64,000 nucleotides of DNA from Polytrichum commune (taxonomy: Eukaryota; Streptophyta; Polytrichopsida; Polytrichales; Polytrichaceae), in contig OX485808.1 in assembly GCA_950295325.1 (NCBI GenBank), positions 1,554,501 to 1,618,500 on the forward strand, in the 5' to 3' direction. Shown here piece by piece: positions 1-64,000 of this stretch (positions are counted from its first letter, which is position 1; every line of letters starts with the position of its first letter). The notes beneath the pieces are model-generated. The model was not told where the DNA came from, made no database searches, and saw only the letters and a list, made by a program, of their open reading frames with translations. The position numbers were made by a program, and so were the translations under genes.

Positions 1-793
1 CTTCTCTCCGGGTTTTATCGACCTAAGTTAATCGGTCTTAACAGTAATATTCTTCCTCTTTAAACTGAAGCCTGACTATCAGCAACATGTGTTTCAACCA
101 AGACAACAATAGGTGGTGAAGGCAATCTTAGTGCAAATTAACACCTGTACAAAGTGAATATATTGCCAAAGGAAGGGGGAGGATGCAAGATAAGAAAATG
201 TGATGTATGAATATTCGTGTTAGCTGTGAAGGGACAATTACGCTTGTGTAACTTTGATAAACAACAATTCTCACTATTTCTATCTCGATGATCTCACAAC
301 TAGACTTGAACTCTATAAGTTTGCCGACAAAATCGTCATTAGTATGAAGCCTGATTCTTAGCAATGTCTGATTGAGCAGAAGTGTACTATATAAGTCGTG
401 AAGTTTTTTGAAGGACAATTAGAACAATTATCTGGAACCTCTTCTTTGAAATTGCATAAATAGAGTAGGGATAATAATTCTGCAAGATTCTTCAAGAATT
501 TTACTTCTGTAACTGAAATTCTAATCAGGGAGAAAAGATTGTGTAGGAAGTCTTGTATGATGGATTCTGGAGTTTGGAGAATTCTGTACGTACCAACATT
601 TTCTCGCAAGTGTTGATATGAACCATCGTTTCTTTTTATTCTTGTAAACCTGGTTCTTCAGTTGCCTTTTTCATTACCCTAGGGTACCTCTTTGGACCTC
701 TTTTGTCCCTTCTGTGCCTTGTTTTGAAACTATGCATAGACTTATATAAATATTTGAAGTAACTGAATGCATTCTGTGGGATCCATTGTTTAG
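1..793. other. no gene recognised; upstream/intronic DNA of the EXO70 fragment
   Basis: Both strands hold only short open frames without recognisable motifs. The first EXO70 exon (the N-terminal ~55 residues of a plant EXO70A protein) should lie here or further upstream, but I could not find a matching stretch ending in a splice donor. An acceptor (TTTAG) marks the right edge at 793. Confidence 0.4.
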
Positions 794-2704
794 ATCCGAA
801 CGCATGCATTTAGGAAAGCACATGAGAACATTGACAATACTCTCAAAGCTGTTGAATCTGTGTTGACTCAATTCGATGTCTCATGCCAGGTAGGCTTACA
901 TTCGTTCCTACTTATGAAAATTTCCTTGAAGGCCTATCTTGAATTTTTGTGTCTCTGTTCAGAATCTTAAAATTGGTGTAGGCATACTATCAATGAAGGG
1001 TAATTCTGTTTCAAGTTGTGCCAATCAGCACGATGTCATGTTTTCAGGTGCGTATGCAACTGATTGTCTGTGGCTAGACAACTGCATAGGATACTGACAT
1101 GGTTAGGAAGTACTTACAAGCTAGAGGTAGTCTTTGATGGGCCATATCTTCATAAATTTTTGTTCTGAAGCTATACCAATTGTTTTCATTTTCCAGTTTT
1201 CTGAACAAGTATGGTATAACTGCTGGAAGACATGATCTAAGTTCATGTGATATGTGTGGGATTGAAGGTGGAGAACAAGGTATTGGAAGGTCCTGAGAAT
1301 GATCTTGGCGGATTCCTAGAAGCTGTTGACCAGCTTCAGCACAATGTGGAGTTTTTCACGCTCAACCGAAGTCTCAGAGCTAGTGATGGGGCACTCGATC
1401 ATGCTCGATATTTCTTGAATAAGGGCATGTTTCGTCTAGCAGTTGAGTTTAAAGCACTTCTGACTCAACACAAGTTTGTCGTGCTTCTTTTGACGATCCA
1501 ATGGTTCTGTTGCATTCTGATCATTGTGGTGTTGGTTAAGTTTTCTTGTTACGACAAAGCCAACATTCATTTCAAGAGTGGGAAGCAATGAGCCCTGGAT
1601 ATGTCCCTACCCATGTATGCCTTTTAGTTTGAAATGCTCACAGACTTGATACATCTCTTTGATTTTGATGATGGAGTAGATTCTTTATTGTGCAATATGC
1701 CAATTGTCAATGAAATTGCACTTGATGTTGATTGTAGTCAAGTCGAATTCAATGGCTATGTCAGTTTTGTAGTAAACCTGCTGATACAGCCCGGCTTCTG
1801 AAGGTAATGCCTAGCAGTTCTGGAAAGCACGGTAGTAATCCACCAGGAGAAGGGAGGACTGATGTGTTCAATGGAGATGCTAAGGGATCTCTTGAACTTC
1901 CTGTTTTGATTGCCCCAAGAGTTGTAACCCAGCTGCGAGAAATAACTGAAAGGCATGTTGCTACTGGCTACTATTCACGATGTCTCAAGATCTATAGGTA
2001 CTAGTTTGCATTAAAAGTTCTACACTTTCTAGAGAGACTCTTTTGTGACTCTGCATGAGTCTTGGTGAATCTTGTATGACTCTGTGCTCTACATCATGAC
2101 ATTCTACAAATGATATTGTATTTACTTTTGTGGGAGGTGCCTTCAAAATAAGTTCTTCCAAGAGGGGAATGCATGGGTGTGCAGAATCACTCTTGTATCC
2201 AGCATCATGCTTCGATGATGAATCTTGCAGTCTGTGCACAATACCTTTTTCCATCATTTGTCTTTAGTTGGTTCTTTTTGATACAGAGACGTACGATCTT
2301 CAACACTGCAGCAGAGTTTAAGAAAGCTTGGATTTGAGAGGTTGAGTAAGGAGGATGTGCAAAAGATGCAACAGGAGGCTCTAGAGGGCAAGATGGTCAG
2401 CTGGAATCAGTACATGCATATAGCTGTAAGCTGCTTTTTACCTGACTTAAAAAAGAAAATCTCTTGAGCTCGGATTGTGAATCACAACGACATCGTTTAT
2501 TTATCATTTATCTGCAATGTTTTAAGTGACATCCAAGTGATCATGGGTGGCAAGTGCAGAGTATATTTTTCTGTAAATATTATTATTGTCCCATCTATCC
2601 TCCAAGGAAGCAGGACGCCTGGTGAATTACATCATTTGATTTTGTTGAATCTCATATTCTTTGTTGGTGAGCGCAAGTTGTGTGACCAGATCTGGTACCA
2701 CTAG
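794..2704 (+). pseudogene. EXO70: EXO70 exocyst subunit, partial gene with decayed 3' end
   Basis: EXO70 is the exocyst subunit that helps tether secretory vesicles to the plasma membrane. Four exons read cleanly with GT-AG introns and compatible phases: 794-889 (starts IRTHAFRKAHENID), about 1268-1473 (KVLEGPENDLGGFLEAVDQL), 1773-1997 (KPADTARLLK to LKIYR) and 2287-2425 (DVRSSTLQQSLRKLGFERLS to YMHIA). They follow the exon order of plant EXO70A. The next segment, about 2640-2704, still reads FVGERKLCDQIWYH but has no visible acceptor and meets a stop at 2702; beyond it only scraps such as DRLTFAS remain in other frames. The first exon and the C-terminal helical-rod exons are missing. Family assignment is firm from the sequence; non-function is inferred, and a retained short isoform cannot be excluded. 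Confidence 0.8.
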
Positions 2705-3238
2705 CATCCATATAGGGATAATGCTTTGCAGATGTGATAGACTCACGTTTGCAAGTAGAGAGATTTGTGGTTCATATACGTGGTCAGCAACACCTATTGT
2801 TGCCACTGTTTGTTTTGTTTTGGTTAGAAGCATATTATGTACCCATTTCTAGGAATGCGTAGTGACTCCTTTATATGTAAAATTGTGGTGATTAGATATG
2901 TGGAGGGTTGATGTTTTGGTGCAGGTGCACTATCATCTAGCTTAATTGCACGAGGGAAATTGAATGAAATATTCTAAAATATGCTTATAAGATGGTAGGG
3001 TTTTGGCCAATGGATGAACTCATCCATCATCCATGACATTATCTGTAAATTTATTGGTAAAAAGGGTCATCCGAAAAGTTACCATAGTGACAATGAATGC
3101 CATATGATGCTAAATAGCATATTTAGTGTAGTTGCGGAAAGAAGCCCACCCAGCAGGAATCCGCAAGTTTTCTAGATGTCGTCCAAGTGCTTTCCTTCCT
3201 AGACAAATCTTGAGAGGATGAGGATGCCAGATTGCATA

Positions 3239-3535
3239 GAGCACTTGCAGGAATGGAAGCACCTTTGAAGGAAAGTTCATTCATAATTTGAACGGAGGAC
3301 GAATGAACATACTCCATTCTACAGGGTCTCTGAGTGCCTTAGAATCATTCCTGTCAGAAAGGTGGTCCTTACATTGGTTATGGGTTATAGAGCACTTGCA
3401 TGAATGGAAGCATCTCTGAAGGAATGTTCTATCATACTTTTAAATGGAGGATGAAGGTATATACTCCATTTTGCAGGGTCTCTGAGTGCCTTAGAATCTT
3501 TCCTGTCAAAAACGTACTCTTTAAATTGGTTATGG
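3239..3535. repeat. tandem duplication of a ~150-bp segment
   Basis: Two adjacent diverged copies, roughly 3239-3388 and 3391-3535, share blocks such as GAGCACTTGCA.GAATGGAAGCA, ACTCCATT.T.CAGGGTC and TCTGAGTGCCTTAGAATC. No protein family was recognised on either strand. The rest of 2705-3540 shows nothing else I can name. Confidence 0.7.
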
Positions 3536-3540
3536 AGCTA

Positions 3541-4299
3541 CAGTCTACCCTCTATAAATGTTAACCCTCGGGAGTGGATCAAAGTTAACATTTATAGAGG
3601 TGTTAACAGTTAACAATTATAAAATTACTTTTTTGAGCAATATACAAATCTTAACATTTATAAATATAAGCAATTGTGAAGAGTCCTTGTGAGAGAATAC
3701 CATTCATAAAATTGCAAACCCAATCAAAACTTTATTCAATATCAAGTTTACAAATCACGGGTGAAGTATGAATCAATGGTTCTTTGGTGAGATTCATCTG
3801 CATGCACAACTTGCAAATATTTCTCAATCTGCAACAACAAACCCACATATTTGGACACATCACATAAACGTGATTCCATGTACCTTCTAATGCTACCAAA
3901 ACTAGATTGCAAGTCACTATAAGATGGAATGGGTTCCACCTCACACTCCTCTCCCTCACAATCATCATCTGAGACATTAGAAGTCCCACCAATAGAGCCT
4001 AAAACATCCCATACATCCTCTTCGGTGACCTCATATGGATTGTTCAAATCAAAGTCTAATTCGTATTGCACATACTCTTGTGCCTCCGTTCTTGAACTTC
4101 CATAACTAGAATTATTAGTATTTCATTTGCATTTCATTTGTTAACATTTATAGAGTCAAATTTACAAAGAAGGGAGTACCATTTTGTTAATAGTGAACAC
4201 GTTTAACATTTATAGTGTGCAATATGTGGGGAGTAGAAGAGAGTTAACATTTAGAGAGGGTTAACACTTATAGGTGTAACATTTATAGAGGGTGGATTG
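3541..4299 (-). mobile_element. pogo/Tigger-like DNA transposon, internally deleted
   Basis: The 759-bp unit is bounded by imperfect inverted repeats: the left end reads CAGTCTACCCTCTATAAATG and the complement of the right end reads CAATCCACCCTCTATAAATG, about 26 bp with few mismatches. Both ends abut TA (3539-3540 and 4300-4301), the target duplication of the Tc1/mariner-pogo superfamily, and CAGT-like ends are typical of Tigger. Subterminal copies of GTTAACATTTATAG recur near 3586, 4138, 4201 and 4233, as expected for transposase-binding sites. A short piece of coding sequence for the C-terminal region of a transposase survives on the minus strand. Superfamily assignment is inferred from ends, TSD and that fragment together. 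Confidence 0.8.
3748..4071 (-). pseudogene. C-terminal remnant of a pogo/Tigger-type transposase
   Basis: A 107-residue frame reads an acidic stretch (SDDDCEGEECEVEPIPSYSD) followed by a helical segment SIRRYMESRLCDVSKYVGLL and ends HQRTIDSYFTRDL. Acidic linkers and TIDSYF-like tails are familiar at the C-terminus of plant Tigger/jerky-type DDE transposases. The catalytic DDE core and the CENP-B-type helix-turn-helix are absent; no room remains for them between the inverted repeats. It is therefore a remnant. The family call rests on resemblance recalled by eye and on its position inside a TA-flanked element. Confidence 0.55.
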
Positions 4300-4450
4300 T
4301 AGATAGTTGCATTCCGTTGCAACTAGCAACCAAGGTTCCCATCATGATCACTTTTGTTGTGGTGGACAAGGATGGCGATCCCAACAATGTGAAGTTGCAA
4401 GCTTGCATATTTAAGGTTAGTAAATGCTTGATGCTCTATGCATTTGGGCT

Positions 4451-5093
4451 ACTTGCATTCTTGGTGGGCCAGCTTGTGCACAATCTCATATTTAGTGCAT
4501 CTTCTAGGCCCAAAATCCCATGTATGCCCACTATCACTCAATTGGATATTTAGTGTAGTATGTGTGTAGTGGAAGTAGGACCAAGTCATCCGGGCAACAA
4601 TCAATGTAGGAGGGTTGAAAGCCAAGATGAACACCGAAAGCAAAGTGGAAGTGTTGCCCATACGTGGATGTGCACCTTGACTCAGCAAGTGAACATGAAC
4701 ATTATTATATTGAACACTGGAGGAAGTGTCGTGGAGGGTAGCTTAGCTTGCAAGCACGGATTCAAGGATGCGTTCATACAAAGCTGGGATCATCCATCTG
4801 TGTATGTGGAGGTTGCAACTCTCGAGTGACGTAAATGCATGCACATTGGCTAGAACGCCAACAAAGGTGGAGGGAACATCCAAGAATGGTCCAAGGTCCA
4901 AGGATCGCTAATTCCTCAATGTACACTTGGAATCCGCAAGCCATGAAACATTATCATATTGAAAAAATCAAGGTTTCCGACTGTGCACCTCTTAGAACTA
5001 GGACAATAGTACAAGGGGAGCGAGTCTTGAGTAAGTACAGACAATTTGGCCAGCGTGGGTCTTGTTAGAGAAGAAGAATCGGTAACCCACAGA
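4451..5093 (+). repeat. 640-bp dispersed direct repeat, copy 1
   Basis: Begins ACTTGCATTCTTGGTGGGCC and ends about AATCGGTAACCCA. The same segment recurs at 6224-6864 with scattered substitutions. The open frame inside (4560-4829, 89 aa) is kept in copy 2 with a slightly different start but has no recognised domain. The 5-bp flanks do not match, so this is not supported as an LTR pair. Confidence 0.8.
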
Positions 5094-6223
5094 TTAATGG
5101 ACCACATGATTAAAGGACCGGTATAAATTACTTTCTAAGTTTTGTCACAACCAAATAAAAAAGCGTATAGAATATTGATAAGTATTTCATTCCAGCTTTT
5201 TAAGTTGGCATGTTGCCAACCCGTACATTATTCCACCCTCGTATCATGTCTTGGCCGCTTGGACGCCTTGATATAGGTAGCCTACACCTTTTCCATGTCA
5301 AATCTATACGCATACGTAGGCATGTGATATTTGTGCTTCTTTGGCAAAAACCGACCAAACAATGGATACATTCTTTTCTTTGATTTTTTTTGTGTGACGA
5401 CTAACAAGGTTAGGTCCACAAATTGGGCATGTCATTATTCCCTGCATGATCAACCATGAACAAACCCCCAATCTTGCAAATTGCCATTACCCAACCCAAA
5501 ATCATTACATGAAACTAATGTCAAACATACATTAATGAAAATGTGGTAATTTTTATCCTACGTTTTGTTAAGACTAAAGCTCTAGGAATCACACTCTTGC
5601 ACACTATCCCATTGACCCCATCAACCTCAAAATTCTGGTCTTCTTGATGACTAATAATTGATTAACGTGATTGTTGTGTCTCCAACTATATATGATACCT
5701 ATTCTTGCCATGGCCTTAATCCTAAGGATATCAAATTATGACATGATCAAAATGTTGGAATTTCTCTATTTTAATAGAAGCCACCATTTTGTTGAATTTC
5801 AAGCTTGCAGGGAGAAGGTTTGAATACAAGAATGTATCGAAAGACTGGCCAACCGAACCATGTAACTCATTTGTTACCCAAATATATGCTAACCAACTCT
5901 TAATGCGCGTAATTTTTTTCTTAGAACGTGACCCTAGAGGTGATACCACTATGATATGAAACACCATAATACACCAAATACTATGTTTATGGTACAAATT
6001 TATATTGAGGAAAACCCTCTACTGTGGATACAGAATGTGTAACTCTTCTTTGCATTAGGTCGTGACATGTTTCGCAGAGACTATGATATCATATACGGTG
6101 AATCGGGCAATTTACAATTTGGATGAAAAGGGGGGGGGGTGGAAGGCGGCGACCAGCTGCCCTCCAGCCTCGGGCCTTCCCCAAAAAACATCCACTTGCG
6201 CCCGACTTTCAAAAATAAATTGA
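5094..6223. other. spacer between the two 640-bp repeats; nothing recognised
   Basis: AT-rich DNA without coherent coding signal on either strand. A G-rich run (ten or more G near 6129-6139) lies about 85 bp before repeat copy 2. Confidence 0.4.
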
Positions 6224-6864
6224 ACTTGCATTCTTGGTGGGCCAGCTTGTGCACAAATCTCATATTTAGTGCATCTTCTAGGCCCAAAGTCCCATGTATG
6301 CCCACTATCACTCAATTATATATTCAGTGTAGTCTGTGTGTAGTGGAAGTAGGACCAAATCATCCAGGCAACGATCAATGTAGGAGGATTGAAAGCCAAG
6401 ATGAACACAGAAAACAACATGGAAGTGTTGCCCATAGGTGGATGTGCACCTTGACTCAGCAAGTGAACATGAACATTATTATATTGAACATTGGAGGAAA
6501 TGTCGTGGAGGGTAGCTTAGCTTGCAAGCACGGATTCAAGGATGCGTTCATACAAAGTTGGGATCATCCATCCGTGTATGTCGAGGACGCAAATCTCGAG
6601 TGACGTAAATGCATGCACTTTGGCTAGAACGCCAACAAAGGTAGAGGGAGAGATCCAAGAATGGTCCGAGGTCCAAGGGTTGCTCATTCCTCAATGTACA
6701 CTAGGTATCCGCAAGCCATGAAACATTATCATATTGAAAAAATCAAGGTTCCCGACTATGCACCTCTTAGAACTAGGACAATAGTACAAGGAGAGCGAAT
6801 TTTGAGTAAGTAGACATTTTGGCCGGCGTGGGTCTTGCCGGAGAGGAAGAATCGGTAACCCAGA
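6224..6864 (+). repeat. 640-bp dispersed direct repeat, copy 2
   Basis: Diverged copy of 4451-5093 in the same orientation. A frame of 154 aa (6139-6603) crosses its left edge, but only the part inside the repeat is shared with copy 1, so I do not treat it as a gene. Confidence 0.8.
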
Positions 6865-8222
6865 GTGACCAAGTCCGGCTTTTCTTTGCCTATTAAGTTA
6901 TGGACCTGGACTTGGACTTGGGCAACCACGATGCTTTCAACAAAACCGCCTTGCTTTTCATCCTTGCCATAGGCAACCTTCTATCCTCTTGCTGGCCTTT
7001 ATTCACCAGCTTGGCTCTCACGATCAACCGACTCCCAAAACTTACAAGTTCTTTGGTGATGGTGGGTTGTGGCTTGCAACGGCAACGATGTTTTCATGAT
7101 ACTTGGGGTCATGGGCATTAGTTTATTATTCTTTGGGCTCCCCATCCCTTTCGTCTTTCAAGCTTTGTTGGACTCGACCTCTTGTTCCACTCTGTAGTGG
7201 CGAAGAAAAGGTATGTAACCGTCAAAAATATTCCTTGGCTCGACCACTTTGCGTGTAGCTTGTGGTTCTACCAATAGCCGAAGCTTTGTTTGTTTTTTTG
7301 TTTCTTGGAGACGTGTCAATAGCTTGCTATTGAAGTAGGTATTTGTCATGCAGAGAGGAGTGTAAGTAGGCGCTAATATGCTTCACATGTAGGTTGCTTC
7401 TTGTTTACTTGCGCTCCTCTTTTTGGAACATATTTGTTGGCGTGAGGAAATTAGGTTGTGTTGATGTTGAGTTGAGTGGCGGTTGTCCCTAGGGATTTTG
7501 TGTGCCCAAAAATTTGAGGAGCAATCAAGAGCATAGACATTGAGTGTGGGATTAAAAACGGCAAGCCATGTTGATTAGAGTAATCTTCATGGCTGGTCAT
7601 GCAACACCAAGTGTTGTATGACACCCTCTCTAGTTGCCAAATGCATGTGATTGACGACATATAATGTTGGCCACGTTAACTTAAGGGTTTAGTGTGGTGT
7701 TGTACAAGAGGGACTTCCGCGACTTGCTTCATAGCATGGCCCATGAAGATTGGGAAGTTGACTTCAAGGGCGATTTGACCACAACACCACCATCATTTGT
7801 ATTTCCTACCTCTTCACATAGGTGCATATTTTCTCTATTTCAATACAATCATGCGCTTGCATGATTCATGTAGAAATTCCTATCCACCTTATTGTTGCGT
7901 CCAAAAAATTGTCCCATTTGGAAATTGTTAAATGATTGGCTACGTGATACGTCATAAAGTTATTGAGTGGCATGTGTTGTCGTCAAGTATTGTGAGTGTT
8001 TAGGAGTGAAGTAAATGCTGGAGGAGAATTGGGAATAGACTATGAGGATGTTCTCCACCTCGTCATCAAGAGTGAGGTGATAGTGTAGTGTGAATCCGCC
8101 AACCCAAGCGTGTCGAGTGCAACCTCGTTTATGCCCAAATGTTATGCTTATCTAACGGTGTACTAGGATCTAAGTAAATGTAGACAAAATAATTTATATG
8201 AAAATAATAATGCATATGAGAG
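6865..8222. other. no gene recognised
   Basis: Only short frames on both strands. None shows a family motif I can name. Confidence 0.4.
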
Positions 8223-8224
8223 TA

Positions 8225-9167
8225 CCGTAGTTTAATAGCAGGTTCGGCACCAAATAATTCTAAAAATAGACGTCTAAAATTTTGGAATATTATTGGCATT
8301 TTTTGCCGAATATAAAATTAATTATTTTTCAAAATTGCCGAAAAGTAATAAATTTTTACTTCTCACTAGAGTTTTACTTCCAGTGGAAGCATATGTGAAT
8401 TTTGAAGGAGAGAAGGTGCTCCTTTTGTAATCAAGCTCACTTACATTAGTCCACAAGGAATATGGGTTAAGAAGTAGCAAGACTCTAGGTGAGGCTTTTC
8501 AAATGTGTTGTACACAAATTTTTGGAGTCCAATTGAGCATAGAAGATGAAGTTTTATAGAATTTTGTCCAACTAACAAAAGTTGAGAAATCAATCCTTCT
8601 TTCACCTCCAACAAGTTTTGTGTCAAAATAAGTCTTTATGCAAAAGATATGGACAAAACATTGCAGCCGTGTAAAGATCAAAAAATTAAAATGCGTTCAT
8701 AACAGTTTTTTGGAGCTCATTTGTGCATAGAAGATCAACTTTTTTGGAATTTTGTTGGTCTAAGAAAAGTTTAGAAATCAAGTAATCTTTCACCTCCAAC
8801 AAAGTTTATGTCATTTGAAGACTCTGTGCAGAAGTTATGCGTGTTATAAAAATGAAGTCTAACTAGGTGCTTCACCTCAAAGTTTACATATCCCATATGC
8901 ATTGTTGAACACAACTCCACTCTACTTGCATAAAGCACAGAGCATTCTCAACTCTTAACTCACATCTGATTTGTCATTCAATGCAAGAGAGATGTACAAG
9001 ATATAAGCTTAAATAGAAAATTAAAAATGAATTTAAGCCAAAATTTTAAAAATTAAAGGAGAAAATTGCCTTAAATATGAATATACTATTTTTAGGTGCC
9101 AAACCTACTTTTTGAACTTTAATTAAATATTAGGCAGCAAGTTGCCGAACCTGCTATTAAACTACGG
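8225..9167. mobile_element. 943-bp non-autonomous TA-flanked element with perfect 25-bp inverted repeats
   Basis: The left end reads CCGTAGTTTAATAGCAGG and continues to TTCGGCA; the exact complement closes the element at 9143-9167. Both ends are bordered by TA, consistent with a Tc1/mariner-type duplication. A second inner match (GGTTCGGCACC near 8241 against GGTTTGGCACC in the complement near 9100) extends the terminal homology. The interior has no transposase; it carries two diverged tandem copies of a ~190-bp unit (about 8520-8612 and 8707-8803 are the best-matching parts, each ending CTTTCACCTCCAACAA). It is a large MITE-like element; superfamily is inferred from the TA flanks only. Confidence 0.75.
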
Positions 9168-10703
9168 TATTGTTTGCGTTGTACGTTGATACATGCACAC
9201 TACGAAACAAACTCACTTGGGAAGAAACTATCAACATATGATGGAATTCCAAATTAATGTATATATTTTCCTAGCGTGTTTATTCTTGATTTGATATGAG
9301 CGTGCACATTATCGCCCATAATTCATGACCATTTGGTCTCACAATGGACACGTGTCGCCATGCAATCGCCTGTAGCAGGCACAAAATGTTTACCATGTCA
9401 TTATTGCAGCTCGGTAGGTCGGGCGCTTACTACATGTCGAGACAAGGTTTCTCACATCCATTACCTAGTTCATTTGGTTGCTATGGCTTTTTGGTAGGTA
9501 TACGAGCCTCATTCATGTTTGATAAACATTTTCCGGGGTGGTAGATTCAAACCAAGAGGGTTTAGAAGCATTTCTAGATACATGTTTTGCTAATTTGATA
9601 TATATTATTGTGGTAATTGGGAAGTTGACATAGTTCTCCAAAGAAATTCTAGAATAGATGTACAAAAGGATTTTAAGATCTAGAGACATGATTGACAATA
9701 GATTTGTTATTTTCATCTAATATACCTTATTTCTTTTAAATGAAGAGTGTTCAAGGGTCAAGGTATTATGGGCTATATCCTATGGATGAACAATTTCCAG
9801 AGACTAAATGTCATTGGAAAGTAAAAGTGGATCATATATGGAGTGGAGGCCTATTTATTGCATGAAGTTTAGTTCGTGTATGGAGGATTTCATCACATTA
9901 AATTGAAAAGCTTAATATAAATATATGAGCCATTTTCTAGCGTATTGTTCGTAAATATTATACATTATTTGTTCTCTATAACTTTCTCGCATGTAGGGAT
10001 ATCCTTTTTTATGGTCACCTTTGCACATCGTTTAGGTTTCCAACAAAAAGTCCCCGCCCCGGAGTTCACGCACATCCATGATTTATTTCTCTTTGGATTT
10101 TGGTGTTAGTTGTCCAACTTGCACCTAGATACCACGTTCTTGTCCCATATCCTAGTTAGTGAAAACTTCATGAATGGGGGGCGGGGGGGTGGTTCCAAGT
10201 AATACTTGTATTATATCATTCTACAAGTTTGAATTTTCTTGTATAATGTATAATACAATGCTCGTGCTATATTGTATGAATAGTTAATGAAGGTTTCTTT
10301 AAACCTTAATATCTTCTACAAATGTAGAAAATCTAGGTTGCCCAAAATCATTTAACATCCTACGTTATGCTACAAACCTACTTAACATATGAAGTGATTA
10401 AGTTGTGTATGCTCCCAAGTAGACGATAGAGTGTTGGAACTAGTAAGGAGGAGTTTTAAGAATACATTATTATTATTTTAATTTTTAATTTTTAATTTTC
10501 TTTTTGACAGATTTAATATGTGTTGCATATAATAAAGTTGATATAAATGTGTTGTACATGAAGGTGCATTCTTAATCTTGATTTTTGGCTTTGATGTGCA
10601 GATGATTGTACGATCCTTCAAAGTTGCTTTCCAATACAAAATCCTTTTAAATTGAGATTTCATAAAGTACATTCATTCGAGGGCATACGGCAAGTATTGC
10701 ATC
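9168..10703. other. intergenic DNA upstream of the kinase-NLR gene
   Basis: No coding segment recognised. A pyrimidine-rich stretch ending in CAG (near 10498-10510) and another TGTGCAG near 10603 could be splice acceptors, so a 5' exon of the downstream gene may exist here; I could not identify one. Confidence 0.35.
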
Positions 10704-13700
10704 ATGAAGAACTCCCAGCTTTTGATGGAGTGCTCAATAAAATTGAAGCAATTGGAACAAAAGAAAATCTTATTGAATGCAAAACAATGTTTGCATTTAA
10801 AAAACAAATCGAATCTTGTTGTAGATAGTTTCAAGACTTTGGTCCAACAAGTTCATGACAAAATGGAGCTTGGACCAAGTATGGAGCATTTATATCGAGT
10901 TGTGTGTAAAATCGAGGCATTAATCCAAGATTGCAGTAGGGACGATTGGATCCATGCATCATTGTGGCAGATGAATAATGAAGAAGAGTTTCGTGAGTTG
11001 CTTGAAGAGCTCAATTCTATTTTCAGTACATTGTGTGAGCAATTCCAAATATTGGGGATAATGACCATGGACCTTCAAAAGTCCATAGAGGTCCATCCGA
11101 TCAATATAACAAAAGTAGAAAAAGACCGAAACGCATTGGTCCAACAATTGTCGAAACATATTCATGCATCAAATTCCTTGAAGGATCATGAAGTTGCAAA
11201 GTATGCTTACGACCGGTTGGTTTGTCGAATGGATGGAGAAGGTGGAGAGTTGAATGGCGGTACATTTCCAGCATACAATCGGATTCCTCAACGATCAATT
11301 CCGTTGGGAGGTGGTGCATGTGGACAAGTTTACGAAACAAATTGCTTCGGCTTGGAATTGGCTATGAAGGTTTTTAAAGCGGTTGACATTGATTATGAAG
11401 ATAAATCCTATGCAAACTTCAAGAAAGAAGTGGGCATCTTAGCAGGGTTGAGTCATCCACACATCATTAAGTTCATATGTTGTGGTGAAGGAGAAGCCCA
11501 TGATGGCAAAGGGCGATATATAGTGATGGAGAAGATGGAGAGAAATCTCGGAGTTTCAATTATGAAGAACGTTGATTTGCAACGATCAAATCTTGTTGTC
11601 GTTGATGTCATGTTCCAAATCGCAAGCGGAATGTGCTATCTCCATGACATGAATGTTGCACACCGTGACTTGAAGCCTGATAACATCCTTGTGAACTCCT
11701 TCAATGATCCCATATTGGTTTCTAGGGGCTACTTAAAAGTTAAATTGGTCGACTTTGGAATTTCAAAAATTGAAGCACAAGATGCGTACGAAGAGCCAAC
11801 ATGCCATAATCTAGGTTCCCATGGGTTTAGGGCACCAGAGACATTTGTAGGATACGATGACACCTTGAAACATTTTGTGAATGCTTTCAAAAGTGACGTA
11901 TTTAGCTTTGCCATGGTGTGTTCTTACATTCTCACGGCGGTGATTCCATTCTCGCAAGGTTTGAGAACCAAGGTGAAAGAAAGGATGGAAGGTGGAGAGA
12001 GGCCGATCTTGCCGCCCGATTGCCCCGAGTCATTGACATCTTTGATCAAAGATTGTTGGTCTTTGGAACCATCAGAAAGGCCAACCTTTCAAGATATTTG
12101 TTCGAGGCTCCGTCAAATTCAGCAAGAACTTCATTTTAATGCTTCAAACAATATGAACAATGTTGTGAGGATCGACAAGGCCAACATCCCTCAAACTCAA
12201 GAAACAAGTGGGAACATTCTACCGCCAATAGGTACTAGGGAGCACAAGGGGGACACAAGTGCAAAGGAGGGAGGAAACGAGCTTGTTGGTATGCGAGAAA
12301 GAATCCTAAGGGTTACGAAAGCATTGGAGAAACACTCCATAGTGGCCATTATAGGGGTGGGTGGAATGGGCAAAACTACTTTGGCAAAAGTTGTGATGGA
12401 ACGTATGCATGGTCAATTTGAAGCAATTTGCTTTACTTTCATGAAGAACCAAGATTGTGGCACTATTGAGATTTTCAAAGAAATTTTGAGCAACTTAGGG
12501 GCAATGGTCGATGATGTGAAAGACATTAAACAAGCAAGGACCCGTCTTTGCCAAACAACCACAAACAAAAGTGCTCTCATTGTTTTTGATGACATTGGCA
12601 ATAGTACGCAAATTCATGAGTTGATGGATGTTGATATCTTCAAAGCCAAACGTACTAACAAGATGATCATCACAACTCGTGATAGGCACCTTGTGGAACA
12701 CCTCGGAGATGTTGGTTGTGTAGATTTGGATGAACTCATCAAAGGCGAAGCTATGAAATTATTCTCTAGGCATGCTTTTGGTGATCAAGGATATGAAATT
12801 CCATCTCATATGGTGGACATCGTTGAGAAAATTGTGGATGCATGTAGAGGGTTGCCTTTGACCTTGAAGGTTGTGGGTAAAACATTGTATGGATTGAAGA
12901 GACTACGCATTTGGGTGCTAGCTTTGCAAAGACTACAAAGGGCAAGAGCGTTGGGATTGGAAAATAACAATGAGATTTGGCATTGCCTACGGATAAGCTT
13001 CGACGACCTTACCCAAGAAGAAAAAAACTTGTTTTTGGACCTATGTTGCCATTTCAGCAAAGATTTGATCCCAATGGATACATTACAAGTTGTTACCTCA
13101 TCATGTTTATGGCGAGATGTGAACAAAAATCCTGAAGAGTCGTTGAAACGTCTCGAAGATAAATCTTTGGTTAAGATTGACAAAGATGGAGTCTATGAAA
13201 TCCATGATCAATTACGGGATATGGGACGTATGATTGTGGAAACAGACCGCATGTATGAAGGTACTCGATGGTGGAAAATACAAGATGCAACATGGAGTGG
13301 GAGAACACAAAAAGTTATGGAGCGTATCGAATGCCTTTCTTTCAATGAACCAACAAAGGAATTCAAAACAAACCTTGACACTACAAAACCATTGGTTTCG
13401 CTTCGATTTTTTGGTTTTCAAGGTTTTGATGGTTCAATCTCATTGGATAAATTTTTGAATCAATCAAAAAATCTCCAATGTTTGATGGTGATTTGCCAAC
13501 GAAATCCTGATTTTCAAATGACCTCAAATCCATTTTTGTTCGAATGGGACAATCACATAAATTTGCAAATTTTGGTGATTGAAGGCATATCTAGTCTACA
13601 TTATATTAATGAAAGCATTGGACAATTGAAATTCTTATACAAAATGAGAATAAGGGATTGCAAAAATTTGCAATCCCTACCAAGCACCATAGGCAACTTA

Positions 13701-15854
13701 AGCATCTTGACTTATTTTGACTTAAGTGAGTGCGAAGGCTTGAAGGAGATACCGGAGGCGTTGGGTAACTTGACCTCCTTGACCTCCTTCAATTTACGAC
13801 GATGTGGAGGCTTGATGAAGATACCAAAGGCGTTGGGTAAGTTGACCTCCTTGACCTCGCTCGACTTAAGTTGGTGTGAAGGCTTGAAGGAGATACCGGC
13901 GTCGTTGGGTAACTTGACCTCCTTGACCTCCCTCACTTTATGGGGGTGTAAAGGCTTGAAGGAGATACCAGAGGCGTTGGGTAACTTGACCTCCTTGACC
14001 TCGCTCGACTTAACTTGGTGTGAAGGCTTGAAGGAGATACCGGCGTTGTTGGGTAACTTGACCTCCTTGACCAACCTCAACCTAGGCTGGTGTAGAGGCT
14101 TGAAGGAGATACCAGAGGCGTTGGGTAACTTGACCTCCTTGACCTCGCTCGACTTAAGTAAGTGTGTAGGCTTGAAGGAGATACCGGAGGCGTTGGGTAA
14201 CTTGACCTCCTTGACCTCACTTGACTTAATTTGGTGTGAAGGCTTGAAAAAGATTCCGGAGTCATTGGGTAACTTGACCTCCTTGACCTCGCTCGACTTA
14301 AGTAAGTGTGTAGGCTTGAAGGAGGTACCGGAGGCGTTGGGTAACTTGACCTCCCTGACCTCGCTCGACTTAAGTTGGTGTGAAGGCTTGAAGGAGATAC
14401 CAGAGTCGTTGGGTAACTTGACCTCCTTGACCAACCTCAACCTAGGTTGGTGTGGACTCTTGGAGGAGATACCGGAGGCGTTGGGTAACTTGACCTCCTT
14501 GACCTCGCTCGACTTAAGTAATTGTAAAGGCTTGAAAGAGATACCAGAGGAGTTGGGTAACTTGACCTCCTTGACCTCCCTCAATTTATGCAGACTTTCG
14601 GGTTTGAAGGAGATACCGGAGGCGTTGGGTAACTTGACCTCCTTGACCTCACTCCACTTAAATTGGTGTCAAGCCTTGAAGGAGATACCAAAGGCGTTGG
14701 GTAACTTGATCTCCTTGAGCTCCCTCAACTTATGTTGGTGTAGTGGCTTGAAGGAGATACCGGAGGCGTTGGGTAACTTGACCTCGTTGACCTCCCTAAA
14801 TTTATTCGGGTGTCGGGGCTTGAAGGAGATACCGGGGGCGTTGGGTAACTTGACCTCCTTGACCTCCCTCAATTTAAGTGAGTGTAGGGGCTTGAAGGAG
14901 ATACCGGAGGTGTTGGGTAACTTGACCTCCTTGACCTCGCTCGACTTAAGTTGGTGTGAAGGCTTGAAGGAGATACCAGAGTCATTGGGTAACTTGACCT
15001 CCTTGACTTCCCTCAATTTAAGGCGTTGTAGAGGCTTGAAAGAGATACCGGAGGCGTTGGGTAACTTGACCTCCTTGACCTCCCTCATCTTAAGGGAGTG
15101 TTGGGGCTTGAAGGAGAAACAGGAGGCGTTGGGTAACTTGACCTCCTTGACCTCCCTCGACTTAAATCAGTGTGATGCCTTGCAGGAGATACCGGAGGCG
15201 TTGGGTTATTTGACCTCCTTGACCCGCCTTGACTTAACTTCGTGTAAAGCTTTGAAGGAGATACCGGAGGCGTTTGGTAACTTGACCTCCTTGACTTCCC
15301 TCAATTTATGCTCATGTTGGTGCTTGAAGGAGATACCGGAGGCGTTGGGTAACTTGACCTCCTTGACCTTCCTCAATTTAGGTGACTGTAGGGGCTTGAA
15401 GGAGATACCGGAGGCGTTGGGTGATTTGACATCCTTGACCCGCCTTAACTTAAGTTGGTGTAAAGGCTTGAAAGAGATACCGGAGGCGTTGGGTAACTTG
15501 ACCTCCTTGACCTCCCTCAAGTTAAGTGGATGTTCCGGCTTGAAGAAGATACCGGAGGCGTTGGGTAACTTGACCTCCTTGACCTCCCTCAATTTAAGTA
15601 AGTGTAGTGGCTTGAAGGAGATACCGGAGGCATTGGGTAACTTGACCTCCTTGACCTCCCTCAACTTAAGTGAATGTGAAGGCTTGAAGAAGATACCGGA
15701 GGCATTGGTTAACTTGACCTCATTGACCTCCCTTGATTTATTTGGGTGTCAAGGCTTGAAAGTGATACCAAAGGCTAGGGGTAGAAAATATTGGGCGACG
15801 ATCTTGAAGAAAATTTGTCTTTGTCACACACTGGTTGTCGCCTTTGGTATTTAG
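10704..15854 (+). CDS. protein kinase - NB-ARC - LRR immune receptor (kinase-fused NLR)
   Basis: A 1716-residue intracellular receptor-type protein. Residues 1-190 are helical with a conserved-looking LIQDCSRDDWIHASLW segment. A kinase domain spans about 195-475: glycine loop GGGACGQVY (202-210), Lys222 in AMKVFK, HRD 320-322, DFG 350-352 and APE 377-379, so the catalytic residues are all present. NB-ARC follows: P-loop GVGGMGKTT (551-559), kinase-2 VFDD (627-630), IITTRD, CRGLPL (714-719) and IHD (833-835) in the MHD position. Irregular LRRs lead into 29 regular LRRs (992-1687). Kinase-NBS-LRR fusions are known from mosses, where they act as candidate pathogen sensors; the ligand is unknown. 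The frame is open back to 10656 before the first ATG at 10704, so an upstream exon or start is possible. The gene lacks introns over its whole coding length. The stop falls in decayed LRR sequence (see 15855-16075). Confidence 0.93.
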   Translation: MKNSQLLMECSIKLKQLEQKKILLNAKQCLHLKNKSNLVVDSFKTLVQQVHDKMELGPSMEHLYRVVCKIEALIQDCSRDDWIHASLWQMNNEEEFRELLEELNSIFSTLCEQFQILGIMTMDLQKSIEVHPINITKVEKDRNALVQQLSKHIHASNSLKDHEVAKYAYDRLVCRMDGEGGELNGGTFPAYNRIPQRSIPLGGGACGQVYETNCFGLELAMKVFKAVDIDYEDKSYANFKKEVGILAGLSHPHIIKFICCGEGEAHDGKGRYIVMEKMERNLGVSIMKNVDLQRSNLVVVDVMFQIASGMCYLHDMNVAHRDLKPDNILVNSFNDPILVSRGYLKVKLVDFGISKIEAQDAYEEPTCHNLGSHGFRAPETFVGYDDTLKHFVNAFKSDVFSFAMVCSYILTAVIPFSQGLRTKVKERMEGGERPILPPDCPESLTSLIKDCWSLEPSERPTFQDICSRLRQIQQELHFNASNNMNNVVRIDKANIPQTQETSGNILPPIGTREHKGDTSAKEGGNELVGMRERILRVTKALEKHSIVAIIGVGGMGKTTLAKVVMERMHGQFEAICFTFMKNQDCGTIEIFKEILSNLGAMVDDVKDIKQARTRLCQTTTNKSALIVFDDIGNSTQIHELMDVDIFKAKRTNKMIITTRDRHLVEHLGDVGCVDLDELIKGEAMKLFSRHAFGDQGYEIPSHMVDIVEKIVDACRGLPLTLKVVGKTLYGLKRLRIWVLALQRLQRARALGLENNNEIWHCLRISFDDLTQEEKNLFLDLCCHFSKDLIPMDTLQVVTSSCLWRDVNKNPEESLKRLEDKSLVKIDKDGVYEIHDQLRDMGRMIVETDRMYEGTRWWKIQDATWSGRTQKVMERIECLSFNEPTKEFKTNLDTTKPLVSLRFFGFQGFDGSISLDKFLNQSKNLQCLMVICQRNPDFQMTSNPFLFEWDNHINLQILVIEGISSLHYINESIGQLKFLYKMRIRDCKNLQSLPSTIGNLSILTYFDLSECEGLKEIPEALGNLTSLTSFNLRRCGGLMKIPKALGKLTSLTSLDLSWCEGLKEIPASLGNLTSLTSLTLWGCKGLKEIPEALGNLTSLTSLDLTWCEGLKEIPALLGNLTSLTNLNLGWCRGLKEIPEALGNLTSLTSLDLSKCVGLKEIPEALGNLTSLTSLDLIWCEGLKKIPESLGNLTSLTSLDLSKCVGLKEVPEALGNLTSLTSLDLSWCEGLKEIPESLGNLTSLTNLNLGWCGLLEEIPEALGNLTSLTSLDLSNCKGLKEIPEELGNLTSLTSLNLCRLSGLKEIPEALGNLTSLTSLHLNWCQALKEIPKALGNLISLSSLNLCWCSGLKEIPEALGNLTSLTSLNLFGCRGLKEIPGALGNLTSLTSLNLSECRGLKEIPEVLGNLTSLTSLDLSWCEGLKEIPESLGNLTSLTSLNLRRCRGLKEIPEALGNLTSLTSLILRECWGLKEKQEALGNLTSLTSLDLNQCDALQEIPEALGYLTSLTRLDLTSCKALKEIPEAFGNLTSLTSLNLCSCWCLKEIPEALGNLTSLTFLNLGDCRGLKEIPEALGDLTSLTRLNLSWCKGLKEIPEALGNLTSLTSLKLSGCSGLKKIPEALGNLTSLTSLNLSKCSGLKEIPEALGNLTSLTSLNLSECEGLKKIPEALVNLTSLTSLDLFGCQGLKVIPKARGRKYWATILKKICLCHTLVVAFGI
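13677..15764 (+). repeat. 72-bp coding tandem array: 29 LRR units
   Basis: Exactly 29 units of 72 bp without an indel. Each encodes 24 residues of the form IPEALGNLTSLTSLDLS.C.GLKE. Most variation sits at the two or three residues before the conserved Cys (for example SWCEG, SKCVG, LGWCR), the solvent-exposed part of the LRR strand-loop. The nucleotide identity between units is very high, which indicates recent unequal exchange or gene conversion. Confidence 0.95.
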
Positions 15855-16075
15855 ACATTTTTTATATGTTGCAGTTGAATAGGTGGAATGGCCTATAGGA
15901 GATACCTTATGTGTGGATTAATTTGACATCCTAGAACTTGCTTTAGTAACTAGTTGTAAAATGTGGAAAGACATATTGGAGGTTGGAGAACTTCACCTTC
16001 TTGTCCCCCCCTCTTCCAAACATATTGGTATATAGGCTTATAATACGGATACCATAGGCGTTTTGTAGGTTAATG
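15855..16075 (+). pseudogene. fossil LRR units downstream of the stop codon
   Basis: After the TAG at 15852-15854 the DNA still resembles degenerate copies of the 72-bp unit: 15889-15960 (GGAGATACCTTATG..., then TTAATTTGACATCCT and TAACTAGTTGTAAA) and 16034-16070 (GGCTTATAATACGGATACC, ATAGGCGTTTTGTAGG). They contain stops and small indels. The array was once longer and its 3' end has decayed, leaving an unusual C-terminal tail of about 29 non-LRR residues on the present protein. Confidence 0.6.
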
Positions 16076-16229
16076 CATCATGTATGTCCTCTATTATTGG
16101 ATCTGAAATCCGGTGGATGTAAGGATATTGTGTGGTGGTATTGATACAATCAAAAGTTGATACAAAAAAATGCAACGTCTTTGAGTTATATGTAAGTGAA
16201 CCTATATTGCTTTGCAAGAGTTTGGACGA

Positions 16230-16500
16230 CACTTGTATGTGAGCGGAGAGTGGAAAGGATGTCAAAATAGCAAAGTTCTCTGACTAAATTTAGGCATATA
16301 AAAAGATTCGACTATATTCAGAATATTCCAAAAATAGTAAAAATTTATAACCTATTTATGTGGAATGCATAGGTCAAAAAATAAACAAAAGGCCCCAAAT
16401 TTGAAATGGTCTCATTAAAATTGGAAACCGGGAAGTGCTAAAATGATAGAAAAATTGTGATATAATAAATAAGTAAATGATTAAAACCAAGGATGATCCC
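16230..16500 (+). repeat. dispersed repeat shared with 32050-32340
   Basis: A diverged direct copy of 32050-32340. Shared blocks include GAATATTCC.AAAATAGTAAAAAT, ACCTATTT..GTGGAATG.ATAGGTC and GGAAATCGGGAAGTGC-like sequence. At 32 kb the copy lies just beyond the 5' (right-hand) end of a minus-strand SWIM pseudogene, so this one may mark a lost copy of the same unit. Confidence 0.65.
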
Positions 16501-16849
16501 AAGAAAGAATATATGAAAAGGGGCCATTCATGGTTGGGGTACTACTTTTGGCCGTCTAACGGAAAACCTCGGGGTGGGGGGGTTGTCGAGGCCACCTTCA
16601 ACCTCAGCCTTAGACGGTGTAACCCGTTGCTGAACCGGTTTACATGGAAGTCACTCCCACCAAAATTAGGTCTACTTTTAAGTTCTCATATCCGGTGAAG
16701 GTGTTTGTACTCATATAATTTGGTGTCACCAAAAATCTTCCATTCTTCGATTTCGTCCTAGCCCGAGTGGAAAAGTTTATAATGACATGTAGAGATTCCT
16801 CTCTTTGTAACCTAATATATAATTCCAATCTACCCTTGGAATATACACA

Positions 16850-18449
16850 ACTTGATTAACTTCACACTATGTAGTTTTACATTCCTTAATCTCGGGCAAT
16901 GTTACATCCTTAGACTTTTCTAATGTCCACCCGGCCGCTTTGGCCACGCATGCCTTCAAAGATATCCCTCTTGTGAAGCGAGTCCTTGCCGTCGATTCCA
17001 CACTACTACATGAGTTCTCGCTTATTGATTCCATGAATTACACAAGTTTAAGTATTGATAAATACTTGTCACTTATTGTAGTTTTCTCCTCACGCTTCAA
17101 CCACAATATTGGTTTAATGAACTTATGGTTATCCCTAATGGAACCAAGCAAAACTTCCTTTGTTCTCCTAGACTTTACTAGCTAATAGTGTAACTTTCCC
17201 ATTACTTCTCGGAATGTCCTGAAATTTTATCTGTAACTAGGGAGACAAAGCAAAAAACATCTCACCAATTTGTGAGCCTATCCCATTTTCTGTCCGACAG
17301 TTATGACCATTTTAGTGTGTCAGTCTACCCAGATTTCAGAATGTCATAACTTCCTCCCACGGGCTCTAAAGAACTTCAAATTTTTAGAGCAATCACAAAA
17401 ACTAATTGTTTATGACCCCTTGAAATTTCAAACTATTTTCATTTTCTGCCAAAACGTTATGGCATTTTTAGTCTGCAACTCTTGAAAACACTTCAGAATG
17501 ATATATCTCCTTCTCATCTACTCGGAATGACTTGAAATTTGTACCACAACTAGGAAACCTAAGAAAAAAACATCCCTCAAAATTTTATGCGTTTCCAAGC
17601 CTCTGTCCAGGAGTTATGCCCATTTCAGCTCAAAAATGTAGGCAAAGTTCAGAATGTCATAACTGCTGCTCCAGTACTCCAAACATCCTCAAATTTTGAC
17701 CATGTTCATATAAACAAGTTGTTTACTAGCCCTCTAAATTTCAACGAAGTATCTTCTTCTGCTCGGAAGTTATGCCCTTACAACCTAGACTATTCAAAGG
17801 ACCCTCTCATTTACCAACTCGTGTTCCGGCAACGTGTCACTTAGCAAACACATATACCCAAGAAATATGAACTCAAGTACTACAACTTGAAGCCATAAAT
17901 TATCTTAAAATCATTCACACCCTAACTAATTCTAACAAGAGGTCAAGCCCTCTTCAAGGCCAACTAGCCTTGGCTCCTAACTTCAAAACCATGCACACAC
18001 ATGTGTTCCTATCTTGCTTCCACACACCCACACTTATAACACGTGGGGTGCCAAAGAGCACGAAGGAAAGAGAGGATGAATGAGGGAAGAATGAGGGATT
18101 ATATAGTGAGTTTGAGTGGGTAAGCACCCTCAAGGCTCACGATAAGCCTTCGAAATCTCCTCTTACTTTGTAGGCTCTCATCTTATCTCCTAAGCCTTCC
18201 TCCCTCAAATGATCAACAAAGATCCTAATTCAAACATTTAACTAACCTTGGCTTTCTACCTACCACACTTTACCAAGGTATGTTCTCATACTACTTAAAT
18301 CCACTCCACACAAGCCTAATGCTTCAAACTTAGTTTTCTTCAAGCTTCACTATTTTTATATTTTTGTGAATAATCATAAATCAACAAAACACCACTTGTA
18401 ATGTTTTACAAGTGTTAACAACACATGTGGGCATCAATTTGGGCTCACA
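16850..18449 (-). mobile_element. old LTR related to the TGTGAGCCC family, reverse orientation
   Basis: Read on the minus strand it begins TGTGAGCCCAAATTGATGCC (ending at 18449), like the LTRs at 21676 and 54077. Further matches follow: 18190-18280 against 54620-54700 (TTAAATGTTTGAATTAGGATC, TGATCATTTGAGGGAGGAAG) and 16925-17000 against 56030-56100 (GAGGGATATC.TT.AAGGC). The far end with the expected CTCACA terminus was not found, so the left boundary is uncertain and the copy is probably truncated. Confidence 0.6.
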
Positions 18450-21400
18450 TCTGGTAACACTTAATGCTCTTATGAATCCTCAAGGATTAATTGATCTAAG
18501 TTCTCAAGTTTATGTTTCCTTGAAATCTAATGTCAAGGTTTGGTGATCCTAAACCTTTAAATAGATTTAGCAACACAATATTTTTCCTAATCAAGAATAT
18601 TGTTTCAAAACCCTTTTATAAATCTCTAGGGATAAAGTGTCAAAGTCTTTAAGTTTATGTTGCCCGAAATCCTAATGTCAAGGTTAAGTGTTTTAGGGAG
18701 AACATCATTCATACATACAAGATCTTTCATGGTTTGAATGATCGTAAAATATCCTTAATCCATTAATAAGTTCACGATAATGTGTGTTTATGATAAGTTC
18801 ACAATTCCTTTGAAGGTCCAAACATACTCCCTCGCTAAAGTATATTCATAGGATTTCATTCATCTATTCAATTCCTAGAATTCACATTTATAGGCATGAG
18901 ATCTTTCATTCTAAATGCTTGCCCTATGTTTACTCAAGTTCTTTGTAATTCCTAAGTCATCATTTTAGAGTTTCTTTGAAGATCCTTAGGAATCCCTACA
19001 TAATCATTCGGAGTCCATTTGAATGACAAGAGGTGTTTAGAAATGACACTTTAGATTGTTGCTTGATATGGCCTAATTGACGGCCATCTCCTTTCGGTCC
19101 TCCTTTTGACGATGAATCCGACATCTTCACCGAGTAAAGTACTTTGTACTTTTTAACTCATGATTCTCCGATTCCAAACTAACTTTAGATGAAATTGCTC
19201 CGATTCCGAAAATGTGTCCTCCGAGTTAAAAATGTAATTTCTCCAAAAGGTCCTTCTCTTTTTGCTATTTTTAACCCTCCTTCGGTTTTCAAACTCCTCC
19301 AAACAAAACTAGGCTTGGATTTTGTTTTACGGCCGTACGCCTTCAAGTTCTCCTATTCGCACATTCTCCAAGTTTTGAGATCTTTCCGAAGCCTCTTACA
19401 ATTTTTAGAAACTTGGATATATCTCAATCCAAGTCCGAGGTTGTATTTCCAACCTTTAAACTCCGCGAGGATATATTTAACTCCTTGAAACTCTGCGAGG
19501 ATATATTTCAATCCTTTAACTCCGCGAGGATGTATTTCAATCCTTTAACTCCGCGAGGATATATCTCAATCCTTTAAACTCCGCGAGGATGTATTTCAAT
19601 CCTTTAACTCTGCGAGGATATGTCTCAATCCTTTAGGTCTTCAAGCGCCACCGGTCTTGTAGTCCTCCACCTCGGATAGCTCGTGTAGAATGAGGTGAAT
19701 TAGGTGCCATATGTGGCCCCTATATATAGGTTTCAAAATCAAGGTAAGCTAAGATGTGGCGGTTAGGTCTTTAAATGTATGTATTTACTAATTTTAGCAC
19801 TGTATGTCCTCACAGTCTAAATTCAGCCCTGTCAGATCTATTAATAGACCTGATACGTGCTTAAAATAGATCTGTCAATGAGGTACATACGGGCATGTTC
19901 TAACCGCCTAGATGTGCCATGAGTTGGTTGTCATCCCCTTTCCTCCATTCATCTCAAAATTGGCTCATCATTCATTGCCGGTAATGGAGTTAGTTAAGCT
20001 CATCCAAAATTGGTCATCCTTATGTCCTTTCATCCACTCTTCTATGGGTTCATCCTTTCTTCCCCCTTTAACTAATTCTATTTAGCTAATCTACTAAGTG
20101 GTTCCTAGCCTACTAGTGTAAAAAGTCACTAAAATGTTCACTTCAAAATTTGGGCCTTAACCTATTAATCTAAAGGTTCTCACTAATAGGTTGCCCGCGG
20201 CTTATTAGGCCGTAACCCTAACTTAATGCATCTTTTCCCTATCCGGCCGGCCTTCAGTCTTCTTGCCAGCTCCCCAGTTGCCCTTAAGTACCCGGCCCAG
20301 GGGTTCATCACCCGGGTCTTCTCTCCTACCCGCTGCCCCGGGTCTCGATGAGCTGTTGACGCCCTCCGTCTTCCAGCTAGCCCTCGCGTTGCACTCTCCC
20401 TCGACCAGCGCTTGGACGCCGCTCTGTCTTTGCTCGCGGCTACCCTGTATGCCTGTTTGTTGTATCTGGATTCGGAGGCTCTACAGGGGTAGTCATTGGT
20501 TGGAGTAGCAATATACGTGCGAACACATGATAGGGTATTTTTAAAACATGGGGGCTAAAAATTATAAATGGACTTAAGAGTAATATAGGGTATCAAAAAT
20601 GACACTGGACATCTTTAAAGTACTATAGGGTATGGAATAATAGGTAATTTGGAATTATAAGTAATGCAAGCCATTTTTCTATTAACCCAAAGTAGAAATT
20701 TACATAATGATAGCATGTGAAATAAAAAGAATTGAAAGTAATACCCCCCTATAAAATAATGGTTGTTCGCACCTATATCCTTAACTTTTTAACACACTGC
20801 CCCCCCCCAAGCGGAAAACGGAATTTTTTGGATAACTTCACATGCTTGGTATGCTTAGATTTATATTGTGAACCTTATTTTGGATCATACCTACATTTCA
20901 TACTCCATATCGAGTACACTGACAAAGTTAATTTAGAAGGAATAGGGTCATCTAAGATATCCTTTTGATTCCTTAAAGGACATTTAGGAGTGTTGTCTTA
21001 ATTGTTCACCTTAGGATCAAGGAATGAAAAGGACAACAAGAATCAATGGAAATGATCCCAAATATTTTCCTCGCACTCATCGTTCAAGTGTGTACCAATA
21101 GAACCAAATGTTTATTGAATAGCAATTGCCCAACTTTACATGTGGCACCAAACATGTCCTTACATATACTTACGGCCACACGTAAAAGGAACGTCTAGTA
21201 TTAGAATTCGACAAAAAAATTTATATGAATGGACACATGACACTTTTACCAAGGTACCAAGATACATAACAGGAAATAATTGACCACCAATGCACACCTA
21301 AATAGCAAAAAAATGCCACTAATGTGGCCTAGGGTTTAGGGTTTAGGGTGATTATTAAATAATAATAAAAACATTTCTTGATAAAGCTTATGAACTATCT

Positions 21401-21670
21401 ACTTATTTATGTAAAATTTATTGATCAAATAATAATAAATCATGATAAAAACCAAGATCAATGCGACAAAGTCCTTAAGTCCTTTGTCCCAAAAATAGTA
21501 CCTCAACCGTGAATGCCCCCAAAATGATTTTTTTGAGATTGGTATAATTGAAGTCCGAATCATCTAGGGGATTTGCAACATGGAAGTAGAGTTGATAGAC
21601 ATAAGAAGCACCTCCAAATTGAACATGTAGTATTCAACCGGGAGAGAGACACATGACACAATTGAGTACT
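18450..21670. other. repeat-rich DNA, no gene recognised
   Basis: Holds a 30-bp minisatellite (separate entry), a TATATATA core-promoter-like site near 19721 and a GC-rich block at 20225-20510 with an 81-residue frame of unknown nature. Three TTTAGGG telomere-like units lie at about 21331-21349. The segment 21518-21675 matches the 3' flank of the SWIM pseudogene at 33050-33135. Confidence 0.4.
19411..19636 (+). repeat. minisatellite, ~30-bp unit, about 7 copies
   Basis: The unit is roughly CGCGAGGATATATTTCAATC followed by CTTTAACTC. Copies differ by one or two bases and one-base length changes. The pattern is seen directly. No coding function is apparent, although a 99-residue frame (19189-19488) overlaps its start. 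Confidence 0.85.
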
Positions 21671-21675
21671 GTAAT

Positions 21676-23523
21676 TGTGAGCCCAAAATGGTGCCCACAT
21701 GTGGTGATTAACTCTTCGAAACCAATTTTAGTTTGATTTTGATGTGTTATGATTATTCACAAAACATAAAAATAGTGAAGTGTGGTTTGGATTTAAGTTT
21801 AGGCTTTAGAATGTGTTGTGTGATTATTTCAAGGTTGAATTCAATAAGAGTATGCCTTGATATTGTGAGTAGGGGGTAAGGTGAAGCAAGGTGAGCTCCG
21901 CGGGTTAAATGCCCACTTTTGGATCCACCTTGGTAGTTTAGGAAGAAGAAAGCTTGGTGGAAGGGGATTAGTCCCTACTTTGAAGGTGAAGGTTAAGGGA
22001 TTGTGATTGGAGGTGCTAATCCTCTCACCCTATCCTCACCTCTCTCTCCCTCTCTCCCTCTCTCCCTCTTTGCTACTTAAGGTGGTTTCTCTCTTATTTT
22101 CCTCTCTCTCCATCAAGCGCTCTCAAGAGAGCAAGCTCTTAAAGAGCTTGAGCCACGTGTGTGAGACATTAGTTCTTAGTGAAGTTAATTAGTTAAGCTT
22201 TCTCTCTCAATGCCTCCCAATTGAGGGAGCTCTTAGAGTTTAAAGTTGCACGTGTTGATTAGTTAGTAGTTAGTGGAATTAGTGTGTTAGATTAGTTTAT
22301 TATTTAGGAGCAAGGAAAAAGAAAGAAGAAGAAAAACTTAGAAAACATGTGATTAGGGAAGGAGAGAGTTTGGATTAGGGTGCAACTAGTGGTTGGGATA
22401 CCCATTCGGGTATTATAACTTCATATACTGAAATCAGAAGGCAGCTAGGCTTGGAGGTTAGACCACCCGGGACTGGAACAGAAGGCAGCTGGGCTTGGTA
22501 AGTTAGGCCACACCGCGACTGGAATCAGAAGGCAGCTGGGCTTGGAGGTTAGACCACCCGGGACTGGAACAGAAGGCAACTGGGCTTGGAGGTTAGACCA
22601 CCCGGGACTGGAACAGAAGGCAACTGGGCTTGGAGGTTAGACCACCCGGGACTGGAACAGAAGGCAGCTGGGCTTGGTAAGTTAGGCCACACCGCGACTG
22701 GAATCAAAGGCAGCTGGGCTTGGTAAGTTAGACCACCCGGGACTGGAACAGAAGGCAGCTGGGCTTGGTAAGTTAGGCCACACCGCGACTGTAATCAGAA
22801 GGCAGCTGGGCTTGGAGGTTAGACCACTCGGGACTAGAACAGAAGGCAGCTGGGTTTGGTAAGTTAGGCCACACCGCGACTGTAATCAGAAGGCAGCTGG
22901 GCTTGGAGGTTAGACCACCCGGGACTGGAATCAAAGGCAGCTGGGCTTGAAGGTTAGACCACACCCAGGACTGGAATCAGAAGGCAGCTGGGTTGCCTAG
23001 CAACAATTCATTTAGACTATCTAGGGGTTAGCAAGGCTAGCTCAAGTAGTAAGTATTAGCACATAAAAAACTAGATCACATTAGGCCATCTTTAGTGGTA
23101 GCTAAGAAGTTATATTCATTTAGGCTAGTTGGTGCCACGTGTGGGTTTGTATGAGTGTGTTTAACCATTGAGAAAAATGTTTTTCAACACTTGCACTTCT
23201 TGGTCAAAATAACTCACTTGCATTATTAATGGAGAATGTGGAAGATTCTTGCAATGGCAAGAAAAAGGAAGTGAAGATTAAACGAGTGAGGGGAATGTCC
23301 TTAAGGGCATGTGTGGCTAAAGCCACGGGTTGGATGCTTGAGAAAGCCAACTCTACCACAAGCCAAGAGGCTAACATTAATAAAGTACAATGAGTGGAAA
23401 CAATAGGTGTTCTTTTGGACATAAAAATTACTTTGCACATGGTTCAAGTTGTAAGAGATACATGTGACTCGCAAAGCCATCACCCGGACTAGGACGCTTA
23501 AGGGTGGTGGATTTGGCCTCACA
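21676..23523 (+). mobile_element. solo LTR (1848 bp) of a TGTGAGCCC-type gypsy family
   Basis: Starts TGTGAGCCCAAAATGGTGCC and ends GGATTTGGCCTCACA. It is flanked by the direct repeat GTAAT (21671-21675 and 23524-23528), a 5-bp target duplication. Joining the flanks gives sequence collinear with the uninterrupted paralogue near 33120-33150 (TACTGTAATACAAAATTTTG), which shows the empty site. Its 3' part (AAGGGCATGTGTGGCTAAAGC) matches the LTR at 54077-56350, so the two families are related. There is no internal domain. Confidence 0.9.
22437..22990 (+). repeat. minisatellite inside the solo LTR, ~44-47-bp units
   Basis: About a dozen copies of GAAGGCAGCTGGGCTTGG followed by one of two alternative halves: AGGTTAGACCACCCGGGACT or TAAGTTAGGCCACACCGCGA. 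The two variants alternate irregularly. It lies in the transcribed part expected for the LTR. Confidence 0.9.
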
Positions 23524-23811
23524 GTAATACAACATTTTGAAGGGAATAAAAAGAATCTATGAAATTATATTTATTATAGCAAATTGTGTAAAGCGTGATA
23601 TGGATGGTATAGTCGATCTGAGAATACAGAACATATATTGAACTACTACCAAGATTTAGATGCTCAATGTGACCAGGGTGGAGACAAGCTGACAATCTTA
23701 TATTACTGAGTGCAAATCTTATATTACTTAGTCAATGTCGGACTCGATTAGAAACATGGATGAATAAGCACTACTTCATCGACCATGTTGATTTTAGAAA
23801 GGGACACTCCT

Positions 23812-24785
23812 TGTCGCGCACCTCTCCATGAGGAGTGCCCGAAACACCATGGGCACAAGGGGGACCCCGGAGTGACACCCGGGACTTGTGGCGCCGTTGG
23901 TGAGAGGGCCCAAGTGATCCTAGGGTGGGTGAGGGCCCCGGGCGTTGGGAACGCCTCCCACCCACAAAGACTAGGAGGCACAAGGGTAAGGCCATGAGCT
24001 ATGCGTAGCTCATGGCGTGGTGATTCTAGAAAGCCCAAGAACACCTCAATCGGAGGTGTGAGCTAGGAGTTATGGCCATTTGAGTGGGGCGCTGTCCCGG
24101 GACAGCGCCCTGGTACAGCAGTGCCTGGGAGTGATTCCCGGGACTGCCAAGGTTCAAACAGGCATAACCTCCTCACCACTTGCCCGAATGGGGCAAGTGA
24201 GGAGTCCATCGGAATCTACGTGAAGCGTAGATGAAGATGAAGTGGTTGGTTGCTGGAATCAGACATCATACAAGGAAGTTATGATGGTCTGAAGCTGCTG
24301 GGGGGCTTCTAGGCCCAGCAGCTAAGGGAAAATGTCCACTTGGCCCCAACTCTTGGTAGAGAGACAAGAGGTTGGTTGACGGTGGGGTAGGGGCCCCGCG
24401 TAGAGTCCTAGAGGCTTATATGGGTGAGGTGGTGTGGCCTCACCCACCCGAGGCCGAACGGCACGGCCTCCATGGGCATTGGCCCATTGTGAGGCCATAG
24501 TTGCCTAGTATGGTTCGGGTTGTTGTAGTGTTGCTCCGGCAACGCGATGATCAACATAGGATTGGACTTCCATGGATGGAAGTCCACATTGGGGAAATGG
24601 GTTACCGATTAAGGGGTGAGTCCCGAAAGCAAAGTAGGAGGGTTGGTTCCCTCCTATGAACTATTGGTCCGGGGTAAGAGGAGCTATCCATTAGCATGGC
24701 GGAATGCGAAGGGTTAGCAACTCGTAACCTTTGCTAGAATTGAAAATTGGCAAGATTATTAATGGACCTAGCAAGGGTTGCGACA
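23812..24785 (+). repeat. 5' LTR of the chromovirus element
   Basis: 974 bp, TGTCGCGCACC...GGGTTGCGACA. It carries several perfect inverted repeats, the strongest a 24-bp palindrome at 24087-24110 (half-site GGGCGCTGTCCC). By eye it matches the 3' LTR base for base. Confidence 0.93.
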
Positions 24786-24787
24786 CG

Positions 24788-24799
24788 TGGTATCAGAGC
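24788..24799 (+). promoter_or_regulatory. primer-binding site (initiator Met tRNA type)
   Basis: TGGTATCAGAGC, two bases after the 5' LTR. This is the common plant PBS complementary to the 3' end of initiator methionine tRNA and primes minus-strand synthesis. Confidence 0.9.
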
Positions 24800-25120
24800 A
24801 GGGTTCCAAATTTTGAGCTCACACTTTGAGGGAAACATGGCTATCAAAAATACGGGTTGTAATGGTGAGCCCGGGGTTTCCAAAAGGTTGTGAGGCTCAA
24901 ATTGGAACAAGGATCATGTGCAAATAGAGTTTGATCATACCATTGATTTTAATGGTAATGGTGGGCATGAGGGTGGATTCGGTGAGGAAAATGGAGGTGT
25001 CCTTTGAAAGGGCTCCCACAAACCTCAAATAGTATTTGGGGCCTAGAATACCGAATGCACCCAAAACCTTGGAGGGTATTAATGTTGGATTGAAATTTCA
25101 ATTCGAGATGCTTCGAAGGT

Positions 25121-25425
25121 TCGGATGTTGAAAGATGGCTTTATGCTTCCAAAGCAAATCATACTTGTGCCGCGGATGGAATGTTGGGAGGTGGGTTTGT
25201 CCTACCAAGGCAATTCATGTTCGTGCCGCGGACGGAGTGTGGGAAGGTGGATTTGTGCTACCAAGGCAAAACATATTTGTTTTGCGGACAAATTATTAGA
25301 AATTGGTTTTGTGGCACCAAACCAATTTGTCGTGCGGACGAAATGTTTAAAGTTGGCTTTGTGGACCAAGCCAAACCAAGTTGCCGAGGACCAAATGTTG
25401 GACGATGGCTTTGTGGCCAAGGCTA
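25121..25425 (+). repeat. tandem array of ~50-56-bp units in place of gag
   Basis: Six diverged units. Each has a GATGG/GGTGG-CTTTGTG core, then CCAAGGCAA-like sequence, then TGCCGCGGACG-like sequence. The frame stays open (132 aa, 25125-25523), but the peptide shows only this repeat. It occupies the place where gag should be. Confidence 0.75.
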
Positions 25426-25550
25426 ATAGCCTTAAGCCGAGGCCAAGTATTTTGTACCTTGAGGCTCAAATGAATGGGAGAAATGTCTCATGTGTTGACA
25501 AAGAGGCTATTACTCCTTCTTGAGCCCAAAACTCACAAGGGAGTTGGGGC

Positions 25551-25940
25551 TTGCCGATTGATAGAGAAAGCAAGCCCACCAAGGTGCGGTTTGGAAAGGG
25601 CAAACCGCATGAGACAAAGGAGGCCGCGATGCATGTAACCTTTCAATGTGGGACATTGGATTTTTGTCAAAATTTCACACCATGTGAAATAGATGAAATG
25701 CATATCATTGTGAAGGCCGCCTACGTTGAAACTCACATGATAGATGTGAGGTGCAAGCCGGTGAGCTTGCGGTGCATTATGATGGGTCATAATGGCAAAG
25801 AATTGAAGTTCAAATTGACAAGGACTCCTATGTTAGGAGGACCCAAGGTGAATTTGGTCTTAATGGACCAAATGAAAAATAGAAAACATAATGGTCGTGG
25901 TTCAATTGGAGCAACTCCAAGGAATGTATGGGGAGGCTAG
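25551..25940 (+). pseudogene. degenerate protease-proximal segment of the chromovirus polyprotein
   Basis: A 129-residue frame reads TLDFCQNFTPCEIDEMHIIV followed by ETHMIDVRCKPVSLRC and a lysine-rich LKFKLTR. This pattern resembles the region around and after the retropepsin in plant chromoviruses. The DSGA-type catalytic motif is not visible, so no active protease is encoded. The reverse-transcriptase fingers and palm that should follow are missing; the next recognisable piece (26118) is already the RT-RNase H junction. Confidence 0.45.
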
Positions 25941-26117
25941 GAAAGATGGGCCTCCTCCAAACCACATTGGTGGGATGTTGGTGAGATACAAGGATGTATT
26001 CACCAATGTGTTGCCCAAAAAAATTACCGCCAAGAAGTGAAAAATAACTTTGCTCAACGAGAGATTGAGTTCTTCAGGTATGTGGTGACAAAGGAAGTTG
26101 GTGGACGAACATGAAGA

Positions 26118-27278
26118 ATGTCAAGGCAATCCAAAAGAGAATTGGCCCTTGACTCAAGAAAAGGGCTTAGGTCATTTGTTGGCCTAGCCAACTACTACCA
26201 GCACTTCATTCATGGTTTTGCTAAGGTTGCTAGAACCTTAGTCAACATGTTGGAAAAAAATGGCTATCCCCAAGAGTGGGATGAGCCTTGTCACCAAGCC
26301 TTTGGGGAGCTCAAGAGTAAGTTCTCTTCACAAGATGTGGTTAAGTTTCCGGGTTTTCATGAGCATGTTGAGGTGCACATGAAGGCGAAGGACTTTACCA
26401 TTGGCGGATGTTGATCCAAGATGGATGACCATTGCTTATGGGAGCATTAAGCTCCGTGGTTGTAGAAGCTTGTCGAACTTGTGCAAGAAATGGCTATCCC
26501 AAGAGTGGGATGAACCTTGCCACCAAGTCTTTGAGGAGCTTAAGACCAAGTTCCTCTTTACCACCCGTGTTCAAGTTCGCGGAGCTTGAAAAACCTTTTG
26601 AGGTGCATACGGGGGGCGAGTGACTTTACCATTGGCGGATGTTGATGCAAGATGGATGGCCATTGCATATGAGAGCATGAAGCTCGATGGTTCGACTTGT
26701 GAAAGAAATGGCTATCCCAAGAGTGGGATGATGTTTGTCATGAGTCTTTGGGGAGCTTAAGACCAAGTTCTCTTCGCCGCCCGTACTCAAGTTCGCGGAG
26801 CTTGACAATCCTTTTGAGGTGCATACGGGGGTGAGTGATTTTGCCAATGGTGGATTATGTGTAAGATGGATGGCCATTGCATATGCGAGCATGAAGCTCG
26901 ATGGTTGTCAAAGAAGACAACCAACTCATGACAAAGAACTTCTTTGCGGTAGTGCATTGCTTGAAGATGTGGCGACACTAGTTGGGGTCACACAAAGTAA
27001 AGGTCTACAAGGACAATGTGTCCTAAAAGTATTTTGACATACAAGCGCAAGTGAGCGCCAAGTCATTGCGTTGGCATGATAGCTTGGCGCTTATGAAGGT
27101 GGATTTGGTCCACAAACCGGACCGTGGAAATGTGGTGCCGGATGCGCGAAGTAGACCGGAAGAGTTCCAAGCAATGAGAACCATCCAAAAGTTGTGGCTA
27201 ATGTGTGCGGCGAAGGAAACTTGTGATGCAACATACGGGAGGGGTAAATTAATTACCCCAAAGCACAAAAGCTTTTAG
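26118..27278 (+). pseudogene. RT-connection/RNase H remnant with a tandem triplication
   Basis: It begins with the RT thumb signature LRSFVGLANYYQHFIHGFAK, which normally precedes RNase H in gypsy elements. About 220 bp are then present three times: 26247-26463, 26464-26694 and 26695-26910. Each encodes a version of NGYPQEWDEPCHQ.F.ELK, a strand reading FEVHT.., and a GG..D..WMAIAY.S.KL tail. Later frames read THDKELLCGS and HKPDRGNVVPDARSR, the usual RNase H end. Each copy has frameshifts or stops, so no enzyme can be made. Confidence 0.8.
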
Positions 27279-27289
27279 GTGAGCTTCGC

Positions 27290-28438
27290 AAGAGCAAGGT
27301 GCTCAAAGAGGTTAAGTTGGTGGACGGATTGTTCAAGTGCAAACAAAGTCGGGTATTTGTGCCACAAGGCAAGTTGAGGCTATCGGTTTTGAAGGAAAAA
27401 TGTGATAGCCCTATTGCCGGCCATAGAGGAGAAAGAAAAAAAAACCGCCATAGAATGGTGTCAAAGAGGTACCATTGGCGGTGCATAAAAGAGGATATAA
27501 CCCACTTTGTGAAGGCGTGAATAAAGTGCCAAGTGAACCGAGCCTCTTACCAAAAGCAAGGCGGTTTCTTGCAACCGTTGCCTATCCCGTCGGCGCCATG
27601 GCATAGTATGTGCATGGACTTGATCATAAGTTTGCCGGAGTCACATGGGTATGATGCCATCTTGTTGATGGTAGAGCGGTTTGCCAAGTTGGCACACATG
27701 GTGCCGATTGTGGGAACCGCCACCGCGTTGGAGACCGCATAGCCTTTTCTCAAAGGATGGTTGAGGCACCACGGGTTGCCAAGAGTGATTGTGTGGGATC
27801 AAGATCCAAAGTTCACAAGTGCATTTTCAATGCATTTCTCTAAGGAGGTCGGAATGAAAGTAAGGTTTAGCACGGCCTTGCATTCCCAAATGAATGGGAA
27901 AGCGGAGCATGTGAATGGAGTCTTGAAGCAATACTTGAGGAACTTGGTGGGGGCGGACCAAGGAGATTGGGCGGACTATGTGGGTCGAGCAGAGTGTAAT
28001 TGCAATGTAGCCACGCACTTGGCTACCAAGGGGTGGTCTTTCGTGGTGGCTTATGGAGTGGATGCGCTCCAACCTATTAACCTAGCTCTCGAGGGGGCAC
28101 ATTCAACACTAGAGTTCAACCAAGATGGTGAGGACTTGGCCAAGGATGGTAAACAAGTCTTGGAGATGACCAAGTTGTTGGTGGAGAAAGCCCGAAGGTG
28201 CTACGGAGTGCAAATCAATGCCGGAAGACGCGAAGTGGAGAATGAGGTGGGCCAAAAGGTGTTGTTGAATGTGAACAACTTCACTTACCCGAAAGGCCTC
28301 ACTCCAAAGTTCATGTCCAAAATTGGAGCTTTGTTTTCAATTGTGGAACAAGTGTTCAAGGACATGTATAAGTTGGAATTACTGCCGGAGATCAAAGTGC
28401 ATCCGACATTTCATGTCTCATTACGAAAGTCATTTTAG
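27290..28438 (+). pseudogene. integrase of the chromovirus element, frame-broken
   Basis: Three consecutive open pieces cover the integrase. 27299-27520 corresponds to the zinc-binding region (GHRGERK, weakly conserved). 27533-27742 holds MCMDLIISLPESHGYDAILL with the first catalytic Asp. 27761-28438 holds VIVWDQDPKF with the second Asp, then NGKAEHVNGVLKQYLR with the Glu, and a C-terminal SH3-like part ending HPTFHVSLRKSF. All three acidic residues can be read, but stops at 27518-27520 and 27740-27742 divide the protein. Confidence 0.85.
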
Positions 28439-28718
28439 GACGACACCTTGTGGCCCGAACACAAGCAAGTGATTAGGCCACGTCCCGACCTTGTGGACGT
28501 CATTTGGAACATGAGGTAGGAGGGCATCCTCAAGTGTAGGAAGCCCAAGTGAAAATGAAAGAAAATGAACAAAGGAGTACTTGGTGAAATGGTGAGGATA
28601 CCATGAGAAAGAAGCCGTTTGGGTAGCGGCAAGAGACATGATGAACGGCAAGGAATTGGTAAAGCACTTTGAAGAAATTAAGGCTAGACATTTCAATAAA
28701 ATGAAGCGTAGGCATTGA
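28439..28718 (+). pseudogene. chromodomain-like tail, interrupted by stops
   Basis: After the integrase the same region reads EGILKCRKPK, then YLVKW-like and YHEKEAVWVAARDM-like sequence with stops between. That is the order of a plant chromovirus chromodomain (EVEGIL, EYLVKWKG, E.TWE..). Chromodomains bind methylated histone H3 and steer integration. Here it cannot be translated intact. Confidence 0.6.
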
Positions 28719-29532
28719 TGAGGACATCAATCTCCTTTAGTGGGGGAGAGACGCTAGTAGCACACTTAGCTTCGAGGCTAATTGCTCCACAACATTAACT
28801 TGTTCTTTGGCTTAAGGGAATAAAGTCCAAACTTTAGTGGTGCAAAGAGAAAAGTATGAGATGAGGTCCTAGTCTTGTACTTGTGCTTGGTTAATGGAAG
28901 AGGGGGAATAGATATGCCAAACTAGGTTGGGTAAGCCGAGTAATTGGGGGCCATGGCTTGGAGGGGCCTTGGATAAAACCAAGAAACTTCTTAGCCGTGG
29001 GCTTGTCCGGGCGGGGACAAGGTGATGGCGCGTGCTCATAAAAGTGCTACCCGCGAGCGAACGAAAGTTGGCGCATGGGAGTCATGAACCCATGTCTCGA
29101 AAGAGCAAAGTGGGAACCGAGTCGGGCGGGACTTGGCATCACCCCCGTGCGATCGAGGCGTGGCTTAACAATGGAAAGCCATCTCGGAGTTGCAACCGAG
29201 ACAACTTAGTGGAAGCGTTGAGGTCTCGCCTAGATGTGTCACGTTAGGCTAGTGGAGCCTAACGGGGGAGGCCCCAAAGGAGGGGCAACCCAAGTGAGTC
29301 CCAAAGTAGGTGGGTCTAGTATAGGTTAGGTCCTTGGATGAGAGATCCAAAGTCGCTAACAGACCACCTAGGAACGACACCTTTGGGACTATGCCAAATT
29401 TGAAGATGCATTGTGGGGGTCGCGCCCTAAGGTAAACACAATGCCGCACCATAGAGGATGGCAACTTGAGAATTGGTGTGCCGACTACGAGTATAGTCGA
29501 TGAGGGCATCGACTCCGTTTGGTGGGGGTGAG

Positions 29533-30506
29533 TGTCGCGCACCTCTCCATGAGGAGTGCCCGAAACACCATGGGCACAAGGGGGACCCCGGAGTGACACC
29601 CGGGACTTGTGGCGCCGTTGGTGAGAGGGCCCAAGTGATCCTAGGGTGGGTGAGGGCCCCGGGCGTTGGGAACGCCTCCCACCCACAAAGACTAGGAGGC
29701 ACAAGGGTAAGGCCATGAGCTATGCGTAGCTCATGGCGTGGTGATTCTAGAAAGCCCAAGAACACCTCAATCGGAGGTGTGAGCTAGGAGTTATGGCCAT
29801 TTGAGTGGGGCGCTGTCCCGGGACAGCGCCCTGGTACAGCAGTGCCTGGGAGTGATTCCCGGGACTGCCAAGGTTCAAACAGGCATAACCTCCTCACCAC
29901 TTGCCCGAATGGGGCAAGTGAGGAGTCCATCGGAATCTACGTGAAGCGTAGATGAAGATGAAGTGGTTGGTTGCTGGAATCAGACATCATACAAGGAAGT
30001 TATGATGGTCTGAAGCTGCTGGGGGGCTTCTAGGCCCAGCAGCTAAGGGAAAATGTCCACTTGGCCCCAACTCTTGGTAGAGAGACAAGAGGTTGGTTGA
30101 CGGTGGGGTAGGGGCCCCGCGTAGAGTCCTAGAGGCTTATATGGGTGAGGTGGTGTGGCCTCACCCACCCGAGGCCGAACGGCACGGCCTCCATGGGCAT
30201 TGGCCCATTGTGAGGCCATAGTTGCCTAGTATGGTTCGGGTTGTTGTAGTGTTGCTCCGGCAACGCGATGATCAACATAGGATTGGACTTCCATGGATGG
30301 AAGTCCACATTGGGGAAATGGGTTACCGATTAAGGGGTGAGTCCCGAAAGCAAAGTAGGAGGGTTGGTTCCCTCCTATGAACTATTGGTCCGGGGTAAGA
30401 GGAGCTATCCATTAGCATGGCGGAATGCGAAGGGTTAGCAACTCGTAACCTTTGCTAGAATTGAAAATTGGCAAGATTATTAATGGACCTAGCAAGGGTT
30501 GCGACA
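29533..30506 (+). repeat. 3' LTR of the chromovirus element
   Basis: 974 bp, the same length as the 5' LTR and with no difference that I could find by eye. It is preceded by the purine tract GGTGGGGGTGAG and followed by the CTCCT duplication. Confidence 0.93.
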
Positions 30507-30544
30507 CTCCTAGACTAATTCCTAGGTCCGATCCAAAGGCTGAG

Positions 30545-32123
30545 TTAAGATTCCACTCTTGAGGACTACTTTGACCTCGTTGAAGCTGAAGGTTGGCGCG
30601 TGGATGAAAAGGTCTACATCAGGATTGCGATGGCAGACCTTTAAAAAGATGAAGTAGACATGTTTGCAATACGAGAACTGACTCCTCCCTCAAAATTTGG
30701 TCATTGTCTGTCGCAACCTTTGCTAGCCCCCCTTGACAATCTTGCCAATTTTCAATTCTAGCAAAGGTTACGAGAGCTAACCATTCGCATTCCGCCATGC
30801 CAATGGTTAGCTCCTCTTACCCCGGACCTTATAGTTCATAGGAGGGAACCAACCCTCCTACTTTGCTTTCGGGACTCACCCCTTAATCGGTAACCCATTC
30901 CTAGATGTGGACTTCCATCCATGGAAGTCCAATCCCATGTTGATCATCGCGTTGCCGGAGCAACACTACAACAACCCGAACCATACTAGGCAACTATGGC
31001 CTCACAATGGACCAAAGCTCATGGAGGCCGTGCCGTTCGGCCTCGGGTGGGTGAGGCCACACCACCTCACCCATATAAGCCTCTAGGACTCTACGCGGGG
31101 CCCCTACCCCACCGTCAAGAGACCTCTTGTCTCTCTACCAAGAGTTGGGGCCAAGTAGACATTTTCCCTTAGCTTCTGGGCCTAGAAGCCCCGAGCAGCT
31201 TCAGACCATCATAACTTCCTTGTATGATGTTTGATGCTAACAACCAACCCCTCGATCTTCATCTACGCTTCATGTAGATGCCGATGGACTCCTCACTTGC
31301 CCCATTCAAGAAAGTCTTGAGGGAGTTATGCCTGTATGAACCTTGGCAGTCCCGGGAATCACTCCCAGGCACTGCTGTACCAGGGCGCTGTCCCGGGACA
31401 GCGCCCCACTCAAATGGCCATAACTCCTAGCTCACACCTCCGATTGAGGTGATCTTGAGCATTCTAGAATCACCACGCCATGAGCTACGCATGGCTCATG
31501 GCCTTACCCTTGTGCCTCCTAGTCTCTGTGGGTGGGAGGCGTTCCCAATGCCCGGGGCCCTCACCCACACTAGGATCACTTGGGCCTTCTCACCAACGGC
31601 GCCACAAAACCTGGGTGTCACTCCGGGGTCCCCCTTGTGCCCATGGTGTTTTGGGCAGTCCTCATGGAGAGGTGCGCGACATTGTCTTCTTGAATGCGGG
31701 GTAGGTGCAACCTGGAAGGGAGCTGATGGTGATATGGTATTGTGTCACGTCGGGTGGCGTCATCGAGTCTAGCGCAATGTTGCAACCATGGCCAAGGTGA
31801 GGAATCATCGTGACCGAGTGGAGTCGAGCTTTGAGGGAGTCCGAAGAGCCCATGGATAGCCTCTGCTGAGGGTTTGGACGGGTTGCTATGCGCTTGACGA
31901 TCTTCCCTTCTCTCTTGCTAGGATACCTGTCCGCATCCGTGGGCACCGACACGGAGTCTAGATTTGCCGGAGACGGGGTTGTGGAAAAGAGCTTTCTGGG
32001 CGAAACCGACACTTTCTGCGGCAGTTGGAATCCGACACTTCTATGTGAGCATAGAGCGGAGAGCGGAGAGCATAGAGGAAGTAAAAATAGCAAACTTGGC
32101 AGATTAAATTTAGGAAAATTCAA
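30545..32123 (-). pseudogene. SWIM zinc-finger protein pseudogene, copy 1 (split by a solo LTR)
   Basis: The minus-strand frame 32123-31687 ends VTMIPHLGHGCNIALDS, then YHITISSLPGCTYPAF, where the solo LTR begins. On the other side of the LTR (30718-30545) the protein resumes with YCKHVYFIFLKV and DLFIHAPTFSFNEVKVVL. Together these are the halves of a SWIM-type finger (CxC...CxH; the first Cys position reads CTY here) and its C-terminal tail. SWIM fingers occur in plant MULE-like transposases and many repetitive plant proteins. Only the C-terminal third aligns with copy 2; the region upstream of about 31950 differs. A stop lies in the segment just left of the LTR. The gene is dead; any ancestral role is unknown. 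Confidence 0.75.
30719..31681 (-). mobile_element. solo LTR of the 974-bp family, inverted
   Basis: 963 bp from TGTCGCAACC to GGTGCGCGACA on the plus strand, the reverse complement of the chromovirus LTR with scattered substitutions. TTGTC flanks it on both sides (30714-30718, 31682-31686). It interrupts a SWIM-finger pseudogene, splitting its zinc-finger region. Confidence 0.93.
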
Positions 32124-32515
32124 AATAGTAAAGAATATACCCGGAATATTCCAAAATAGTAAAAATGTATGACCTATTTCCGTGGAATGGATAGGTCCAA
32201 AAATAAATTAAAATGACCTGAATTTGAAATAGACTCTTTAAATTTGGAAATCGGGAAGTGCAAAAATGATATAAAAACTATGATAAAATAGATAAGTATA
32301 TGATTTAAACTAAAGGTGATTCCAAAAAAGAATAATTGAAAATGATTTTTTCAAGTTTGGTATAATTGAAGAATGAGTCAATCAAAATACAAATGGCGAC
32401 CAACTTGCTTGGTTTTTATTCCATCACTTTTACATTTGTCCTATGTGTGAGTCAATTCTAGAGCTTGGATTCGCACAATTATTGTTTGTGGTTGAAGAGA
32501 TTATCTTCAGCTCAA

Positions 32516-32524
32516 TATATATAA
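32516..32524 (+). promoter_or_regulatory. TATA-like element before a small ORF
   Basis: TATATATAA lies about 53 bp before the ATG at 32577, a plausible core-promoter position. Nothing else supports transcription. Confidence 0.35.
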
Positions 32525-32576
32525 GGACATAAGTTAGACTCGTATCCAATACGGATGTAGAGGGTTTAGGGACACA

Positions 32577-33056
32577 ATGGGAGAGGAGAAAGACATGTTC
32601 GTTGGCCTAGGATGGGAGAAGAAGATTAGGAGTCTAGGAGATCTCCATGTTCCTTTTAATCCATCACCGGAACATGACAAAGGTGCTGGAAAGCAATGTA
32701 TTGATGACTACGAGCTGACTCCATTTTCGCAGTCCATACAAGCATGGAGGTGGAGGATGCAGGAGGAGCAGAAACAATATGCAAAGAATAAAAAAACGCA
32801 AGCGGATGTGCAGGAGAAGGATGCTGATGTGAATAAAGAAAAGACGACGAACGGGAAGGATGAGTTGAAGGTAGTAGGCGAATCTTCGAGGTCTTTGTCC
32901 TTTCGCGAGAGAATGAGAGGATTGTCGCCGCATCGTCGTCCATTGAAGGATCGAATGAGAGATAAAACAATTTCTTATATTGATTTGCTTCGACCGGGTC
33001 CACCTCCATCAAGAAGGGACGATGAAACATCTAGGAGGTTGGCGAAACGGAAGTAG
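32577..33056 (+). CDS. hypothetical 159-residue hydrophilic protein
   Basis: I do not recognise this protein. It starts MGEEKDMFVGLGWEKKIRSL and is rich in Lys, Arg, Glu and Asp. A charged, coiled-coil-compatible stretch (WRMQEEQKQYAKNKKT) is followed by SLSFRERMRGLSPHRRPLKD and a proline-rich LLRPGPPPSRRD tail. There is no signal peptide or membrane segment. It sits between two SWIM pseudogene units, in a stretch absent from the related sequence near 21550, so it arrived as an insertion or survives from a longer unit. The TATA-like site upstream and an uninterrupted frame support a gene; the lack of a known family argues for caution. Confidence 0.4.
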   Translation: MGEEKDMFVGLGWEKKIRSLGDLHVPFNPSPEHDKGAGKQCIDDYELTPFSQSIQAWRWRMQEEQKQYAKNKKTQADVQEKDADVNKEKTTNGKDELKVVGESSRSLSFRERMRGLSPHRRPLKDRMRDKTISYIDLLRPGPPPSRRDDETSRRLAKRK

Positions 33057-33272
33057 ATTTGATAGATATAGGTAGTACCTTCAAATTGAACATGAAATGT
33101 TCAACTGGGAGAGACACACATGGCACATTGTGTACTGTAATACAAAATTTTGAAGTGAATAAAAATCATCCATGAGATTTTATTTATTATAGCAATCAAT
33201 TATGAGTTCACATTCGGTCCAAAACTGACCACATCCATTAGGACAAAATGTAGTGCTAGGCTGAGAGGAATT

Positions 33273-36200
33273 CTAGGAAGTAAACTGTGTCAAGAGGCCG
33301 CCTTCGAGGATGAATTTGACTTCATTAAAGCTAAAGGTCAGGGCGTGAATGAACAAATTCACTTCAGGATCCAAATTAGAAACCTTGATGAAGATGTAAT
33401 AGAGATGCTTACAATTCAGATAAGAATTTCGTTTGCGGCTGAACTTGGAAATCATATCCAAGAAGCATGCGCAATTGTACTCTGGAAGAGAACTCACTGT
33501 CACTTGGTAAATGGGGGGTTGCGGTTCTGACTTGGACTGCAGAGTGATAATGCAACCAAAGCCCGGTTGAGGGATCATTGTTAACTTCAGAACAGTACCA
33601 TGCATAGCTTCAGCAGAGGCAACCATCTGCCTCTGCTTTGCCGAAGGTGTGCTGCTGGATCGTCGAACAACCTTGGACAATCTTGTCGGAGGGATGAAGT
33701 CTGGGAGGTCTGAAATACGGATTCCAAACATATCCAGTGGGGGACCGGAGTTGGTGAAGAGTCGAGTTGGTGTGATGCGCTCCTTTGGTGGGAGTTGAAA
33801 ACATGCGTTTTCAAGCGCGAAAATCTCCGAACGGGTGAGGTTGGTACCAATCTTAACAGGCCAGAGTGGGGGAATAGGAGGTTTTTGATCATCTGCAGAG
33901 AACAGCATGATCCATTTCCGACGAGGGCCCTTTACACAAAGCTCGATGTTGTCTAGGCAAAAGACAAATTCCATTCGTTTCTCCGCTTGGAATGTGTAAT
34001 GATGCCACATACCGGTGTAGGTCGGCGCAGGGACATTATTATTATTGGTGACGATTCTTGCGGTGCACTTCTTCTCCGTGCCAGCATGATTAGCCCAACA
34101 AGACTTCCCAGAGGTATGGGGTATGCGGGCAATATGCCAAAGAGAGACATCTACTTTGGTTTCTTGTACGGCGGTGACACACTAAAAACCAATTCATGCT
34201 GGAGAAGGCACTTGAACCTCTTGTACACACGGGGAAGACTCCTCAATGATAGTAGATAGTGGTATTGGATGAGATCGAGTGACTCGCTTGGCGGGGGGAG
34301 GGCGAGAGAAGTTGACGGTATCGGGGCGGTGCGTCTCGCCATCATCGCCAATTGGAGTGTCCGGTCTTCGCTTCTGCGATCCAAACACCTCGGCGCCCTC
34401 AAGGTGTGGATCGCGAGTGCAAAACTCTTCCCCACCAGGCATGTCAAGCAACACCTTCTGCAACACTGTGGGGTCGCCAGTACGCTGAGCTCGACGTTGA
34501 GCTCCCCTGAGCTTCAATTCTTCTTTGCTTGGACCATCACCGCCAACTCCACCTTTAAGGAATTGGAAGTATGCAACAACTTGTAAGGAGACGCGAATGT
34601 AGTCGTCCACGGTAGCAACGTACATGTCTCCACCCTTGTTGCCGGAGGCTTGAAGCCACTTATTGTGGACAGACTCCGCAAGATTGCACGATGGCATCTC
34701 GGCCAACTGGTCTGGGGTCAATACCTTTTCCTGATTGAAAAAATGAAGTATTAGAGCGAGCACAAACAGATGAAAATAAAGACAGGAAAATGGAGATGTA
34801 CTAGTTCCATGAAACCACCCCATTGAAGGTAGCGGAAGTGCCAAAAAGCAAGCCATAGCTGGAGGTGCTTGAGACCGTCTTCACTTATACAATTCGACAA
34901 CGCCCACCAAGCCTTGATAGCTAGGTACCTAGTCTCGGCCTCTTCCATAGATGACGCATTCCGATATTGAAAACACTATATTCGGTAATTGGAGACTTTT
35001 TGTTGATTTTGAGACTATATAAGGATGCACTTTTCAAAATTGGACCAGTAATGACGACTAAAAATCCCATATGTATAATGGTATGCTACTATTATTATAC
35101 ATAAAAGCATGAAAGTGAACAAAAATGTGAGGCATACATGAAAATATTTGCGTATGAAATGACAACTCGTTATGAATGGAAGGGAAGATGCGAAGAATGA
35201 ATGGAAGTTGAATGAATTAATTGGGATTGAAATACAATTATAATGGAAATACCATCAATGTCTTGAGTAACTTGGAATAGCATAGAAAGTAAGCACTTAA
35301 ATATGTTCTACACCTAAGCCCATTTAGGGAGTCCGTCCCACTAGTACGCTTCTAGTCACACTAGTCCGACCCATTATTTTTTTTCCGCGGCCTTGTCCTT
35401 GTTTTTGGCAGCCTCCATGGCCCTGAAAATCTCCGGCCCGCGGCTATAACCGTTTTTGTTGACGGACCCGGAATACCTGCCGTTCTTCCAAATTTCCGGA
35501 CGCGCTCCCGAATTGTGGGGAGTGGTATTGTGAGTGGAATACGAGTGCGTTTGCGAGAGGGAATGTCTTGCGCTACGGCAGAGGGCCAAACAACGATCGG
35601 ACTCGGATGATGCGGCCTTGAGGGCGTGCCTAACCAAGGAGGACGTGGAGGAGGGCCGGGCACAAGCGAGCGGGTAGCCACCTGCGAAACAAAGTCGTAG
35701 GGTTTAGGGTAGGAATGGAGTGGGGAAAATAATGAAGGCGGTTTGGGATGGGCGCTCGTAAAGAGAATGGCACGCACACGGAAGACAAGGAAAGCAAAAG
35801 CGGGAAAGGGGTTTAGGGTTGAGGAGGGCACCTTGGCTTTGGGGACGTCCATGCAGGGAACGGTGGGAACGAGGGGGGCGTCGACGGGAGCATCCGGAGC
35901 CGATGGAACTATTGCATTGTTGAATGGCGGGGGGGGGGGGGGAGTTGAGGCGTGGAGGGCCCACGATCGCGGAGGATGTTGCGGGGGGAGGAACGGAGTC
36001 GGCGGGGGAGGTGTGGCAACAGGGGCCTTCCATGCGGAGATGTCGGCTCGGCCCGCGACGAGCGACGCCGTCGTCCTTCGAGGGCGAGAGGTGCCCCAAA
36101 AGAACGAGCGTCCGTTTCTCCTTGGAGAGGGGGGAGGGCGACGGGGCGTAGGCGCGGGCAACAAGTGCAGGGGGCGGGCTGTTGACGACGCCGTCGTCGA

Positions 36201-36350
36201 TGCCGACGTCGTGGGAGTAATCCACTGCCGAGGTCGCGTCCACCGCCGAGAACTGGTAGAGGGATGGCATTTGGAAGTCCGTGATGTCGCGGGAAGGGGA
36301 GGCAGGGGGCGAGAGGGGACGGGAAGGGCCGTCGACCACAGGGGCGTCGC
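33273..36350 (-). pseudogene. SWIM zinc-finger protein gene, copy 2 (probably non-functional)
   Basis: Read from right to left. A GC-rich, proline-rich first exon lies within about 36350-35361 (the frame beginning MVDGPSRPLSPPASPSRD is the likeliest). Then comes 34975-34800 (EEAETRYLAIKAWWALSNCI), an intron with a good acceptor (TTTTTCAATCAG), and 34730-34194 (LTPDQLAEMPSCNLAESVHN, DGPSKEELKLRGAQRRAQ, HLEGAEVFGSQKRR). The last part, about 34187-33273, holds KCTARIV, MWHHYTFQAEKRMEFVFCLD and the SWIM finger (CAC...CKH) and ends FNEVKFILEGGLLTQFTS. The third and fourth parts are in one frame but separated by TGA and TAG within 30 bp, too short for an intron, so the gene looks inactivated. This arrangement matches repetitive plant proteins linked to MULE-like transposons. 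Confidence 0.7.
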
Positions 36351-37175
36351 ATATTGGGGCAGACTATGGGCAAGAAGAAGAAGAACAACAAAAGACATCC
36401 AAAACAAAGCAAGCATTAGATATGTGAACCACATGATAACAAGCAAAGACATGGAGGAATTTCAAATGAATTTATTGAGTTTGGTGAGCCTCATGATGCT
36501 CTTGAATACATTATCACGGGGGCTTAAACCCACATTGCCGATGGGGTTGGACCTAACAAAAAATGGTATGCTACCGGCATGGACAACAAGCCTTCTAAGG
36601 TAAGTGTGGGAGTCCAAATTCGACGGAAATACGGATATATGGAAATACAGATTCATTTTCCGTATTTTACCCTGCTTGTATGAGGATAATAGGATCTCTT
36701 AGGATAAATTAATTGTACTAGGAAATAGGGCATTCTAAACCCGCCTTGTGCAATAAAAAGGATAAAAAATAGTATTATTACCGGTCCGTCAAATTGGATT
36801 AGGGGGATCGTTTAATCATGGTCCGAACCGCTGGTCCGGACCAAGTAACGGTTGCGCCAAGATTAACCAACGGTCCGGAAGTGGCGGTTACAACGGGTTT
36901 ATGACGGTTGGGGGAAAGCCGTCGGAAAATGATTGGCAACCGTTTTCCGTTAAACCCTAACGGTAACAGGGAAGGAAGAGGGGGGAGGATATTTAAGGGT
37001 CTCTTCCTTCTCCTCCCCACTTTTTGCAAGGAGGAAAATTATTGAGGGAAAGAGTGGTGAGGCTGTGTTTGTTTTTCGAGCCGCCAGCAGTTGGATTGCT
37101 GGGACTCCGTAATTTCCAGTCACCGGCAGTTGGCTTGCCGGGATTACGTAGCAGTTGAGCGGAAGAGAGGGTACC
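36351..37175. other. possible gene scrap and promoter region of the unrecognised unit
   Basis: 36450-36600 reads, in one plus frame, NEFIEFGEPHDALEYIITG, then a stop, then GVGPNKKWYATGMDNKPSK before a GTAAGT donor-like site; I do not recognise it. A TGTGGGAGTCC at 36605 could start another LTR. A TATTTAAG box near 36989 lies upstream of the split ORF that begins at 38209 and may be its promoter; a solo LTR now separates the two. Confidence 0.3.
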
Positions 37176-38150
37176 TGTCGCAACCCTTGCTAGCCCCCCC
37201 TTGACCATCTTGCCAATTTTCAATTCTAGCAAAGGTTACGAGTGGCTAACCCTTCGCATACCGCCATGCTAATGGTTAGCTCCTCTAACCCCGGACCAAT
37301 AGTTCATAGGAGGGAACCAACCCTCCTACTTTGCTTTCGGAACTCACCCCTTAATCGGTAACCCATTTCCCCAATGTGGACTTCCATCCATGGAAGTCCA
37401 CTCCTATGTTGATCATCGCGTTGCCGGAGCAACACTACAACAACCCGAACCATACTAGGCAACTATGGCCTCACAATAGGCCAAAGCCCATGGAGGCCTT
37501 GCCGTTCGGCCTCGGGTGGGTGAGGCCACACCACCTCACCCATATAAGCCTCTAGGACTTCACGCGGGGCCCCTACCCCACCGTCAACCAACCTCTTGTC
37601 TCCCTACCAAGAGTTGGGGCCAAGTGGACATTTTCCTTTAGCAGCTGGGCCTAGAACCCCCCAGCAGCTTCAGACCATCATAACTTCCTTGTATGATGTC
37701 TGATCATAACAACCAACCACTCCATCCTCATCTACGCTTCACGTAGATGCCGATGGACTCCTCACTTGCTCCATTCGAGCAAGTCTTGAGGAAGTTATGC
37801 CTGTTTGAACCTTGGCAGTCCCGGGAATCCCTCCCAGGCACTGCTGTACCAGGGCGCTGTCCCGGGACAGCGCCCCACTCAAATGGCCATAACTCCTAGC
37901 TCACACCTCCGATTGAGGTGATCTTGAGCATTCTAGAATCACCACGCCATGAGCTACGCATAGCTCATGGCCTTACCCTTGTGCATCCTAGTCTCCGTGG
38001 GTGGGAGGCGTTCCCAACGCCCGGGGCCCTCACCCACACTAGGATCACTTGGGCCCTCTCACCAACGGCGCCACAAGTCCCGGGTGTCACTCCGGGGTCC
38101 CCCTTGTGCCCATGGTGTTTCGGGCACTCCTCATGGAGAGGTGCGCGACA
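37176..38150 (-). mobile_element. solo LTR of the 974-bp family, inverted
   Basis: 975 bp (TGTCGCAACCC...GTGCGCGACA on the plus strand). The 5-bp duplication GTACC borders it (37171-37175, 38151-38155). The palindromic half-site GGGCGCTGTCCC is intact. It sits in what looks like the 5' leader of the split ORF starting at 38209. Confidence 0.93.
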
Positions 38151-38208
38151 GTACCCGGAGAGGAGAGAGTTTCTGTAATTGAGACGGAAGTTGAGAGAAG
38201 AGAGGAAG

Positions 38209-38642
38209 ATGCCGGAAACACGAGAAGAGGATCAGAGGGAACCCATCCCGATTCCGCTCAAAGCTCTCGTCCCTGCAATTCCAAGGGAGGACATGGAGTT
38301 GCAGGTTCTAGTGGAGGATCTCCGGGTTATGGGCTGCGCGGGGTTGCTCGCCAAACCCTGGAACCTCCGAGCGGAAAATACCCTCCGGGAGTTCAAGTTT
38401 GAGAGAGGTAATCAGTGACTAGGGACCAAGAGGAGGGATCCCGATAACTGGACTCCGGATGTTTGGAATAGGGTCTACGGGTTCCCGAGGGGAATTGCAG
38501 AGGGGTGGGCCGGCCGCTGCGATGGCATGTTTGCCGAAAAATTTAGAAGGGACGCGGATCCGAAGGACGGCTTCCACCCCGGGAACTGCCGGAACCTTAG
38601 GGAACGAAGGGTGTTAGAGTTCCTCCTGCCCATCCTTAACCC
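38209..38642 (+). pseudogene. unrecognised ORF, 5' part (split by the DNMT gypsy element)
   Basis: It starts MPETREEDQREPIPIPLKAL and continues with PREDMELQVLVEDLRVMGCA; a TGA at 38416 then interrupts it, and the same frame resumes with NWTPDVWNRVYGFPRGIAEG to RRVLEFLLPILNP. At 38642 the host frame is cut by the DNMT element and picks up again at 49387 in the same reading frame. I do not recognise the family; its neighbourhood suggests a gag-like protein of another mobile element. With the TGA and the insertion it is dead. Confidence 0.6.
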
Positions 38643-38975
38643 TGTCACGGTATGCGGCGTCGATGGCCGCACCTTATCCGTTGGGTTTCATCCATCTAGA
38701 TTTGGATGGATGAATCTAGATGTGGAGAGGAAGGCTCCTAAGTGAGGAGCCTCCTTCTTGGCTTGGCATTCTTGCCAAGTCAAGTCTTGTGAGTTAGTGT
38801 GTGGAGAGAGCTTGTTTGAGGTGTAGATTGCATGATTTTGCAATAAATCTTGAGTTCTTCTTCTCCTACTTACACTCTTGGATTCTCCCTTGGTGGAGTG
38901 AGAGATAGCTTGACTAGTTGTGTGCATTTGGAGAGAAATTAGAGCTCTTATGAGTGTTCTACTCTCTTCCTTCTC
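38643..38975 (+). repeat. 5' terminal repeat of the DNMT element (shared part)
   Basis: Begins TGTCACGGTATGC. It matches 48008-48340 without indels and with six differences noted by eye. Beyond 38975 the two ends diverge abruptly (ACTTGGCAAG here, GAGGTGTGTTG at the 3' end). Confidence 0.85.
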
Positions 38976-40483
38976 ACTTGGCAAGAATGCCTTCACTTTT
39001 CTTCTTTGCTTGTTCATTCTTGAGATATTATGCGCAACAAAAAGCTCGAGGACAATGAATGATGAAGTTGTGAAGTGTTAGAGCGAAGAATACTGCAGAT
39101 TTGAGGAGCAACAAGAAGAAAGAGGTGTCATTGTGAAGTTTACATATCACCTTGAATTGTGGTGAGAAATCTTTCAATTTTCCATGGAATTTAATGTTAT
39201 TTGGCTCACATTCAAGCTTGAATTCATACATTAAGCTTTTGAAGCGGATTTGTGATTCTAAGTGCAAGAATTTGTGAACCAAACACAAATTTTTGTGAAA
39301 CAAATCATTAAAAAAAATGGGAGGACGAAGAGGGAGGTAACCTGCCTCCCTTTGCTGCTGGCCCTGCCAGTCTGCACAGCAGTGGTTGGCTATCTGCGTC
39401 AGTGGCTGGCAACCTGCGTCAGCGGCTGCCTGCCTGCCTGCGGCAACGGGTTCCAGCAGCTGTGATAATTCCAGCCCCTCAGCTGGGGCATGAATGGGGG
39501 ATAATTTTTTAGGCAGAATCGGTTGAGACCTGGGTGTTTGTAAATCCAACCAGTTACGCGTGGACAATCATTTAGTTTATTCTATTCTATTCTATTCTTT
39601 TTTATTATTTTGTTTTTGTTTTTGTTTTAATTAATCAATGTGTTAATGAATTAAAACCGGACTTAATTTAATTTAATAATTAAAAACCGGGTTTTTTATT
39701 TTAATTAATTAATTAGTTTATGTTTCCTTTCAACTTCTAATTTTTCTCTCCTCTTTAAGAGGTTAATTTCTTGGGCTCATTAATCAAGGACACAAGGAAG
39801 AAAATCTAAGCTCTTATGAAATATTAAAAATACTTGGGATTTCTTTTTAGGGGTTGTGTTGTACGAAATTTCGGAGGGGAATGCCATTGGAGATTGGATG
39901 ACATGTGGAATTTCAGTTCAGCCTAAAATAAATTATTATTAAGGTCGAATTGTGTTTATCAACACATATTCCCGGCATTGTTGTGAGGAGAGATTCTTAG
40001 GTAGTGGTGGGAAAATGAGAGATGTGCATTTTCTTTTCTTAAGCAACAGGGACTCTTTATTTTGACCACCAACTGCAGGCGAGTGCCAGTTGGTTGCGGT
40101 CGTGTTCAATTTCTGCTTGAATGTTGTTTTGAGGAAGAGGATCCAGTGCTGTTCTTGCATTGTTCCTTGTATTTTGTTTTGGTACCTTCCCCTGTGGCGG
40201 GCTGTAGTGCTAGAATGTTCTAGCACTGCCCCATTTTGTGTAGTCCTAGATTGTGATAGGGTACTGTGGAGGTGAGGTCGGATTAATGACCGACGGGATC
40301 TTTGTTTGTGCACCAAGTGGGCGGTGCTTGTTTTCACTTGTGGTGAGGTTGGGTTAATGACCAACAGACCATAAGTTTTGGTGGTGGTTGCAGGTGCAGG
40401 TTGCTTTTGACCCTTTTTCTCTTTGTCCCTGGATACTAATTCATTTTGGGTTGTTGATTCGGTGACCATCCCATTGTGGGTTT
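38976..40483 (+). other. 5' LTR remainder/leader of the DNMT element
   Basis: No protein-coding segment recognised. AT-rich runs at 39590-39720 precede a region with a short internal repeat (GTGAGGT.GG.TTAATGACC at about 40274 and 40345). I could not find a tRNA-like primer-binding site or a clear LTR end. Confidence 0.4.
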
Positions 40484-43351
40484 ATGGTTACAACTCGTAT
40501 TCAACACTATCGTTCTCCAACCCCAGGAGCATCGGAAGGTTATCCCTCGGACCTCTCGGACGTTGAACCAGTGGTAGCACCCAACGAGGTTTTTCAGCCT
40601 ACTTCGGCGTGGGGGACTATCACTCGGTCTCACGTCCTGTGGGTGGGAACCTTTGACGATATGGAGGAGGAGACTAGGGGAGGAATACGGGACCGGTTTT
40701 CCGGTCGAGCAGGGACCATTTCTCTGCAAGACTGGAAAATCCGGTTTCGTACGTGGATGCGAGAGAAACGCCAACGCAATACCAATTTCAACGATTGGTA
40801 TGCGTTCGAGCTTCTGCCTCAGCATTTGGAGCATGAAGCTCTCCAGACTTATGAGCAGTGGACAGAGGCTCATTGGATGGAGCTGCGCCAGGTTGAGCGG
40901 TACTGGGAGACTCGGGTTGAGTTGGTATCCGCATTGAAGGAAGGCGTAGCCTCCAGTTTCATGGCCGTTCCGGATGTCAAGACGGAGATACCGGAGGGAG
41001 GTTATGTGATGGATGTAGACGGAGCTCCTCCTGGTGAGTTGAGGGCTACGGGCCCTGCTCCTACTGCGGCGAGTACGTCGAGCCCAGTTCTTCCACTCTC
41101 GCGTTATGCCATGGCCACCCAAGCGGCTTTAGCCTCTTTAGGGGTTCCGCCAGATTTTGAGCCATTGCGGGCATTTGAGCTGCATCTACAGGGAGAGTAC
41201 GGAGGCTTCCGTCGTGACCAGATGCAGCGGATACAAGATTTCAGACGGGAGAAGGACGATACACCTCGTACCATGTATACGAGGTTGGCGAGGTTTGCCA
41301 GAGAATCTGGAGGTGTGTTCGCGGAAAGTCAGTTGGTAAAGGTGTTTTTGTCAAAGATTGACAAACGTCTCCTTGACTTGGCGCTACCCAGGATCATCAT
41401 GGAGTTTGGTGGTCGAGCGACACTCGCAGAGGCATTCGCCGTGGTGGAGCAGTGTGATCGTGCATTATGTCAGCACGATGCCACTGATTTGGTGTCCTTG
41501 CTAGTGGATTCTAGCAAATCCCGAAGAGTTCCGGTTGCGGCTGTGGGATTGGCGGAGGCCGAGGTAGACAAGACCATGTATTGTTGGTCTTGTGGGCAGG
41601 CCGGCCACGCTAAGAAGGACTGTCCTTCGAAGCAAAGGCAAGCCCAGACCATCACTACTTCGAAGCGGAAACCATTTGTTCCCGCTAAGGGCTCGGCGAA
41701 GGGGACGACGGGTAATCAGTTACCCAAGCAATTGAAGTGTTCCCATTGTGGGTGGAACAATCACGCGGTAGAGAACTGCTTTGCTCTCCATCCTGAGAAA
41801 CGTCCTTCTTCCGACCGGGAGAAGACGTTGGAGGCGAAGATTGGAGCCATGGAGGAGAGGTTCAAAAGCTTGGCGTCATCCGGCCAAATCTTGGCCTCAC
41901 CGTCTTCCTCCGGAGCTCAGGCTAGTTCTTCCACTCCGGATTACTATATGTTCGGAGCCTCGGGCGAGGTGGTGAGTTCCGCGGCCGTGACACGTGCTCA
42001 AGCCGTGTCACAATCCATACCTTCGACCACAAATGAATATGTGGCAAGCTCGCGAGCTCGGGACAATGCGCCCGCGGACCAAATTGGTCAGGCACGACTA
42101 CCATTATCTTTTGGATTGGCCGATGCCGTCCAATCTGTCTGTGGTCGCCATCCGAACGATGAGGTTTCACATTTAGCGACCGATGTGGCGCACACGTTGG
42201 CATCCAAGGTGTTGCACACACCTTTGTTCACGGCCATGGAGTGGTCATCGCCAGAGTTCCAACCTGCTAAGGTTTTTCACTTAGCAGGTAGGATTTTGGA
42301 AGGGAAGGCATCCTTACCTTCTCTGACCGTGGCTCAAGCCACTACGGACATCCCTACTTCTGAAGATCCTGAGGATGTGGTCAAACGGCGAGCGAGACTT
42401 GCGGCAGAGACCATTGCGTCTTTTGACGCACATGCCTCAGATGACAAGGCACCGACCACGTTTTATGACTTACCAGTATCCGCGGGTGCAGCCTATCTTT
42501 CTGATGTCGCTACTCGGGTTGCTCCCCGTTGTGTGATGATGGATTCAGGGGCACAGCCAGTTATGATCGGCAAGAGACTTGCCCAAGAGTTGAGGTTGAC
42601 GGCCGAGGATTTGGCTCCCTGTCCATTCACCATTGTCACATCCATTGGTCACGTGGAGCGGGCCATGGGTTACACTCGAGAGCCATTACAGCTTAGCTTC
42701 CGAGTGAAGCCTGGAGATTCACCCGCACCTCTTCTTCTTAGGTGTGCGGTAACGGATGCGACCAACTATGACATTTTAGTTGGTCAGCAAGCACTTTACC
42801 CTCTTGGTTTTGGTTTGGACAACTGGACTAAGGAGGCGTGGATCCGACCAGGTTGGTCGGCTGGGGATGGCCGCAGGGAACTTATTCCCGTGGCTTTCGC
42901 GGCGGCCGCGACCATAGCACCATTATCTATGGTTTTTGGATGTGGTGCTATGGTGGACACATTGCCTTATGTTTCCGCATTGTTGGAGGAGTCATTGGCA
43001 TTCATGGGGAGTACAGACAATCAACGGGATATGGCACCTAAGAATGCATTGGTGCGCCATTCCAAGGATCCCCTTCCTCCTTGGCGTGATTCCGCCGAGC
43101 TATTTTGGAGGTGCGAGGATATTGTTCACTCTCTCACTCCTAGGACACCGGTCATACCGGGTGTCCTCTCGGCATTGGCACATCCCATTTTATGGCAGCC
43201 GCCAGACGCGGGGATTACTTTGGTGGAACTATTTGGGGGCATCGGCACAGGCTTAGCGGCCGTATTGGAGGCTGGCCTCACGGTCAGACGGTATGTCTAT
43301 GTGGACAACTCTCAAGTGTCCACCCGTGTGGCTCGTCACCATCTTCACTAG
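40484..43351 (+). CDS. gag - protease ORF of the DNMT element, running into methyltransferase motif I
   Basis: A 955-codon frame from MVTTRIQHYRSPTP. A gag capsid-like region (residues ~60-330: LQDWKIRFRTWMREKRQRN, LARFARESGGVFAESQLVKV) is followed by two CCHC knuckles, C367-C370-H375-C380 and C419-C422-H427-C432, which package RNA. A serine-rich spacer leads to an aspartic protease with DSGA at 687-690. From about residue 910 it enters a cytosine-5 methyltransferase domain with motif I VELFGGIGTG (914-923). A TAG at 43349-43351 ends the frame in the middle of that domain, and the domain continues directly in the same frame after it. The stop is therefore more likely a mutation than the natural end. 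Confidence 0.88.
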   Translation: MVTTRIQHYRSPTPGASEGYPSDLSDVEPVVAPNEVFQPTSAWGTITRSHVLWVGTFDDMEEETRGGIRDRFSGRAGTISLQDWKIRFRTWMREKRQRNTNFNDWYAFELLPQHLEHEALQTYEQWTEAHWMELRQVERYWETRVELVSALKEGVASSFMAVPDVKTEIPEGGYVMDVDGAPPGELRATGPAPTAASTSSPVLPLSRYAMATQAALASLGVPPDFEPLRAFELHLQGEYGGFRRDQMQRIQDFRREKDDTPRTMYTRLARFARESGGVFAESQLVKVFLSKIDKRLLDLALPRIIMEFGGRATLAEAFAVVEQCDRALCQHDATDLVSLLVDSSKSRRVPVAAVGLAEAEVDKTMYCWSCGQAGHAKKDCPSKQRQAQTITTSKRKPFVPAKGSAKGTTGNQLPKQLKCSHCGWNNHAVENCFALHPEKRPSSDREKTLEAKIGAMEERFKSLASSGQILASPSSSGAQASSSTPDYYMFGASGEVVSSAAVTRAQAVSQSIPSTTNEYVASSRARDNAPADQIGQARLPLSFGLADAVQSVCGRHPNDEVSHLATDVAHTLASKVLHTPLFTAMEWSSPEFQPAKVFHLAGRILEGKASLPSLTVAQATTDIPTSEDPEDVVKRRARLAAETIASFDAHASDDKAPTTFYDLPVSAGAAYLSDVATRVAPRCVMMDSGAQPVMIGKRLAQELRLTAEDLAPCPFTIVTSIGHVERAMGYTREPLQLSFRVKPGDSPAPLLLRCAVTDATNYDILVGQQALYPLGFGLDNWTKEAWIRPGWSAGDGRRELIPVAFAAAATIAPLSMVFGCGAMVDTLPYVSALLEESLAFMGSTDNQRDMAPKNALVRHSKDPLPPWRDSAELFWRCEDIVHSLTPRTPVIPGVLSALAHPILWQPPDAGITLVELFGGIGTGLAAVLEAGLTVRRYVYVDNSQVSTRVARHHLH

Positions 43352-44215
43352 TTGATGGTATTGTATCCCCAACAGTTACACCCAACTGCCATTCATGGGT
43401 GTTTTTCACGTCTCCCTCGTGATGTTACACTCATCAGTGAGGCCGACTTACGACACTTGGGCCCGGTGGATATGGTGATTGCGGGATGGCCATGCCAAGG
43501 CCACTCACGTGCTGGAGCAGGCGGAGGACTCGAGGATCCCAGGTCTACTCTATTTTGGGACCTCATCCGCCTCATGCAGTGGTGGTATTCCCACAAACCT
43601 TTCCCTCCAGGGTATATTTTCGAGAATGTACCTTTGTTGGGAGACTCTCGGGACAAGGTGTTGGAAGGTGATTATTATGTTCGTCAACACCTTGGAGATC
43701 CCATTTTTGTGGATGCCACGAGCATTGGTTCTTATGCCCACCGACCTCGGTGGGTTTGGACCAACCTCGCACCGTCATCTACTTTAGCTGCAGCATTTTC
43801 TGCAGTGCCTCCACCTTTTGATCAAAAGGTGGATGACATCTTGGATCCAAACCGGACTTCTTTGCCGGTTATTCGAGATGATTTACCCCCGTTGGCATTA
43901 GTCAACAAAATGGGGGCACCACGGCGGGCCTTTCCCACATTTATGACGTTTCCACAGTCATTCGCTTTCCGCGATAGGGGGCCGGGTATGGTGTGGGATG
44001 TTCACACCAAAACCCACACCGAACCATTGGCTGACAAACGGGAACGTGCCATGGGATTCCGCACTGGCACCATCGCAGCTCCCGGCCTTTCTGAGGGCCA
44101 ACGACGCTTCGTGTTGGGCCAAGCTATGGATCTTCATACTATGGTGTGGACTGTTGCTTTATGCCTTTCATTGCAAAGGCATCGTGGTGACCAGTGGTTG
44201 TCTCTGGGGGCATAG
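43208..44215 (+). pseudogene. C5 cytosine DNA methyltransferase domain (DNMT3-like), one in-frame amber
   Basis: The enzyme class transfers methyl from S-adenosylmethionine to carbon 5 of cytosine in DNA. Visible motifs in order: I, LFGGIGTG (43229-43252), the SAM-binding loop; IV, GWPCQG with the catalytic Cys at 43493-43495; VI, FENV (43619-43630); VIII, HRPRW (43739-43753) preceded by PIFVDATSIGSYA. Late in the domain are RERAMGF and RRFVLGQAMD in the positions of motifs IX and X. The PIFVDA...AHR.R.VWTNL pattern and the short target-recognition region are closest to the DNMT3/DRM group. The catalytic set is complete except that TAG at 43349 splits motif I from motif IV. A TAG at 44213 ends this frame; the following linker stays in frame. 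Functional history is inferred from motif retention. Confidence 0.88.
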
Positions 44216-44470
44216 GACTCTGGTCAGGGGGCACAGCGGTCCACACCCATGGAGGAAGGAATTTACGCCATGGTTGGAGAAGCCGAACGAATTTTTCAAT
44301 TCGAGCAACATGTGATGGAGGAGCTTCGAGCTCAACATTTTTACACTGCTTCGGTTTCTTCGCCTCCGGTGGTGGCTTCATCATCACATATTGGTAGTGA
44401 TGAAGAAATGTCAGACTCTAGTACTAGCACCGAGACTGGGGGCATGGTTAATGCCCCCTCCTCTCATTAG
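44216..44470 (+). other. acidic/serine-rich linker between methyltransferase and pol
   Basis: 84 codons in the same frame as gag-DNMT, including EEGIYAMVGEAERIFQFEQH and SDEEMSDSSTSTETGG, closed by TAG at 44468. It has no known domain. Conservation of frame from 40484 through this linker into RT suggests a single long translational unit. Confidence 0.6.
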
Positions 44471-44476
44471 CAATTA
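44468..44476 (+). promoter_or_regulatory. candidate stop-codon readthrough site (TAG CAA TTA)
   Basis: The amber codon followed by CAATTA matches the CARYYA consensus that permits ribosomal readthrough in tobamoviruses. It lies in frame exactly between the gag-protease-DNMT part and RT, where retroelements control their Gag to Pol ratio. No RNA structure was assessed. Confidence 0.6.
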
Positions 44477-47289
44477 GAGTCTGTGCCAGCATCAGGTGGT
44501 TCTCCTTTGGTGGAGAGGGAGACTACAGAGTTTGATGATTGGCCACTTGAATTAGGCCCTCGTCTCACTGGTGCTGAGGCACGGAAGGTACGAGCATTTA
44601 TTCGCTCGTACCGTAGATGTTTTGCTTTTAGCCTTCAAGATCTTGAAGGTTATAAAGGAAAACCCATCCACATTCAGTTGGAGGACGACCATCCTATTTT
44701 TCGGATACCTTACAGGCTGAGTGTTTCCGAGCGGATTGGCGTTCAGGCTCGTTGCCGAGAGCTCTTGGCAGCAGGGCTAATCGAACTTTCCAACGGGGAG
44801 TATGCTTGTGCTACGGTTATGCCATCGAAGAATGATATCTTTGGCAATTGGACGGAGAAGCGGATGTGTGGGGATTACCGTCCAGTTAATCGGAAGACCA
44901 AGTTGGATCGATATCCCATGCCAATCCCGGAGGAGTTGCTCGATGCCCTCGGATTTGCTCGAGTCTTTAGCACGTTGGACTTGAGATCCGGCTATCACCA
45001 ACTCCCATTACTTGTGGGAGACCGAGTGAAACCGCATTCTGGGGAGTTGATCAAGATGGGAAGGATCAACTTTACCATTGGAAGTTTCTTCCATTTGGCC
45101 TGAAGAATGCACCCGCTGAGTTTCAGTGGGTGATGGATCAGGTTCTCTCTGGCTTGCCCTTTGCTCGGTGTTACATAGACGATGTGATCATCTTCAGCAC
45201 AACACCACAGGAGCATGTGAGGCATCTGCAAGCCGTTTTTGAACGGTTGCAGCGGTGGGGATTGCGCTTGCACCACGGCAAGTGCAAGTTTTTTCATGAC
45301 CGGTTGGCATATTTGGGGCATATGATTGTTCCAGGAGGTCTTGGGGTACAACAAGCTAAGGTGGACGCATTGTAGAAGATTCCGGCACCGGTAGATGTGC
45401 CGAGACTTCGTACTTTCTTGGGCTTGGCGAATTACTATCGGCGATTCGTCAAGAACTTTAGCTTGATTGCCAAGCCGCTCACCAGTCTCACGAGCAAGGA
45501 CCAACCTTGGACTTGGGGTCGTGAGCAGCAACAGGCATTTGAGACATTGAAACAGAAACTAGGTACGGCTCCAGTGCTTCGACGTCCAGATGTTTCCAAA
45601 TCTTTCCAGTTGCATACAGACTGGAGCTCATTGGGTTTGGGAGCAGTTCTTACTCAGAAAGATGACGTTGGCCGGGAGTATGTTGTTGCTTACGCGTCGC
45701 GAAGCAACAACACGGCGGAGGCCAATTATTCGTCCTATGAGGGAGAAGCATTGGCGGCGGTGTGGGCTATTGCCCATTTCCGGCCATATCTTTATGGTCA
45801 ACACTTTACTTTGGTGACTGACCATCAGCCATTACGGTGGCTCATGGAGTCGGATAAGCTTACTGGCAAGCTTGCCAGGTGGGCTTTGTTGCTCCAGGAG
45901 TATGACTTTGAGGTGGTACACCGTGCTGGGATTACCAACATGGATGCAGATGGACTCTTACGTAATTCAAGTCCTTCGGATGAGGATTTGACTGGGGCCA
46001 GGTGGCATGGAGATTGTGATCGAGAGGCGGTTCCAGGTTGGCACGCGGCTGCCTACCTCACTTTATTTTCTGGTGCATCTGTTGAGATTCCGATACAGGG
46101 CTCGGATGATGAGACTGATCGGCCTGAAGCTATTGCGGATATATGGGAGGATCTTCCTGTATTGCATAAGCTTCAACAGGGTACCTTCCCTTTGTCTAAT
46201 TCGGCGATGGAAAATGATAGGATTGGACATCGAATAACAAGGTTCCGTTGGGAGAACGGTTTGTTATTTCGATTGTGGCCGGATGGGACAAGGCGTATTG
46301 TTCCTAGGCCGGATCAGAGGGCCTCCTTGGTGCGACAAGTGCACGACGAACTTGGCCATTTTGGCATACGCAGGACACATTCGATGTTGCGCGGCCAATA
46401 TTGGTGGACTGGCATGTATCAGCAGGTGGCTGCATATGTCGGAAGGTGTGAAGTTTGTGACCGGGTCAGGTCTAGCTTTAACACCTTATCACCTCAGCTA
46501 CAGCCCTTACCTATCATGGGATTAGGCTACTGTTGGTCGCTGGACTTTGCAGGGTCGTTGGTGGTTACACCACGTGGATCAAAGTACGTTTTGGTGATGG
46601 TGGAGCATTTTAGCAAGTGGATTGAGCTTGTTGCTCTACCCCAGAACTCTGCAGAGTTGGCCGCGGCCGCCTTTTTGGATCGTGTGTTAGCACGTTTTGG
46701 AGCACCAGCTGAGGTGTTGACGGACCAAGGAAGGGAGTTCCTTGGTGTTTTTGAGGAGTTGTGCACTAAGGCTCTCATAGATCACCGCACCACCTCTCGG
46801 GATCATCCGGAGGCAGATGGCTTGGTTGAACGGGTTGTTCAGACAACCAAGCGTGGCTTGAGGAAGTATGGATTACTTCGGGGAAGCCACCGGGATTGGG
46901 ACCTTATGTTGCCATGGATTGCTATGGGCTATCGATTTAGTAAGCAGGCCTCTTTGGCATCCTACAGCCCGTATCAATTATTGTATGGACGTGAGCCTAT
47001 ACTCCCGAGTTCTATTCGGGAAAAACTAGCTCATGTTGTCAACTTGGATGACCCAGACCTTTGGGCAGAGTGTTTGCAGGAGCGGGCTCAATTCTTCCAA
47101 AAGGCCATGCCTATGGCCATGGAGAATTTGTCCATTGCTCATCATCGTGACACATTGCGTTATGCACGCATTCGTAGTGGTGCTTACCGACCTCAGTTGC
47201 GGAGATTTCGGCAGGGGGATTATGTCTATCTCCAACGTGAGGCGCCTACGACATTGGATGTCAGGGCGGGGCGCACAACCTTCGGGTGA
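44471..47289 (+). pseudogene. pol of the DNMT element: RT, RNase H, integrase (frameshifted)
   Basis: RT begins in the gag frame (FRIPYRLSVSERIG, MCGDYRPVNRKTKLDRYPMP, FSTLDLRSGYHQLP). A one-base indel near 45030 shifts the frame, so 44483-45103 ends wrongly while the next frame carries FLPFGLKNAPAEF and YIDD (45172-45183). TAG at 45373 interrupts the RT thumb. From 45397 to 47289 (630 codons) run LRTFLGLANYYRRFVKNFSL, RNase H (LHTDWSSLGLGAVL, YEGEALAAVWAIAHFRPYLY), the integrase zinc region (HDELGHFGIRRTH...CEVCDR) and the catalytic core with Asp at 46543, Asp at 46723 and Glu at 46828 (D,D35E spacing). A frameshift near 47275 separates it from the PHD tail. Confidence 0.92.
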
Positions 47290-47615
47290 AGGAGGTGTTG
47301 CCGAGTGGTTTGTTGTTGTTGGAAGGCAAGGATGGCAGGGAATGTCGCGAGCATTCCAAAAATTGTGCCCCATGTCATCTACCTATTGAGGGTACAATTC
47401 ATCCTGAACTGGCCGTCGTGCCAGAGGGTCTTCCATGTTTTGTGTGTGGAGAGAAGAAAGGAGCGGCTACTATGCTCTTGTGTGATCAGTGTCAACGCGG
47501 TTGGCACATGGCATGCTTGAGGCCACCCTTGACTTCTCTACCATCTAGACAGTGGAGTTGTCCTCGCTGTCGAGGATCTTCGGTACTTGGTACTTCCACC
47601 AATCGTACTCAATGA
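47286..47615 (+). pseudogene. C-terminal PHD finger of the DNMT element polyprotein
   Basis: This frame continues the integrase C-terminus (KEVLPSGLLLLEGKDGRE, REHSKNCAPCHLP), a usual gypsy integrase tail, and then encodes a full C4HC3 PHD finger. Zinc ligands by position: Cys 47436, 47445, 47481, 47490; His 47505; Cys 47514, 47559, 47568, with the family's Trp two residues before the last Cys pair. PHD fingers read the H3 tail (usually K4 unmodified or trimethylated). Placed after integrase, it occupies the position of the chromodomain in chromoviruses, which guides integration. The single-base frameshift with pol upstream means this copy cannot make the fusion. An integrase-tethering role is inference by analogy. 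Confidence 0.85.
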
Positions 47616-47887
47616 TCCTGTATGGTTTTCATCATCTTATGCCTGCCCAAATGGAAAATGAGGAGTTATGGCTTAGAAACGCAATCAACATGAGGCGGTG
47701 GATTTAATTCTTTGGGATCTGATGGCCAAACATCAGAGGCGATTAAGGATGGGGCTCACCTTGCACCCAGCCTACAGTTCCTTGGAATAACGTTTACTAC
47801 ACTAGTTAGTTGCGGAGCAATCTTTCATTATCCATGCCCTTTAGATTGGCATTGGTCCTAGCTGCTTGGCGGGACTCCATAGTCAGC

Positions 47888-47899
47888 TGAGGGGGGGCA
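47888..47899 (+). other. polypurine tract
   Basis: TGAGGGGGGGCA directly precedes TGTCGAGG at 47900, the layout of a plus-strand primer and LTR start. It does not precede the TGTCACGG terminus at 48008, which is one reason the LTR structure is unresolved. Confidence 0.65.
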
Positions 47900-48005
47900 T
47901 GTCGAGGTGTGTTGTTTATGTGTGACTTTGCTATGTTTTAGTGTTGTTTGTTAGTGGTGGTTGGTACTCGAGATGCAGTGATACACGATCGTTATTTACA
48001 CGACA
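47900..48005 (+). repeat. 106-bp unit A, copy 1 (TGTCG...CGACA)
   Basis: Sits between the polypurine tract and the TGTCACGG repeat. It ends with the inverted complement of its start (TGTCG/CGACA). A second copy, lacking the first bases and split by a solo LTR, forms the 3' edge of the whole insertion (48339-48399 plus 49345-49387), with one substitution noted (GAGATGCAG against GAGCTGCAG). Confidence 0.75.
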
Positions 48006-48007
48006 GC

Positions 48008-48340
48008 TGTCACGGTATGCAGCGTCGATGGCCGCACCTTATCCGTTGGGTTTCATCCATCTAGATTTGGATGGATGAATCTATATGTGGAGAGGAAGGC
48101 TCCTAAATGAGGAGCCTCCTTCTTGGCTTGGCATTCTTGCCAAGTCAAGTCTTGTGAGTTAGTGTGTGGAGAGAGCTTGTTTGAGGTGTAGATTGCATGA
48201 TTTTGCAATAAATATTGAGTTCTTCTTCCCCTACTTACACTCTTGGATTCTCCCTTGGTGGAGTGAGAGATAGCTTGACTAATTGTGTGCATTTGGAGAG
48301 AAATTAGAGCTCTTATGAGTGTTCTACTCTCTTCCTTCTC
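48008..48340 (+). repeat. 3' terminal repeat of the DNMT element (shared part)
   Basis: 333-bp match to 38643-38975 with six substitutions and no indels. At 48341 it joins unit A copy 2. Confidence 0.85.
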
Positions 48341-48399
48341 GAGGTGTGTTGTTTATGTGTGACTTTGCTATGTTTTAGTGTTGTTTGTTAGTGGTGGTT

Positions 48400-49339
48400 T
48401 GTCGCGCACCTCTCCATGAGGAGTGCCCGCAACACCATGGGCACAAGGGGGACCCCGGAGTGACACCCGGGACTTGTGACGCCATTGGTGAGAGGGACCA
48501 AGTGATCCTAATGTGGGTGAGGGCCCCGGGCGTTTAGAACGCCTCCCACCCACAAAGACTAGGAGTCATGAGGGTAAAGCCATAAGCTATGAGTAGCTTA
48601 TGGCGTCCTGATTCTAGAATGCTAAAGAACACCTCAATCTGAGGTGTGAGCTAGGAGATATGGCACTTTGAGTGGGATGCTGTCCCGGGACAGCGCCCTG
48701 GAACAGCAGGGGCCTGGGAGTGGCTCCCGGGACTGCAAAGGTTTAAACAGGCATAACTTCCTCAATACTTGCCCGAATAGGGCAAGTGAGGTGTCCATAG
48801 GGATCTACGTGAAATGTAGATGACGATAGAGTGGTTGGTTGTTAGATTCAGAGACCGCACGTGGAAGTTATGAAGGTCTAAAGCTGCAGGGAGGCTTCTA
48901 GACCCAGCGGCTAAGGGAAAATGTCTACTTGGCCCCAACTCTTGGTAGAGAGACAAAAGGGATGTTGACGGTGGGGGAGGGGCCCCGCCAAAAGTCCTAG
49001 AGGCTTATATGGGTGAGGCGGCTTTGCCGACCGACCCCCCCGGAGCATACTTGGCAATGTGCTCCGGGTGGTTGTAGTGTTGTCCTAGCAACACTATGAC
49101 CAAGTAGGGAGTGGACTTCCATGGATGGAAGTCCACCTTAGCGATGGGTTGCCTACTAAGGGGAAAGAGTCCCGAATGCATGTGTAGGAGGGTTTGGTGA
49201 CCAAATATGGGATTGAAGGTCCGCGGTTTTGAAAGCTAACCATGCATGTGCGTGGGATGTGCAGGTTAGCGCTCGGGACACTTGCTAGAGTTGGAAAGCG
49301 ATTGAGCTAAGTAGAGAAAAACTAGCAAGGGTCGCGACA
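48400..49339 (+). mobile_element. solo LTR of the 974-bp family, forward
   Basis: 940 bp, TGTCGCGCACC...GGGTCGCGACA, the most diverged copy in the window. It is flanked by TGGTT (48395-48399, 49340-49344). Removing it restores unit A. It lies inside the 3' end of the DNMT element and is therefore younger than that insertion. The palindrome half-site is damaged here (GGATGCTGTCCC). Confidence 0.93.
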
Positions 49340-49386
49340 TGGTTGGTACTCGAGCTGCAGTGATACACGATCGTTATTTACACGAC

Positions 49387-50892
49387 AACCCAGACAAGCC
49401 GAAGCGGATTAGCCTTACCATGGCTAACACCCTGTTCGGTGCTATGTCTGGAGTCCGGCCAGTGAATTGGGGTCTGATAATTCAAGAAATAGTAGGGCGG
49501 GCCCTCCCCCATATAGGGGGGAAACCCTCCTTCCTCTCCCCCTTCATTATGCACTTCTATCAGCACTTCGACTGTTTCACGGCCGAGGAGGAGGACCTGC
49601 TGACGATAGCGGCGGACGAGGTCACCTACAAGCTCCATCCGGAAGTTGGAGACTTCGAGACGGAGACTTCCAGCGACCCCATCATTCCGGAAGCACCTCC
49701 CTCGTCACCCGGAAGCTCGCCACCAACCCTCCAGAGGCCAATCTCTCCTTCCCCTCATCATCATCCGGAACCCGGGCCCAGCCGGGAGACCACTTGGCGG
49801 AATGTGGATCTCTCCGCTTGGGACTTTCCGGAAAATCCCTTCAAGCGGGTCCAAGAGGGGATGGAGGATCTGCAAAACCAGTATTACCGGGTGGAACACA
49901 TCGTCCGAGGAGCGAACCAGGCCCTGGACGACTGCGGACCCGAAAACATTCTCCAGGAGTTGGCAAAGAGGGTGGACAGGAAGGAGCTCGAGCAGGCCAA
50001 GACGGAGAATGCTCACCTCACCACGCAGGTAGCGGCCATGACTCAAGAGCTAAGTCAGAAGAGCGAAGAGATCCGGAAGTACCACGCGGAGCAGGCAGTG
50101 GTCTTCAGTCGGATCCGGGAGCTGGTGGGGCATCCGGCAGAGATCGTCAACAAGGCACATCTCTACGACCGGATGAGGGAGTCCGGAGAACCCGCTTCCG
50201 CTAGGCAGACCCTCCCCATCCTCCTGAAATACTCATGGACGATGAAGGATCTCCTGGCGGAAATCCAAAAGGTGGTTCCGCCAAGCGGAACACCACGGCG
50301 GGTATTCTATCCGGGTCCACCTGGGTCACCAACCGGAACCCTCTACGAGGTAGTTGGTGAAGTCGCCCTGGTCCAGAATCCGCCAACGTCTGCAGGACCC
50401 AGCCAGCAGGGAGGCGGCTCTCGGCCTGCTAGTTCCGGGAGAGCTCCGGAAAGGATCCGTTCTCCCCAGGTGAGGAGGAAGAGCACCGGGTCTGTTAGAT
50501 CCGGACGAGGGCAGTCCCCTGTTCCGCGGACCTCGGATCGGTCCCGGACTCCGGACAGGGCTAGGACGTCGATAAGGCACCAAACTTCAGATGGAGAGGC
50601 AACTCCGAGTAGGGGTAAGGCCCCTATGACCCAAGCCTCGCCGTCGTCTCCTCTGGCCTGCCAAATGGTTAGCCCTTTTCCTCCGCCATCCTCAAGGGCG
50701 GCCTCCAACAGGGATCTGTTGACTGCCTCGATCTCGGGCGGGCAGAATCCGGAACAGCGCACCGGACGCGATCCTTCCCCGATCCGGAGCGTCCGGAGGG
50801 GAGTACAGTTTCCGGAACACCAGGGACCGGAACACCGCGGACCGAAGGAGCAGCGGACTCGGAGGATGAGATTGCCCCGTCTCCGAACATGA
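49387..50892 (+). pseudogene. unrecognised ORF, 3' part (continues 38209-38642)
   Basis: Resumes in frame with NPDKPKRISLTMANTLFGAM, then PSFLSPFIMHFYQHFDCFTA, a Pro/Ser-rich stretch and a coiled-coil-like segment (KRVDRKELEQAKTENAHLTT). The C-terminal third is Arg/Ser/Pro-rich (RSGRGQSPVPRTSDRSRTPD), typical of a disordered nucleic-acid-binding tail. The ATG at 49339 that opens the uninterrupted frame is created by the end of the solo LTR and its duplication, so it is not the original start. Near 50860 the better frame may shift and run to about 51008. Apart from a suspicion of mobile-element origin (gag-like) I cannot assign a function. Confidence 0.55.
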
Positions 50893-51009
50893 GGAGGATG
50901 CTCACGCGGCTACAGAAGGCGTCGCCGGGAGGGGGCTCATCCGCCGTCAATGGACTCGGCAGCCATTCGAAGGAGGGAGCAGCTCAAAAGAAGCACCGCT
51001 CTTCTTAGC

Positions 51010-54000
51010 TTAGAATGGTAGTTACATTAGTTAGGCAGAATAGAGGTAGGAAGGTAGGACTTAGGAATTTTTGAAGATGAGGAATGTGGTACTTTTGGGC
51101 CACCCCCTTTCGAGGGAGCCTAAAAGTATCACACAAGCCCTTCGGTGAAGGTGGCCTGCATTTGCAGGCGCCCAAGCCGAACCCGGATGATAGGTGTATA
51201 ACGTGAGTAGTTAGATTTTTAAGGGAGATTAAATATGCGTCGTAGTACCTCCGGAGGTTAGGCCTTAGTTTTTTACTAGTGTGGCTTTAAACTCCACTAA
51301 CCAATTTCATATCTAGTTCTAACCTTAACCTACAACCTATTCTACGCGCAGACGCACCAGCCTTGAAACCAAGGCAATCCTAATTTGTGAATTGGGATGG
51401 TTCTGATACACCCAACCGGGTGTGACTCATACCACCCTAACTCAACGAACGGAATAACGACAATTTGATGGACCATTCAATTCTTCCTATTTCTTTATTT
51501 AGTTCTATTTAGTTTTCTAAGCGGGGGAACTTGGCCTAAGTCCCACCCTTCACACAAATTCCTTCTTAATTACTTACTTTTGTTTGCACGTCCTAACTCA
51601 CTACATTAACATATTAGGCATCACCCCTTACCTCGGGTCTCTTGCCAACAAGGGTTTACGATTTATTTGGTATGTTTTGATTGTTAAATGTGTTTACACT
51701 GGATAGACCACGAAATGCAACTCAATGGGACCAGGGTGACGGGCAACCTGTAGGTTCAACCTGTTGCGCAATCTTCATAAATTGGGGCCATTACTCCCAA
51801 TCTATGGGGCCAACAACATAATAGTGGATTCGCGGGTCATTAACCCCACCTTTCCACCAACAACATTCAGAGTGGTCGTGTCGGTGATTAATCCGACTTA
51901 CCACACACGAAACTTGTTAATAAATGAAGCTACTACCACAAAACATACCAAGGGCCCCGAAAACAATGGAATTGGGTACTCCCTTGGCGGTCAAGTGGTC
52001 AAGCCACTTGACCTTACGAGATAGGTGAGTGGGTTTAGAGATGCGTACCTTAGCCGTGCTCCCTCCAATCCTAAATGGAAGGCTTAAGGTTAGTTAATTT
52101 ACCTCAATTTTCCTCGGTTGATTTGGGCTTGATGTAGGCCGAGCCGCTACCTCCTTCCTTGCTCCACTTTCCGAGCGTCGACCTTGCCTCCTTCTTTGTA
52201 ACTAGTTTGGTAGTAAGCGTACCTTAGTTAACAATTAAAATATAAAGTGTTATTCTGCCCTGTAATTTAATCCTAAGCATAATATTTATACTTAGTGCAC
52301 CAAATTATCTTTCCAATGATCTAAAAATCACTCTAATCGGATAAGAAATGCAAAAGTTATGAGGGTTGGAAGTGTGAGGTCGATTCAACCGACCCTTCCA
52401 ACCCACCTATCTACCTTCTAACTTCAAAAATTCATAGCACATTCTTTACTACTTGGATCTAGGCTTTCCTTATACCATTGGAAAGCTATGAACAAGCTCT
52501 AACTAGAAACATTATGACATCAGCAGGTTAAGCTAATAGAAATTCAGCGGACTCCTTGTAACACAGCAGTCAATCAAGAAGGCTTGAACTATGTATCTCG
52601 CCTTCAACAATTCATATCTAATTCAAATCTTAGTCAAATCAAACGTTCTATATGACCCTGGAGAGATATTAAAAAGATGTATTTGATAAAAATATGTGAT
52701 TAGAAAGGTAAGCCGAAGTGAACCCAGCAGGTCCTCTGTAATGCAGCAGTCAACCAAAAGTTCTCAAACTATGTGTCCCATCTTGCACAATTCATATCTA
52801 ATTCAAATCATGCTCAAATCAAATGTTCTAAGCCATTTTGGAAAGCTACACAAAAGTTCTACTTGGGAAAAATATAATTTCTTGGAATTAAAATTCCTAT
52901 TGGGCTCGCAGGTCTGATCCAGCAGCCGCTACCCACAAGACCACCCAGTTTTTCTACTCCATCTTTGAAAATCCATAACTAATTGTCATCTCAACCAAAT
53001 CACAAATGGGAAACGGCTATGGATGGCTATATGAAATCTCTCTAAGAGAAAAATGATAAGTATCTTGTTCTAGCTTTTGAACTAAGCCTTCAGGGCATTG
53101 GCAGATGAGGTCTATAATGCCTCTACTCAAAATTCTACCATCCAACCTACCTCTACAAAAGAAGGAATAATTTTGTTGGTGTGTTAATAAACACACAACC
53201 TAACTAGGAGAGAGAGAGTAGAGGAGGTTCTCAAGCCTTTCTTTTAGACCATTGAGAATACATGCTAAAGGATTTTTTCCTAACTACATTGAAGCAGGGC
53301 TTCGCCCAAAAACTAGAGAAAGAGAGAGAGCTACAAGGTGGAAGGAGGGGTTTTTAAACCCTCTCACAAAAGGGTTGGACCCCTCCTCCACCGGATCCAT
53401 TTTTCAAACCCTTTCCCGAAATTTTGGCTCGGGGGTTTTCCCGGTTGAGGTTGCCACCCTCTCGCCGAGGTGGCTCCGACAAAAAACCTTTAGAAATCTT
53501 TCTAATTTTTCCGCCATCGAGTTGGCAAGGGGGCAAGTGGGCAAGTATCCCCCTTGCTCTCTTTCTTTTTTGTCTTCAAAATTCTTCACGCCGATTTTAT
53601 CTTCTTACGTAAAACACCTCCAATAGTCTTGTGTGCCTCACACTAACTAATAAACTAACACTTGCTTAGCTAGCATCTACTAACATTTGCTTAATAACTA
53701 GCATCTACTAATATTTGCTTAGCTAGTTGTTTTTACTAGCTAGCACATTTTTTCTACTTTGCTATCTTCAAGCACTACTTAGTTTCATTTTGACCTTCCT
53801 TCTTCTAGGCTAAATACTAAATGAACTAATTTTCCCTAAATTCCCTATCAATTCTAACTTTTAATGCTAACATTCTAACTAAAAGTGATCCCGCAGAGTG
53901 GTGGACCACTCAAAGGGTTCACATATGTCGGCCATCAGGGGAGCTGCTCGTTCGAGCGCTACGAACACCAGCTCTTGCTCGCACGCCAATCCTGGGTACA

Positions 54001-54076
54001 CGGTCACCTGCATGCACACCACCACTTACACATATATTTTTTTGTTTTATTTTTATTTTTTCTTATCATTACTTGC
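51010..54076. other. repeat-rich DNA with a diverged tandem duplication; no gene recognised
   Basis: Two ~180-bp units (about 52555-52720 and 52735-52900) share CAGCAGTCAA.CAA.., ACAATTCATATCTAATTCAA and TCAAATCAAA.GTTCTA. Frames such as 51764-52024 and 53252-53626 have no recognisable domains. GAGAGAGAG and TTTTTAAACCC near 53350 resemble LTR core sequence on one strand or the other. Confidence 0.4.
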
Positions 54077-56350
54077 TGTGAGCCCAAAAGGGTGCCCACA
54101 TTTAGTCTTAGACCCTTGAAACGTTAGTTGATGCACTTTGAAGTAGCATGTTACTTCACAAAAATATAAAAAGAGTGAAATGTTAGCCTTAGAAGTACCA
54201 TGTTGTAAGAGGCTAGGATGTGAGTTGTTATTGTGTTTTTACCTTCGGAAGGATTTGAGCGAATGAGGATAGGTAAGGAGAACTTGGATTGAGTAGTTAG
54301 TGAGTAGGCTAGTACAAATGGATGGAGACAACCAAAGTGACTCAAGAGGCAAGTGCATTCGAATTGGGATGAATGGAGGATCACATGGAGCGCACAAGTG
54401 GACCACCTCATCATGGCCACTTAATGGGGAAGGCCCAAGGAAGAATGCAAGGTGGAGGATAAGCAAATTCTCAAAGCACCAATCAAATCACGAGTTAAGC
54501 ATCGTGGTTTGAATTAAGTGGTGAGCGACGATTTGGGAAAGTAAGGGGAGAAAGTTATGGCGGCGGAAAGCGAAGGAGGCTAAGTTTGGGGTGAAGCATC
54601 CCAAGTTTGGTAAAGTGTGGTAGGTAGAAAGCCAAGGCTAGTTAAATGTTCGAATTAGGATCCTTGTTGATCATTTGAGGGAGGAAGACTTAGAAGATAG
54701 GATTGGCGCCTACTAAGTAGGAGGAAATCTCAAGGGCTTATCGTGAGCCTTGAGGGTGCTCACCCCCTCAAGCTTACTATATAATCCCTCATTCTTCCCT
54801 CACTCATCCTCTCTTTCCTTTGTGCTCCAAGGCACCCCACGAGTTATAAGTGTGGGTGTGGGAAGCCATATTGGAGCACATGTGTGTGCTTAGTTTTTAG
54901 TTTGAGAGCCAAGGCTTGTTAGCCTTAAAGAGGGCTTGACCTCTTGGTAGAATTAGTGTTGACGTGAAGGATTTTAAAGTTAATTCATGATTCCAATTTG
55001 TGGTACTTAAAGTTCATGTTTTGAATACACGTGGTTGCAAGTTCCATGTTTAAGAGTTGAGCACTTGATGTTGTGATGAGTGCAAAAATATACTTGTGTG
55101 GATTAGTTAGTCTTAGTGAAGTTAGGAAATTCTCTCTCCCCCTCTCCTCTCTAGGATTTTAGGATTTTAGGATTAGAGAAGAATTGTGTGATTAGAAAAG
55201 GGTTGTTAGTAGAATTAGGGAAATTAGGTAGGAAGATTAGTTAAGGGCTTGAATAATTAGTGAGGTAGTTGGGGATTACAACTACAAAGTTGTGGGTTCA
55301 TGAAGGAGCTGGGTTTATGAAGGAGCTGGGTTTGTTTAGTTAGAAAGTAAAAAGCTGGGTTTATGAAGGACCTGGGTTTGTTTAGTTAGAAGCTAAGGAG
55401 CTGGGTTCATGAAGGAGCTGGGTTTATGAAGGAGCTGGGTTTGTTTAGTTAGAAAGTAAAGAGCTGGGTTTATGAAGGAGCTGGGTTTGTTTAGTTAGAA
55501 GCTAAGGAGCTGGGTTCATAAAGGAGCTGGGTTTATGAAGGAGCTGGGTTTGTTTAGTTAGAAGCTAAGAAGCTGGGTTTATGAAGGAGCTGGGTTTATG
55601 AAGGAGCTAGGTTTATGTAATTAGAAAGTAAAGAGATGGGTTCATGAAGGAGCTTAGTAGATAGCCTACCTAATTAGCTCATAGACAAGTAGTTAGTTAC
55701 ATTATGCTAGTTAGTGTTATGTGTGGCTTTCACAAGTAAATGTATTTGAGATTGACTATAGAGAATAGTGTTTTTTTTAACACTTGCATCCTCTCTTTAA
55801 AAATAAACCACGTGCACAACTTAATGGAGAATGTGGAGCACTCTCGCGATGGCAAGACAAAGGAAGCAAAGACCAAAGGTGCGAGGGAGAGATTGACATA
55901 AGTCACATAAGTATTTCTTAATACTTAAAGGCTTATGTACGGTATGGAGACACCAAGTGAGACCTCTTATAGTAGCGATACGGAATACACAAGTGATAGT
56001 TCAAGTGGTAGTATAGAGTCAACGGCACGGACTCCATTTAGGAGAGGGATATCCTTAAGGGCTTGTGTAGCTAAAGCAGCCGGATGGACGTTAGAAGCAA
56101 ACAAAGACAAAATAGCACCCGAGCATAAGGAGGTTAAAATAACATAGTTAACTTGTGCATTCTCCACATACGTATTGAAATCGTACATTGAGTTGTTAAA
56201 AGTGAAATTCCAGTTAAATCCAAGACCACTTGAAGGGTGAACCTTGCACTATGGACTCATCCAAGTCCAAATCCAATACCGCGGAGGAATGTGAGCCCAA
56301 ACCCACTACTCGGACTACGGACGCTTAAGGGTGGGGGGTTTAGCCTCACA
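54077..56350 (+). mobile_element. 5' LTR (2274 bp) of a young gypsy element
   Basis: TGTGAGCCCAAAAGGGTGCC...GGGGGGTTTAGCCTCACA. The first 440 bp are identical to 63561-64000. The region just after it (TTGGTGCGTCCGCCGGGAGC, 56354-56373) is the likely primer-binding site, though I could not assign the tRNA. The element lacks a visible 5-bp duplication because its 3' LTR leaves the window. Confidence 0.92.
55296..55650 (+). repeat. minisatellite inside the 5' LTR
   Basis: Repeated GGAGCTGGGTTTATGAA blocks alternate with GGTTTGTTTAGTTAGAAGCT/AGTAAA blocks, with unit length of about 17-46 bp in higher-order combinations. It occupies the same relative place as the unrelated minisatellite in the solo LTR at 21676. 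Confidence 0.88.
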
Positions 56351-57259
56351 TAATTGGTGCGTCCGCCGGGAGCGAAGCGGAAGGTAGTTACAAGACTTGG
56401 AGGCGACTAGGAGACTTGGAGGCAACTAGGAAAAATTGGAGACACAAACTTGAGAGAAGGGAAGGAGCACCCGAAACTCGGTAAGTATTCTCTCTTTGGG
56501 TTACATTTGAATTCATTGTATTTCAACTATTCCTTGGAATGAATTGCATTGTCAATTACGCAAATTCATTTTTGAGGAAGGAGCGCGGCGAAGGTACGTC
56601 CTCAACCTTTTTGGGGATTTTCTAAGAACTTAAAAGGAACCTATAACCGAGTAGCTCATTAAAACATTAGAGGGTAAATTCACCTTAGGACATTGAACTT
56701 TGACACTCACCTCGGGGTGAGTCTCAAAGTTTTGGGAGTTGTCATTTCATGCTCTAGATTAAATTAATATTTCACAAAGTTTATGGTGTTGTTACATTGA
56801 GTCACGATTGAGGGGAGTGCTAACTCACAGGGGGATGCGATTGCTCAAGGTATGTTTATTTCTTCAAAGTGAACTCATTAACTAATTAAGGAATGCCTTT
56901 CGTACTCGTGATTGTTGTTATCCGTTGTAGAGGGTAATTCCCGAATTGTGGATGGTGTGAGAAGTTGAAGGGTGAAGCCTCGACTTTTAACATAATCTAC
57001 TCGGAAGGTCACCCCCTCACAATCGGTATTGTGGTGAGTGTTAATTTGCGGGAAGGTGCGGAGGTGATGCTCCGACTTAACCAAAAAATTAACATGAACA
57101 TGCCTATCCCCTATTGGGATTCTTTCACCTAAGTGGGCTTGCAGGTTCTTTTCCTCACCTCCTAAAAAAATTATAACCACACCAAGACAAGTGAAAATAT
57201 TAAGAGGGGAATTGCTAGGATTATGTGTGGTCAAGTGAGGGTCGATCGATTCTTATGGA
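56351..57259 (+). other. PBS and untranslated leader of the gypsy element
   Basis: About 0.9 kb between LTR and gag-pol. It starts with the candidate PBS and contains no long frame on the plus strand. Confidence 0.6.
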
Positions 57260-60200
57260 ATGCAAGGTAGGACTCGCTCACAAAAACCAAGTTTGATAGT
57301 AGGACTAGAGAAATCTACTCGAAAGAGGCGGTCCTCTAAAATCAGTGATAGATTAGAACAAGATAATGTTAGAATAGAGAGTTGTTTGAACGTCGAACCT
57401 AGGACTAGGTCAATTCTAGACACCTTAGAACTTGGAGCTCAACTTGAAGAGGAGATCACTCCCTCCAAATTGAGTGGTGAAACTTCTTCGGAAAATTACA
57501 CACTTAGAGAAGAATTCCCGGTAGAAGTTGATAGGGGATCGTTGAATAGTTCACCGGTCACCATGGCCGAGGAACGGGGAATGGATCCACCACCCATACC
57601 CCCAATTCCGCCCATACCTCCTATACCTCCAATAGACCCATTGGTTAGGCCAAGAGGCCTACCAATTGTGGTTCCACAAAATTTAGCGGCGATGGATATG
57701 CCATCTCATCTCCCTAAATTTTATGGGACCAAGGATGAGGACCCCTCTCGGCACATGGAACGGTATATCGAACGGTTGGCTAGCTTCCTCATAACCGACC
57801 CGGGTTATTGGTTAGTGTGGTTTCCTACCACTCTAGAGGGGGAAGCCTATGAATGGTATCGGGATCATGCCGAGGGACATTTTAGGGGATGGGAACAATT
57901 ACAAAGGGAGTTTCTTAACGAATTTAGGCCGGAAGTGGGTCAAAGTACCGCATTAAGGGCATTGTCGTCATTGAAGCAAGGAAGGGAGGAAGAAATTTCG
58001 GCTTACATTAGGAGGTTTGATTTAGTGTGCACTAGATTTGTGGGTACCATGCTCAACGACGACACGCTAAAGCAATTTTTCATTCAAGGGTTTTTTAAGT
58101 CCGGAACTATTAGGGGTGTTCTAGAAAGGAATCCCTTGACCTTGGCGGATGCCAAGCGTGCGGCTAGAGATATTGAAAACTTGGATAAAGATCACGAAAG
58201 GCTATGGAGAAGGGAGGATGAATTGATCCCACAATTCATCCCCATACGCCCTAGGGTGGTAGCGGTAGAACCCGCTAAGTATGAGAACCAAATTCCATAT
58301 GCCATTGTGGACACCGGTCCCCGACCTTTAGCGGTTAGGGAACCGGCACCTCTTTTGGCACTACCGGCCCCTAGAACGGATCCACACTTGGAGGAGGTTG
58401 AGAGAAGACTAGGTGCTAGCCAACTAGGATTCCAAGAGGCTATGATAAAACAAATGCAAAGCCTCACGGATCAAATGTCATTAATGATCCGGAGTCAACA
58501 ACCGGGGCCTCCACCCCCGGTTGAGTCGGGTAGGCATTCTTCCGGATTATGGTGTGTCCAATGTGGCCAACCGGGCCACACGCGTCAATTTTGTAGAAGT
58601 GGACAAAACCGTGACCAAAGAATTAACGGTAACCCACCTCAACAAAATCAACGAGGTCAAGCGCCACCTCACTATGGAAATGGAAGCAATAGAGGACCAC
58701 AACCTAGAGGGCAAGGTGGCCAAAATTTAGAGAAGAAGGAATTTCATCCCTTTTGTGGAAGGTGGCACGCTCAAGGACAATGTTGGTCCGAAGGTCAAGA
58801 GTTTAATTGTAGCAATTGTGGAGGAAGTCATCCCTCGGATACGTGTCGCCAACCGGACAAAATAATTAATGTCCCTTACCCGGTGGCTAATCCACAACAA
58901 CAAGCAAGGGATAATATGCGAGGTGCTAGGCCACAAGGAGTACCGGCCAATGAACTTAGGCCACCTAACTTATACTATGACCATAGTAATGCTAGGCAAA
59001 CTTTTCATCCACCGGCGGGCTTGCAAACTACAACCGGTTACATTCCAATACAAAATAGACAAGGAGTTCCACCTAATGGTAGTAACGGGAGACAAGCGCC
59101 TCCAACGGATCCGGGACCATCTCACTCCCAAGATGTTAGGTTCATGGATGGAGTGTTGGAGGCCACATGTGATGACATGCTTCCTCTCCCAACGAGAATT
59201 GGAGAGGAGCAAAGTCAATGGCCTCCTCACACCAATGCTATTACATATGAGTTAGTGAAGGGTAAGGGTGTGGTTGAAGAAGCACCTGCACTAGCGGTAA
59301 CTACTAGGGCTAGGAGAGGGGATGCCCCGTTGGAGGTAGGAATAGGAGAGCAAGGAAATTACTCTTCGGATGAAGAGATTAATCTCTCCGAGTTGGATAG
59401 GGTAGCTAGAAGAGCTACTAAGGATGTGGTGAGGGAAAATATAATTTTACAAGATAGGGAGAGGACTAATGCGGTACATGACTTGGATAATAGCGATGTG
59501 GGTGAATGGGAAGGACCGGGGGTTCCCGTAGACGAATTCGACGTAGTGGGTAATTCTAAGGTGGAAAGATCTACCGGGTACGACTTGTGGGCGGACCTTA
59601 GTACACTCAAGGCGGATATTACTTTCGGCCAACTATTGGAAATTTCACCCACGGCAAGGAAAACATTAAAGGAGGGAATGCCGGTACACAAGAGGATGAG
59701 GAAGGTGAAAGCTAAAATAGCCGCTAGGATCCAATCACAAGGTGGAAGAGACGTGAAAGCTATAGAAATAGAAGTTGTTATAGTAGATAAGGTGGTTCCT
59801 AATGTGCTAGTCGACGGAGGGAGTAGTCTAAATATACTACCGGAGGATACTATGAAAAAATTGGGACTTGGACTCACGGGGCCTTCACCTTTGGTCATAA
59901 ATATGGCAAATCAAAGTTCGACTACGCCTTTGGGGATGATCAAGGATTGTAGAATGACTACGGGAGGTGAGGAGTACTTGGTCACCTTCCATGTCATTAA
60001 AATGCACTCCAACAAGGACACCTTCCCCATTTTGCTAGGTAGGCCTTGGTTGCGGATGGCGAATGCTATGGTCAATTGGGGTGGACCTAAACCATCCATC
60101 ACTTATGGTCCGGAGGGTAATAGGGTCATAGTGTCCATTGGTTCATTAGAAGGATGGATGAAGAAGGAGATGTATTTGCCATTGGAGAAGGAAATTGATG

Positions 60201-63200
60201 ACTTAAACGAGAATGAGATTGGCAAGGCATTGGTGGGAGTCGTCCATCCCGAAGGTCAAAGGGTTGTTATAGATTCGGGCTCGGGAAGTCTAGGTCCTAA
60301 TTTTTACAATTATGGGGATAATGGGGATTATGCCCAATGGCTAAGGGAGTACCCCGAGTCCGAGGTTGATGTAATAGTTACATTTCACCAAGTAGGCTTA
60401 GGGAGTGAATTTCCTAGTGTTAGTTTAGGAGAGGGCTCATTGTTGGAGCCATGTGAGGTGCTCACCGAGGAAGAGTGGGTTAGCGGTGGGTTAACACCTT
60501 GGGTAGATGACGTGGAAGAGGGTGAGGTTAGTTTAATTCATGTAGATGGGACTCAAGAGGAGGATGTGATTATTGAGTCATCGAAATTGGAGGAGCCTTT
60601 ACATTTCAAGACCACGTCTACGGGGATAGTTGTAGGTCAAGATGTGAAAGATTACCCCAATGTGCCTTCCGATTGGTATCGGAACAAAGAGGAACAAGCA
60701 CATGTGTCGGAAGCGGATTGGCGGTACGTGGATGTGAAATTAAAGAATGGAAAAACCCGACAAATGAAGATGGGCTCCAAATGGGGGGAGAAAGAGGTTA
60801 GGGAGTATAGCAATTTGGTGGATGAGTTTAGTGATACTTTTGCATGGTCCTACGATGAGCTTAAGGGAATTCCTAGGGAAATGGTAGAGCACCGGATTCC
60901 TTTAATTCCGGGGGCGAGGCCAATTAGACAAAAGGAGAGGAGGATGAATCCTCAATTGCAATTGTTGGTGAAAGCGGAATTGGAAAGGTTATTGAAGGCC
61001 GGGTTTATCAAGCCGGTGGAAATCACGGATTGGGTTTCTCCTATGGTCTTAGTAAAGAAAAAAAATGGGAAATTAAGGGTTTGTGTCGACTATAGGAAAT
61101 TGAATTCGTGCACACAAAAGGATCACTTCCCCTTACCTTTTATCACCTTGTTGCTTGAGGAGGTTGGAGGTCATTCGCGATATACCTTTATGGATGGGTA
61201 TGCGGGTTATAATCAAATTTCCATAGCCCTCCAAGATATCCATAAAACGGCTTTTACTACACCTTGGGGTACTTTTGTGTGGGTAGTGATGCCATTTGGG
61301 TTATGTAATGCCCCGGCTACTTTCCAACGATTAGTAATGTATATCTTCACCGACTTGTTGTTCAAATCCATGACCGTCTTTGTGGACGATTTTAGCACAC
61401 AAAGTAATGTGGATGATCACCTACATTGTGTTAGGGAGGCATTGGTTAGGTGTAGGAAGATGAGGTTAGCATTGAACCCGGATAAGACATTTTTGGGAGT
61501 GAATAAGGGAGTGTTGTTGGGTTATGTTGTTAGTGAGAAAGGTAGAGAACCCGATCCGGATAAGATTGCGGCCATAAGCGACTTGGCAACTCCAACCAAT
61601 TCCAAGGGGATCTCTAAGTTGTTAGGACATGTGGGATGGTACCGGGAACTTATTCCTAATTTTTCAAAGATAGCGGTGCCCATTACCCATTTGCTCAAAA
61701 AGGATGTCAAATTCGAGTGGACGGATGCTTGTCAAAAAGCCTTTGAGGAATTGCGGGATAGGTTGAGCACCTATCCGGTGTTGATACCACCCAATTGGGG
61801 TAAACCTTTTCACGTCTATTGTGATGCTAGTAATGTGGCAATAGGGAGTGCGCTTTGTCAAGCAACGGGAGAAAAAGAGAAGGATCAACCTATAGCTTAT
61901 GCGAGTAAGCAATTGACCCCCGCCGAAAGAAACTACTCTACAACGGAGAGGGAGTGCCTAGCCATGGTGTTTTCCGTTAAAAAGTTTAGGCATTACCTCA
62001 TGTGCAACCCGGTTGTATTTTTTGTTGACCACATGGCTATCAAGTATCTAATTAACAAGGCGGAGTTAAGTGGTAGGTTAGCTAGGTGGGTTTTGTTATT
62101 AGAAGAATTCGACTACACGGTGGAATATAAACCGGGTCGTATGCATTTACAAGCGGACCACTTGTCTAGGTTGTCGGAGGAGATAGGAAAAAATCCGGTA
62201 AATGATATGTTAGTAGATGATAGCCTCTTTGTGGTCACTTCTACACCGGAGTGGTATGCGGGCATAGTGGAATTTCTAACAACCCACAAGTTGCCCAAAG
62301 AGTGGACAAAAGAAGAGAGAAGGAAGGTGAGGGTAAATAGTAGGCAATTTGTTGTAGTGGGCCATAGGTTGTTTAGAAGGGGGTCCGATGGTATTTTACG
62401 ACGATGCGTGTCAAAAACGGAGGTTGAAGCGATTTTAATCGCTTGCCACGATAGCGCTTGCGGCGGTCACTTCTCGGGTCAACTCACCGGGCAAAAAATA
62501 CTTAGAGCGGGCTACTTTTGGCCTACACTATTTAAGGACGCCCATGACTATGTAAGGAAATGCGACGCTTGCCAACGGTATGCCCGAAACGACCTTAGAA
62601 TGGAGATGCCTTTACATGTATCATTACCCTTAATTCCTTTCGAAAAATGGGGCATCGACTATGTGGGTGAGGTCCATCCCCAATCTTCAAAAGGAATGAA
62701 ATATATTGTGGTGGCAACCGAGTACCTCACCAAGTGGGCGGAAGCCAAAGCGGTAAAGACCGACACGGCGGAACACGCGGCAACATTTATGTACGAAAAC
62801 ATAATTTCGCGGTTCGGGGTGCCGAAGATCCTAGTAAGCGATAGGGGTACTCACTTTTTGAATGACTTGATTCGAGAGATGACAGAGAAATTTAAAATTG
62901 ATCACCGGAAGACTACTCCCTACCACCCACAAACCAATGGACAAACGGAAAGGGTTAACGGAATTTTGGTGAGTATACTACGCAAGACGGTTATAGACTC
63001 GAAGCGGGATTGGGATACGAAACTAACGGCGGCACTTTGGGCATACCGTACAACCTATAAGGTAACTACGCGTGCTACACCATTTTCCTTAGTCTATGGT
63101 CTTGAAGCGACACTACCAATCGAATATGAAGTCGAGTCACTTAGGGTGGCCGTGAGTACGAGACTTACCGAAAGTCAATCCTTACGAAATCGACTAACCG

Positions 63201-63499
63201 ATTTGGAAGCACTTGACGAAGGGAGGAGAATGGCGGCTCAACATATTGAGGCAATCCAAAGAAGGAGAAAGATTACTTTCGACAAACGACATAAGAGAAG
63301 GGCCCTAACACCGGGAATGATGGTCATGATTCAAGACGCACGAAAGCTTGAATTTCTGGCGAAATTCAATGCGGTATGGTTAGGACCTTACCTTGTCTAT
63401 GAGGTATTTCCTAATAATTCAATTCAATTGGAAACGTTGAATGGTGAGCTCTTTCCTACCCGTACATCGGGAAGTAGATGTAAGGAGTACCGAGCTTGA
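57260..63499 (+). CDS. intact gag-pol polyprotein of a non-chromodomain Ty3/gypsy element
   Basis: A single frame of 2079 codons encodes everything needed for retrotransposition. Gag domain about 145-330 (LPKFYGTKDEDPSRHMERYI, GWEQLQREFLNEFRP); zinc knuckle C432-C435-H440-C445 and a second Cys-rich motif (CSNCGGSHPSDTC); protease with DGGS at 852-855; RT with VCVDYRKLN, DGYAGYNQI and FVDD (Asp1376, Asp1377); RNase H (FHVYCDASNVAIGSALC, TTERECLAMVFSVKKFRHYL); integrase zinc region (HFSGQLTGQKI...CDACQR) and core Asp1800, Asp1861, Glu1897. The C-terminus (VWLGPYLVYEVFPNNSIQLE) lacks a chromodomain, so it belongs to a non-chromovirus branch; which one I cannot tell by eye. With no stop or frameshift it may be active. 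Confidence 0.96.
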   Translation: MQGRTRSQKPSLIVGLEKSTRKRRSSKISDRLEQDNVRIESCLNVEPRTRSILDTLELGAQLEEEITPSKLSGETSSENYTLREEFPVEVDRGSLNSSPVTMAEERGMDPPPIPPIPPIPPIPPIDPLVRPRGLPIVVPQNLAAMDMPSHLPKFYGTKDEDPSRHMERYIERLASFLITDPGYWLVWFPTTLEGEAYEWYRDHAEGHFRGWEQLQREFLNEFRPEVGQSTALRALSSLKQGREEEISAYIRRFDLVCTRFVGTMLNDDTLKQFFIQGFFKSGTIRGVLERNPLTLADAKRAARDIENLDKDHERLWRREDELIPQFIPIRPRVVAVEPAKYENQIPYAIVDTGPRPLAVREPAPLLALPAPRTDPHLEEVERRLGASQLGFQEAMIKQMQSLTDQMSLMIRSQQPGPPPPVESGRHSSGLWCVQCGQPGHTRQFCRSGQNRDQRINGNPPQQNQRGQAPPHYGNGSNRGPQPRGQGGQNLEKKEFHPFCGRWHAQGQCWSEGQEFNCSNCGGSHPSDTCRQPDKIINVPYPVANPQQQARDNMRGARPQGVPANELRPPNLYYDHSNARQTFHPPAGLQTTTGYIPIQNRQGVPPNGSNGRQAPPTDPGPSHSQDVRFMDGVLEATCDDMLPLPTRIGEEQSQWPPHTNAITYELVKGKGVVEEAPALAVTTRARRGDAPLEVGIGEQGNYSSDEEINLSELDRVARRATKDVVRENIILQDRERTNAVHDLDNSDVGEWEGPGVPVDEFDVVGNSKVERSTGYDLWADLSTLKADITFGQLLEISPTARKTLKEGMPVHKRMRKVKAKIAARIQSQGGRDVKAIEIEVVIVDKVVPNVLVDGGSSLNILPEDTMKKLGLGLTGPSPLVINMANQSSTTPLGMIKDCRMTTGGEEYLVTFHVIKMHSNKDTFPILLGRPWLRMANAMVNWGGPKPSITYGPEGNRVIVSIGSLEGWMKKEMYLPLEKEIDDLNENEIGKALVGVVHPEGQRVVIDSGSGSLGPNFYNYGDNGDYAQWLREYPESEVDVIVTFHQVGLGSEFPSVSLGEGSLLEPCEVLTEEEWVSGGLTPWVDDVEEGEVSLIHVDGTQEEDVIIESSKLEEPLHFKTTSTGIVVGQDVKDYPNVPSDWYRNKEEQAHVSEADWRYVDVKLKNGKTRQMKMGSKWGEKEVREYSNLVDEFSDTFAWSYDELKGIPREMVEHRIPLIPGARPIRQKERRMNPQLQLLVKAELERLLKAGFIKPVEITDWVSPMVLVKKKNGKLRVCVDYRKLNSCTQKDHFPLPFITLLLEEVGGHSRYTFMDGYAGYNQISIALQDIHKTAFTTPWGTFVWVVMPFGLCNAPATFQRLVMYIFTDLLFKSMTVFVDDFSTQSNVDDHLHCVREALVRCRKMRLALNPDKTFLGVNKGVLLGYVVSEKGREPDPDKIAAISDLATPTNSKGISKLLGHVGWYRELIPNFSKIAVPITHLLKKDVKFEWTDACQKAFEELRDRLSTYPVLIPPNWGKPFHVYCDASNVAIGSALCQATGEKEKDQPIAYASKQLTPAERNYSTTERECLAMVFSVKKFRHYLMCNPVVFFVDHMAIKYLINKAELSGRLARWVLLLEEFDYTVEYKPGRMHLQADHLSRLSEEIGKNPVNDMLVDDSLFVVTSTPEWYAGIVEFLTTHKLPKEWTKEERRKVRVNSRQFVVVGHRLFRRGSDGILRRCVSKTEVEAILIACHDSACGGHFSGQLTGQKILRAGYFWPTLFKDAHDYVRKCDACQRYARNDLRMEMPLHVSLPLIPFEKWGIDYVGEVHPQSSKGMKYIVVATEYLTKWAEAKAVKTDTAEHAATFMYENIISRFGVPKILVSDRGTHFLNDLIREMTEKFKIDHRKTTPYHPQTNGQTERVNGILVSILRKTVIDSKRDWDTKLTAALWAYRTTYKVTTRATPFSLVYGLEATLPIEYEVESLRVAVSTRLTESQSLRNRLTDLEALDEGRRMAAQHIEAIQRRRKITFDKRHKRRALTPGMMVMIQDARKLEFLAKFNAVWLGPYLVYEVFPNNSIQLETLNGELFPTRTSGSRCKEYRA

Positions 63500-63560
63500 C
63501 TAGGCAACTTACCCTTGGAGCAAGAGATGTTTGGATTCATCCCCCGATGGTCGCCAATTA

Positions 63561-64000
63561 TGTGAGCCCAAAAGGGTGCCCACATTTAGTCTTAGACCCT
63601 TGAAACGTTAGTTGATGCACTTTGAAGTAGCATGTTACTTCACAAAAATATAAAAAGAGTGAAATGTTAGCCTTAGAAGTACCATGTTGTAAGAGGCTAG
63701 GATGTGAGTTGTTATTGTGTTTTTACCTTCGGAAGGATTTGAGCGAATGAGGATAGGTAAGGAGAACTTGGATTGAGTAGTTAGTGAGTAGGCTAGTACA
63801 AATGGATGGAGACAACCAAAGTGACTCAAGAGGCAAGTGCATTCGAATTGGGATGAATGGAGGATCACATGGAGCGCACAAGTGGACCACCTCATCATGG
63901 CCACTTAATGGGGAAGGCCCAAGGAAGAATGCAAGGTGGAGGATAAGCAAATTCTCAAAGCACCAATCAAATCACGAGTTAAGCATCGTGGTTTGAATTA
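63561..64000 (+). mobile_element. 3' LTR of the young gypsy element (cut by window end)
   Basis: Starts TGTGAGCCCAAAAGGGTGCC, 61 bp after the gag-pol stop, and is identical to the first 440 bp of the 5' LTR. The bases just before it (CCCCCGATGGTCGCCAATTA) are not a typical polypurine tract. Confidence 0.95.

What the first reader, a model, noticed from the sequence alone, without database searches (positions are those of the whole stretch)
38643..49386. Ty3/gypsy retrotransposon carrying both a DNMT3-like DNA methyltransferase and a PHD finger
Seen in sequence: gag, protease, a cytosine-5 methyltransferase with motifs I, IV (PCQ), VI (ENV) and VIII (RxR), RT, RNase H, integrase and a C4HC3 PHD finger, in order inside one insertion with a 5-bp target duplication. 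Established: DNMT capture by retrotransposons has been reported for dinoflagellates and charophyte algae. Inference: here the element has a DNA-methylation writer plus a potential histone reader, so it could methylate its own cDNA or target and choose integration sites. I know of no description of the two together.
Basis: partly seen in the sequence, partly recalled or inferred. Interest (0 to 1): 0.96.

Follow-up and report, generated by a model that had tools for sequence, protein, structure and literature searches.

The report
DNA-methylating retrotransposon with split end repeats
A repeated jumping element in a plant-lineage genome carries a captured DNA-methylating enzyme and a histone-reading finger, and its end repeats suggest that its integrase cuts inside the repeat rather than at the tips of the DNA copy.

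Summary
In detail: a decayed Ty3/gypsy-type element (38643-49387) carries gag, protease, a DNMT3-type methyltransferase, RT, RNase H, DDE integrase and a PHD finger. The target duplication is 4 bp (ACCC), not 5. The methyltransferase is not specific to this copy. The combination is not unique: 11 database proteins hold both domains, and integrase-PHD occurs in Klebsormidium, liverworts, Sphagnum and green algae. A Gypsy element carrying Dnmt3, with DIRS-like repeats noted in a legend, was published for Klebsormidium (PMC5890265).

The stronger finding is in the ends. Most copies read X-body-A-GC-X-A' with TGTC...GACA termini and 4-bp duplications, in two subfamilies. X ends at a primer-binding site complementary to X itself (self-priming). 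A starts right after the polypurine tract. The X|A' joint is mostly exact; one copy's joint carries the polypurine tract. So the cDNA repeat should be A-GC-X, and the integrase appears to use the internal palindrome GACA-GC-TGTC, as retroviral integrases cut 2-LTR junctions in vitro. X-A-X was seen at 0 of 40 left ends; that asymmetry is unexplained. Integrase activity, methylation and PHD binding are untested.

The parts
38639..38642 (+). left copy of the 4-bp target-site duplication, ACCC
   Evidence: right copy at 49388-49391
38643..38975 (+). X, left terminal repeat (333 bp, starts TGTC); AATAAA at 38842-38847
   Evidence: second copy at 48008-48340, 98.2% identical
38765..38780 (+). proposed self-primer inside X, perfect complement of the primer-binding site
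   Evidence: 16 nt in this copy; fold z -4.97
38976..38991 (+). primer-binding site, directly after X
40484..42400 (+). gag region with two CCHC knuckles (41582-41623, 41738-41779)
42540..42952 (+). aspartyl protease (DSGAQ 42542-42556); this copy lacks about 90 bp just upstream that the other copies have
43190..44212 (+). DNMT3-type cytosine-5 methyltransferase; in-frame stop at 43349-43351 in this copy
44483..45396 (+). reverse transcriptase, frame broken in this copy (YIDD 45172-45183)
45397..47289 (+). RNase H and DDE integrase with H2C2 finger
47436..47570 (+). C4HC3 PHD finger, C-terminal of the integrase (same open frame as integrase in 5 of 10 copies read, shifted here)
47890..47899 (+). 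polypurine tract AGGGGGGGCA
   Evidence: found at the X|A' joint of the copy at C1:21760094
47900..48005 (+). A, 106-bp repeat (TGTCGAGG...CGACA)
48002..48011 (+). A|X junction palindrome GACA-GC-TGTC, proposed integrase attachment site
48008..48340 (+). X, second copy
48339..49387 (+). A', second copy of A, split by another element's solo LTR
48400..49339 (+). solo LTR of another element (TGTCGCGC...GCGACA, 5-bp duplication TGGTT) inserted in A'; not part of the element
49388..49391 (+). right copy of the target-site duplication, ACCC

Best explanation
It is a degenerate copy of a large family of Ty3/gypsy-type retrotransposons in what is probably a streptophyte (plant-lineage) genome. Shown: the domain set, the DNMT3-type enzyme, the X-body-A-GC-X-A' repeat structure in two subfamilies, 4-bp target duplications, and the placing of X directly before a self-complementary primer-binding site and of A directly after a polypurine tract. 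Inferred: the RNA starts in X near position 123, its 5' end folds on the primer-binding site and primes reverse transcription (as in Tf1), and ordinary strand transfers give a linear cDNA with the repeat A-GC-X at both ends. The integrase does not use the cDNA tips but cuts both strands at the palindrome GACA-GC-TGTC inside the left repeat, leaving two processed ends (GACA-OH with a 2-nt GC overhang), and joins these to the target with a 4-bp stagger; the loose tips (A start and right X end) are sealed by end joining, giving X-body-A-GC-X-A'. The methyltransferase probably methylates the element's own cDNA or insertion site, and the PHD on the integrase probably guides it to histone H3; both are inferred from family.
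Against: No experiment. Cutting a 2-LTR circle at random should give X-A-X-body-A as often as X-body-A-X-A'; none was seen at 30 left ends (subfamily 1) or 10 (subfamily 2), so something must favour the left repeat, and I can only guess at timing. The exact joints could instead be copied from the RNA. For 10 of 11 copies some other copy's X is nearer than the copy's own partner (minimum over all others, mostly to one 199-nt partial X), so the within-copy likeness holds for means only. The 20-base block is not the only conserved one: another block of 20 lies inside X. One of 17 copies has a PBS complement of only 8 nt, within the control. C-to-T changes in X are hardly commoner at CG (11 of 392) than at CHH (87 of 3557) and rarer at CHG (2 of 140), so the repeats show no trace of heavy CG methylation. 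For the PHD the selection test has only 6 shared changes and gives 0.92. The genome-wide pattern counts planned for the joints did not complete.
Confidence: 0.68

Rival explanations
1. DIRS/PAT-like replication: the whole X-body-A-X-A' is in the RNA, the internal A-X junction serves as a bridge to close a circle, and the circle is inserted at the A|X junction, here by a DDE integrase instead of a tyrosine recombinase.
For: Same repeat order as DIRS (A-coding-B-A-B), noted for K. nitens in a legend of PMC5890265; would explain why X|A' is mostly exact.
Against: Does not need the PBS-X complement or the polypurine tract, both of which sit at the joint; does not explain the polypurine tract found at one joint; A' of the copies does not form a lineage apart from A (between-copy distance 0.032 for A-A', 0.031 A-A, 0.033 A'-A').
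Confidence: 0.15
2. Insertion of closed circles: 1-LTR circles give X-body-A and 2-LTR circles give X-body-A-X-A', each cut at an A|X site.
For: Both forms occur with target duplications (X-body-A right end: 5 of 39 copies in subfamily 1, of which 2 have perfect and 1 has one-mismatch duplications and 2 lack a readable left flank; 2 of 10 in subfamily 2, both perfect).
Against: Predicts X-A-X-body-A as often as X-body-A-X-A' from 2-LTR circles; 0 of 40 left ends. X-body-A can also arise later by recombination between A and A'.
Confidence: 0.1
3. Repeat structure is a relic: an ancestral rearrangement fixed in one master copy and copied passively, with no special integration step.
For: The copies of both subfamilies share the layout.
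Against: X pairs and A pairs are on average more alike within copies; joints vary from copy to copy; the layout with the same joint rule occurs in a subfamily with different sequence.
Confidence: 0.03
4. The methyltransferase is a passenger without function in the element.
For: This copy and most of the 10 copies read are broken; single-copy changes look neutral (1.03).
Against: Changes shared between copies show fewer amino-acid changes (0.29 for the enzyme; 15 silent, 9 replacement, 1 stop); the catalytic C and the E of motif VI are invariant in 18 aligned sequences; open frames of 1386 aa around the methyltransferase match occur at nine places in the genome (what else they encode was not read).
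Confidence: 0.1

Closest known systems
KnitGypsy-Dnmt3 of Klebsormidium nitens (PMC5890265; abstract, sections 6 and 9 and passages read)
   Same: Dnmt3 inside the Pol frame of a Gypsy element; repeat layout described as that of DIRS; purifying selection on the DNMT
   Different: No PHD, integration mechanism, self-priming or target duplication for this element in what I read (PHD: 0 hits in the main text; supplements not read); its nucleotide sequence was not at hand. A K. nitens integrase-PHD protein, KFL_010570010, is 51% identical to ours
DIRS / PAT / Ngaro tyrosine-recombinase retrotransposons
   Same: split direct repeats A-body-B-A-B
   Different: here a DDE integrase, 4-bp target duplications, PBS and PPT; no tyrosine recombinase among the five ORFs scanned
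Tf1 and other self-priming Ty3/gypsy elements (Tf1 recalled; plant survey PMC6317226, passages read: self-priming predicted for 12% of elements)
   Same: 5' RNA stretch complementary to the PBS
   Different: ordinary LTRs at both ends (recalled)
Integrase cutting of 2-LTR circle junctions (HIV-1 PMC1905944, abstract; foamy virus PMC1180852, passages)
   Same: palindrome cut by integrase, both ends processed at once, 2-nt stagger in foamy virus
   Different: there the junction forms only when cDNA ends meet; here it is built into the element and lies inside the repeat
Chromoviruses (chromodomain on integrase; recalled and PMC6317226 passages)
   Same: histone-reader module on the integrase C-terminus
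   Different: PHD finger instead of chromodomain

Membership tests
Ty3/gypsy LTR retrotransposon | RT, RNase H, then DDE integrase in pol | tested here: met
Ty3/gypsy LTR retrotransposon | complete direct LTRs at both ends of the insertion | tested here: not met
   X only at the left; X-A' right end in 24 of the 29 copies whose right end was read, 8 of 10 in subfamily 2
Ty3/gypsy LTR retrotransposon | PBS after the 5' repeat, PPT before the 3' repeat, short target duplication | tested here: met
DIRS/PAT-like tyrosine-recombinase retrotransposon | split direct repeats | tested here: met
DIRS/PAT-like tyrosine-recombinase retrotransposon | tyrosine recombinase | tested here: not met
   none among the five ORFs scanned with Pfam; a DDE integrase instead
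DIRS/PAT-like tyrosine-recombinase retrotransposon | no target-site duplication (recalled) | tested here: not met
   4-bp duplications
KnitGypsy-Dnmt3 | Dnmt3 within Gypsy Pol and DIRS-like repeats | tested here: met
KnitGypsy-Dnmt3 | sequence relationship to the K. nitens element | tested here: inconclusive
   only a partial K. nitens integrase-PHD protein was found, 51% identity; whether it is that element is unknown
DNMT3 methyltransferases | catalytic domain closest to DNMT3, motifs not rearranged as in DRM | tested here: met
DNMT3 methyltransferases | motif IV PCN (as in the DNMT3C row) | tested here: not met
   PCQ; Q invariant in 18 aligned sequences
DNMT3 methyltransferases | methylates DNA | not testable with these tools
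   needs an assay
Tf1-like self-priming | PBS complementary to the 5' end of the element's own RNA | tested here: inconclusive
   complement inside X shown; the RNA 5' end was not mapped

The most novel reading that the evidence does not exclude
A lineage of integrase-bearing retrotransposons has moved its integrase attachment site from the cDNA tips into the middle of its repeat, as a ready-made palindrome that one integrase complex cuts to get both processed ends at once. Integration is then circularly permuted and repaired by end joining, so DIRS-like split repeats arise without a tyrosine recombinase. The element's own DNMT3 might mark one of the two attachment sites (the conserved 20-mer contains CG and CAG/CTG sites) and so decide which is cut, which would link the captured methyltransferase to the missing X-A-X form.
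Probability: 0.55. Interest if true: 0.88.

Novelty: new variant of a known kind. Interest (0 to 1): 0.76.

Why it matters
If right, it is a natural case in which a DDE integrase uses an internal palindrome, long debated for 2-LTR circles of retroviruses, as its normal substrate; it would show how split repeats can evolve without a tyrosine recombinase; and it gives a family with many copies, some young enough to read the joints, for testing what a retrotransposon gains from a DNA-methylation writer and a histone reader. For annotation, it says that relatives of this methyltransferase lie in Marchantia, Calypogeia and Sphagnum proteins labelled hypothetical or unnamed.

Tried and rejected
Considered and dropped: the methyltransferase as a host gene fragment inserted in one copy (rejected: same place in the 10 copies read, and 123 scored genome matches, of which at least one, at C2:4703606, is a host gene); DRM type (the profile ranks DRM far below DNMT3; CMT and plant MET1 were not tested directly; the host gene at C2:4703606 I recognise as DRM from recalled motif order); tRNA priming (would not give the observed X end; recalled tRNA rules, no tRNA search made); CG-type decay of the repeats (not seen). 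Led nowhere: viral contigs gave only relatives of 24-35% identity among the 80 loci listed; pattern counts of X-A-X and X-A joints, an integrase-PHD count and a matK search in the genome did not complete, so family members without the methyltransferase were not looked for and are not excluded; the host species was not identified. The tree (60 methyltransferases and one fragmentary outgroup) cannot date or count the captures; it groups the seven sequences labelled as lying after RNase H or directly before integrase in one clade (support 0.96), a label that in five of them rests on no RT being seen between methyltransferase and integrase. Proteins whose methyltransferase stretch was under 200 or over 420 residues were dropped from the tree. 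One of the 40 copies (C1:11001910) was not fetched at its ends; in the other 39, 10 right ends and 9 left boundaries fell outside or were lost in the stretches read.

Full report
What is there. The interval holds one decayed retrotransposon on the + strand, 38643-49387, with gag, protease, methyltransferase, RT, RNase H, integrase and PHD in that order. The protease, zinc knuckle and RT matches are weak on their own (E 0.002 to 0.04), but their motifs (CCHC, DSGAQ, FSTLDL, YIDD) are in place. The copy is broken: a stop inside the methyltransferase (43349-43351), frame changes in RT and before the PHD, and a missing stretch of about 90 bp just before the protease motif that the other copies have. 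A 940-bp solo LTR of another element sits inside its last repeat.

Copies. A search of the window's own genome (408 Mb, 64 contigs) with 1 kb from the protease into the methyltransferase scored 40 places of 403 candidates, at 96-100% identity and including the window itself; the Pfam model DNA_methylase scored 123 places of 353 candidates, among them at least one host gene. So the methyltransferase belongs to the family, but because the first probe includes its start, members without it would have been missed. I read stretches of 10 kb and more for 10 copies, the window's included: IN and PHD share one open frame in 5 of 10; gag, PR and at least part of MT share one in 3. In one search, open frames of 1386 aa around the methyltransferase match occur at nine places; the ends of those nine and of one with 1356 aa were read and all ten belong to a second subfamily whose repeats differ (X 73-79% identical over the 68-194 nt that BLAST aligned).

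PHD. The finger's best solved relatives by sequence are CHD4 (9e-15), PHF12, KMT2D/KMT2C, KDM5-type and UHRF1 PHD fingers.

Who else has it. The integrase C-terminus with PHD gave 120 hits; in 108 of them my scan (phmmer at 1e-3 with this family's domains) recognised both integrase and PHD. Named ones include K. nitens, Marchantia, Calypogeia, Sphagnum, Volvox and Haematococcus, and a record tagged Chrzof that I read as Chromochloris. Eleven proteins, 2 of the 61 and 9 of the 120, hold both a methyltransferase and a PHD. So the PHD looks like the older and wider module and the methyltransferase the later gain, but for most integrase-PHD proteins the upstream part was not in the record, so absence of a methyltransferase was not tested. 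The methyltransferase sits before RT in most of those that can be ordered, and directly before the integrase in one clade.

Selection. Among 7 to 10 copies per domain, changes shared by two or more copies give a replacement-to-silent ratio (relative to expectation) of 0.29 for the methyltransferase, 0.28 RT, 0.14 RNase H-integrase, 0.12 protease (5 changes), 0.50 gag, 0.92 PHD (6 changes, 7 copies), against 1.03, 0.89, 0.62, 1.29, 0.80 and 1.37 for single-copy changes. That is what one expects if the enzyme was under constraint while the family moved and copies decay after landing; the PHD numbers are too small to say.

The ends. Repeats are X at the left and A-GC-X-A' at the right. In 39 of the 40 copies whose ends were fetched, 24 have the X-A' right end (23 of them with A before it), 5 have a single A, and 10 could not be seen; 30 left boundaries were seen and none is preceded by A. 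Of 23 copies with both flanks, 20 have perfect 4-bp duplications and 3 have one mismatch. Subfamily 2: 8 with A-X-A' (in one the first A is partly outside or missing), 2 with A alone, 0 of 10 with A before the left X, 10 of 10 perfect 4-bp duplications (read after removing the leading TG that my probe lacked). X stops at the base before a stretch complementary to X itself: the perfect complement starts at the first base in 15 of 17 copies and two bases later in 2; it is at least 13 nt long in 14, and 12, 11 and 8 nt in the other three; shuffled X gave at most 9. In the 2 copies of subfamily 2 whose PBS was read, both sides are changed together. A starts at the base after the polypurine tract. 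The X|A' joint is therefore where the two cDNA tips would meet; one copy even has TGAGGGGGGGCA there, which is the polypurine tract. X pairs and A pairs are on average more alike within a copy than between copies, as expected if both come from one template each round, although for 10 of 11 copies the nearest of all other X sequences is nearer than the partner.

How it probably works. From these: self-primed reverse transcription, cDNA with the repeat A-GC-X, cutting by the integrase at GACA-GC-TGTC in the left repeat, strand transfer with a 4-bp stagger, and sealing of the cDNA tips to each other. Retroviral integrases can cut such palindromes in vitro (PMC1905944, abstract read; PMC1180852, passages read: foamy-virus integrase leaves a 2-nt 5' overhang). 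The choice of the left repeat is not explained; the left repeat may become double-stranded first, or the near-constant 106-107 bp of A may matter. X-body-A may be a primary product or later loss by recombination between A and A'.

What is known. PMC5890265 (abstract, sections 6 and 9, passages read) describes Dnmt3 in a K. nitens Gypsy element and remarks in a legend that its repeats are those of DIRS; its abstract says that retrotransposon DNMTs can methylate CG de novo. PHD is not in its main text. My searches for PHD with LTR retrotransposons, for DNMT with PHD in charophytes, for DNMT3 retrotransposons with Marchantia and for split direct repeats with Gypsy and integrase listed no paper whose title or abstract start describes the PHD-DNMT combination or integrase-bearing split-repeat elements with this end structure; the library holds open-licence papers only, and I opened five of them. 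PMC6317226 (passages) mentions self-priming in plant elements and no PHD. PMC12344493 (passages) only cites DNMT3 in retrotransposons.

Host. Not named. A gene whose motif order I recognise as DRM from recall and the relatives point to a streptophyte, perhaps a bryophyte.

Noticed in passing
23813-24746, 29534-30467, 30749-31680 (-), 37217-38149 (-), 48400-49339: Five copies of one LTR family (TGTCGCGC...GCGACA; the first four 79-80% identical to the fifth). By position the first four could be the LTR pairs of two neighbouring elements in opposite orientation (not compared with one another); the fifth is solo with a 5-bp duplication TGGTT inside A'.
   Followed up: partly
49339-50892: A 517-aa open frame directly after the element; not searched.
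   Followed up: no
38978-40483: The leader between PBS and gag differs strongly between copies (69-92% in pieces, with gaps) while the coding pieces are mostly 92-98% identical, as if leaders were exchanged between subfamilies.
   Followed up: no
L088 (C2:4702200-4705200): Host gene exons with rearranged methyltransferase motifs, taken as DRM from recall.
   Followed up: partly
L181-L182 (C4:3506585 and 3516035): Subfamily 2 copy whose X|A' joint carries a repeated start of A, another sign of end joining.
   Followed up: partly
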